From the NCBI GenBank assembly GCA_947179485.1, contig OX359247.1, positions 27,628,801 through 27,692,800 of the forward strand: a stretch of DNA of 64,000 nucleotides. Reading direction: 5' to 3'. The notes under the pieces are model-generated. The model saw only the letters and a program-made list of their open reading frames with translations. It made no database searches and had not been told where the DNA came from. The position numbers and the translations under genes are program-made. The stretch's first letter is position 1. Each line of letters starts with the position of its first letter. This DNA comes from Allacma fusca (Eukaryota; Arthropoda; Collembola; Symphypleona; Sminthuridae). Positions 1-64,000 of the stretch are shown here, in pieces.

Positions 1-2870
1 AAAAAAACGTGAGGACAAAGAAACACATTACGGACTTCATTGTCGATACAAATGCGGAAAGGTTGGACTTCTACTCTACAATCGCGGTTGAAGTAATAAT
101 TCAAGGGAAAGTATTATCATCGCATCCGGGGGGTTATTTACGATCAGATTTAGATTCGGGAAGGCTGACAAAAAGCTAAAAAGATGTCTTATGAGTTTAC
201 AGAATATACTCAGTCCGGGCATTTTGTACTTTGGAGAAATCAAGTGTCCATTTTCATAGCTATTTCCCCAGAGTAGCATCCCTCACCCTCTCCGTTCATA
301 AATGTGAGTCCTAAAATAACTAGATGCATAGTCACCATTCACAGAGCACATATATTGCACATAGGGAAAGTGAATTAATGTTTTTCAGAATAATATTTGA
401 CTGTCTCTGAAAATAGCCCTCATCAATGAAGTCACGACGGAGTTTGAGTTATTAACTAGATTAAGACTTATTTTGAAATTAAATGAATTGTTTTTACAAA
501 AACTGATGGTGAGTTACTTTATGACTGTGGACATCCATTTATTGTCGTACTATGACGCAAGCTGCAATCCTTTTGCCAGAAATCATTTATAGAAATGTAA
601 AGGACGGAGGACATTTCTGAAACAGATAACTTGCATAAAGTTGTGCTTGACAGGCGGTCAACGGTACTCAGAGAGTAGAAGAAATGAAGCAATTTAGTCC
701 CTTGAATAGAATTCTATTGGATGGTGGATATGAGGCAAGAAGAGAGGAAATTGTGTAGGTCTGCATGTTATTATGATGTGGTCCGGCCAGAACTACTCTG
801 GAACTCAATGGGGTGTGAATATGGCATTTATTCAAAGGGTGCGATTGAACGGAACGTCTTGACTTGTTTATATATTCCGTCATATTATGTTCCAATGGAG
901 TTCTCATAGCTTTACGTCCACACAGAATCCAATTTACTATGATTTCCTTTGCGACCCAAGTCAGAAGCAAAACACTCTCCGTGCATGACTTCCATAGAGT
1001 ACACTGTCCTGTGCACTTGCATATCCCAAAGTTTATATCAATCCTTGCAGTTTAACAAACATGATATCAAATGCATATATCAAGGGGATAAAAAACTCCT
1101 CTGATGTATGCAGAATGCATGTCAGGAGAGTGCATCAATTCGCCTCCGCTAAACCAAGTGAGTTATGTGTGGTAACGGGGAGATATCATTTCAAGCAAAA
1201 CTGAAAACTTGTATGAGCTCAAGGCTCAATAATGCATCACACACGAATTTCACTATGACCATCCGTTTTACCCCTAAAAATACTCCACAGCCTCCCGAGT
1301 CCACACTTTTCCTTCCACCCTTACCAGTCCCAGGGAATGATATGAAAATAAGTGAAAACAGCTCCAAATTGAACTGAGTGAGGGTTCTAGCATGAATTCG
1401 TATCGTTTTGAAAAAAAAAATCCAAACCATATATTTTGCATGGCATGCATGCATGAAATGGACTGTCTGAGCCTTTTCACACAGAATGATTGAAATCGAC
1501 CTCTCGACACTCGAAAATACTTCTTGTCATCTTCAGTCTCAAAGGAAAAGTCGATCTTGGGTATAAAAAGGCAAGCACAAAAGATCCATCGAGCTGAACA
1601 ATAATTCATACACCGAGTCCTCACAAAATTTGAATACCCGCACAGTTCACACGGTTTAAGATTCTCCGCCGATTTCAGGGAACAATTTAATCAGTTTCGC
1701 ATTTTTCCCATTCAAAACATTGTATTTGTAACAAAATTTAGAAATCGGTGTCGGAGTATCTAAGCACATCTCATGAATGAAATCTTCAAATCTCTGAGAT
1801 GCTCTCGAAACTCTTATTGGATAGTTTAATTACATATAACGTCTCGTGGAAGTTCAAGCGTAAAAGTTTATTTTTATTTGTAGATGCCTGTACAACACAA
1901 GGGCTCAAGAGTATTTTCGTCTTCTTGTCCAATGTTTTTCATCTCGGTAGTCTATTGTCCTAGCCCGAGCTGACTGGAAGGATAAATACAGTAGAACAGA
2001 CTGAGGAGGCTTTCTATGTGACACTGAATAATAGCAAGTAATAAAACATCCCCATCCTCGGAATTCATCAGAGTGCATACTTGTGTGACAGGATCACTTA
2101 AGAAATTATGGGGATGGACGTAAAAGTCTTAATTAAAAGAATAACTGATCCCATAATGACAGCAAGTATAAATACATACATAACACTATTCCAGTCCACG
2201 TTTACAATTCTTTTTACACCCTCTCTCATAAAAGTGTTTTAGGAGCGTCTTAACTTTACGATGGCTTTAGTTTTAACAGCCCCGTTTCCATTTCTGTGAT
2301 TGCATTTTTCTAATAATCTCCTCTCTCCCATACTGCAGCAACTTAAAGGCAGTGGAAACTGTTAAATATTTAGATTGAATTACACTTAAAATTCCTCTCT
2401 AAACTACAGAAACACAAGACTTTATTTTTGTCGTAAAACTATAAATGTTTACGTTTACATTTGAAAAGTATTTATTCCAAAAGACAAAATGAGTAGTGCA
2501 CAGTGCATTAGTATAAGCTTCAAGGATTGAAAAAATTCCCACAAATGCAATTACTAAAAACAAAACTCCATTTGGTTCATATGTATAGAATTTTGTAGAA
2601 ATTGTTATTAAAAAGTTTAGACTAATTGCATATTACTGGAGTAGGAGCTGGAGAACTTTAGATCCTGACAGGAGGATTGTGGGAGAGCATGGCATTGAAA
2701 AATTTCCCTAATAAAATGTATCAAGTTGGGTTAAAATCCATATGGAACCTTGGCATTTTGAGGAGTGAGCGTTCCAGCAGGATCTTGGCACTCACTCATT
2801 TAAACTTCATTTGTTCCCTGACTGGGCCTCCTTTTCTATAGACCAGGGCTGAGGGAGGAAGTAGGAGCGG
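1..2870. other. AT-rich intergenic or intronic sequence
   Basis: No supported gene. Open frames of up to about 115 codons (for example on the minus strand at 1274-1624) show no domain and no coding texture. Confidence 0.6.
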
Positions 2871-3048
2871 CAATTAAGTTAATTACTTGATCCGCTTTCT
2901 TTGTAAAATCAATAGAACCGTGACTGCTTTTTGTCACCCAGTGAATGAGTGATTATTGCAATTATCACTAATTACTCAGCCCTTGTGCATTGTCTCCAGC
3001 CAATTTTATAACCCTAGTAATTATACCCAAGCAATTTAATTATTAGCA
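2871..3048. promoter_or_regulatory. Cluster of TAATTA/ATTA homeodomain-type cores
   Basis: At least seven ATTA cores, several as TAATTA, occur in about 180 bp within a GC-mixed block; examples are TTAATTAC, CTAATTAC and GTAATTAT. This is denser than I would expect from AT content alone, but no conservation test could be run. Confidence 0.2.
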
Positions 3049-6000
3049 CTCCTGTAGGGAGCCATTTCCAATGCATCTTCATCATTTTTTACACTTTCCT
3101 TCCTCATTTTTTAATTCCTCCGCTCTCCCTACTCCCCATTAGACTAATGCTACCAGTATTTAACATTAAAGTAATAAGAGACTAATAAAGATACCAAAAC
3201 GGCTACTTTCCCTTAGCTACCCAAACTGGATTTTTTCCTATCTACTTCAAATTATCGAATGAGTTTCCCCTCAAGAATATAATTATTACTATTACCATGC
3301 TAGATCAACAGAACCTCATAAAATTATCAGCATATGAATTTCTTGATAACTCACATGGAAAATATGTGTAGAGAAGCAGGAATCAGAGCCAAAATCTCTG
3401 CTTCAGGCATATATGTACAATTGCCAGCATATGTTAGTGATTACACATACACACACTCACATACACACACACACACACACACACATACACACACACATAG
3501 TGCTGAACGAAAGGGGTGTCGGAGCAAGAATAATATGTGAAAGGGAAACAAAAAATCAAGATTCGATTTCAATAATCATGAGGCACGTGAGGTTGTTTAC
3601 ATGCAAGCCCAGTCTGCCGTAGCCTTAAATTGAGCCTCATGAAGTAACTCGTACTTTGTTATTTCCTACATATGTATGCACATACCTCTAATGTAAGTGT
3701 ACAGAGGGTCAGAGACAGAATACGAGAAGGTGCGGACAGCACTGCAGCACAAGACATAAAGCTAGCAATGGAGTTGGTAATCCGATCTGACATTATCATT
3801 CAAAGTGCTGGCAATCACGGAGACTAACTTAGGTTTTCATAGGGACACGTGACCCTTGCCAGCGTATCTCTCATAATAAAATGCAAATAGACAAAGGAAA
3901 CAACGGGAATAAAGATGTTCTATGAGGGCTGCTGGAAAGCACTCCCAGCCTTCCTCCCAGCCCATGTGAAGCAAGGTTATTTGTGCGGTGACCATCTTAT
4001 ATGATTTGCATTAACTTAAATAGCTTATAATGCGAGTTCTCATGAGTCCGGACTACTAAAAGAGAGAAAATGCTACTGGCATAATGGCTAATAATGTGAA
4101 CCTGCTTCTCCTTTTATGTATTACAAATAGACGGATATTTTTCTCATCACCCATGTCCTCCTCTTTAATCCGGTGTTGGTGAAGTCTCAGTGAGTCATAT
4201 GTGTATACACTTTGAAGGGATAAAACCCTTCACTTATTTAACTCACAATCAGTCTGAACCTCCACTAGGTCTCTAGAAATATCTACCACTATAGAAAATG
4301 TGCACAAGGCTGAAGCCCGTCATCCTCACGCTGTCACTCTCGCCATCACCAGAGGACTGATAATTGTATTTGCAAACGACGTTCGGGACAAGACACAGGG
4401 CAGAGCCGTCATGATCTCAAAACCTGGAGGGTCACGTGGACCTGGTCAAAAATTGTAAAAACAATTGTGGGAGCTTAAAACTTTCCAGTAGTGTATGAGC
4501 GTAAAATGGTGGGTGTTGTTTAGTTACGGAACCAGAAGCTATTATTTGAAGGGTGGCTTCCACAACTTGATCTACTGGGTTGTAATGTGTGTGATTTGGT
4601 GCTTCGGTAAATATAGCACCCATTCTATTGACAATTGATACGATGATCGGCTCTACCCGAAGCGTGTGGCTCCGTGTGAGGATTCTAAACTTGTGTTTTT
4701 TACAACTGATCACAATGTGTGTTCATGCAGGACAAACATATGAATTCAAATAATCGCCCATTAATTCTTTTTTAAAATGCTCCGTTCGGCCGAATCAATG
4801 GGACAGGAAACTCATCTTTGATGAGAGAGCTTTGGTTTCCATTACAAAGCTGCCTACTAACCACGACCCACCGCATCCTTAATGCAACCCTGAAAGAAGC
4901 CCTGTTTGGGCTCATAAACCGTTTTTTACTTGTACCATTGTCACTGTGAAACTGTGAACGTCAATCCTGGAAGGCCCGAACCCTTACACTTCCACGCTCT
5001 GAGGCTCCGTTTCCCAGGCATTAGAATTATTTAAAACCACTATAGAATTTTGCTCGTACCGATCTTTAAACCAACATATTCTACCTGCCTATATTCTGTA
5101 CACATTTTACTGGCAGTACTAAAGACAATGCTTCTTAACAAGAAGAAAGTACTTTTTCCTATCACTATTTTCTTTTGCGTGCTCATTATGCCATCTGTAG
5201 CTCAATCTAAGAACGTACATATGTCATAAAATGTAAATCAAACTGGTTGTAAGTGCCGACGGCGACAAGGCTCTAATAAATGACAAGGTCCGTAGCACCA
5301 GAGAGAATTCTATGCTATATTTAGTCCAGATAGGAAATTCTGCCTCTGCTGAAAGTAATTACTTTTAATAAAAAAACGAAGTGTTGTACATACATCGAAA
5401 GCACTGTAGCATTTCCGATAGTATTATAGCAGATTAACTTAGACTTGAGAATCTTGAAAAATCACCTGACCTCAAAAGCTTGTAGATCAGTATCTTGTTA
5501 GGCTCCTTCACTATACACATATGTAATTATGTATGTATATAATACAATTGTAGTGTATGTATGTTCAATATGTTTTGCAAGTTGAGTTGCTGAAATTAGT
5601 AAGGGACGGGGTTTAAGGAACAAGGCCTGAGAACAATTTTGGTGAAACGGAGGGGTGAGAAGAACATAAGTGTGAAGGAAGCAAATAGTGACACGTTGTT
5701 TACTGACAAGGGGTGGAAGTGAAACTTAATACTGACAAAAGACTCAACCTTTTGTCTAAATAGCCCGTAACCCATAATGTAAGCTTTGTTGGCAGGTAGA
5801 CCACTAGGCCCGCCAATTCCAACAGACGATAATTGAGTAGAAGTTGTGTAGTTGTAGGGTTGTTCTTTATTTCAAGTCTTCGCCTTTTAAAGAGATTCTG
5901 GTTGCAATCCATCAAGAAAAAACGAGACTATAAAACCAACAATTTTTTCTCCAAAAAGATCCGAGTTTACGAAAACACAAAAACAACATCCCCTTAGTAA

Positions 6001-9000
6001 AGCCTCTGATTCCGTAAGTCTTTACATTTTTATTAAGATTTAAGTACTGTCCATAATAACTTTGCAATGGCCTGATTTGCAACAAACGTAAATTCCTAGT
6101 TCCATTGGTAGTTGGCTTCTATGAATGTAAAGCATACATAGGAGGAGTAATTATTACCTATTACTGTACTACGCTTGGGATGAAAACATGTGGAGGTTAG
6201 TATCTTAGCAAAAATTTGTTACTTCCCAAGCCCTTGTGCATTGCTGAAATGTAATAAATACTGGAAGGGGGGAGAAGTGAACAATGTCCATGCTGATTTA
6301 TTCCTGAAGTCAGGTTTACAGTAGTTGACCTCAACAAGTCTGCGATCATTACGACGGAGAAAGATGAGCAAGACGGGATATTTTCTACTGAGACAAAAAC
6401 AAGGTTCCACTCGCCCCCAAAATTGTCTTGGCATTTGTTATCATTATTTTAAACATTTTCCGAACAGCGACAACACTCAGTTTACTGCTCACGTGTTTTC
6501 GACAGCTAATGACTAGCTTGTGCAGATTTACTACACTTAGCATAGACGTCTATGTACATTCTTTCTTCATCACAATCCCGGAATACACCCAATGAGTTTC
6601 TTTATTTTTGGAAACATTTTTGGTAGCACGCCTCAATAAAACTTTGTCTACATACATATGCTCAGAATTTTTCAAGGTGTCTTTTCACTTGAGAGTTAAT
6701 ATTACATGCAAAACGAAATTATTGAAAGCCAAATCGACTCATTTCCCCTGAACTGTTGGGTGATAAAACTGCGGTGAATTTTGCAGCCTCCATTTAAATT
6801 TGCTAATGAATTTCCCAGATTAGGAAGAACTTAACCTAACCTCTTCTTTGAAGTTTTATTTATTTATAAAGGTCTCGCAGGGTAGAAAAAATACCCAAAC
6901 CGGAAGTACTATCAATAACCACACCATGAAGAAAGACTGATGAGTAGCATAACGTCCATAGTCTGTAGTGCGAAATCATATGAATCTTAAATAACATACC
7001 ATTTTAATACCTAGCAATGTTCCATAGCATAATATACAGATAGTAAGAATAGAGACATTAGCACTAAAATTGCAAATAGTGTCATAAATTGTAGGGGAAG
7101 TCAAAAATCCATTATAATTGTTAAGTGCAGAATGAGCAATGAAATGCTTCAAATAATGTGTACAATGCAAGTGGTAGTATTCTAAAAGTAGATAGATATA
7201 GTCCTTTACAATAAACGAATCTCTACGATTCGAATGGCAAGCCCAATGGTGAGTGTACAATATGCAGTACATACGCCATGGACCTGTTAGTAAAGGTTGA
7301 GTGGGCATAAGAGGCTTGAATTTTTAATGTGTTCAAACTGTGATTCACTACACTTTCAGCATCTTGTTTCGGACCTCCTCCTTATTGTCATCGTTTCGAC
7401 CAGCTCACAAATCACAAGAGACTTTTAGTCGCTAATATTACACATTGGAATAAAGGCACTGTGAAAGTCAGCACAGAAATAGGAAACAAAAAGTAATAAA
7501 TCTGTCTACACAGGAACTCAATTTATTTTCACACTTGGTTGATATTTGAAAGTGAACGAATTTTTACTTGAATTTTTAACTCAAAGCAATGCCACTTGTA
7601 ATTAGGTTGGAGTTGATGCATTCAACCATAAAGTACAATTATGCTTGTTGATGAGAGATGTGCATATTGTGATTAACATCATGGTGTGATTCCTATTCAA
7701 AGGTACATGCCGACTAATTAAATTTCTTTCCTTGATACTGTGTCTGAATGTTCCCAAATGCTGCCTGTAATGTCTGAACAGAAAAAATATTACTGCTATT
7801 TATAATTTTACTTGTCACACACATACATACATACCTATGAGTGTAGACGTTTTACGCCTTTTACGTACATACACACAGAGGGAAAGTTTTTCCGAGCTGA
7901 ATCTAGAATAATTATTATTGTAGGATTACATTTTCTGCACAAAAATGGATACTAAGCTCATGGATAGATTTCAATAAAAAGTATTAAACAGAAGTCAACA
8001 GAGCCTTGCCTACAGCTACAGCCAGAAACAAAAACATGATGTGGGGTAATAATACAGGGAAATATATTTATGATTTATCTTGTGGAAATTATGGGAAGCA
8101 GAGGAAAGGGTCGAAAGGGTTGTTTACGCTACACTTGCTCCACATTTTGTATAGTTGTTGAGAATCTTGACGTAGTAACCCTTTACTTCCAATCCCAGCC
8201 TTCAAAGTTTCAATGACACTTGTAAAATTTATGTGCGAACACACTTTTAGTAGTATTAAAAAAAAAGATGGAGAAATGGGTAAAACATTGATACGGGTTT
8301 GATTTTAACCTAAAATACGTATTGAGTTTACCATTGTGATGTAAGGTTGGGAGCGGGCAGCACCCACTGCCTACGAGTCATAAATTCCTGAAAATTGTAA
8401 AGTGCTTTTTGAATTTAACGATCGAGTGAAATTTTATAAATCGAATTTAACGAGGAAAACACATCACTTCCTGTATTTTATCGTCTGCCATCCGCGAGAC
8501 ATGATGCACGATCTGGTCTCATGGTTTTGCCCAATAAAACTTCTCAAGGATATTTTTGTACAGTGTGTACATACAAATGTACAGCATCTATATCCACATG
8601 CACAGTTTTGAGTGACCATCGTGATCAGAGGTTCAGGATGCAAAAAAATATGGGGACAGTAATTATCACTCTGTTTGTTGTTCTACAAAATTTTTCCCAG
8701 CATTTTATATAAAGTGTAAATACTCCGAACCACCGCAGACCTTACACTGGGATTCTGATGCTACCCTATTTGTTATCACTGAAATGTGAGAAATGAAGCT
8801 GGCCATAAATTCTAACATCTAACTTTTCTCACACGTCAACGCAATGATCAAATCCCATAAAACTTGTACCTTCCAAATAGAACTGATTCCCCGGAAAATG
8901 TTTCGCTAATTCCTACTGTTTATCGCAGTAATTCTTCTCAAGTAATAGATCACATCCGATGAGGATGCTTCCAAGGGACTTGAAAAATTTCGCCAGATTC

Positions 9001-11742
9001 CTCCCACTTTGGATGCATCTACATACTTTTTTGTGTCTACATATCTACATTTTGTTTTATATAAGTTCTTTCTACTTTATTACATGGATCCAAGCTGTAT
9101 ACTGTATAAGGAAAAGTTATAGTATCTATGTACATGGGGCTTCTTCCCCCTCTTGCTGTTAAGATTTGCTTGGAAAAGACAAGAAATAGGAAGCATAGAG
9201 TAAGGAGTTAAGTCTTTATCGCATTCGGTGAATCCTAGACAAGATCCAAGGAGGAGAAATACAGAAGAAATTTATAGCTGAGACTTACGTCACATTCAAT
9301 ACAGTGGTAAATCCTCCGGGAGTAAAAAATATGGGGGAAACATGCATGAAATTGAACCGCCGAGTAAATCAACTTCGTGGATTCTTTTTTCATCAGTCCT
9401 TCTCCATGTCACATAAATAAAGTCATTGAGACTTGTTCTCTTCGCTGGCTTTCGAGGAACAACACAAAGACGAACAGTGTACCACCTACAAAATTAATTT
9501 ATCTGTATCCTTTCTCCTTCTCCCATAGTTGCCTTCCTGCGGATGATTCCATTCCAATGTCTCATTGTCAGTTCTTTTACTGTAGGGATACGAACAGATG
9601 ACTATATACATTGTAGTACTCAAGGTGCAATATTAGAGAGGCATAACTATTGATCTGCTTGATCTGCTTATAGCTACCTAGGCGTAGAAGTTTTCTTTTA
9701 CCGTTAGTACAGAATTAATTAAAAAGCAAACAATCCTGAAATGCTGAGCTGTGGGAAAGGAGGGTATTTTTTTCATAAACTGATAGTAACACAGTTGTAA
9801 ACAATCTTACCCATTTGGCTTTATCTAAATTGCAAGCAATTACTCTCAATAGTTTCATAATGACCCCAGTTTTATTAAAAACCGTGTAAATAATCGACCA
9901 TAGAGGATGTTGTTATTAATACTTAATGACCGTGAGGCTATTAATGGCTTTTATAAGTGCTGTAAGGGAACTATTGTTTCTGATAATTCCCCTACTAAAA
10001 TGTAACATTCTACTCTAGAGATCAGGTGTTTTTTTTTAATTCGTCATTTATAGATAAAATCTGGAGTTTGGGTATCAAAACGGACTGATATCATTTTAAG
10101 TAAACAGATTGCATTATATGGGAGGTTCAACTGTCAGGGGTGCATATGTAGATACTTGTATATACTTATCTGTACAAATGGTAACTACAAGATTGAGCCG
10201 TACATATGTATGTAAAGACAGGGTTAGTTTTTAATCCTGTATTGTTGGAGCTGTGTGAAACAATAGGGAAAACAAACCAAAATTGTGACAGCCGTTGATT
10301 ATTACAAACAGATAGTGACAAGAAAAGTTAGCGAGGAAGGTTCACAAAAAGACTAAATAAGAGAAACTACGTGTCAGTGTTTGGAAATGGAAGTTAGGCA
10401 CGTGAGGAATAGCTTGTCCTCTCGACAAGTAATGCTTGTGAGACATGCTGGAGTCATTGTTGTGACTTGGGCTGATGCCCGTCTATTTCGTACGAAGTGT
10501 TCCAAATGGGACAGGAGGGACTCGTAAATTACATCCTAAAGAGATCATTAATACAAACTCAGGGAAATTCATTTTACATGTCAACGAGCACCAAGCTCTT
10601 GAGCTTCTGTTTTTCCATTGCTTTTACTTTCCGATTTTTATTTGTTCCGACTTCCTTCCCAAAGAGAATTATTGTTGGCAAGTTTTGGTCCAAAAAGTTT
10701 TTTCTTCCTGGAGCTCCGCAGCACCTGATGAGTGATCCTTGCAATTACAATGGTGAGTACGAGTCTTTTTGTTACCCTTTCCTCATTTATTTCCTTCACA
10801 GTTTTGTTTTTCCCGTGGTGGTGGTGGTGGTGGCTATGGTATAGTACAGAATGCTCCTGTCTATGTTGAAGCAATGCTATCAACAAGATTTGTTTAAGGT
10901 TTCCATTTAGTAAAAAAAATTCCTTGAATATATCTTTTACAATTCCCGACACTCATAAAACACACTTTATACAGAGGGCATATGTAGACAAGTAAAATTA
11001 TATTATCTGCATGTACAGATGCTGTATTTACCTCGCTGGGTTGTAACACTGTAGCAAATGTCCATAAGGAAAATATAAGTTATGAAGGGAAAAGTGGGAT
11101 ACAAAGTTTATGGAGGAAGAGTTTGATCTGGATCATGAATATGTAAAACATTTGGAAAAAAGGTTCAAAAGGAGCTTATAGCTTCAAAGATTGGAAGAGG
11201 TGAGTGGATATTTTTCTTAAACATGGAAATGATCCTCGACTTTTTTTTACAAGTTGATCGTAAAAAACCCAGTAAAAAAACCTTTTCCAAGTCAATATTA
11301 TGATTATGACAAAGACTTTTAGTGGGGCCGGGAATGGGGAGTCGATTACATTATTCCATATTACATCCAGCCTGGGACATAAAAATGGAATACAAAATAG
11401 GAACAGCCTCTTCACTTTCGATTGATGGGCAAACCATAAAACTATCAAAATCTCCTATGGGATACATATTATTATTTTTTTAAATCCAATCGTCAAAGGA
11501 TTTATTCCGAGCTGAGCACCAGAGCACCCGAGCGAAGAGCACACATATATAGTCAAAGTTGAGTAAAAAGTGTTCTTTAGCCTTGATATTTGCCACAACC
11601 TTTTTCCAAAACAATTTTACGACCAGCCAACAATTACTGGGAATGTAACAATGGGTCCATCTCCATAAACCCAATATTTTGGCATGTATTCATAGCTCCC
11701 GTCACACAATTTCCCCTTTTTTTCTCGTCTTAAAACTTTGAA
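3049..11742. other. AT-rich intergenic sequence with one (CA)n tract
   Basis: No gene recognised over 8.7 kb. Holds the (CA)n run at 3443-3498, scattered TATGTATGTA-type short repeats, and a (GTG)n stretch near 10817-10833. ORFs of 100-115 codons at 6976-7308 and 10497-10952 overlap on both strands and look like chance. Confidence 0.6.
3443..3498. repeat. (CA)n microsatellite
   Basis: Imperfect CA repeat of about 56 bp, interrupted by TACATAC and CTCAC. Confidence 0.95.
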
Positions 11743-11750
11743 CACAAAAG
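11743..11750. repeat. Left target-site duplication of the hAT element
   Basis: CACAAAAG, identical to the right copy at 12751-12758; 8 bp is the length typical of hAT insertions. Confidence 0.88.
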
Positions 11751-12750
11751 TAGTGCTGCGCTCGGGTCAAGTATTTATAAAGATCCGACCACGAACTTGA
11801 CTTGACCCCGACTTCTCAAGTACGTATTTCAAGATTACCCGAACTTGACATTTTCAGTTCAAGTAATACTTGAATGAAACAAGTTCGGGTTTTCAAGTAA
11901 TTCTCATATTACTTGACCATGATTTTATACGCGCGTTTCGGGTCCAACTTCAACTTGACTTGACCATGACCCGAACTTGACCATGAACTTGAACTTTCAA
12001 GTACTTTCAAGTAATCCATTGGACATCAAAATACTTAAGTTTTATTGAATTTATATTTCTAATGAAAGCGAACCTGGGTTTCTAACACACTAGGTTTCAC
12101 CCAGCATTTTGCTAGCAACCGCCTCTAAAAATAATAGTTGTATTTTTGGTTCCTTTCAATGAATGTAGAACGATTGTACACTGCAGATCTACTCTGATTT
12201 CGTGTACCGGGTGGGTCTGGTGACTCAGTTGACATTTTCGGGGACACAGAACTCCTTTTAGGTTTTGTTGTCACATACTATTATAAACATGGGTGCTAAC
12301 ATTTTTAAATCAATTTCCACGGAGCCATATGAATGTTGAGCTTTCTTTTGTATTTGTGTACACGAACAAATTAACAAATGCCGCTTAAAGTGATGTATTA
12401 AATGCCGTTTTAAGTTTCATTTAGTACAGTGAATCGTAAGTGAATTGAAAACTCCCTCAGCCATGAAGAATTGCACAAACAAAATTACTTGAACTTGTAC
12501 ACGAAAAACTCAAGTTCGTGGTCAAGTACTTTTTAATATTTACTTGAACATGACCAGGTACTATGGTTCAAGTAAAATAATTATACTTGACCACGAACTT
12601 GACTTGAGGTAAGAAATCATGGTCAAGTCGATGAAATACCTGAACACGACCCGAACCGTTCATGGTTTTAAATTTATTTACTTGACCACGACCCGAACGC
12701 GAACTTGACTTGAAATACTCGTGTACTACTTGTACTTGTGCGCAGCTCTG
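11751..12750. mobile_element. Non-autonomous hAT element, 1,000 bp, complete
   Basis: The left end reads TAGTGCTGCGC and the reverse complement of the right end reads CAGAGCTGCGC. These are imperfect terminal inverted repeats matching the hAT pattern YAGNGNTG. The element is flanked by an exact 8-bp duplication, CACAAAAG, at 11743-11750 and 12751-12758. Both internal flanks are filled with variants of cttgaccacgacccgaac and acttgacttga subrepeats in both orientations. No transposase ORF is present, so it would need an enzyme supplied in trans. Short ORFs inside are repeat artefacts. Confidence 0.88.
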
Positions 12751-12758
12751 CACAAAAG
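12751..12758. repeat. Right target-site duplication of the hAT element
   Basis: CACAAAAG, identical to the left copy, immediately after the right inverted end (CAGCTCTG). Confidence 0.88.
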
Positions 12759-15700
12759 TGCGCTGAGGACGCGGATCAAGATGATACAATAGTAAATTAA
12801 ATTTGGGACTTAAGCCTGCAACAGGAAGGTGGTGGGGATAAGTATGTGCTTGAACAAGTAAATGTCACATGTGTACCTCTCCATCTGCATTTTTTATATG
12901 GTAAAGCTGGGACACGGAGCTATAAAATCCCATAGAATTTTCAACTTTTATAGACTAACTTTTTTAATAATTTTAGGCTGTATAGTAAATGCCTACTTCC
13001 TTAATGAGATCCAAGCTTCCTTTCTTATCACCTTCCTCACTGACATTTTATGGTTACATCAACTGAGAAAATCCGTCTCGTCAGCTCCGCCGTTGCTTAA
13101 ATTCCCAGCCATTTTTTTTATACAAAATGTTACAAAGCTAGTATTGCACAGACGGGGATAAATAGCATATCCCATGTTAGTCTTGTTACAATGTATGTAT
13201 GTACCAGATAAAATAACCCCAGCACTACTTGAAGTTGTACTGCGTCTCGGAGCAACACAAGGGGGTTGCTAAATCGTCCTCTTTGCATTAGCTTTTATCT
13301 GTTTTTTCTCCTCAAGTGTCTAACCTGATAGGAGGTTTCGAGGCTTAATGTGACATCTCGTACGTTGCTAATTTAAGTGCTACTGCATTGACAATGAACA
13401 AACTAAGAAGGACTCTAATTTCTGCTCTGTGCTGGCTAAAAGTATTATGATAGATTTTTCTGTCATATATGTAGGCCTTACGGAAGGATTGCATAGAAAG
13501 GCTTAAAGACAAAACTTTATCTATTTTCATGAAATGGACAAAATGAACCCATTAAATTCTTCAGCAAAATATCTGGCAATTGGGGCAATCATATCCAATT
13601 TCACAGACTAATTGTACGCTTCTGTCATAGACGACGTGGCAACAGCCTGTCTTCAGTTCAAGATGATGTAAAATGCTTTGTAATGGATTTGAAGGCACTT
13701 GAGAGCGCCATTATAATGATAGGACAGTCTGTGCATTTGAGAACTCATGGAGAAGCTTCATTGAAATACTTTCAGTGAAGTGAAGTTACAAGGTTTTATC
13801 TTTTTTCAAAACAACAGGAGACAATAAGTTTTGCATAGTTCAGACTCAGACCTGCACACACTCAACCAAGAACAAGGAATGCAAAATGTTCTTGAGATTT
13901 TCTGACGCTTGTTTTGGGACGGGTCGCCATGTATATTTAGAACCAATGACTGTAATACACACACAGTGTCCCAGTCGATAGATGATTTAATCAAAGGTTG
14001 GAGCATCTTTAGGTACAAAGTATGTACGCACATATTGAGCTGCAGGGATGAACTAAATCCTAATGTCAATGTTGCTAGCCCATTAAATGTGGGACTTGAC
14101 TCTTTCTCAAGTTTCTCACAACACAACTCTTAAGTTGGCAAAAATTCGCTTTCCTGTTTGCTCCCATTAGCAGTTTCCCAAGCTACATGTAAATTCAATT
14201 AAAGTAAAATAAAAGAATATGTGTAGCGTTGTGGTTGTCTCTCAACTCATAAAGTTGAGTACTAAACATTATATGTACATGTGTAGATACATAAATTCAT
14301 ATGATGATTCAACGTTCTAGACAAGTTCCAACAGGATTCCGGAAATCGAAGGAGATATCGAAAAAAATCGTCCGGCGACAATTTGTCTAGTCCTGTGACT
14401 TTGAAATCCTTTACGATGCTTAATTAAAATCCAGCAATCATTATGAAATATGTTTGTTTATATTACAAATGACGAAGTACATGAAGAAGTGCAGAGTTGT
14501 AGCAGTCATTGCCCTGAATAACTGCGCTGTGAGTATAGTAAATACTCACAAGACCAATCCTATTAACAAACATGAATTCACTGAGCCAAACGTTTTTCAG
14601 CAATATCATTCCTTCTGTATGTAATGTATACATATGTAATTACATATGAGTGCATTCGGTTTTGTCCTTGGGTTGCTGCCTGTGCCGTCTTATCAGTTGG
14701 TCACATTTATTTCCTTTGGTTTATTGGCCACGTATTATAAGCGATTTTTATTTTTGCACTATTGTTTATAAATTTTCGTCGTAGTTTATGAGATCGTATC
14801 ACATGATTGAAAAAAATTGAATCACTCATTTCGACGGCATAATTAGCTATATGTATTTTTGGAGTGCGGTACTAGGAACTTACTTTCGAGCTTGGTAAGG
14901 TTTTTGCGTTTTTACTATTCATGGAGGGTAAGATGTTTATAAATGAGGGCATGCATGAGTTGATGAACTGCCAAGTTGTCAGAGTGGGTAATCTAATCTT
15001 CCCCATACTGCCTCGTTCCGGCCCTAATTATAAAATGACCTTTGTATTCTTTCCAGTTCGCATGAAACCAGTCATGCAATTCTTATTTATAGACGAAGCG
15101 AACTAAACGCCTTCAATGTTAGTAAATGCGGAAAAAGCAGATTCCTGGAAATTTGGAAATACACTTAATCGTTGTAGTTTTACCTCAAAGGAATAAAAAA
15201 GTTAACCTTAAAAATAACACATCAAAAATGTATTTTCTACTTGAAATGTATCCACTCCAGAAAGGATTATGTGATCGTTTAATGGTTTAAATCTATCAAA
15301 TGAATGTTACGTAAACAGATCGTAGTAAGTGCTTATGATTTTAATATATTCAAATACATGTGCACATCCGTACGAGGATAATATTTGCACATTTACATAT
15401 TTTAAAACAACTCAGCTCAGTCTATTTAATTATTCTGGTCTCTCTGCACCTAAATTATTTCCCATGCTCATATGACTGTGCACGAAGCACGGTGTATGAG
15501 TAGTCCTGCACTTACTTCGTGGGTGCATTGTGCAATTTATTATAGTGCATTGAATTAATCTTGTGATCTTATTATAACTCATAATCAATCAGGGAAGAGA
15601 TAACAGAGAGGTTTGTAATATGTATGCGCAGATGTTCGTACATTCTTTATCTGATTTTGGGCTCATTTATCACGTGTTTTCAGACAAACCTAATGTCCTT

Positions 15701-16859
15701 CTTTCACCCATGAGGTTAACGATTCACTGACTGAGGGTTCCCAAACTCTCTAGGGTTTAAAATTTAATGTCATTCGAGCTTTACTTCATTGACAAGGTTG
15801 TTGCAATTTTTGACCTTTATTTGTTTCCAGGTGTGTATACTTGACAGTCATGACATTACATCACGTGTTTCTACCAAATATCTATATCCCACTGCTTTCA
15901 AATTTTGCATGTGCAATATTCGTGTCAGAGCTGGTTTCCCCGATTCAAATAAAAAAACTCACTCTTGGAGAATAACCTACGATTAGCTTGTCTAGCTCTT
16001 TTTGATACTTCAAATTAACATGCATTATGTTGTTTGGATGAATATTTGCGAAACCAGGGTTTTAACTCTTTATTACAATTTAATATCTAATATGTATGAA
16101 TATCAATATTACCTAAATCTTTTTAAATTCAGGATTTCATTGCAAGGTTGAAGCCCTTTCAATTTGGCAGAAATGTATCTTGAAAAATGACAATGTGAAA
16201 TGGGGCAAAATAGAATAGGAAGAAGAGCAGTTTGCGCAGATGTATTTTACATTTATCTACAGGGAACTGGGCAAGGACCTACGATGAGGGTCAGCCTCAA
16301 GTACCCAATTATAGTATAGGCTGAAAGAAAGAGAGGGAGCTGAAGTATAACTCGTTGAACCCCGCAACCCTCAAAGATGCACCCGAACTTTACTATGCCT
16401 CCCCTAATTAGTATGTACATACCGGTCCGTAATGCCATAAGTAAGCCAAACCAATAGTTCTGATTACATTTTAAGCTCCATGGATAATATCCCATGCCAG
16501 TGTATTCTTTAATGTTTAAGCTGGAGTTGTATACTTTAATAAATATCCCTTCCTCGTGATTGCACTGTAACTATGCGGTTTCGAACAAGTCCGTGTTCTT
16601 ATCAAATGTCGACAAGTGGGGCACGTTTTACAAATAGACGTTTATGTCCTTATGCGTCATTGCTAGTGTGTATTTTCTTCTAGCAAGAAGGGGGGCTGCT
16701 GCATCTTGAAAAATTTATTCTTCCACGAAACGTTCCTATTTATTAAATTTTCCTGGTAAATATTTCCGTGGTTAAATATGTAATAGTATGATGGGTAATG
16801 GGGGGATGACATGGAAATGTATGTGCGAAAAAATAAAGAGAGAAGAGACAAAATAAAAC
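12759..16859. other. Intergenic sequence downstream of the BH3-only gene
   Basis: AT-rich with scattered short open frames; none has a recognisable domain. A GC-mixed patch at 16260-16500 has a good acceptor-like sequence (tttatctacag) but no frame stays open convincingly. Confidence 0.55.
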
Positions 16860-19570
16860 TTGAATCATAAGCATGTCTTTTATTCCATATATGAATAAAC
16901 TTATGAACAACTGTAATGAAAGACTTGCGGGTAAATGGATGGGCATTTTAAAAAATACTCCATATCTCGCGGTTGTAGATGTTCACTATATAAATTCATA
17001 TTATTCACATTTCTCTACTCAATACTAAAATAGATACAAAAGTTACAAAATATTACAGACTTTACACAAGTTCGCTTTACTCTTATACTGTATAATTATA
17101 GTATAACTTACACTTAAGAATAATTATTGAGGTTCTAATCTTACTTGCTCTATTGGTCTATTTAATATGTTCAATGAAAGGTGACGTTACTCAAGCGGGA
17201 TAACCTATGTAATAGAATAGGCTGTAAATAGATATATAACTTACAATCTAGTGATTCCCAGCATTTTGTTATATCATATACAAAATGGAAAAATACATTC
17301 CGGACAATTAGCATGAAACGTCCTTAAAACTAGTAGTAAACTCCCAATTGTGTATGCTAATTGTAGGCATTTGAATGGTACTGGATTGAATCCAGACGTT
17401 CCTCGTACAGTAATTAATTGTGTGGTTGTTAATAATTATTATGTATGTTAGTAAAATAACTATAGTAATGATACAAGTTTTTCCTTAGGCGTTTATTGAA
17501 AGACACCTGGTAAAAGGTAAGTCATCTTATGTACATTCGAGATATTTCCCTCTTAACTAATCCCACTCCCCGATGACATCCATACAAAAGTCAGGTGAAT
17601 GATCTGAGCTGTACTCAAATAGTCAACTCACACAGTGACTCCTGCCTTATCATCTCTCCGACTTATTTTACTGTAAAATAAAATTACTAAAATAAAACCA
17701 CTGAAAATTACTAATTAGTAACTAAAACGTATGCACACGACTCATTTCAACACACATATGACAAACAATGACCAGTAGTCACAAAAACATTCCCATAATC
17801 TTCCAACCACTATATGTTCTTGAAACTGTCGTAAATTGACCCAGACTAACCTTTCACAAGCCCTATGAAAATAATTCCAAAATCCCGGGGACACCAACCC
17901 TTGGAAATCCTACAAAAAAGATAAAAACTCAAGTGCCCATGTAATCCCATGGCATCACCAGTACAGTCTACGTCAACGAAGATGGGTAAAAAACTCGAAC
18001 GAATGTGTAGCTTGAATTGTGTATTTTTATTGTAATGTTGGACATAGAAAAATGGTATATAAATATTATTTAAAAAAAAATGCAAAGTGACAATAAAGGA
18101 CGTAATATTGAGAATAAATGGGCAACCCTAGGAACGGCGCTTGCATTGTTGGTTGACTAGGGGTCTCCATCACGTCTTTCTACAGAGATCATTCGTGACA
18201 ATCACACCTACAATTTGATGAGCGCCTTTTGTTCAAAAACAAAATAAATTTTGATTTCGGCCAAATGTTAAAATTAGTCATAAATTCGGTATGTGTAATA
18301 ATGTATGTATGTACCTATATGTACAAAATTCAAAAGTTAGCAAAAACCGTACTCTTCCTGTTTACCCAAATAAATAATTAATATTTGTCTGTATTTATAA
18401 TACAATGTTAGCGAAGAAACTAAACCCCAAAACTAATATTACAGTATCAATGTATGTACTATAAACTCCCTAATCGGATTCCTCCCGTGAAGTATAGTAG
18501 AGCTCAAGTTATTGTTAAAAACTAATCTACCGACAATCATTTCTAGCGTTGATCTAAAATAATAGTCCTTTTAAAGGAATTACATCCATACAAGTACTAT
18601 AACCCCTTACGTACATACCCTTTACGTAAAATGACACATTATGGTAAATAAGTACAATCAAAGCGACCGTATACAGAAGGTAAGCAAATAGGATGTATTT
18701 CGTAAACTCTCATGATAACTAAAAATATAATTATACAGATAAAAACTACAAATAAATAATTAATTACAAGACTATACAAACAAAATATGGCAACTCTAAA
18801 CTAGGGACGTACAGTTTCATATGCAAATACAATTCACATATAATACGTGATCCACTGTACAAGAATGGCATTACAATTAAACCGACAAGTATCTACTCCA
18901 AATTCAGCGTGTGAAAGTATACACTGTCGGTGGCTAGCTCATTGGATCAGGGATTTTGTATATGAGTCTCAATGAGCCCCAATGGTCAAAAATGAATACA
19001 ACTGCGTGAATAGTACAATACGGACAAATATGAGGGAAAGTTAAAGAAGAAGAAGAAGATTCGGATAACGTTTTAACTGTGAACTGTGAAAATAATGATA
19101 ACATAAAGTCAACAATAAAAAAGTGATGACACACTTTTAGTTTGTCGGAGATCATGCCTTGTGACGACTACTTTTACGAATACTTTCCCGTCCCAGCTCA
19201 GTCTTGACGAAAGGCTGTGATTCGATGAACAAATGTTACGCTTTTGGGAGGGACGTTACATAATAATAATAATAATAAGTTGAGCTTCCAGGTTTCGTCA
19301 GGAGTGGGAAGGAGTTGTCCTGAGTACAAACGTTTTTCAAGTACTTTTGGTTGGGGTTGTAGTTACAAGTCCTGCAATTACTTCACAAGTGTATAGAGAC
19401 GACGACGCCAAGAGAAAATTAAACGGAGACCGGAGTTAAAATTGTAGAGCAACTTAGAAGCTTTCTTGAGGATTTTGCCATCTTTCCCATCAGCTGGTCC
19501 CTTCATTCTCTACACAACTGGCTGTGATTGTGGTTGCAGGCTTAAATAAAAGAAATCCTAGTGGCTAGGG
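16860..19570 (-). other. Probable long 3' UTR of the BH3-only gene
   Basis: No canonical AATAAA occurs on the minus strand until 18031-18026, then at 17497-17492 and 16884-16879. Much of the stretch is skewed, with the minus strand G-over-C and T-over-A. For example, 17641-17700 has 3 G and 14 C on the plus strand, and 17761-17820 has 4 G and 17 C. This fits a long transcribed tail. The last signal is followed by a T/GT-rich stretch suitable for cleavage. The exact end is inferred. Confidence 0.4.
16879..16884 (-). terminator. Candidate distal poly(A) signal AATAAA
   Basis: AATAAA on the minus strand, followed within 20-40 nt by the T-rich stretch agttttattttgtctc. Proximal alternatives are at 18026-18031 and 17492-17497. 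Confidence 0.35.
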
Positions 19571-19696
19571 TCAATGACGACGGAGCCAAGCGATCCCCAA
19601 TCCAACTATAGCCAATGTTGGGATGCCTACGCTGACCATAAGCTTGCATTTGAGTCGTCGTCTCCTTTGACTTGAGCGTTGTTGAGCATCAGTGTA
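19571..19696 (-). CDS. BH3-only gene, coding exon 3 (residues 218-258, tail anchor)
   Basis: A strong acceptor (ttattctttccag) opens a 42-codon exon in phase 0 with exon 2. It encodes Tyr218, extending the BH3 helix much as Bim continues with Tyr, then an Arg/Lys cluster, a roughly 20-residue hydrophobic stretch containing Ile-Pro and Gly-Leu-Gly, Trp254, and a terminal Arg-Arg-His. Short hydrophobicity with basic flanks is the known signature of mitochondrial outer-membrane tail anchors; ER or peroxisome targeting is less likely but not excluded. Confidence 0.82.
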   Translation of the reverse strand, partial: YTDAQQRSSQRRRRLKCKLMVSVGIPTLAIVGLGIAWLRRH

Positions 19697-20458
19697 CTGG
19701 AAAGAATAAAATCAAATTATTAGGTTAATGTGAAATGACTCGGTACTCTCTTGTTTCATGTACACAGCCAAAGTTTTATGCATGTACGTATGTATTTGCC
19801 TCCCAAACTGCATTTGTGTATAATAATTCCCGACATAAAACTCCCACTTGAACTTTCTTCTATTTAATTTCCTATCTTAATATCCTATTTTTAAATCACG
19901 TATTTTTATGACTCACTCAATGATACTAACTAACAGCTGAGGAGTAAGAAGACAAGGGCCGTGTAATGAGATAGGTAAAAGATTCGTTTGATGTGAGGAA
20001 ACTTTAAAAAAAAATTTATTAGAGCTATAAACTTTGAAAATCAAATAGGATTCTGCCTTGCTCCTTCTCTGGAGGGAAAAACATAAAAGTTACAGATGTA
20101 CCCGATAGAATTGTTGTTAAACAGAAAAAATCTTATCTGGACAAGTAGTTTAGTATTTTTTTTTACAAGGAGTCTGAGAGAGATGGTGAAATGAGAAAAA
20201 AAAATCCTTGATGATCCCCAAAGAAGCATAAAGAGGGGGATATTTCTCCCTCAAATCATCACTTGAACGATACTGTATGGTGTGTTTTTATGACAATGCT
20301 TTCCTATATGCCTAAGTCCACATAAAAATTTGATCATTTTTTCCCTCAATGAATCTCATAAAGTGTCCTAATTTCCTCGTATAATGTCTTGATGAAAAAA
20401 TCTGATAGGAGTCGGCAGGAGCTGATTCAGACATACCCGAATCTACAAAAGCTCTGCG

Positions 20459-20505
<47 letters not shown>

Positions 20506-23500
20506 CGGAAAGTGTAGTAATAGCAATAACTGAGTGACAGTAACGTGTAGGAAAAATGCGATAGGGTATAAAAAAAAAAGGAGTACATAGAAGAGGGAGC
20601 GAGAAAAAAGTTTAATTAGGGAATCCCATCACCTCATATCATTTATTAGATCCCCTGAAATCTTACTCGTAAAAGTCAATGGGCTTCAAAAACAAAAAGA
20701 GAAAAAGGGTTTCCATACACACTTTCTTCCCATGTAGTTTATTCTTTCGGGATTTTTACTTGAGCGTTATAAAAGTCTCATCAGACGTATTTATGTACGA
20801 TAGGGAAAAAAAACATGAGAAGAAATATCTCTGTACTAAATGACGGCGCAGTCAAATAATTGCTCACTGTTAAAGTAATACTTGTTGGTGCGATATTTTC
20901 AAAGAGTACGGAACTATATAGAATAAAAACTCATGTATCTTTCTGCTGGAAAAATGCCAAAGGCTTTACGAAGCAAAACAGATGACTTTCCACACAGGGA
21001 GCTCCTCCTGAGCAAATACAAAGTTTCAGGAAACCATGAGCCGTGAACAAGCCCAAAAGTTGTTCCTGATGAGAAAGTCTTATTGTTAAAGCACATGAGG
21101 GAAAAAAAAGTTGTAGACAGTCTCTACAGTATAGCTCAGAGGATGAAGGAATTCTAAATGAAATCCAATGTCAGTGCAGTATCAATGAGGCGTATAATTA
21201 AAGTGTCAATGAGGTGGTAAAAGAAGAGTAAATTTATGGGGCACCTACCTCTAATTGGAAGTGATCCGCAATGGCCCGGAGTTCCATGCCTGCTTGTTGC
21301 CAGGGTCCGACTAATAACTTTAGTTGCAGTCTCCAGTCTGCTCGTCCAGGTCCAGGCAACTCTTCCATCCTGTCGTTGGGTTCATTGTTATTGCTACTGG
21401 GAATGCGTGGTCGGAGACTGTGACGATTATTGAAATACTCATCCACCAAGCAACCTTCGTAAGTGAAGTCCACGGAGAGACCCGCGTGACACTCGATGAT
21501 GTCTGGTAATGGGAGTGACTGCAAGGGCTGGGACTCACCAAGTTCTTCGTCAATCCTGAGCCTCATTGAACTTCCCCTTTGATTATCTGTGCAAATAAGG
21601 ACATGAGTTTTCACTTGATTGAACTCAATCAACAAATTCAACTATCTCTAGCACCATCTCCATTACGATTTACGATTACTGTATCTCAATCCTACTTCTT
21701 AGGAACTCTGTGAATTGATCCTCAGCTCCAAAGTCCTAACCCTACTGTCTCTTATCTCAATGTTCGGACACACTCACCAGAGAAATTTGAAGGTGACAAT
21801 TATTATTTGTAGAGCTTTTGTACATTTACAACATTTTGACCCTCTCTGCTATGAAATGTTCTGAAACCTGTCCACTGGTTCTCAACTGTGCTGCCTCATA
21901 TTTATTTAGCTTGTAGCTTCATGTACTGTAATTTATGCCTATAACTAGTATTTAGCTATACTATGAAAAAGTTTGGAGGGAGTGTGAGCATTCGTGCTTG
22001 AAGTCGTACATATTTCCGGACTTCCCACTTTCCCACATATGCTCTTAGAATTATTTACTCAAGCCATCCCTACTCACTACATAACAATAATTACTCTTAC
22101 ACACACTTACTGTAACTCTTGCATGGAATGCACTGTCGACGGCCAGCCTACTGCCTACCTGCCGACGCGTAATAAAAAACGTTTGTGTGTGCATGCATTT
22201 AAGAATTGAAGGAAGATCATGCCATAACCTGCCTCGAGAGCCTTGAGAAGTCATCGACCTAAAACGGCATCCTAAAAATTAGTTCTGTGGGTCGAGCGGC
22301 GAAAGTATAAGTACTACAGGAAATAAATAAGCCTTCAACCCTAAATCCGTTCCTGTCATTAGCCCCTGTCCTCAAGAGGTTTCATAACCTTTATTTTTAC
22401 TTGTATGTTCTATAAATATACACGTTCTACATAGTACTTCGTACTGTAAATCCTACAAGAGAGTCAGGTTCATGTGTTAGATTTAATGTTTATGTTTTCC
22501 CAATGAACCTGTCAGTGGAGCCAATTGACTTTGGAAGTTGATCAACTTTGGTGAATGAACAACTCCTATCTTGTCAACACTATTGACATTACTTGAGAGA
22601 ATAGTCAACACGTGTAAATATATGTGTAGATTAACTGAGGGAGTACTTTCTTGCCCTTTTATGAGGACTCAATCTAAAGAATTCCAGACGATCGGAAAAC
22701 TGCTCCCAATTATTGGTCCATAGATATCATTACTAAGTGAACAAAGTAGCTACGTGCGGTTCGTAATTATGCAAATCGTACGTCTGACGGGTTTTTGGTT
22801 TTGGTGTTAGAATGCATGATGCAACCATTCTTTGTTCAGTTAATGCAAATCACTTTAGTGTTATCGACACATAACTTGCCTCCCAACTCAATTCCTACAT
22901 CCATTCCAGTTGATGCTAGTTAGTTCCTTCCTCCATATATTTTAGTGCAATGGAAATTGAGGGAAATAACCCCCTAGTTAGAAATGACTACAAAAAACTG
23001 TGGAATTTAACAATTAGGTCAATTCCTATTTGGGTATAATTAGCCAGAGTTCAAGAAGGAAAGGCGGTAAGCTTGAACTTGAATTCCTTATCGAAACAAG
23101 GAGGCTGATAAGAAAAAAATAAAACATTTCATACTCAAAGTGTCAGGTTTTACAATCCCTGCTATTACGTAGACTGAAATTTAACTAATTACTTTATTAT
23201 TTACGCCACAACTTTTTTCCAAGTTTCTTTACACATTTACAGTAGATATACATAATCCCATGCACAATTACAACTCATTCATGAGGTCATCCGAAGATAC
23301 CTTTGTAGGAGTAAGCCCAAAGTTGCGCTGTAAATGATAAAATGTTACAACGTTGCCCAGGTTGTGACTTATGACTACTATCAAACTGTAAATGCCTAGA
23401 CTTTACCTCAAATCATTCCTATACTATTTTTGAAAAACAAAGCAACACTTATTGAATGGACGGGGAGCAAAACAGTTTCATTCAAGGAAATAAAAGATGC

Positions 23501-24791
23501 AAATGTTTTTGGACTTCATTGACGGCTGCCTCTGAATCCCTATTTGTTTTAAAATATTCTTTTTTAAACTAATGAAGGTAGCAAGTACTACTACAAACTG
23601 GATTGTACCAAATATTATCGTGGATAGTGTAGTAATTATTAGAATAACGTTACGCAACAAAAACATCATGTAGGAACATCCGAATCTATTTCGGTACTGT
23701 GTATTTACACATGTCTCACACTGCCCCATACCAAGTTTTAATTTTAGTTTTTAGTATGTACTTACAGATATTTCACATTACCGCCAGAACAAGTACAATG
23801 AGCTTACGTACAAAGATACATTTTAAATTCCCTAAATTAAACCCATGCTTTGAATTCTAATATTTTTTCCGACCATGCTAATTTCTCGTGTTAGAAATGG
23901 CTAATCATTATTAGGAAGGGAAAAGCGCGTGGTAATACGTCAAATATTATTATTCCTCCCAGGGCGAACTAAATTCCTACTGCACCACACATCACAATGA
24001 TAACAGTCACCCACTCCCTCACTCTCCACAACATGAAGAGAAAACCTGAACTCTAATCCTATCCTCTACACAACGTGGACTTTTGTTTTGAATAATAATT
24101 ATTGAGTGATGAAGTCATCATTACATTGCTATGTACACAGCTGAGTTAGCGCCTTTGATGGGCTTAGGTCAATAGCACTATGTAATAATTTATGTAACAT
24201 ACGTTTCATCCTTTTTTATAAACGATATCAAAATTAAGTTCCTATATGTACAAACTGTATTATAATATTTTTTTTGTGGATAAATTTGTTAACTACACTT
24301 TCACTGAAACTACACATGATTTTTGTAGTAATTGCTCAAAATATTTAAATTAGAATGACACTACAAATAAATTTGTTTCCTCAATGTAAAAACTAATGTA
24401 AATAATCCCAGTGGAGGAGATACACTAACATTTCTATAGTTATTTCTAACTGAAAATAATAAGAAAGTTGGTAATTACCGGTATTGTTGACCCGTTGGGG
24501 CTCCATGGTGGGTTGGGAGCGGGACGTAATCTGTGGAGTCACAATGTGGGTCTGATAAAAGGAATATAATTCCTGGATCAATTGATGTGGAAACGAAGCA
24601 ATGTTAATGGGCTGTTGAGGTCTTTCCCTTAAAGTAACTCGATTCACTTGAGTATTAGCAATAGTGTTTTGTCTTTGAGCAGTAGAATTATTATTTGCGT
24701 CAACTGGGCCAATTCCTTCTGGGGTGTAGTAAGGTATGGCCATAACTGTGATGAACTTGTCTCTAAAATCAACACTGATGCTGATATCCAT
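19571..24791 (-). CDS. BH3-only apoptosis regulator (Bim/Bmf-like), three coding exons
   Basis: Spliced CDS: join(24791..24479, 21586..21249, 19696..19571), 777 nt, 258 residues plus stop. Seen: both introns are GT-AG and the phases match (phase 1 at residue 105, phase 0 after E217). Residues 203-217 (AGMELRAIADHFQLE) fit the BH3 pattern, with L207, I210, small A211, invariant Asp D212 and F214; compare Bim ELRRIGDEF and Bmf KLQCIADQF. Residues 236-255 form a hydrophobic tail anchor preceded by a basic cluster (R228-R231, K233, K235) and followed by R-R-H-stop. No BH1 NWGR-type motif is visible. Known for the family: BH3-only proteins insert the BH3 helix into the groove of BCL-2 proteins and trigger BAX/BAK-type permeabilisation at mitochondria. 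Inferred: a pro-apoptotic initiator at the outer mitochondrial membrane. Residues 1-190 look mostly disordered, as is usual for the class. The family call rests on a short motif plus the anchor, so a different tail-anchored protein remains possible. Confidence 0.82.
19697..21248 (-). other. Intron 2 of the BH3-only gene
   Basis: A 1.55-kb phase-0 intron, gtaggt to ttccag, separating the BH3 exon from the anchor exon. It carries a 40-bp (CT)n tract at 20464-20503 and otherwise AT-rich sequence with no coding signal I can support. Confidence 0.75.
20464..20503. repeat. (CT)n microsatellite
   Basis: A pure dinucleotide run of about 40 bp inside intron 2 of the BH3-only gene. It reads as (GA)n on the transcribed strand. 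Confidence 0.95.
21249..21586 (-). CDS. BH3-only gene, coding exon 2 (residues 105-217, BH3 domain)
   Basis: The acceptor is tttgcacag before ATAATCAAAGG and the donor is TTAGAG before gtaggt, close to consensus. The first two bases complete the codon begun in exon 1 (G+AT, Asp105). The exon holds an acidic, proline-containing region (residues 115-175), then a Trp/Leu-rich approach (W189 to W200) and the BH3 helix at its extreme 3' end. If intron 2 is not removed, translation adds only Val-Gly-Ala-Pro before TAA, giving a 221-residue form with BH3 but no anchor. Confidence 0.85.
21587..24478 (-). other. Intron 1 of the BH3-only gene
   Basis: A 2.9-kb phase-1 intron, gtaatt to gcacag. It contains two perfect ATGCAAAT octamers (22769-22776 and 22843-22850). 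No other coding exon was recognised in it. Confidence 0.75.
22769..22850 (+). promoter_or_regulatory. Paired octamer (POU-type) sites in intron 1
   Basis: Two exact ATGCAAAT motifs lie 74 bp apart in the same orientation. The second is preceded by CTTTGTT, a SOX-like core, six bases upstream. This is a candidate enhancer; function is inferred from motif knowledge only. Confidence 0.35.
24479..24791 (-). CDS. BH3-only gene, coding exon 1 (residues 1-104)
   Basis: The start is the first ATG after the predicted transcription start; the 212-nt leader contains no other ATG, and an in-frame TGA lies about 25 nt upstream. Its context is weak (T at -3, G at +4). A second in-frame ATG at 24743 (M17) has a better context (G at -3, G at +4), so a 242-residue form by leaky scanning is possible. 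The exon ends ACC-G before gtaatt, phase 1. The sequence is polar and Gln/Asn-rich, with two Thr-Pro sites (T23, T85) that could be kinase targets, and a TQV core at 47-49 resembling a dynein light chain LC8 site. Confidence 0.75.
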
Positions 24792-25003
24792 AAAATATCC
24801 ACACACCACGAATGTTCAGTTTGTTTTGGTTTCTATAATAAAAGTTGAAACACTTGAGAGAGTCTTTTGAGCTTATGGTTTTTGGTTGTAATAATTATAG
24901 AGAGTGACAGTGTTTGCTTGTGAGACACACTTGTCACGGTTGGATCAGGATCGCTGACTGAGGCCGGAGAGAGATGTTTTCACTCTGAGGTCTGGAGATA
25001 AAT
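24792..25003 (-). other. 5' UTR of the BH3-only gene
   Basis: The 212 nt between the predicted start of transcription and the first ATG contain no upstream ATG. A possible alternative splice acceptor (ttttattatag, ending at 24833) could instead join a distant non-coding first exon. Confidence 0.5.
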
Positions 25004-25036
25004 GAGCTCAGTGTTGGATTGAAGCCGGCTATATAC
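25000..25036 (-). promoter_or_regulatory. Core promoter: TATA box plus initiator
   Basis: On the minus strand GTATATAG (25036-25029) is followed by TCATTT (25005-25000), which matches the arthropod initiator TCAKTY. Taking the A at 25003 as +1, the first T of TATATA sits at -32, the usual spacing. No clear DPE is seen at +28. Confidence 0.55.
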
Positions 25037-25371
25037 TACTGATTCAACTGGGTCCTCCGTTGTGGACCTTCCCCTCAAGTTTTACTCCAACGTTTCCCTG
25101 TGTCCTCTCCGTTCTATACACATGGAGAGAGACTTTTCGGTAGGGAGACAAGTACTGGTGAAGTTCTGTAGCTAAGTGGGGGAACTCCCGATACGGAAGT
25201 AGAGAGGTGTCTCCCTTATATATGATTATATGCCTGGAGTATAAGGCTCAACTATGGAACTACCTCAGTGTGTATACTCTAAAGAGGGGAAGTTGACTAT
25301 CCAAGGTTTGGTTGGATACCGTATATGAAGTATTATGTGGAAGATAAAAGATATACAAGGCTCTGTCTCTG

Positions 25372-25402
<31 letters not shown>

Positions 25403-25510
25403 AGAACTACTACTCCGACGACTGGTAAACTTTGACTAAAACCCCGACACAGTAGAATCCAGCTCTTCAGCTTTTTACCTTTTTCTGTATCTACATGGTT
25501 AAATTCTACC
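25037..25510. promoter_or_regulatory. Intergenic promoter-proximal region with (CT)n tract
   Basis: About 470 bp of relatively GC-richer sequence between the BH3-only promoter (leftward) and a plus-strand ORF starting at 25511. It contains a CT-rich tract (25361-25402, pure from 25379), a possible GAGA-factor target, and TATATA-like sequence near 25215. Function is inferred from position. Confidence 0.35.
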
Positions 25511-25953
25511 ATGAGTGAGGGAACCTCAACTCCAGCTCAGACTCCTGAGCTCCCAATCGTATATCCACAGTTCATGGACAAGTTGAAACAGTAGATGACG
25601 GTGGTTTCATCCAACCCTTCGTCCGCTCTCCGTGACGATGACTTAAACCCAACTCAGATGTGTGTACTTATTCCCCACCCCGTTGTTATCTGTTCCCTTA
25701 ATCCCATCATAGTTTCTGGATGGATGTTATACCTCCAACTCATCACACTATACATAAATACACTGTAAGGCTTCGCCTTGTCTTGTCCTTCCCCAAACTT
25801 TTCAATTATTTATATTTCAGGTGCTATCTACAAGCACTGCTTAATTATTTCCGAGGTAGAGGTATCTATTCCTACAGGTTACTGGGAGTACTTCCACTCA
25901 ACTTATATATTCATAAGCAACTCATAATACGTTTCTGGAAAAAAGGAAGGTGA
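25511..25953 (+). other. Possible divergent transcript with ORF broken by one TAG
   Basis: An ATG in good context (ACC before ATGAG) opens 27 codons starting MSEGTSTPAQTPELP, stopped by TAG at 25592-25594. The same frame resumes at once with ATG and a Ser/Asp-rich run (SSNPSSALRDDDLNPTQ). It would continue through a possible 55-bp intron (25765-25819, gtaagg to ttatatttcag), in phase, to TGA at 25951-25953. I recognise no domain. It could be a short ORF plus a second ORF, a decaying gene, stop readthrough, or chance in a GC-richer island; the minus strand is also fairly open here. Confidence 0.3.
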
Positions 25954-28900
25954 AGAGCCGCCGAGTGAATCAGGAAGACATTGTAACTTGTAACCACTCT
26001 ATTTTTCACATATGAGTAATCCTCTGGGATAACATGCATCATCCTTCCAAGTCTCTGAAAATCTCCCTTGAATTCGTACGCATTTAGTTACTACCTTTCT
26101 TGTAGGCTTTGGTTATGTACACTGGAATGAGTGTGGACTGTATGTATGTAGTTACATACAGAAGCCTAGGCTCAGATCTCCCCTAGATTAAAATGTGCTC
26201 TTCAATCCAAGCCCTTACATCTTCAATTTTTTTTTCGATTGTTCTTAAGAAATTATTAGCTCCATTAAATCTCATATAGATCTTAACAGTCTGAGGAACC
26301 ATCATATGTACACATGCATTTGTGATTATGTACGGTGTCTATTAACTCTGCGATATCCACCCCGGTTTATCCTTCACAAGGCTATGTTTTTACATGGAGC
26401 GTATAGCTAGGCCCTGTAAAAATAGAAATGAAGTAAGGGAGGTTGAAGGAGTGCGTAAAAGTGCAGAGTAAATCAAGTGTAATGTATTAGGTCCAGGATA
26501 GTGTGCATTGATGAGTGCATTGGTAAAAACGCATGGGAAATATTATTACCTTCCGTGAGTGTAGATATATGTAGTGGGTAGGAGTTGCCTCAAGGAATCA
26601 AAGTAGGTCACTGACGAGGAGTCCAGTCATCAGCAGCCATTAGCCCCCTAAAATAAAACTACATTGAAGGATATCATGCATGATGGGCTTGGAGTTCAGT
26701 ATTATCAACGTTTTACTTATTACATACGCTCACCTTCCTTTCCTTGTGTCATGTCAGACAGAGGCATACAAGAGCTGTATCCTTAGCTTTAGCTTGCATC
26801 CACTAAATTATGCATTAGAATGTGACAGGATTTAAAAGTCCAGAAATGCAAATTATTTCTTGTAATTATATTGGGCATGTTTATTTTGAAAGAAGCATAT
26901 ATACAGATGGATAATTACTACAATGGATCATTCCTTATCAGCAGATGAAGACACTCTGGATTAATTCCCAAATTAATATTTACTTGTCAATTACCCAGGA
27001 ATGTAATAAATACTGTAGACAGGGTGCACACTGCATGACTGCACTGGGTATCAAGGTACATTGACAGGTTTACCCACGGATCTTTCAAGATATCGTGGTT
27101 TTGGTATTGACGTCTTAATTTGAATTCCAATAGGTCACTTATGATTTAAAACTCTCATGCGGACAAAATAAAAGCACTTGAACCGTTCAAATTCGTTGAA
27201 GAGCATTGACTTTTGAGATTTTCTCTATGTTATCATAGAACATGACCTACATATATGCCTGTACCTTTTTCAAGACTTTATTGGGGCAATGTATTTTTGG
27301 CTTATTTGAATTCGTAGCCGTGTCAAATGGTACAGTTTGGATCCAGGTAAAAATAAATGTAAACAAAAACTCTACCTGAGAGTACCGTACATTCTGAGGG
27401 AGAACATTGACTTTCAAATGGTTCTACAGAAAATCATCTCTTGGGTTGACATTGGAGCCTATGCTCACAATATCGGATGATACTCCACCAGCATATGGAG
27501 GGTTTCCTGGTTTTTACGTCAGGAGGAATATATGTATACCGTATAGGATTTACAAAGGAGTGAATGTAATAATACTCCTAATATGATTTTATACATTGAG
27601 ACTATAGCCTAATGAATGTTATACGATGACGAGTTGAAGAGCCGAGGGTGAAATCACAGGGGAGAAGATGAGGGTGAGGTGAGAATCATCTACTCCACGG
27701 GGTCCGGGGCTTATCTATTAACGTTTTGTTTAAGGATCATCTTTTTTATTTTATCGACCCTTTTTCACAGGCCTTCGAGCAGTTTCAGTCCCATTCAACG
27801 TATATCTACTGATATTGGAACAATATATACATATATAGATAGGAGCAATTGTTACATATAGTTTTAGTAGTATATGCGTAAATGGTAGTCAGTTGAAGGT
27901 TTTGTATTCTGCCCATAATATCTGACTTTTGAGTTACCCAAAGTTTTATGTGTGGTATACTATACTCGGGGATTATACCTACTTTTAGGGTCCCTGACAT
28001 GAGATGAAGTTCAGTTAGGTGTCCAACCAGCAAGTTTTATAAGTGAGGGTTAGGCATAGGTCTGATTGATGTCATGAATATACCCTCTTAAAAATTACCT
28101 GTGAGCCATTCGATCATCGAAACCTCAACTTTTTGATTAGTCGTATCTATAATTACCACTATTAGCTTCCCAAGGGTATGTTTCAAATTTGTTTACAACC
28201 AAGTGGCCAAAATGAACTTAGTGCTTTCCTTTTCATTTGATAGAACATCGTGTAGTAGTAGTAGTAGTACAACAATAGAGGTAAAAGTTCATTTCAACTT
28301 TTCTCTGAATCATCCTTGTTTATTTGTTTCTAATGAGTCCAGTAGTTAATTTTAACGGGTGCTTATCTTTTGTGATTCCTGCTTTTAGCAAATATTTTTC
28401 TAACTTTGGAGGTTATCAGTGTTTTTGGCATGTTCTCACTTTTTCGCACGTCAGCAATTTTATCTGGAGAAGGATTTTTGTGAGTTCACATTATTTGTAA
28501 CTTCAGCACATCTGTTTTGATAAAATCTTACATAGCTCAAGAGTTACTGTACCTGCTTGGCTGACTCATAGTAGAGGTGACAAACATCCTAATAAAATCC
28601 ATTTATGTACTTACTCACTTCCTACACTGTAGCAGTGAACAGTAGCAGAGTTTCCACATACATACATACATAATTATATGAGCAGTGCATTGTCCAAGCT
28701 GAAAAAGCATTTTGTGTATCATTCTATTCTCATGCATAAGGAGGAGAGAATAGCGCCGTCCTGTCTGGCAGACCCTAATAAATTCTTTCTGCATACTTTA
28801 CTCTCTATGTAATCAAAACAAATATTCAAGAGATTAAATTCTTACTGCGTTTACTATTTGAGAAATATGATTAGCTCATGCAAACTGTAACTGTATGCCT

Positions 28901-31900
28901 GTGGGATAGATAGATACTCATAACCATATATAACTGCTGTGTTTACCTTTTTCCCTGGCTGTTGTGCATATTAATGCAGAAACGATTACCTTTTGTGAGT
29001 GCTGTAATAAAGCACGGCTAATAAAACAAGCTGGAAACTGATATCTTAATGTGCTCATTTAGGGATACTATTTTAATGGACAGTTAGAACTTTATTTATT
29101 GCAATTCCAAGTGGTCATTCTTCCAAATCATTACAAGTCATAGTTATCATAATTATGCATTCATGAAGGTGCGAATTTGATACCCAAGTGTGAACTTTTG
29201 TTTGGCACTAGTCAGTTAAATAAAGCGCTAAAAATTCCACGGTAACTGCCAAAATGACAACTTTGCTTTTACTAAAAGCAAAGCTATTTTCTGAGATAGG
29301 CTGAAACTACTATCCCTATTTATTAGCTCTATGTTAGTAGGTGTATTAATTTAATCATTTCAACGCTTTTTCACATTATAGTCCATATTTAATTATAATG
29401 AAATATTTATTTCTTATTTAGTGGGCAATGTCCTGATTCCCGAACAAAAGAATCTTCAATTCTTCGATCTTTGACGGAATAAATTGTAAGGGATGGTTTC
29501 CGAAATGCTAGTGTTAAATACACAATTACACATCCAAAAACCTAGGAAAGCTTGGAAAGAACGGAGCTCAGCCCGTCCCAAAGTGCTGTTTTTTTTTTAC
29601 AATAATTGTTACTCAAGATCTACGCTCACATGGGATTACGGTTTTGTTCGAATATGGAAAGAGTAAAAGTTGGTAGGGGAATGTTGAACATACCATCTGA
29701 CTTAATCAATATTGATATTATGACTAATACGCTCACAACTTTTTCTACAGCTCCCACTGAGTGTGTCAATATCAACTTAAGTAGGCTAAATATACTTTTC
29801 GGTGACTATTGGGTGGTGCATAAAAGCTTCAACCAATACTTGATATCATAAATATACACTCATCTTTGACATAAACTGTGCGTAACTTACCCACTGAAGT
29901 ATAATTGGCTTGTTTGATCTTTGCAAACCCTTTATCAAATAAAAAAGTTTTATTATTTACTACATGCTGATATACTCGACCATACTGCATGAGATTAACT
30001 TATCAAGAGATTATACAGTGGAGCTTCTCATCCTCACCACAGCCAACTTGGAGCAATGTTTGTACGTCCAGAGAAGCCAAAATATTTACACTGGCAAGGA
30101 CTCGCTCAATTTGTAGCCGTTTCAACCGTGGAAATTCCAGTTTGTATTGATGCTTGCTGATGGGGTAGTGTCAAGGAAGAAAAAAATTATTGCAAACTCC
30201 AAATGATTTTGCAGTAAGATGCTCAGTCAGTGACGAATGGAATAAGTAGATCGTCGGAGGTTTATCGATACAAGGTTACATTTTTATATTGCTTTTCAGT
30301 GGCATGCACATATTCAATATGAATTTTTTCCACTCCCATCTTTATGATTTTCGTATTGAGACATCATTTCGCCAATGCCTGGTCCTGGGAGTGATGAGCT
30401 CCTGCTGGGCCTAAAAAAGATTTGAGGTCAATTAAAAGTGCAAAAACATGCTCCACTCAAAATAGTAGTCTGGTGTGGCTCATGAAGAATGAGGTACTTA
30501 GGGATAATTTGATACTTTTATTACATGGTCACCATTTAATTTAATGGTATCGGCATCTAATGTTACCATCCCTGCATCTTATGTGTCTAATGTAAATTGA
30601 AGGAGCAAACACGTGTGTGATATGAACCTTTTCCCTTCCCAATCTCCGTCCGTAATCACGTTGGATGTTCAATGTGTTACAAGTCGAAGATGCTTTTTGC
30701 TCTTCATTTCACTACTACTGGGTGGAAAAAAGTTCATAACATGCGTAGATCCATGTCAAAATAATAAAGCGTCAGGAGAGAAAAAAACTGCGATATAATT
30801 TGATCCTTCTTCTTTCAGCATTAGAACATAGGATTCCAATTACATTCATCAGCCTGGCCCTGGCTATAAATTACAAGTCCAGATGCGGGGGAATATACTT
30901 GCCAACGTGTATAATTATGTCCTATAATACTGTACAGTCAGAGTGCACACACATAGTTACCCTTACTACCACGTATTGAAATAAGCAAGGAAGCGTGCAC
31001 AGATAATAATTACCTGCGAAATAAAATTTCCTACATTGGGAAATGCAGGTGCCTATTTAAAAGCGAAATTCTAACTCTTGACGTATGCACCTGTCTCTGT
31101 CTCCTTACTGCTTGGTCATTGCCTTCAGACGTTTAGCCTGGAAGTAGCCAAGCTTCAAACTTTAATTAATAGTGCTGGACGGTTTAATGTCAATGTCTGG
31201 GATGGAACGAATAAGGTTTTTACTACTCAATTTTTTCCCCAAACCTCTGTACGTTACATGCTCAGGCACATAACAAGCTACCTACTTAATTTCATCCGGG
31301 ATGCAACAAGTACTACTTCCATTTGACTCCAGCCTCATTGAAATGTCCATGGAGCTTTGCATAATTGAAAGTGCTGATCAACTTGACTACTTATCTTAGA
31401 ACAAAATCTTTCTATTCGGCTACAAGAGAATTAAATTCGGGGGAGGTTCAGGAGTCTAATCTGAATAAATAAACTGTACATAATGAGATGCGGCAAGTCA
31501 CACGTCATTTACAAGTCTAAGTTCCCAAGCCCCTATGTCCGCCTCCAACCACGCGTGATAATTACAATAAGATATTATTTTTGAGTCATCCCTACCTTCC
31601 AGGATTACTTCATGTACTAAATCAATTAAGCTACGGAATTTCTTTGCTAGTGTTTTGGCCAAATTAAATTCCATAGTATGATTTTTTTTTTGGATAAGGC
31701 TAGCTTCCAGGTTTAATGAAATCGCTTATCGCTATCTATGACATGAACAAATTTTGAGTTTTCCCTCACATTACAATACTTGTTTTATATTACACTAATA
31801 AAAATTTCGGATCAATTTTAATTTAATGAGCGTGTTCTGATAGGAGGATTATTTTCAGATGGGTCTATCTATATCTTAATTTAGTATCTTCCCCGCCGGA

Positions 31901-34900
31901 TGAAAACGAGCAATAGTAATAATCTCGAGCAAGATTTTCTAACTTAATAGTCCCAGTCAAGTCAGGTCTTGTGATTCACGGGCCAGAATCATGCAATGTC
32001 AATTTCGATCGACATGAGATTGCCGTTGTCAAGTTTTTGCTACTGGCCATGATAACAATGTCATGATGTGACTTTATGTTTTAGACCATCATGCTACAAT
32101 TCTTTGTTGTGAGGAAAGGTACAGGCTTTCAACTATGTAGGCTCCGTCTTTATCAGATTACGCTTTGCTGTCGGAGGTGGGGATTCGTGTCCAGCAGCGG
32201 TAGCTTGATATTGCTCCAGAGTTTTTAATACAGAAGCTCTCAGCTCGTCCACACTTGGATGGAGGCAGGCAACCCACTACGTACATAAAATAAGAGACGG
32301 GAGTTTTTGTTGGTTTTAGAGCGATAATATTCTAAGCCTGAGAGAGAGAGAGAGAGAGATAAATGTAACTTCCTTGTATCCTCTATTGCTTTATTAACTC
32401 ACTTTGTATTGCCCTTAATGAACAGCTTAGGTTTACGGCTGGGACTTACAGCAAACTGATATGACTACAGGCTCTCCCAGGCAAATGTAATCTTATACTT
32501 GGGATGTCCCATCTCTTTGTGTGTTATTGTTAATACTATAGTCTTTTACTCTTTATATGTAGATACTCTCGCACTCAGCGTAGTAAGTTCTTTTTAAAGT
32601 TTCAAGCGTATTTACTCACAAGCTCAAGCACTAAATTGGAACTTATTGCCTGGGAAGTGGTTGAATATAATTATTATGTGCATACTTATTTACGCCTGTA
32701 CTGCACCCTGCACCGGCTTGCATGTGCAAGAGAGGTTTGTATGCAATATATGCTGTCATAATATCCACCTGCAATCGGAAGAGTGGCTGGACAGAAGCCA
32801 GAGGTAAAAAATAAACGCTGGTATAAGACGATGAGTTCATCAGCGTGGTCCTTCGGTTGATTAAGACTTTGGAGTATGGTTTATGTTCGGATGATGAATT
32901 AGTGAGCGCGGGAGATGAATTGATATTTGCATTAATTAATAATGTTCGCACGGGTGTACACACTGAACACGTGTGAAGGTGATGGTCGGTATTATGAAGT
33001 TTTTTTTATTTGAAGCTCTCGTAGTAGTAGTACTAGTCATTATGGTGCTATAATGCGTAACAAAAAACTTGGGAGTCATTCAAAGGCTTTTAATTTGGAT
33101 GGGAAACAAATCAGTGTGTGTAATAAGAGAGGCACTTTACACCTTCGGCTATGGGATGATTGGGAGCCCTATATATATATATGTATGTATGTAGCTGGAT
33201 GTGATCAGGTGCAGTTGTAAAAAAGAATAAAAACGTCTGTTCCTCCACAGCGATTGCTAACTGATTGGGAGATGAGCCGATGACTCATCCGAGGCTACAG
33301 GTTGTATAGTACCTTGAGAGAGATTGCCCCACGCAAAATACTTGAACTCTCTGCTGGTAATGCTGGGAAATGCAGAAGGGACCTGTACCTCGGCCACCTT
33401 AACCCTTATTGTTACAGCCACCTGCACATGAGGACAAACAAGCCAGCTCTGAAGGAACATTATCTCTGCCAGGATAAATACAAAAGTAAAACTTACAAAA
33501 GTATTTTTCCATTGGAGGAGCCATTACAGCGTAGTTAAAGTTAACCATGACTATACGGAGGGATATGTATCTGGGAATCTCAGCTACTCATCATGTCAGG
33601 TCAGCATCAGTTACCACATTTCCCTCCGAGGGGTTGTCTCAGTAAAAGGTTGCTCATTTCACAAAGGTTGGCAGGAACGTTTTCCTAACAGAGGACTTCA
33701 ACCCAGAAACGTTGTTTTTTAACATCTCCTTCCTACATTCATTGTTTTAGTATATCTATCTGTAGTGGAGCAGGAAAATAACATTTGATTTGTTCCTAAC
33801 ACCAACTCTCGAACTTCGTAGGTTCAGAGGAAGTTCGACACCAAAGTCTGGGACAAAGAAAAGCGACTCCTTGCCTTATGCAAACCTATGTATGAGTCAG
33901 AAGCTTGCATGTCAATATTATTTCACTCCCTATCTCTAATATCTGGTCCCATGATCAATTATTTCTAGACTCATGGCTCTTACGAACTCAACGGTCCCAA
34001 TTATGTTATGATTTGTCACCACGAAGGTATAGTAAATCCCTTCAAAAATCCCTAAAAAAAGAAAAATAGAGGACATTTCTATATAACATTCGGCTCTGTA
34101 TGGAGATTTCTTCCAGGGAAAGAAACTTTGGGAAATATATCCACATTATAACACATGTAACAAAATCCTGTCTCTGCTGTATATGCTGTACAGGCTACAT
34201 TTAAATATACATAATTCGTATGGATTGAAATAATTTCAGAATTCTGCTCAACTATAGTTACGATTCCTACTTGAGAATTTTTTCTGCATATAGCGTATAC
34301 TGTAGATACAAGCATACTAATTGATTGTTTACACACGAAAGTACATTTTAGCCCAGGATTATTCATCTTTGAGTAACAGTATTGAGAATAAGTGGTTTGT
34401 AGTAGGTTCGGGGTAATATTTAGTCATAAGTTGAGAAGGCCCTGAGTACGAAATAAAATGGTCATGGAGATTACTCATGGCATAAGATCTTATACTACAC
34501 TAGATTTGTACATATACTCATGAACATGTAAGGATCGATTATGCAGTAAACGCCTTTTGATTGGAAGGGAACGGAAGAAAATAAGTTTGTCAGTCAAATG
34601 TATGTATGCTTTAGTGCGGAGCCTATATTGGCTTTTGTGTGGATGGACAATAAGACTTGAAATGGATGCACCATAGTAAGAGTACAAGTGGATCCGAGAA
34701 AGAGAAGGTCTAGGCCAAGAGAGTATGACTCATCTCGGCTCACTCTGTATAACCACACCAGCAATAATAATGTGCAGGTTGCCACCAAGTCTAGGCGTAC
34801 CTTTCTAAAGATTTTGGGGTTTGTTTGTACTCTCAGTTTCTTGTGTTTCCATTTTCCTTTCTGTTCCTAGCATACATATGTACATGTGTTTGGGGTACTT

Positions 34901-35683
34901 ACTCCTGTGTTCACGTCCAGGACACTAGTACTGTATTGCCTTTTGAAAAATACTAGAAAATCAGAGTTGAGAGAGACATATGAGACTAATGTAGCGCGCT
35001 TACATGTATACTTATGTGGCTGTGGGACACAAAAGAAACAAGACTAGATGATAGTTGTTGTAAGTGTACCTAACATAAATAATATATAGTCCTCGGGTTT
35101 AAAATTTAAGACGCAGTGGCTCAGTTGGACGTTTTTCTCTAGTTATATTTCCCTGACCTCGAAACCAGTGACAGGTTTTCAGCTCCTGCATCTTTTGTCA
35201 TGTAAAATCGATCTCTGGGAGTTTTTCAAAAGGGTGATATTGCACCATACCACAATTGTGTCCAAATGGATAATACTACTTCATATGTGTATGGGCCGGA
35301 CAAATAGAATCTATTCATCCACCTATTCTTATTTGGATGCGAAGAGTACTAGTGTAGTTTCTCTCACTCAATCTATCATTTTTGTCATTGCTACAACTCA
35401 TGATATAAAAATATAAATCTAGAATCTTTCAAAATTTTAATTTGAGTCTATTCCAGGATTAGTCCTGCATCGTTAGTTCTGACAAGAGCCAAGAGGAAAA
35501 GGCTTATGACTCACGTGTTATTGTGAGTCTGTCTTACGTCTATTTTAATGCTAAAACCCTGAAACTGGTGTCTACATTTAATGTGGAGAAATTAGATGCC
35601 CCGTAATGAATGCAATTAGTCGTGGGTATTTATAGAGTAATTAGCTGTTGAGGCGACGATGACGAGATACAGCTTCCTTTAAC

Positions 35684-35730
<47 letters not shown>

Positions 35731-38700
35731 ATTTCTGGACAGCCCACTCTTCTCTAAAAAAAATTAAACTACATATGTTCTTCTGTGTGTACGGATTGTT
35801 ATTTCAGGTTATAAAAGGGTATACAATGACAACTGAAATTATTCCTGGGTCATTTACTGTGAGTAAATCCGATTGAATTTGTTTCTTTACCCTTGTGAGT
35901 CTCGATCCTTCACTGCTGTGTGGAAGGAGTAAAAAACTCCATAAACTTTTGATTCTTTCTTTAATAATTGATAGTTTTGAATGTCGTAGGTGGATTTCTT
36001 ATGTGTTACTCTAAGTACAGCCATGGGGGGTGTTCAATAATTTTTAACAAGTTTAATATAAGGGAGTTGAGTGAGGTAGAGGATTGTCATTACTCGTCTT
36101 GTGTTTGACGGTAACTCATTGTCGAGGGAAAGGGTACAGTGGCTTGTATTTATAACGTTGTCAAGTAAGTGAGAAAAACGGTTCTGAAAGGACTTAATGC
36201 ACTCAAAAAGGGTACACACAATATTCCTTCCCTCTGCTCACAGTCATATTTCTCAATGTCCCAACCAGGATAATGGGATTTTCATTGTTACTTCACATTT
36301 CCTTGTTCATTTTTGATAGATATATTGAGAGGTGGGATTATACTCTACAGTTGATATGTACTTATCATTTTTATGAAAAGAAATCATTCGATAAGGTGCG
36401 ATTGCATGCCGCAGCATAACCTCCCCACACTGCCAGCTGTTTAATGATAAAAAATCAACCGGGATCTTTAGACTCTGTCCTATGCATGTATGTATGTACA
36501 CACATGCGGAGATGGGAGTAGGAGTCGGTGTTATACAGTTCATCCCAGGAAGTCTTATGACCCGTTGACATCCATTGGAATGCATAATTATTATTGCTAT
36601 GAGTCATTCCCAAAGTACAAACACTTCGCTCGCCACTGAACAAAAATCAAAGCCACTCGCATGGCCATTGTAAAATACCATGTTCCATAACAAATCCTTG
36701 CCAATGAAAACTGACCTAAGTAACTTAAGACTAATGTTTGAATAATCAAACCCAAGATGAAAACACTTGGTTCATATTTCCTGTTCGGTGTAACGTTCTG
36801 GCACTGGCATTGTGAAGTGTTAAAGGAAGATTTTATTATGCTTATTGCTCTAGCCGTGTGGCTCCACTTTCTCCTCACAAGAGAAGCATGGGGCTTACCT
36901 TCCTTGTAAAAACCTTTTTTCTTAAATTGTTAAGAGAACACTTGCCCAAAGAAAAAAAACTATTCTTCCCTCAAGAGAATCGCTCTAAACTCAATTGTTA
37001 CCTTTTGTATCCTCCGAATACTAACGTGTCTCAACCTGTTGTACCAACACAATTAAAAAACGTATTTTGGAGTTACAACAGCAATTTAATCTTCAGAATG
37101 TACATACGAAACTGAACTTACTTCGTTTGGATTTTTCGAATCTTATTCAGGCATATACCGTTTGAGTGATAACAATTATTCATCATTCTTGTAAGTACTG
37201 GTCTTTAAAGCACACATGAGAAATAAGTTGTCATTTGAAAATAAACTTGTTCAAATTTTATAATGCTGACAAATAATTTGCATAAAGTAAACAATGATTG
37301 TTTTCTATACCCAATCTTTTTTTCATACTGATAGCCGCTGTTACGAGTTGAAGATCTCAATATGCAAATTAATACTTGTAAGTAAATTGTTCCCTTTGCT
37401 ACAATACAGTTTTTGTTTGGAAATACAGTCAGAACTCAAGACTACCTGTTGTGCTTGTATGATGTGACCATTGTTTAGAGATATATATTTGGGAAAATGT
37501 TTTAAATGGTTTTCCAAGCTTGGACAGAATTTAAATAATAAACAAACTCACTGTTGTAGTATGTGTGTGAAAATTGATAGGACAACACTCTAAACAAGTG
37601 TAAGCAGGAGCAAGTGTGAGAAAGGGAAATCCCGGTGGAATACATTATTTCATATTGATTTAAAAATTTTGAAGTAGCTCCTTGGAAGGACAGTAAAAAG
37701 TGCATGGAGAGTCGAGAGGGAGATTACAATAGCATCAGTTAATTTTCGCACTTATGAGTACATACAGAATAGATACTCTCAGTTGATATTAAGGGTCTCC
37801 AACAGAGATCTTCTTCCCCTGTTTTACACTCACTGTCACAGGGAGCACATATGTACATATGTACATGCATACAGAATGGAGTGTGAGTGGAGCGCTAAAG
37901 AAAGAAAGCAGAGCTGGATGAGAACCAGATTTAGGCTGAGCGTTTTAGTCCTCCTCCCCGATAAGATTCAAGACCTTCAGTGAGTACTGGGATCATGCTG
38001 ATCTCAATACTCTGTATGCAGATCAGATTAGTGATGTCAGTTGTACCTGAGTGTTGATGTACATGGATCTAAAATAAATGATCCAATTTCCTTCCTTTTG
38101 ATCCTTCCCATCCCGTTGACAGTTTTCCAAGGGGGAAAAAATAAACTCTGGTTTATAATTAGTAGATATATACTTTTTAACAGAAAAAAATCTCTAACCA
38201 GTTTGGGAATTTTCATGGGCTAAATAAGTAACTAAATCTCAAGGTAGATACAGTAAGAGATGCTGGGCCAGAGGATGATGGATTGTGCGTGGATGTTTAA
38301 TGATTTGCAGTTGACAAAATGACACAAAGCTTGTCCACTTGACATGATTATCCCCTCTCATTCATTAGGGCCGTAAGATAAGGGATGATGATATACTACG
38401 TCCCTGGAGATATAAGGAGGCGTCAAATTGACGGACGCAATTATATACAGTGTGATAAAGTGGGAAGGTATATGCTCGTCAGGGAAAAACAATAATAAAG
38501 TTAATGAAGGTACGCGCTACTGGTCTTGAGCTCCGTGGCTTGACTATCCCCATCCATCCCAGTCCTTCCTTTCTCCCTGCAGATGAAACATCAGTCAAAT
38601 ATATAATTTCTCTGTAGCTTGTATCATTATTTAGAACTCACAGCATCCCTCAGAGTATCCTCGGGAATAGCTATAGCCTATAATGTAGTAGCAACCTAAT

Positions 38701-38790
38701 CATCGCATGTTCTCTCCCCATAGTCCGAATGAGTCTTCCCATTTGTAAATACTTACATGCTGTAATCATAAGTAGTTACGTGTGTTTCTC
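25954..38790. other. Gene-poor AT-rich stretch
   Basis: No gene recognised over nearly 13 kb. Contains (GA)n at 32341-32359, (CT)n at 35689-35726, (GTA)n near 28255, (TA)n near 33170 and an ACATATGTACATATGTACAT block at 37847. GC-mixed patches at 33300-33470 and 36600-36680 are open on both strands without a domain. Confidence 0.55.
35689..35726. repeat. (CT)n microsatellite
   Basis: Pure CT run of about 38 bp. Confidence 0.95.
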
Positions 38791-38810
38791 ATGTTTATCA
38801 TTATATTTTG

Positions 38811-38938
38811 GGAGTCAACGAATATCAAGATTTATCACGGAGGAAACATGGCCAAGGGCTCCTTGGCTTTTGGTTTCAAGTTGGAGGAAGCCACCAGGAG
38901 ATTGGAGTCACTTTAATTCAAGAAAAAGGTACGAGTAG
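38811..38938 (+). CDS. Weak candidate exon, unknown product
   Basis: An open frame containing RRKHGQGLLGFWFQVGG ends at a strong donor (AAAAAG before gtacgagt). Without splicing it runs on into a Ser/Asn-rich stretch and stops at TGA 39054-39056. I recognise no family. The 5' boundary (a possible acceptor ending at about 38814) is uncertain. Confidence 0.2.
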
Positions 38939-39131
38939 TAGCTACAACTGTATTCATAATTTCGTGGGGTTCTCCTCCATTAGTAGCAACTCTAGCAATC
39001 CTTCCAATGTATTGCTTCTGGCTTTGTATTTTATTACCTTCCTCTGTGGATCCTGAACCCTTCAACACATTTTGAGGCAACTTGTATACATTACGTGGGG
39101 GTTTATGTTATTATTCCCTCTCAAATCAGCA

Positions 39132-39417
39132 GGAAAATATCAGTGGTAGTGGTAATAGTAGCAAACCGGATAAAGAGCCTAGTAATCATCCCTGAGACTA
39201 CTACATTATGAACTCACACTGCAACTCTGACGGTCCTAGTAGTTCCAATGAAACTTTATGGACAAGTGTGAGAACTTTTGATGGGCACAGCAGTTGCCGC
39301 TCAAATTTGCATTGTAGACTCACTCAAAGAAAACAGAAGCCGGTTGGAGGAGTCTCTTTGGCACTCCTGTCTTCAACTGCTGCTGAGATTTTAAAGGTGG
39401 AAAAACTTGGAAAGTAA
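39132..39417 (+). other. Ser/Asn-rich ORF interrupted by TGA
   Basis: Following a moderate acceptor (ctctcaaatcag), the frame reads QENISGSGNSSKPDKEPSN, meets TGA, then restarts in the same frame with an ATG (39208, A at -3). It continues for 69 codons (SDGPSSSNETLW near its start) to TAA at 39415-39417. It could be a decayed low-complexity exon or chance; there is no domain. Confidence 0.18.
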
Positions 39418-40471
39418 TTACTTTTTTCCGCTTCCAGTGAAAAACCTGCTGTATACCGCACAGAGCTGGGAAGAAGACGAAGAAGAAGAAGAGTAGCTGG
39501 AGTCTTATTCCTCTTTATAATATGCTAACGTCAGAGAGAGAGAGAGAGTCCTAAAATCCTGTATTTTTACAATACTCAATTATATCGTATGTGCATGTAT
39601 TTTTTTTCCAGGGAGCTATAATAATTATATATAGTTGGTCTAATACTGTGCAGTCCCTCTGGAGATGAGCCTTATAGCATGCTGGTTTACAAATTGACGT
39701 GAAGAGCCTAAGATAATTGGAGATATGGTAAAGTTCACGTGGTTTGTTTATCTTCTTCATGATTTACCAATTAAAAGTGTTTCCCCGAAGTGTTCCTCTT
39801 AAAGTGTTTTGAGGGAAGGACTCATATAGTTCGGAGGATCAGCTGCGGGAGAGAGCGTAGTGGGGCTGTGTCCTTATAAGGTGAAACTGGAAGGAAAGAG
39901 TCGTCTTCGATGAGAAAGATAAGGTTTGCACGTTTCCTCCACGGATATGATCGTGACTGGGGTTGCTCTTGGAAAGGGTTGATGTGTAGATATATGTATG
40001 TATGTCCATGTGCAGACCTGCTGCCAGTCCTACTTCTTACGTGTGCCCAGGCTGAGTTGCCGCTGTAAAAAGGGAAGAAAAACCCTGCGGAAAACTTGTT
40101 GCTGGCTCAGTTGCTTTGGATTTTAGTGCGAGGCAACGCAGCCTCGATGAAGTGTGGCGGGCTCAAGTCCAGTATCCATTGGATTGGGTGTGTTGTCTGA
40201 AAAGTAAGGATGTACTCACATGTGGAGATATGATAGAGTAGGATTTCCCTTTAAATCTGGGTTCTTTCCTCGCAGCCAGACGTGCATGTGGACTTATTGT
40301 TAGTCTTTACGGATCAACTGGATAAACCATAGCAAATCTGGCAATGGGTTTTCAACATGTGTCTTTCTCTTTTTCTTACTTTCTTATGCGTACGGAGCTT
40401 ACACTCTGTTGGGGCATGAGACTTGCTGATACTTCGCTGTCTTTATTTATATAAGAAGAAGGATGGGGAGT

Positions 40472-40521
40472 ACACACACACACACACATGCAGAACATAG
40501 GGTCGTGTGTAGTTGTATATT

Positions 40522-40590
<69 letters not shown>
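40472..40590. repeat. (CA)n microsatellites, two adjacent tracts
   Basis: Runs at 40472-40488 and 40525-40590 (66 bp pure). Minus-strand ORFs reading CVCVCV across it are artefacts. Confidence 0.95.
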
Positions 40591-40592
<2 letters not shown>

Positions 40593-40623
40593 AAGAACTA
40601 TACGTTTGGAGTAGGGAGCGGGC

Positions 40624-40969
40624 ATGGCTGGGTTAGACGTTACCAGTCGAGGGCAATTTTCGATCTCAGTCAAGGTCAGACCTGTGAGTGAAGTGCACTT
40701 TGTGGATCTTTTTACTCGTACTCGATTGTATTTACTATTCGTAAGTTGACTTAAAGCATAATTATGGGCTTTCCATAGGGTGCTACACACATTATATTTC
40801 CAGAGCCACCCCCAAGACTCAGCAGCAGATCTTGCACTCATCGGAGTCGTGGACACACTTGATCGCTTTGTCTTTGGTCGCTCCTCTACTCTAAGGGTAC
40901 TGCTACTTACCATGCAAGGTTTTTGAACTTGTCTTCATGTCTTGACTTGGTTTACTACTTACTACTCTC

Positions 40970-41000
<31 letters not shown>

Positions 41001-41168
41001 TTTCTACAACCTAAACACGCACTTGTGTCTACAAAAAGTTTATTATTATTATTTCATCTCTTTCTATCTTTTGCTTGCGTTTAGTATTACGTCCGCACAG
41101 TTTATCATACACACTTTCTTCCTACGCTGGTCGACAGACGTGTAGAGAGTAAAGTGAAACCAAACTAG
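40624..41168 (+). CDS. Weak candidate three-exon small gene, strand ambiguous
   Basis: Plus-strand model: 40624-40683, 40804-40896, 41085-41168, all phase 0. It starts MAGLDVTSRGQFSISV, continues DLALIGVVDTLDRFVFGRSS, and totals 78 residues. Signals are CCT before gtgagt, an attatatttccag acceptor, a weaker AGG before gtactg donor, and a gcttgcgtttag acceptor. However, a minus-strand model over the same block is equally coherent: ATG at about 40940, CATG before gtaagtag, an acceptor ending at about 40684, and LTLTEIENCPRLVTSNPAM next. At most one is likely real. No family recognised. Confidence 0.2.
40965..41001. repeat. (CT)n microsatellite
   Basis: CT run of about 36 bp with one CC interruption, followed by T-rich sequence. 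Confidence 0.95.
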
Positions 41169-41422
41169 TGATCAAGCGTTGGAGGCGTCCATGAAGTTTT
41201 TTTTACTGGAGAGTAATAATGCATAGTGTGTACATAATGTACAATTGTAGTGCTACTATTATAGTCGTGGACAGGAACTTGAGGCTGGGAGTCTCAATGA
41301 TGCATACGTTTTTGAACCTTCAGGCACATTATGCATTTTAGATTACTTTTGTACACACAAAAGAAGATCTTTATCCCTCGTCATAATAAATATGAATACG
41401 ATCCTTGTGAGCTTATGGTTGG

Positions 41423-41443
41423 TCTCTCTCTCTCTCTCTCTCT
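41423..41443. repeat. (CT)n microsatellite
   Basis: Short pure CT run of about 21 bp. Confidence 0.9.
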
Positions 41444-43421
41444 TTTTCTGTGTTCCTCTCGCGCTCGGTCTCTGGTCTTCGGAGAGCTAAAGCAGATTAC
41501 CTTTTTATGCTGAGGAAATGTGCGTCTTAATGATCTCGCAGGGAGGATTATCACATTATATAATTTCACTAATCCATATGGGGATAGGAAATAATTGTTA
41601 CGTAGGAGGGAACCGTATTGATGACATGACAGCTTTTCAAAGGGTTATATATAACATTACCTCATACCTTGCTCACGAGTTCAATTACACATTAACGGCT
41701 TCTTCAAAAAACCCTGGAAACACATTCATCATCATATCGAGTCAAATGGTTAACATTGGAGTGCATTTATTGGCCCTGATTTCTTCCAGACTTGGAGTCA
41801 GTCAAGATCCTCTGAGTACTTTACCTCAAGAGCAGGCACAATGTAGAGCTCTGCCGAGGGTACAATTAACCTTCATTAACATATACGCGCAGACCATAAA
41901 GTTCAACCCTCCGTATGAAGTTTCGCTCCCCCATATAAACATTATTGTAGGCCGGTTTTAATTTTTTCATCCGACAGCAAGCTCACTTCAGAAATTATTA
42001 TTCTCCTACCTCCTATATACTTTGTTGACTATCGCAACTACTTATGAACTCTATGCCTAGCTGTGTGTGGAGATTTAAAACTCAAGGAAAGTAATGACCG
42101 GCATTGAAAATCTATTCATTGGAGCACGGTGTAAGAAATTATGTTTTTTTTAAAACTTGGAAACCGTCTGCATTTTAATATTTTTCCAGTACAGTTTAGT
42201 GTTTAGTACTTCCTATGTTAGCTTGTAGGTAGATATTACTATAAGTGAGTTTGTTAAGAGTGTGAGTACTAAAAAAAAGATGAAACTCGGAGATGTGTAA
42301 CTATAATATGGGCGTAAATAGGATAGCAAGTAGAGTAATTTTCTCCGGTAACCTATGACCTGTAGACAGTATCGTGCAGAGGAGTCGTACTCAACTTTTT
42401 GGTGATGGATTAGGATTACCAGCAAAAAACTAACCCCGACACAACTACTTGCATCTGACGAAGGAAGAATATCGAGCTACCCATATGCACTGCACGGGGA
42501 GAGCCCCACACGTTAAAATTGCTCTGGTATAAGTAGTCATAATAGGTTAGTGTGCTTCAGTGTGTTTATGATTTGAGTGTTCCCTCATCCCGGAGTTCTA
42601 TTCCGAAGCTGTACATCCCTATATGTATCTATGCCATGTGTAAATATATATGGAAGTTACAATTTTAAATGTGTATGGGGAAGTTGAGGCGTAAGTTGCT
42701 TTAAACTACTTTTCCCCGTAGTAAGTAAGTAAGTAAGATCGAAGCTACCCAAGTTTCTTAACCACAAACTACTGCATTTTGGTTACTCGAGTCTTGAACT
42801 TTTACCTTTTTCATTTAAGCTTGACTTGTTCCTAGATGTTACTGTATCCGAATGATCAAAACTGTTTATGGTACCATAAAGATATCCTGATGCTGGTCGA
42901 CAACGTGTTATGAAATAGATAAATTACTTGTAACTTCTTCCCGTTGTGACAATAGTATCTATAAGTACAAAACACGTATTAATAGACTTTAAGGCGAGAA
43001 AAATATCTCTGTAGATCTTACATTCATCATAGGCATTAGCATATGCATATGCATATTGTATATGCATATACAGTATCTATAAGACTTGAGAGGCATGGGC
43101 AGGGAAGGTTCACCCGTTTCTCAGTCCCACTATTTCAAAGGACTGACGACATGACAGTGACTTTTAATTTCACTAACAGACCCTGTACAAGTGAGTAAGG
43201 CTGTGGAGATGGAGAAAATTGAATTTATAAATGTCAATTTTTTTTTCACCCCTTCTAACTCTTCCAGTGACACAAACCGAGGACTTCTTTTTGATATACA
43301 TGAGTGATTGCGTGTCCGGGCTTTGGCCCTCACTCCGTACATATTATAATCACATAGATACTTGTAACTCAACCTCTAGTACACTCACATGTCATTGTTA
43401 TGTGTGGGTCTATTTGTACTA

Positions 43422-43661
43422 GTCATGACACCCTGTCTGGAGACGGTTTCTGCATTGCAGTTTAACATAGTTACTAGAAGCTAAGACCTCGACAAGGTCT
43501 AAAACACTGGTTGAGTTTTGTTCTACTGTGCTTGTTTCGCCTGTCACTGTCGTTTGCTTACTGCTTACTTGTTCATCCTTCTTGATAGACCTTGGAGTAA
43601 CCCTTGACACTGTGGACGATATAGTATTGGTGCCTAGACCAATTTCTAGACAGATGCTACA
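43422..43661 (-). CDS. Weak candidate exon, Ser/Thr-rich, unknown product
   Basis: Preceded by a usable acceptor (catctgtctag) and open to TAG, with texture such as KKDEQVSSKQTTVTGETSTV and LDLVEVLASSNYVKLQC. No domain is recognised and no clear partner exon was found. The plus strand is also open across part of it. Confidence 0.2.
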
Positions 43662-43677
43662 ATTGCATAAAGTTACA

Positions 43678-43707
43678 CACACACTCATCCAGATTTATGA
43701 GTGTGTG
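43678..43707. repeat. Inverted repeat, 11-bp arms with 8-nt loop
   Basis: CACACACTCAT, loop ccagattt, ATGAGTGTGTG. The arms are perfect but the stem does not extend enough for a typical microRNA precursor. Confidence 0.8.
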
Positions 43708-44572
43708 CGTTTGGTGTTCAACTGATATGAGCTCAACATATTGGTTGGCTAGTGGATAGAAGTCCCCAGTTGAGGAGTATGGTCTGTAAATGTAACTACA
43801 CATGAACATATCTCTATTTTATATTTATGCAAGTACATCTCTTCCTTATGGTTTGACTCTTGGGGTAGAGACGTAATCCCGTCTCACATAAACAAGGGAC
43901 GAGGTCTTCATTATTAGCATTAAGGCAAGTGCAATGCAGTCCCACATGCACATTAAGTATGCGTTTTTACAGTAAAGTTCGTCTCTTCGGTTACTTCCAT
44001 ATGCACCCATGTTGTATGTACTCACAAAATTGGACTTAATAATGTCAGAGCACATTGGAGAGATGTGGGCTGAAGTCAGGACGAGGATTTTTGTTGTGGT
44101 ACCCGAAAATGCCAGGCATCACCCCAGAATACATTACACATGTGGATCAAATCTTTGTACTTAACCCATCATCATATTATTATTAGGGAAATCTGGAGAC
44201 GAGAGTGTGATGAGTGTGTGTAGTACTGTAGTATAATAGTATCTGTGCTTTTTCTCGGGCTCATAGGGAACTTTACTGCTTGCGTGCTCAGGAGACATAT
44301 CTACATACATAACCCTATACATAGATATACTGAGGCCATGCGCCCGTCCATCAAAAAATAACAACCGGATTGACGTAGACGGCTCAACCAAAACTAAACT
44401 GAGCTAAAAAAATAACGGACTGCTTACATGCGTAAAGTAAGATGTGATTGATATGCGTGCATGCAGCAGACGTTTATCGTTACACAGTACACATAATCAC
44501 TGCATTGTCGCGGCTCAAAACATCCACCTCTCATCGTATAACCTCATACTCACTTGTTATTTTAAATGTGTG

Positions 44573-44602
44573 CTCTTTCTCTCTCTCTCTCTCTCTCTCT
44601 CT
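44573..44602. repeat. (CT)n microsatellite
   Basis: CT run of about 28 bp. Confidence 0.9.
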
Positions 44603-45906
44603 TCCCTCTTGCATGTATCCGTGCATTATTATTTTCATGTTCTCGATATTTTTCATAGGGTCGAGAGCTTGTTATTTACATGAACTTGTAACAATTACAA
44701 AGTACGGGATGGTATACACTTATCATACTGCCCGAGATTTTTTTTTTCACCCCTTTTTGGTGCTCGTCTCTCAACTCCTCAGCGATTACTGACTTTTGTA
44801 TCTATACAGACCCACTCTATGGCTTTGGAGGAACAAGGCTCGGATAAAATTAAATCTGGTCGTGCTTGTGTAAGCACACTCCTATATAAAGTCATGAATT
44901 ACTTAAAAAGTCTGTGAGCATTGAGTGTGCAAGTGTCTGATGATAGTGGGCTTTGTTCAAGGAGGTTAACTCCTTTCAGGTTGTGTGTTGGATCCTTCGG
45001 ATTTGTTTTCAATTGTTGTCGTTCACCTGATCGTTGGATTTGCTGATGGGTGCGGACGTATTATTTACGACTTGATTGTTGACACTATGACTTGGTTCAC
45101 TCAGAGAACAGTCAGGCATTGGGGGAAAAGGGCAGCGAGCCCACATATTAGCCTTACCTGCAGTTTGTGGGTAGTCGTAAGTTTGTCTCGCTCCTTTTGT
45201 TCAGGTGACAGCAAGTTCAACTTTATTACAGGAAATCCATGCCTATGGTCCTCCTCAAATCTGCTTGCCCATTAGTCTGGTGGTTAAAATAGAGAGGATT
45301 TATAATTCTTCAAGTCGGATGAGCTTTTAAAAGGGGAAAATGGTTAGGAAATCCTGAGTTGACTTTTTTTTTTGTGCGGAGGATTTCAACTCGAAAAAAA
45401 TGTTTTTTCTATATAAATATCTACTTTCCAGACATTAATGGAGACACTCAAGGAGATAAGTTTTTGTTTATGATATGATGACATCCAACACGATAATCAA
45501 TAAAATCGCTGATCCGTCAAATTTTGATAAGAAACGATACTTTTGACCCCAATGTTTACTAACGTTTTCGTGTGTAAACTCCATAAATGTGTACTACAAC
45601 TCCCAGTATCTCCGGAGTAGTAACCTTTGACACATGTCCATATGAGCTTTGTACACTATCGCATATGAAATCAAAAAGTACGATGACTTCTGATCAAGCT
45701 ACCTTGAAGTTGACTTTGGTAGGGTCGGGCAAAAGGGTTTCCTAATATCTAGTTCGATCATGCTTTTTTTTAGTGTAGAGTTGCGTGTTCCTCCCCGCAC
45801 AACAGTAATGATGCAGTTTGAATGCAGGAAGAAGAGTGAAAGCAATAGGTAACGAGAGACTTATTTGAGCTAGCCCCTACTATAATGAAATTACATGGTT
45901 TACAAA

Positions 45907-45928
45907 ATCATATGTGATTACATATGAT
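45907..45928. repeat. Perfect palindrome, 9-bp arms with 4-nt loop
   Basis: ATCATATGT gatt ACATATGAT. It could form a small hairpin or be a double binding site. Confidence 0.8.
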
Positions 45929-46152
45929 CGCGTACATAAGGTTTTGTTTACAGACATTGAGCACATGTACGCCTCAATGTTACAGATTTATACAAATCGT
46001 CTATAAGAAAAGAAGTTTTAAGAATTAGCTGTAATGATAAATGACGCGTGCAAAACACAGAGTCCTGCTGAGATGAGGTTATACACAAATTTTTTTTATA
46101 CCTCAGCTTTTCTTCTTGGCTCTTTCCGGGCTGACTTACTTGCAAGTAAAAG

Positions 46153-46180
46153 GAGAGAGAGAGAGAGACGGGAGTGTGTG

Positions 46181-46230
<50 letters not shown>
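46153..46230. repeat. (GA)n followed by (TG)n compound microsatellite
   Basis: GA run 46153-46168, then TG run 46185-46220 ending in TATGTATGTA. Confidence 0.95.
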
Positions 46231-49200
46231 GTGTATGCAGACCACAGGTGTCTAGTTGACGTATCGTATGATTACATGTATTCCTTCACGGTCAAATTAC
46301 ATTACAAAGTTTGTAAACGTCGTCTGACTGCAAACAAAGTCAAAGGATGCTCGCGGCCATTGTGCGGATGCAGTCGATTTGATTGCCATCAGATTTGCTG
46401 TTCGTACTGCCAGCTACTGTGTTTTAATTCATGATAACACGCTGAGTCTTCCGTCCATACTTTCATGATAGAAAAAAACTAACCCGTCCTTGTTCCGAGC
46501 AACTCAACTCCCTTTATATACCTCTAGAGATATGACGGGGAAAAAAAGATGAGAGAGACAGAGAAAGGAAGAAAAAAAATCCCTGCTTAGATTCAAAGGA
46601 CAAAAAGTAAGTATCGAGACATGTGTCATCAATAGCATTTGTATTTGTGTTTTTTGGGCAGAACTCGTTTTCTTGAATGTATTGCGTTTAAAAGCATAAT
46701 TTTATTGTCTATATTGTAATATTAATGGGCTGAGCTGGAAATCTTTTATGATTAGAAATTAGATAGAAAAGTACTTGTAACACGTCCAGACCTATCTCCC
46801 TATTTTAGGTGTACGCAACTTGATCAAGGTAGTACCGTGTGCGCGGACTGTAGTATTTGTACGTGCATGTGTATCTGCCATGTATGTATGTACATGTGTA
46901 ATTATGTACATATGTTGGACTGTCTTCAAGGAACGGAGTTGAGAAGTTTTTTCCCTCCGTTGAAACTACTACTTGTACTACTACAACTACTACTTACAAC
47001 CAACTCATATGATGGTCGTCAAGCAGGGTCATTGTATGATGTCTCGGAAAAAGGAGACGCAGCGTCTACGGGTAATCTCCAGTGATAATAATAATGCATC
47101 TTTACACTTTGCATGCAGTTTGCGTGGTGCACGTGCAGAGCAACTCATTTGATGATGAAGGGAAGAAAAAGAAGAAAACTACTTGAGAATCGACAGAATA
47201 AAGAAACAAACTTGGCTAGGTAGGTACTCACATCTCCTCTCTTCCTTCGACTTATATAGCATATTGTAATCTTTTTCTTCCTTGGTGTTTTTCACTTGTT
47301 CTCTGCTTTTTCTATCTCCTTGTAAACCACACAGTTCTTCGTCAGACTCATTCTGACAGGCCGAGAGATAGAGAGCAAAAGCAACCTTTTATTTTTGCTT
47401 CAGTCGTCCTTTACTCGTAGTTTTTCCCCTTCTATAAGCTTCTTCTCTCTGTGTCGACGTATTTAATAACATAGACATGCTACAGATATACATACATATT
47501 ACACTACACTGCTGTACATACGACAGTGTCCTACACTTCCATGACTGTAAGTACATATACGCACACACATTACGTCTACTTCCAGCTTTTGTATAAAATT
47601 GTATAACTGTACACAGATATATGTAGATATGTCTCTTTGCTACTATTCACTGTAGTAGTCAATGCACATCATCGTAGGCATAAGTAGGTACATAAGTATA
47701 GCCAAGGCAAGTGTATCTTTATTTGTATGTACTCAAACAATATATATTTTGTTTTATGCATAGGGCCCGTGGTAAAAACAATTATTCAGGCCTGGAGCAG
47801 TATCGTTGAAAAAATTATATTCTTTCTAACTTGATTTTTCCATGCTTCTCTGAACCGCATAATACCCACTTGTTCATAATATGCTTTAGCGATTAACTAC
47901 TAGCAGACTGAGATGAGAGGCAAGGAAGAGGAACAAATGATGGAAAAACTGAAGGAGCCTTCCTTTTTTAAAGTTATATCTTTACTTGTATTGTATCATC
48001 CCGCTAAACATTTATGATATTTACTTGCTATTGCTGTATATACATATGTACGTAAATGTATATGGGTATGGTTATAATTTCCTGAAGTACGAGAGTACGG
48101 GATAGAATATATGAGAACTGAAAAATGTGCAGTGTCTTATATGTATCTGCAGACACTGGGATCATTTGATATTTTATTTTCCTTGGAGGGATTCAATAAC
48201 TTGTCGACTTGTGTATGTGTTCAGGCTTACCTTTTACGGAAGAAGAGAAAATGAATAAGAGAGGACAGAATATCTATAAAATTAATGGGACAAGAAAGAA
48301 AAAAGTCTATTCTATTCTCCCCGGCTCTTTAACGACGTATCAAATCAACTTGAGCGAGTGCACAAGTCTTGGCGGTAGACTGAAATCGTAACTGAAACCG
48401 ACAAGTGGACTGGACATCCCGGCGGAAGATTTTTTCCTTCCCTAAATGCTCACTACTATAATCGTAAGTATAATAATAATTATAGGCATTGAATTAAGTA
48501 TGTGAAGGATAGATATGTAGGAGTATATTTTAAACCTAATTGTTAGGAGTATATATTTCGATGATTATTTTATCCTTCGCATTTAGTGTAAGATGTTATT
48601 ATTCATTTGATTGTTGTGTGCGAGTATTCCTGGAGAGTTGGACAAAAAGTGAATACGTGCGTATTCAAGTTTACTTTAAAATATCAACATAGAGAGTGAA
48701 GGTATAGTTGATGACTCTTGGCAGTTGACATTTACCACGAAAGGAGCAACAGCTCTTACTACTTATATGTATGTATACGTAGTCTTGGTTAAACGAAAGT
48801 AGGAAACATTATAATATATGGGATTTTTTAAGGCCGAATCCCTGTATGTATAGGTGTATGTCTGTGGGATCTCTAACAATAACAACAACAGAGAACGAGT
48901 AAGACTAATAATAAGGAATAAAAAGTTGTTCTTCCAAATTTTCTTGGTTTTCTTTTTGATACACGGTTGGGGGTGAAGGGCGGAGTGTCTTTTGAATTGT
49001 GAGCTATATACAATTTTTTCCAACTTTTTTTCCCTGACAATAGTGCACTTGAACGAAAACCTTTTTCTTTGTCGTCGAGTCCCTCGCCCGCTTTGTGTCT
49101 ACTATAATTCTCTTTGAATTTATCATAAATTTATTTTTCTTCTCTTATTTCACTTAAGTTATGATCAAAGTTACTTCAACTTTTTTAGTGGATAGGGAAT

Positions 49201-52200
49201 CTTGGGGGAGGACAGAAACCTCTTACAGTATAGAAGGGTGTAGGATGAGGGATATGGATCTTTCTAATTTTTATTTTATTTGACTAGAAAAAATTCAAAG
49301 CAATTATTTATGATCATAACGGAGATTTTTATAAATGACATCGCAAGATTAGTAAATTTTATTTTGACTTGCTTAAGCGATTGATTGTAACTACATTTCA
49401 TTAGAATTCGAATTCCTTATGTATTACCTGGAAGCTGTGATTATAACGTGTATTAAATCATCATGATTTGGAATTTTTCAAAGAATCTTTCCTTAACAAA
49501 GTATCCCCAGATCCATCAAAAGAGACTCACAAATGGAATCGGGACTTCTATAATAATTACACACTAGTGGAGAATCAAATTAGGGGCTCATTGTTTCACA
49601 GACACATGCTTGGAACTCAAAGAGCACGATGTGGTTGCTCATTCATCTGAAATCATTGATTTAATTGCTGTCGATTGTGCCGAATAGAGAGTTACAGTTG
49701 AAAGCCCCTATGTTGCTTTTAATACTACATTATAATGTGAATGAAGTCCATTAGCACAAGCCACTTCAATGCAGAATTCTCGAATGCCTATAAATCATGG
49801 GCTCTAGCTCTAACCACCACCGAATAAACGGTTTTCTTACACCCCCCCCCACCCCCAAAAAAATACGGCTTTAAAAAGTGTGTCGATAATAATTTTATTT
49901 TGTATTTAAGATAAATAAGTAAATACAACATCCCAATATGAATACAAATGTTTTCACAGAATTAAAAGAAATTTTAAATTTAGGTGTATCTACTACAATA
50001 CATTACCTACTAGTTTCACAATGAAATGCATACTACGTGTCGTTTCCTCGTTACTAATTATTAATTGACTTTTGAGCTAGAGTGAAACTCATTTCTCGAC
50101 GAAATTAGAGACTTAATCAATACCCGGTTCCGGCCGTCTGTTATCAGTTTATTGCAAGTAAACGGGAGCATTTTTCTGAGCGGTAATTAAAAATGGAAAA
50201 AATTCGTACACGCACGGAGAAAGAACGCTTATTCCGGAAATGAAGCAGTTGTGTTCTATATGTGGGAATTAATCTGTAAAAATTGTGACTCAATAAGGTA
50301 ATTTAATAATTTTTTATGCCTTCCATTCCTTCTGATTGTCTCTGAGGATTTTTTTTTATCTTCAGCGCCGGAGTATATTTTTACCCAGCATGTCACATAC
50401 TGTCCCCAACTTTTAATTTATGAATTAATTGCAGGCAGTTCTTCTGTACAAATTGTGTTTCCTCTTGCTCAACAAATCCTGCATTCTGGTAATGGTCTAC
50501 TTTAAACTACGTCTACAGAGCACGGCATAAGATTTTGAGACCACGAGTAAATAGTACAAGTGTGCATTTGCAAGTTACATTTCCTTCACATCCGTTGAAC
50601 TTACTGTAGCCTGGCTGTTACAAGTTAGAATTGTGAAAGAACGTTTCTGTAAATAGTAAAGATTAGTCAACAGTAACGTATAGTGTGTACAATATCTTGG
50701 TCAGTGTTTGCAGTCTGGACGTCTAATGACAAGCTGTATCACAGTCACATGTGCTATAGTTAACCGAGAATCCCAACAAGAGACTTCAATTATCTGAGGC
50801 TAAAGAAATATTTTTTTCTTGCTTTTAAAAATAACGCTGTTCGGTTCCTTCTAAAATTACTTTTCACCCACGCATTTAAATCTACTTAGAGTATTTACAG
50901 TATTTTTTTAATTTTACACATATTCCCATCGCTATCAACTGCACACAGTATCTATAGAACCCGTATATTATTACTGTGTCCTGTTATTTTGTAAATCAGT
51001 TTTTTTTGTAAGCTTAGCTTATCATAGCCAAACATTATTTCAGTGATATGATTTGATTCAGAGGGGAAATAATGCGTAATATGTAATTACTGTGTTAATT
51101 TAGTAAATCAAAATAGTAGAATTATCTTGACTTACGTATATTGTCGTAGCTTGGAAAAACATTGGTATCTTGCTCAAATATACCAGACACTGACACTGTC
51201 CAAGTTTAATTACTTCTATGTAATCAAATCACTGGACGAAATGGAACCCCAGTCTTGAATGTGTAGTCAAGTGAGGCATTTATATATTGAAATAAGGATT
51301 AAGAGTCTTAGGAAGGAATGAAATAAATTATGGACATTGGGGAGTTTGATAGGACGTAAAGTCCCATTTGCACATTAATCTAGTCATTAATCTGCCTTCC
51401 TTTTAATCTTCCGAGTGTCCGTTGGTCAATGGTTCAATTTGGAATAGGAAACCCTTGATTCCCTTTGACATACAATAGCTCGCCCTGAAGTTCCTCAAAT
51501 GACATTTTAATTCGATATGCAAAATATACGGACACGCTTATTACATTTTGCTTTTGTACGAAATGACCAATTTTGGTTTTAATTCCAGAAGGGTTGCATG
51601 GATACATTACGTCCGGAGATAAATAGTCTGACAGGGGTTTGCTGCTAAAAATTTTCTTTTTGAAACTTAAGACAAGCACCGTGCATATAGCCACTGGCTA
51701 TTTTACTATTGCTTTTCATGCATCAGTTTGCACAATCCTGGGTGATTAGCCAGAAAGTGCCGGGGTACAGTTTCAGCTTTTAGTTACTCTGCCGAAGGCT
51801 GAATTGTATAGCAATTACTATCATATAACATCCCCCAGTCTCCCTTGTCCAGCGAGAGGATGAGAGGATTCCCAGTGTGACTTTTTTGACATCAAAGTGG
51901 ACGTTTGGATCTGTTTGGATGTAATCATAGGCTTCCGATGATGATTTGCTGCAAGACTTTATTTAAGCCAGTAAAGATGCATAATTGCATGCAGGATGTA
52001 CACATTGTGGAATCTGTACATGTTTTCTATACATTTACTTTTGGAATAATTACAGTTTCATGTCCACGTTTTTCGTTTACAGAATATAGTCTCATTGTCA
52101 GGAGAATGCAAATGAGATATATTTTTACCCTCTCGGCGCATTTTAATGCGAAATAGCGACGCTCTCTCTCTCTCTCCCGTTCCCATTGATACCGTTGTAA

Positions 52201-52893
52201 TTTTCTTACAGGAGAATTTGTTCTACTGGGCAAAAAAAATGCCATTAAACGGATTGAATTGAGTCGGAAAGCCTCCTTTGGTTTTCGTATATACAATAGT
52301 TCATTATTTAAGTCCTGCATATCTTTATTGTAATTGACGAGACATGGGACTGGGCTGCACGCCCACGTGGGGTAATTATTAGCTGTACGCTTTGAGGAAT
52401 GAGGCTTTGCAATAATTATTATTGCTCTTGGTTGAAATTTTAATAGGGTTGGTGTGAATTTATTGTCGTATAAATTTATGCTCCTCTGTCCTCCGGTTCG
52501 ATTTATGGGCTCCTCAAACGCTTCCTTCCTAAATCAACCCTATGTGGTCTCCCGATATTTCCCTCCTCAAACAATACTTTAATCGTTCCTTGATTATATT
52601 CTACCCGTGTACATTTACATTCATATGCACTTTCCGAACAATAGTTATTGCTCCACGATGCACACTGCCTACTCCTTTATGGTCCCTTTGCATGCGCTCC
52701 ATGTTTCATATTCACAGTACTGTAATATTGCGAATAAACGGTGAGCAATGTGCCTTCATAATATTTTGTTTCATTACAAATTCAGGGGGTATTTATAGTT
52801 CAGTTATCTATTTGTAGATATATCGTCAGTGTCATGTTTGAACCAACTACTATAAGTTTAGAATAGCAATTTATATTGTAGCAATCCGGTTTA

Positions 52894-53217
52894 ATATAGT
52901 ATTTTGATTATTATTAAATGTAGAATATCTCCTTCCTTCGAAATCTTCCAGAGAACTTTGGCTCTGGAATAATTAAAATTAAGAATTTCCAAGGCTTGGA
53001 TGTTAACGTCAAGTCTAGCAACTCCCGCCGGGAATCCAGGCTCAGGGATATGTGCTAATGTGTAGGTATTGTAAATACAGTCAATGTTTCTCGGTTGTGG
53101 GTGTAAAAAAAAGTGTTCTGTGAAAAGTGTAATAACAAGAGCACTATTCCGAATTCGGCCTTCGTAATTACTACTTGCAACAGTAAGCTCCGGCCGGGGT
53201 GAAGAGCGTCTATGAGA
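52894..53217 (-). CDS. Weak candidate exon, unknown product
   Basis: An open frame of about 108 codons after an acceptor-like tggtttgtctcatag, with protein-like texture (IPEPGFPAGVARLDVNIQ, SRAKVLWKISKEGD). No ATG in good context starts this frame and no domain is recognised. Chance is possible because the patch is GC-richer. Confidence 0.18.
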
Positions 53218-54123
53218 CAAACCACATGGTGGCTTCAGTTCCTTCCATGCACGTATTTATGTATGTATGTATGTACATAAGCGTTGGATAATTATAAAAA
53301 ACAGGGAATCAAGTAAGTTACACCAGTCATGGGACGGGGACGGGGTGCTCTGCATATTATACTTGAGTAATAAAGGTCTTGCATGATTCCTCCACTTCAA
53401 ACGTAAAGACATGATATCTCGTGTAAGTAGTAACACTTGACAGTATGTAATGATTGTAGATTTTATGTCTGCGTAAAAGTAACTGTATATAGTTTCAGTG
53501 TGGATGTACACTCTTATACAATTACATACTATATACTTGTATAAGTAATTACTATATGTGGTCCTGTTGCCTGCAACTGTTGTAATCTCGTAACAAGCAA
53601 CTGGTGGAAAAATGTTCGGGATTTGATTCTGTACAGTTTGCAGGACTTGAGGTTATGAAGAAAAACCCTGCACGTGTTCTTTTCACGTTTTCATATCCCT
53701 GACGTCTTTGTTGAGATTGGACAAGTTATTAAAGGAAAAACTACGGAGGGTTTATTATTTCTGCATTGGTTTAATGACATGGAGCTCTTAAAAGGAAAAC
53801 AAATAATCATAGTCATAATAATTAATTTTATATTTCTCTCCATTCCACTTGCTTATCGTCAAGTCAATGTCAATGCCCAGTGGATTGTCCCGGCTTGACT
53901 TCTAAATGCATATGATATAAACCCATTTGTGTAATCGTTACAAATTCCTCCTATGCAGGCTTTCAGGGTAATTGTTGGTTTTCCAGTCAAATCGGTAAGT
54001 GTAGCAGGAATTGAACACATGTGCTCATTTTGTGTGCTCTCAGCCGTGTTTCAATGTATGTATTCATATGTGCTGTATTAGTCCATATGTATATGTACAT
54101 TCCTACTTTTCCCTCTTTTTTAG

Positions 54124-54301
54124 TATCACCGTGCTTAAAGAAATGTCCCCCCATTGGAAGGTATTATACTGTATCTACATACAAAGAGGACAAGGGGGTG
54201 CTCAACCTCAAAATTGCCAACAAAGTCCAAATCAAAATCCGACTGTCAACACTCATCACGGACTCTTCGATTCAGGTTCAACTTTTTCAGGTCCGGGATA
54301 A
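54124..54301 (+). CDS. Weak candidate terminal exon, Gln/Asn-rich
   Basis: A very good acceptor (tttccctcttttttag) opens a frame ending at TAA 54299-54301, with the run GGAQPQNCQQSPNQNPTVN. A second frame across the same bases is also open. There is no recognised domain and no linked upstream exon. Confidence 0.22.
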
Positions 54302-54803
54302 ATACATATGGAAACTGATACTTTGACTGTTTCCATAGTCAACACTTGAGTAGGTACGGGATCAGTCAACAAATTTTCAAAATTGTATTGCTTTGTGAAC
54401 TATAGAGAGTACAAGGTATATAGGAGGAATGGGAGGGATGTAAAGTGCAATGCTCTGGTTGTCTGTAAATACTGAAGTGGGTGTATTTGGACGTACTTAG
54501 TTGCTATTACTGGAGCTAAATTTGTATGTGCATATCTGCTGAATAAAAGTATTCCTGCTGGACCCATCTGAGACCGCATGTTAAAAAGTCAAGAGGGTTG
54601 TTCTTTGTCCCTCCTTGTCTGTATTTTGACTTGAACACCACAGTTGTGCACTCTCTGTCTGTATGTACTTCAAGGGCCAGGATCTACCCGAATTTTCAAG
54701 GGCTTGCTCCATCAAAGTGTAAATAAGCAAACTGTCAACGAGGCGAAAGTGAAACTATTGTATTATTCCATTTCCAATTTCCATTGCTACAATTATTTCG
54801 ATT

Positions 54804-54804
54804 C

Positions 54805-54837
<33 letters not shown>

Positions 54838-54844
54838 CCTCTCC
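54804..54844. repeat. CT-rich microsatellite
   Basis: About 40 bp of (CT)n with TTT and CCT interruptions. Confidence 0.9.
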
Positions 54845-56604
54845 CTCACACTCTTTATTTTTTTTATGAAAATAACATTCAACTTGACTCTAACCTTACA
54901 TGTACTGGCTGGACTGCTTGATGCTCCATTACAAATAATTTGTAACAATGTGACACTTTAAACTTGAATTCATCTTCGGGAATCAAAAGCTGCACAAGTG
55001 TACATGTGCATTTCACTGTAGATTCCAATCTCTTTTAGGATTAATTTGCATCTGGCACATTTCCAGGATTGATCACAGAAGGTGGTAGCGGTAACAGCTT
55101 TTGGTAGTGCATGAAATTCAGAGCATTCTTCCCTGTCAAGTCTGGTGTTATAATGTTATCTAGTATGCTATCTTGTGCATACTATTCTCCGTCCTTACAA
55201 TTAATGTAGTGTTGTCTGATGGAGGGTAATTTTGAGAGTTTTATCGAAAATAGTATGTAGATTTTAAATGGTGCTAAAATCCTATTAAATTCAAAAATTG
55301 CAGCCGTACTAAATGGAATCGATTGCAAGGGGGAGTACCTTCACAGGGGATCTTTATAGAGATTCGGCTTTAATGAGAGGTTTATTGAAATATTATGACT
55401 GAGGGTTCCACCAGGTGAAGGAAATTCAATTACGACATAGTAGACATATGTATTCATTACATATGTACAACAATAATTATTTACCTACTTTTTCACACGC
55501 AAAGGTCTCCACATGATTTCCGATAGCTCAATTAAAATTAATTAATACAAGGGTCCTTCGAACTACTCATATCTTCCGTTGAGGCTCTTTACACAGACAA
55601 TTACCACTCTCGGAAATGTTCCACTACTCCAGAACTCACCACCTATCGTGTTCCTAAATGTTCTTGAATCTCAAATGATTGAGAACCAAAACATCCGGGA
55701 TGAGCGATTCGTGAAATTATGAATACTAATTAAACCGGACAAGGTTACATGAATAACCAGCTCTGGATACTTCTGTTCTAATGGATGGGTTTGAGTCTAC
55801 AAATATTCATATTTTCAAAGGTAGACTGTAACTTGACATGCGATTCGGATTTTGAATTCCAAATTGTAAATATCTCAAGTTGATTTATTCGAATGGAGAT
55901 GCTGGTGCGGAGGATGGGGACTGTGTTAATATTTATTCTTAATATTTCGAGTGTACATTTGAATTAAGATAACAATATTTTGATGAATTAGTTCCATGCT
56001 AAATCATTGAAATGAGAGTGGGTCGAAGATTGCTGGTCCAACAACAAACTATTAATTTCAAGCGAAAAGTAACATGATTTATTGGCTTGAACGGAAATCT
56101 TTTCAGTTGTGGGCTGACATTTGCCATATCAAAGATAGTCGGGGCATAGGAACTGTGAAAGACGGTAGTTACCAAGCAACTTTTTTTTACCTTTGATTGT
56201 TAGAAGATGAAAAATGATTTTCCAAATCAGTCGCTCCTGACTTTGTACTTGGCTGCTGGTTATTACATTTTGGACAAGAACAGGTAGAAAAAGATGTGGT
56301 TTCCTACTACTTTGCTTATACGTTCCTGGTTTTGTCTGAATATTGTCTGTGGATATAACTTGGGCTTAGTTGGTCTTCCTATGGAATAAAACATTGTCTG
56401 TCTATCATTTGCTGTGGAGCAAACATATAAAAGCGGGATAAAAGGGTTTAAAAAAAATAGACAAAAATAAGCAAGGAGGTTATTACAGGGTTGATGATTA
56501 CCTCGTTGGACTGATGAATGACTCCTGCGTTTTGTGTGTGTGAGGAGGAGCGAGAGGAAATTAGGGAAAGAAACGCGAGGACATGAGAGAGAATATAAGA
56601 TAAG

Positions 56605-56639
56605 CTCTTTCTCTCTCTCTCTTTCGCTCTCTCTCTCTC
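56605..56639. repeat. CT-rich microsatellite
   Basis: (CT)n interrupted by TTTCG; about 35 bp. Confidence 0.9.
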
Positions 56640-59600
56640 ATCGTTCATCCGAGACTGAGGTCCCACTTACTAATTTCCCTATGAAAGCCCTCATGTATAG
56701 AAAATTTATCGTTTTAATCTCATTACTATTACAACGTATGCAAATAAGTATTGTAATGCAATTACCCTGACCATCAAGCCCCGTCTGTGAGGAACGGGCG
56801 GCGGACAAGGAAACTTTGGAAAATCAAATAAAATGAATTGATTCATCTTGTCATATATTTCATATTTTATTTATCTGTTCATCATAACCGGTTTTCGGAT
56901 GCAAAACTATAAAACCACGACTTATTTGTCTAGCTTCCAAGTATAAAGACATTTCCTCTTCGTATTATCTCCATGAATTTTTTTTTAATTTGTTTCTATG
57001 CCTCGTGTGTAAATAAATCTTTGCATGCATATAAACATATAGAGAGCTCTGAAGATTTTTTTACAAAATGGTAACTAGGTATCTTATCGCTAAGCCCATT
57101 CTTAAATTAATCTGTATTATTGTCTTTATAATTTTATTATTTGACTTAGGTTCTTGCTACTTTCCATATCTCAACTGAGGCTTTGTCCTTACCGAGGGGC
57201 ATTATGGGCCAGAGAGTGCGTAACTCTATGTACAACTTTATCCTGAAATAAATACCCATCGTATTAGCTGTTCCGGGAGGGAGTTTTTCGGTGGGAAAAA
57301 ATTGGTAAAAATGTAGAATAGAATATATATAATTATATCTAGGGATGTATTTCATCTGATACCCTTGAAAGAATTGAACGTGTGAGCGGTGCGGTTTCGG
57401 ATTGAATAAGATGTTGGTTTGATGGGAGTTTGTATGCAAGTTAATTTATTCAAGTCCTTTTTATTATATCATTTTACGACTCACTTTTATGCATATGGTC
57501 AGTCCATCCATGCGCTGACTCAATACAGATGTCACAAGCAGAAACCACCAAACGGAAGAATGTTCGGTCGTAAAATCTTCCGAAATAGAATCTTTTTTTT
57601 TCCCTGGGTTCTCATCCCTTTGGTGTACTAAAATATTCGGTGAATTCCGTGCAACTCTCAATGTTTGAGTAGGCTTATACTCTCCTTCCATCAAAGGGTT
57701 AGGAATATATTCTTCCAAGCGGCTAGACTTTATTATCATTGGGCAGTTCCCGTTTCCGAATTGCATACCTCTTACTTACACTCCATCCAATTCTATGAAG
57801 TCACTTTGGGGTTGTGGAGTGGCCACTGAATTTATGGGAGTGTTGGAATAAGTGAATCCGGTCAGTGTACATATTTTTAGATTTTCCTGTGAATTCATAG
57901 GATGGCTTTTTGCTTAACTCAAATGATTTCCTGGTGTAAGTAATGGATGTCCATTCCAGTCGTCGAGGAATTGAATCGCGCCTTATGCAACTCTAAAATC
58001 GAAGGCTACTTACTTTAAATCACTGCAGGAACTACAGGGCTCAGGAAAAGGATTTGACAAAGAGGGGTGACAACAACCCCTATAATATAGATATGCAATG
58101 ATTATACATGGTGTACATAGCTAAACAGTATTCTCAGACTGTGCTGTTGTTATTAAAATATTGAACTTAAAAAACACGTGCGAAGCTTCTTTAGTCTAGT
58201 TCCATCTACAAACACAACTTCACTTGTGTATGTAGATGTTTTGCAATATTTTTTATCCTATTTGTGGAGATGAGTATTGAACGGAATAAAAATTCAAAGT
58301 TTGGAGGTCCACTAATTTGTGCAGATGAACTCTGAAATTATTTGTTTACGAGATTTGACAGTAAAGGGGTTTGTATTGAAAATACAACTGAAATTTGGTC
58401 ATAACTTTTCTTCAACAAATTTTGTGGAGGAAGATTTAATGAAAGCTTTTCCTTTTTGAGCTAACAAAGTGTTTACAAGTCTCCAACTAGGATTTCATTT
58501 ATAATTAGTTGTCAGTTATTTCTTGTTGCGTCGAGCTTTGGGTAACTTTCCTAATGGCCTGCACATATCAATAAGTGCAATTGTGGTTATAGAGAAGCGG
58601 GGTCCGGACTACTGAGTAAATATTTCCTGTTATTATCTATATACATAATTACGTACATACATATGTGTGTGTGTGCATATGGAAGCATCGCATAATGTTT
58701 CTCTCTGCCCTGCTCCACTAAGAAACTTTGTCTCTTTGGAAATTTTATGATTTTATTATCTTCAAAAGCTGACCAAAGACTTCAGGGTCGACAGTTTTAC
58801 AACGTATTATTGTGTCAAAGGGAGCTTCTTAAACAAGACAAAGTATTTTTGAAAATTGAGCCGTGGCTGTGGAAAAGGTTACTTGGAAAATAAAAACATG
58901 GCCAGAAACTATCAGTAGTTTACAATGTGTCATATATGGGAGAAGGAGCTTCACGCGTGACCAATTCGAACCATAAAACTCCTCAGCATACGCTCCTCTC
59001 CAGGTCCCCATCAGCTCCAGTTCCGAAGATTCCCTGGAAGTTTGTTGTTGAATTTAAACAGAGGTGGAAACACTTCGGACCAAATATAGTAGTACAATAA
59101 GTATCTACATACAGACTTCCTTAAATATAATTATGCACGTGTCGATAGATCCTCACATATGTAAAGGCACCCCTTGCCATTGCCACAGGTCAGACATGTA
59201 TAGATTGATGAACTAATTGGCTGTAGAACTGTTGGAAAGATTTTAGGAATAGTAATGTTTACTTCAGCAATATTGATGACTCTGGAAGATTTGTTTACTA
59301 TGTTTTTAAACTCAAGTTTTTTTTTTTTTTGCTGGCAATGCAAAGTGTACTACTAAATAATGACAACTTGTAAAGTGCTACTAGAATTTAATACTCAAGT
59401 ACTCCCAGCTCAAGGTATTTACAGAAGTAACAAGCGAATCTGTAGTCTGCACTGAAGTAATACAAATTAACGGGTTAGTCCCGCTTTCTTCCCTCCCTGT
59501 CAATTGTACATGGCTACTGGTATTAAAGTCCGAGACGACAGTATCTTGACTTATGCAACACTCCCCAATCCCAGAGTTCTACAGGGACAGAGAGACTATG

Positions 59601-62007
59601 ATGCATGCTCCCTGGGAAGGAGGCTCCTCCAGACACTTCCCTTAACATTGCGGTGAGATGTTGAGCACGAAAAGTCGTTTTAGACTCTTGTTCCTATAAG
59701 GCTTCATTAGATTAAAATTGAACAGCTCCAGTTGATTTATGAATGCAAGTCTAATCGTAACAGTGATAACTGGTGGAAAAAACTCACCCTCAGCTGACAA
59801 TAATCGTCAGTCACTTTTCTACTGGAGGAGCTCGTTGCTGTAGGTATAGATATGTGTAAATCTTCCTCAAGGATAGTGATAACTTTGATTTGTATATACT
59901 TTTACGGCTCTGTTGATACTATTAAATATGGGATACACTTGTGGTAACAACATGTGCATTTTCCCAAACAAACCTTCCTACAACAGAGGGATGGCTTACG
60001 GAGGGACCTGTACGCTCTGCTCCTGTGTAACGTATTTATTTGTATGCGATAGCATACATACATATGTACATACATCCCGGACGGCACTATTATTACGGTG
60101 AAAATGTGCGTACAGGGAAATAACCCCACTGTCCTGTAATATAGTCGGAAGATGCAATCAAGTTGGAAGAAGTAGCAGGTGCATCTCATCTGGTAAGTTA
60201 ATGCTGATGCTGTGTTGATGATAGATGATGATTTGTGGGTCAAAGACCTTCCCCAGCATAAACACTCTCTCTCTCTCTCTTCCCTCCGTCTCCTTTTCTC
60301 TTGTAGTAGTAATATCAGCTGGTTGTCTCGTAGTATTCTTTTTTCTCCAGCCAAGTTTTACGTTGCTCAGTGCCTCAGGCCTTTATGGTTACTATCCACC
60401 AACACTACTCATTGTATGCAAATGCTGCAAAAAAAAAATCCTCAGCCTCATTCAGATTAATGTCTTATATAGAGGCTCTCCTCAATTCTTCTATAGGGGT
60501 GAACTTGGTCATGTACATTAATTGATGTTCTATCCATTTCCGGTAATGAGTTTGGCATAATAATTATCATATTTATTGCCTTCAGGGCAAAAACTTGTCA
60601 GAGTGCTAATCGAAGCAACTCCGCAGCCATTTGAATCTCACATCATTTCTTTCATTCCAAAACATCCTCCTAGAAGAAAGATATCTTGGTCGATGAAAAG
60701 TTTCACAAGCTTTTGCGTTCCTCCATCCGAAAATTAAGCTGTCACTAAAACAAACTTCGACACCCGGAACATTTTTAGAAGAAACAAGCTTAGGATTTCA
60801 CATACTTAAAATTCCTGGTCCTTCACATTTTCAACTAGGCTTGATGTGCCAATCTGCTTTCGTGCCAAAATCCGCACCTGAATTGATTTTTTCCCCCCGG
60901 TTTGTTTTCCTTTCCGAGTGAGTGATGATCTGCAAAGTTGATGCATTGACGAGATTAAGCATGATTGGTTGTGTCAGTGAGGGGATTTTTTTTCTCATAA
61001 TTAGGATCATTGCCAAAAAGTAAAGGGGAAGGATGTCAGAGCAGGAGAGAGATCGTGCTCGGGCATTTCATTCTTTTATCGTGAAGAAAATGAAAAGCTG
61101 CCGAATGATGTTCTTTCCGGAATCTTCTACGTATCTGTGGTTTCATCTTGTTGTTCCTTCCAAGTGATATACTTGACTGCAGAGGACTTGTTGAAAACCA
61201 CAAAATGTCTATTTGTAGAAATGGTTTTGATAATACCTTGTCTGAACGTGCTTCATTCCCAGTTCCACACTTCCTTATTATGTCACATAGCATTGACAGT
61301 TTTATGGTTGACACGCAATACCAGCTTTGATTAAGGAAACTATTTAAGACCTGGAAGTTTGCAAACTTTACAGTAACATTCTAAATCCTTAAATGATTTG
61401 AGTCAACACGCAAGCCAAGGCTTCATGAATAGATGTAATTTTCCTTCAGGTCAATCTCCGATAATATTTTACGTAAAGCCAGATATAAAAAAGTTAGCCA
61501 GGAAATTGGTAAACAAATTAATGCAAGGTTTTGAAAAGCATGGGAATCCATAGGATCTCCGTTCTCCTTCCTTTATAAATTAGTGAATTAGGATTAAGAT
61601 TATTTTGCTAAAATATGGTAGACATGTAAATATTAATAAATAAGCTCATAGTACTATAGTGTTTACAAATAGTACAATCGTTTTTTTTGGGGGGAAATTG
61701 AAAAGTTCAAGGACTGCAATTTGTTTTCAAATGACTTAAATGCAATATTTCGGGAAGGGAGGATAAAGTTAAATTTTGAGGGATAAAAAACACAAAAGTA
61801 TAAATACATGAAAGTACATAATTATTTACAAGGAAAACGAAGGGTAATGTAAAGGAACTTGTCATTACATGAAAGGATAGCAGTGTACACAGTGCCCAGT
61901 TGAAAAGTTTCTCTAAACAAGCAATAAATAAAAGTAGACTGCAAGGTTCGATCCTAGCTTCTAAGGATGGATGCGAGCCCCAAAATGTACATAGATACAT
62001 ACATCAT

Positions 62008-62356
62008 ATGTGTGCACATTTGTACGTAAACATACGCGAGGAACCACCTCTCATTTGTGAGCTGCAGATGAGCATCGAAACTAAAAAGGCGAAGGAAGAA
62101 CTACACAAGTGCGATCAGATGGTAGTGAGTTGGAAGACGACGAAGGCTCGATATTTTCTTGGGCCCTTCTCCTTCCACTTTCCACCCCCGCCGTTTTTTA
62201 TGTCGACTGTTTATAGGAACAAGATCAGAGGACAGCTAGACATGATGCATTGCATTATTCAAGAACCCTCGTCCATGTAAGTATTTTTCAATATTTTTCT
62301 CTTTGCTGCCTTGCTTGACTGCCTGCAGACAGTCCATATTGCAAGGTTTACAATAA
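62008..62356 (+). CDS. Weak candidate two-exon ORF with 52-bp intron
   Basis: Open frame from ATG 62008 with charged, helical-looking texture (SIETKKAKEELHKCDQMVV, then PFSFHFPPPPFFM). It reaches a consensus donor (CCAT before gtaagtattt, 62277) and an excellent acceptor (gactgcctgcag, ending 62328). Splicing adds I-Q-S-I-L-Q-G-L-Q and a stop at 62354-62356; without splicing the frame stops at TAA 62278-62280. No family recognised. Confidence 0.25.
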
Positions 62357-62932
62357 TATCATGTTTTTCAACCAGCTCTTTCTTCACCACCGTTTCATCA
62401 TATTATGGTGAGTGGAGACGCAGTAAAAATCTCATTTGAGTAAATACATATTCAAAATTAGTTCTTTTTCCTACTCTTATTTTCTCCTTATCCTCCCTTT
62501 TTTTACGACTATATTCCTTCAATATTTACCAAGTTTCATGGACGTACTACCAAGCTCCGAAGAAATCCAAGTACAGTCCTCGTCATGTCTGGACATGGTG
62601 GCGTACGTTTTGGGGAAGTGATGAAGCTCCATGAGCTTATCTGAGGGTTGGGAGGGAACTGGAGAGAAAAATATATGATTATAGGAAAGGAATCGAAAAG
62701 CAACCACCTTACTAATCTTACTCCCTTTATGCATGCACATCCCTCAGCATGCACTTACTAGTTTTTATGTTTTTTTCACTGTTCAAACATTTATGCAGGA
62801 GATTATTAGGAAGGAGACGGAGAGTAGAGTCAGAGTGGAGGAAATAGTAGGACTTATAGCTCCGCCAGACACATTTACTACTTGAACTGCATGTAAAGCC
62901 AACGGGACGTGTAAACGTTGGTGATAAGATAG

Positions 62933-62971
<39 letters not shown>

Positions 62972-63443
62972 GGGGACAGAGAGAGGAGAGACTGGAGTAG
63001 TAGATGAAATGGATAGATATTATACGAATAGTAAAAGAAGCACACCAACTCAACTCAGCTGTTTCTCCATTTTTTTATGTCCCTTCTCGTGTGCATGCTT
63101 ACATCCTAAAATATACAACTTGTTCCGACTCTCAAATCTCAGCCATTATCCCCAGTTGTGAAGCAATGTAACGATGCATCCACCTTGTATTTTTAATTTT
63201 ACGTCACAATACAACTAACTTCCAGGACTGTAACAGTTCATACTCCGTCTACAGTCTACACTACATACAGGCTTCACATAGACACTAGTATTCTTTCATA
63301 CACTACTTACATATCAATGCATCCAAGTAGTCGCAATATATTTACATATACAGATACCTACACAAATATCATGACAAGTTTAATTATATCCTGGTCCTTA
63401 CTGGCTAATAGGTTATTGTTGCGTAAGCAAGGGCTATTAAAAT
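62357..63443. other. Non-coding stretch with (GA)n tract
   Basis: The patch at 62535-62640 is open in all three plus frames and on the minus strand, so it gives no evidence for a particular gene. The (GA)n run is at 62931-62970. Nothing else recognised. Confidence 0.5.
62931..62970. repeat. (GA)n microsatellite
   Basis: GA run of about 40 bp with one GG interruption near its start. Confidence 0.95.
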
Positions 63444-64000
63444 CAGTGCTCTCAGTTAGACACCCTTACTTACTCTTTACTCATAATTTTGTCTCTCATG
63501 ATGTCCAGTACTTACTTTTTACTTACTCAGGGGCTTCATGGTGGCTATCTTACTTACTCTTTACTCCCTCAAAATTTCGGGTCGCAGTGTAATACTTACT
63601 CTTTACTTACTTATTCGCAAAAATAAGCTGATATTACTTACTCTTTACTTACTTTTGCTGCATAGTACTCAAGTAATACTTACTCATTTTCAAATATAAT
63701 CCAAGTCACTGCCATCTTTGGTAGTGTAGTCAACGACTCAAGTTTAACGATTTGCATCGTCGCAAGTATTTAAAGGCATTGTTTGCCTATGGCCTGTGTT
63801 ATCTGCCTCCATAAACCATATATAAGTCATGGATATTGTCGGAGAACATTTTTTCTATGGTAGTTACTCCAGTAAAGAAGAGTTTACTTACTCAATACTT
63901 ACTTTTTGATACTTTGCAGTTCGTCTTACTTACTCATTACTTACATTACACCGGGGAATGAGTGTTCGTACTTACTCTTTACTTACTTAAACATCAACCT
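63444..64000. mobile_element. Subrepeat-rich element, probably hAT-like, truncated by window end
   Basis: Starts with CAGTGCTCTCAGTTAG, a hAT-style end, after ATTAAAAT (63436-63443), which fits the nTnnnnAn target preference. From about 63465 it is dominated by tacttactctttacttac-type units separated by unrelated sequence, the same architecture as the element at 11751-12750. The other end is outside the window, so the family call is inference. Confidence 0.5.

Follow-up and report, generated by a model that had tools for sequence, protein, structure and literature searches.

A candidate BH3-only gene with a putative tail anchor in the collembolan Allacma fusca

In the present work, we describe a locus in a 64,000-nucleotide stretch of Allacma fusca DNA (contig OX359247.1, positions 27,628,801 to 27,692,800; hereafter the window) that combines a splice-compatible gene, a BH3-like motif and a hydrophobic C-terminal tail, and that leaves no room for a BCL-2 fold. 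As judged from sequence, a small gene with a BH3-like motif beside a putative tail anchor and devoid of a BCL-2 fold is well supported. That this candidate is indeed an intact, tail-anchored BH3-only gene is a reading to which we give an even chance of being correct.

Gene model and surrounding sequence

Rebuilding the minus strand yielded a 258-residue frame from three exons, with GT-AG introns and no stop codon at the joins (Table 1). This reproduced the coordinates and phases given in an earlier note on this DNA, and its numbering of L207, I210, A211, D212 and F214 proved correct in the rebuilt translation. Splice sites were ranked within positions 19000-25400 (377 donors, 430 acceptors) by means of generic matrices. 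The GC content of exons 1, 2 and 3 (0.425, 0.503 and 0.492) exceeds the intron value, and an equally high GC content was found in 0.1% of same-length stretches for exon 2, 1.7% for exon 3 and 9.5% for exon 1. Besides, the exon 2 ORF has the top protein-like composition score among the 923 ORFs of at least 35 amino acids, this score being a segment sum that grows with length and that uses a generic amino-acid composition. Because of the splice ranks, the exon GC content and the composition of exon 2, we consider the locus very probably a real gene, with exon 3 likely to be slightly less sure than the gene as a whole.

Table 1. Predicted features of the candidate gene (positions within the window)
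Feature	Positions	Strand	Description
Probable 5' UTR and start region	24792..25060	-	GC 0.413, not exceptional; TCAGT words; in-frame stop
Exon 1, coding part	24479..24791	-	313 nt, leaves phase 1; residues 1-104 and first base of codon 105
Intron 1	21587..24478	-	2892 nt, gtaatt...tgcacag; donor rank 7/377, acceptor rank 9/430; GC 0.356
Exon 2	21249..21586	-	338 nt, leaves phase 0; residues 105-217, carries the BH3-like core
BH3-like core	21258..21293	-	A203-G-M-E-L207-R-A-I210-A211-D212-H-F214; pattern, PSSM, HMM, hhalign
Intron 2	19697..21248	-	1552 nt, gtaggt...tttccag; donor rank 2/377, acceptor rank 2/430; GC 0.356
Exon 3, coding part	19571..19696	-	TGA included; residues 218-258; Y218, RRRRLKCK, putative anchor 236-254, LRRH end

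Upstream of the first ATG (24791), an in-frame TGA is located at 24818-24816. By our reading of the two start contexts, that of a further ATG at codon 17 is the better one, and the protein may hence begin at Met17 and comprise 242 residues. Further 5' of exon 1, initiator-like TCAGT words lie at 24961 and 25042; such words are typical of arthropods, but give weak evidence of the taxon. At the 3' end of exon 2, read-through of the donor into intron 2 (21234-21248, minus strand) appends V-G-A-P before a stop codon, and an intron-2-retained transcript would, speculatively, yield a product without the anchor.

As for the rest of the window, its GC content is 0.35-0.40, it contains dinucleotide arrays, and its CpG observed/expected ratio is 0.636. 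We found in it no tRNA genes, no Rfam match at the gathering threshold, four weak miRNA matches that fall short of the respective gathering scores and no threefold TTAGG repeat. Ten of the 923 ORFs, picked chiefly for high score or length and for lack of low-complexity sequence, were compared with Pfam, resulting in no family above the cut-off and one match below it. On general grounds, such a set of features argues against a vertebrate origin and is equally compatible with crustaceans, molluscs and echinoderms. Two protein-like ORFs on the plus strand (3648-3824 and 4258-4455; fifth and sixth of the 923) lie in stretches of raised GC content and returned nothing above the Pfam cut-off, the latter having a single sub-threshold match (E 0.14). 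The second GC-richest non-overlapping 338-nt stretch (0.506) falls at 39833-40300 and harbors a coding-like ORF without a Pfam match (40056-40238, plus strand); a tRNA-derived repeat was suspected at this position, but the window contains no copy of GGTTCGANTCC, even when one mismatch is allowed.

The BH3-like motif and the hydrophobic tail

The motif takes the form A203-x3-L207-x2-I210-A211-D212-x-F214. The minimal BH3 core, given as L-X3-(G/A/S)-D in the part of PMC10107002 consulted, is present as L207-R-A-I-A211-D212. Four residues past F214, at the h4+4 position, stands Y218, which is supplied by exon 3 (the junction follows residue 217); this position is aromatic in four of 12 known BH3s, namely Tyr in Bim, Puma and Bak, and Phe in Bad. 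The h1 position is taken by Ala203.

The reference peptides form a small and mostly human set (11 human sequences and one from worm). With a PSSM built from these 12 BH3s, the candidate scores 10.18, within the leave-one-out range of the known members (3.34-34.46) and above two of them (BOK, 3.34; BAX, 10.05). An HMM search of the helix, which the earlier note had put forward as a check, assigns 10.8 bits to the candidate 20-mer, which, as in the PSSM scoring, spans the exon 2/3 junction. This lies inside the leave-one-out range of 6.5-29.0 bits (BOK 6.5, BID 10.9, NOXA 11.9, PUMA 29.0), above one of the 12 known BH3s and level with BID. Applied to the whole protein, the HMM gives 5.5 bits, a value reached by three of 5000 shuffles of the protein. 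In hhalign, the candidate attains a probability of 14.3% (E 0.0019), compared with 68.7% (E 4.5e-5) for held-out BMF, and its hydrophobic moment amounts to 0.305 when the helix is read in BH3 register and to 0.382 at the best neighboring position, as opposed to 0.456-0.762 for Bim, Bmf, Puma and Bad. The former description of a 'textbook' BH3 helix is therefore too strong given the alanine at h1, the low moment and profile scores that few genuine BH3s fall below; we regard the motif as plausible, though ranking low among BH3s. Amphipathicity over 18 residues peaks elsewhere in the protein, in NIASFPHQLIQELYSFYQ (residues 63-80, exon 1; moment 0.456).

The best 19-residue hydropathy stretch comprises residues 236-254 (mean 1.99), and the next best one starting before residue 210 reaches 0.91. 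It is the one such C-terminal stretch, is flanked by RRRRLKCK and LRRH, and by these features appears to have the form of a tail anchor, in agreement with the earlier claim of a basic-flanked C-terminal anchor. Anchors that are short and flanked by basic residues are usually targeted to the outer membrane of mitochondria. Among the phase-0 AG sites downstream of exon 2, 10 of 334 give an anchor-like tail, and among the nine phase-0 acceptors scoring at least 5, solely 19696 does.

Just 21 residues lie between F214 and the anchor, too few to accommodate BH1 and BH2 or a BCL-2 fold. NWGR occurs nowhere in the six frames of the 64-kb window, and the single string resembling W..GGW sits in a 19-residue ORF. 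This bears out the previous statement that no BH1/BH2 signature is visible, and a diverged multi-domain BCL-2 protein, in which BH1 and BH2 would be placed between BH3 and anchor, was rejected for want of space, of NWGR in the window and of a Pfam match. In layout, the protein resembles a BH3-only protein, its BH3-like motif being unaccompanied by further BH motifs or a BCL-2 fold. Residues 1-195 are 61.5% disorder-promoting and 30.3% order-promoting, weak evidence from composition, and the protein is probably largely unstructured.

No Pfam, NCBIfam or PADLOC family matched the 258-residue protein up to E 10, and membership in any of them was rejected accordingly. This holds for the curated Pfam BH3-only families (Bim/Bmf and others) and for the BNIP3 profile. 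In the PDB, the 78-residue C-terminus retrieved one ribosomal chain at E 0.58 and no BH3 chain, and neither the motif nor the anchor alone had a match. However, human BMF BH3 as a single-sequence control query found just four BMF sequences and one Bim (E 0.18), so the silence of such single-sequence searches says little. The 12-BH3 profile, by comparison, gave 160 PDB matches, the best 60 of which include BH3 peptides and BCL-2-family chains. One pattern stretch in viral contigs and 22 in bacterial and archaeal genomes were not confirmed as relatives, and animal genes are not expected there. Likewise, we found no strict dynein-light-chain motif (as in Bim and Bmf) in the protein, no full p53 site in the window (half-sites, 1 vs 1.5 expected) and no signal from forkhead sites (6 vs 4.4 expected in the window).

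Chance expectation and competing readings

Could the BH3-like motif have arisen by coincidence? Six-frame counts of BH3 patterns in the window are close to expectation (loose, 3 vs 2.35; core, 5 vs 5.7; tight, 1 vs 0.47), and by themselves these patterns are not beyond chance here. In random protein, the candidate's PSSM score was reached at 387 of about 20 million positions, or roughly once per 50,000 residues, which would translate into about 0.5% per 258-residue protein and about 190 occurrences per proteome of 10 million residues. An animal genome encodes about 350 tail-anchored proteins. A motif of this quality within 30 residues of a tail anchor would thus be expected by chance in roughly 0.2 cases per genome. 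We further asked how often an ORF that contains the motif and spans 60 amino acids or more coincides with a good donor, a good acceptor and an anchor-like tail. A comparable arrangement, covering exons 2 and 3, appeared with four of 150 permuted motifs and in none of 60 Markov windows, the cut-offs (donor 3, acceptor 5, hydropathy 1.6) having been set after the candidate's scores were known. The joint arrangement is unusual for one window, and is notable but not proof, particularly because many windows were presumably read. The earlier argument that coincidence is unlikely thus roughly holds within the window, but does not extend to a whole genome, in which tens of thousands of genes offer occasion for such a match.

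These numbers bear directly on a reading that we consider a real possibility, at a level clearly short of even, namely that the locus encodes a tail-anchored protein of some other function, whose L-R-A-I-A-D-H-F sequence resembles a BH3 by chance. The motif is short and degenerate, as the above rate in random protein illustrates, its patterns are not enriched in the window, and the hhalign probability is low. In the part of PMC10107002 consulted, moreover, both the degeneracy and the homoplastic origin of BH3 motifs are stressed. On the other hand, a look-alike would have to lie about 20 residues ahead of an anchor, the situation for which we estimate the above 0.2 chance cases per genome, and it would have to be extended by Y218, an additional matching position from across a splice junction. 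Nor was any other domain recognized in the protein by Pfam or NCBIfam that might point to a different function.

Another reading, which we regard as improbable, has the gene model partly wrong, due to another last exon, a pseudogene or a non-coding transcript, in which case motif and anchor would belong to separate products. The gene is predicted from DNA alone, and the acceptors at 17909 (8.08) and 16320 (7.20) outscore the one used at 19696 (7.19), with 20068 following at 6.69. In addition, exon 1 shows a clear codon-position (RNY) signal, which is missing in exons 2 and 3; by composition, the exon 1 ORF is 26th of 923 and the exon 3 ORF falls outside the best 60. Within 1.5 kb of the stop codon no poly(A) signal was found, the sole A(A/T)TAAA in the scanned interval (17500-19567) being at 18031, about 1.5 kb beyond the stop. 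Against this, the alternative exons at 20068, 17909 and 19083 have GC contents of 0.34, 0.39 and 0.37, close to the intron values and unlike exon 3, while the three exons of the model join without a stop codon and through highly ranked splice sites.

Finally, we consider it very improbable that the protein is BNIP3-like, or a mitochondrial tail-anchored protein of another non-canonical type, and acts via its transmembrane helix (mitophagy or dimerization) and not via contact with a BH3 groove: while the LAIVGLGIAWLRR end of the anchor is reminiscent of the glycine-containing and Arg-ended anchor of BNIP3, the protein has no Pfam match of any kind, the anchor alone has none in the PDB, the sole [WFY]xx[LIV] string (F13-V16) lies upstream of Met17, and the motif looks more like a canonical BH3 than like the corresponding, atypical region of BNIP3.

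Proposed action and relation to known BH3-only proteins

If the candidate is a tail-anchored BH3-only gene, its transcription would lead to a protein that is synthesized or released under stress and whose short basic-flanked tail inserts into a membrane, with the outer membrane of mitochondria as the likeliest target. An amphipathic helix around residues 199-219 would then dock into the groove of a BCL-2 family protein, where L207, I210 and F214, together with Y218, might fill the hydrophobic pockets, A211 would provide the small residue, and D212 could pair with the conserved arginine in the BH1 of the partner. As an outcome, either a pro-survival partner would be neutralized or a partner of the Bax/Bak/Bok type activated, and the cell, we infer, killed. 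Tick homologs of Bcl-2 and Bax interact through BH3, as described in the part of PMC8336254 consulted, so BCL-2 partners do exist in at least some arthropods. Binding alone, however, would not settle BH3-only membership, since many human peptides outside the known BH3 set bind BCL-2 proteins (PMC4072508, part consulted).

Like vertebrate Bim, Bmf, Puma and Hrk, the candidate has a single BH3-like motif and no BCL-2 fold. In the aligned peptides, it shares the xGxEL/IAD core with Puma, Bad and Bmf, and the h4+4 tyrosine with Bim and Puma. In Bim and Hrk, a hydrophobic C-terminus is located behind the BH3, and the candidate resembles them in this respect. Unlike the vertebrate BH3-only proteins, it has alanine at h1 and shows no homology beyond the motif in Pfam and PDB searches, and it differs from Bim and Bmf in lacking the strict dynein-light-chain motif. 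With EGL-1 of Caenorhabditis elegans, an ecdysozoan BH3-only protein included in the 12-BH3 profile, it has the core spacing in common; EGL-1 is a short protein, unlike the candidate, and the comparison is limited to the motif. From arthropods, Drosophila Sayonara (Synr, CG14044) likewise bears a lone BH3 motif. Synr belongs to the coiled-coil family PTHR21974 (two coiled-coil domains with an embedded BH3), has the motif LAYNLGVIGDARK and was inferred in Muscomorpha only, according to the part of PMC10107002 consulted. The candidate differs from it in motif sequence and in the putative tail anchor that follows. In the part of PMC8998228 consulted, three candidate echinoderm BH3-only proteins of 373, 350 and 118 residues are described, which were identified through their resemblance to the human proteins Bim, Bad and Bmf, are mostly unstructured and have their BH3 on a single exon. 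Compared by description only, the Allacma fusca gene resembles them in its BH3-like motif on one exon and, for two of the three, in length.

With respect to novelty, a 2022 survey places BH3-only proteins in only some Ecdysozoa, with C. elegans having them and insects none (PMC8998228, part consulted), and the first such protein from flies, a lineage-specific BH3 in a coiled-coil protein, was reported in 2023 (PMC10107002, part consulted). Among the titles and abstract starts of the literature matches listed, we encountered no described crustacean BH3-only protein, which is not proof of absence since most subscription journals lay outside the search. PMC11011146 was rejected as a crustacean mention, as its sole use of the term is in the title of a cited work on Bim in HepG2 cells, and PMC5437397, on crustacean immunity, contains neither BH3 nor Bcl-2. 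The earlier label of a crustacean-type gene is not established by the features of the window examined, and BH3-only candidates are already on record from echinoderms.

In vertebrates and nematodes, BH3-only proteins link stress to BCL-2 proteins. The finding would carry most weight in an arthropod, given that hardly any such proteins are known from this group. That the window stems from a crustacean or other non-dipteran arthropod and that the gene is, at the same time, a canonical tail-anchored BH3-only death trigger is a combined claim we deem rather unlikely. If true, it would mean that arthropods outside the flies use a mammalian-type BH3-only/BCL-2 pathway, be it retained from the animal ancestor or re-evolved, contrary to the view that arthropod apoptosis proceeds mainly via IAP antagonists. 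A canonical tail-anchored BH3-only protein in a non-dipteran arthropod would then offer a concrete gene with which to test whether mitochondria take part in arthropod apoptosis as they do in vertebrates.
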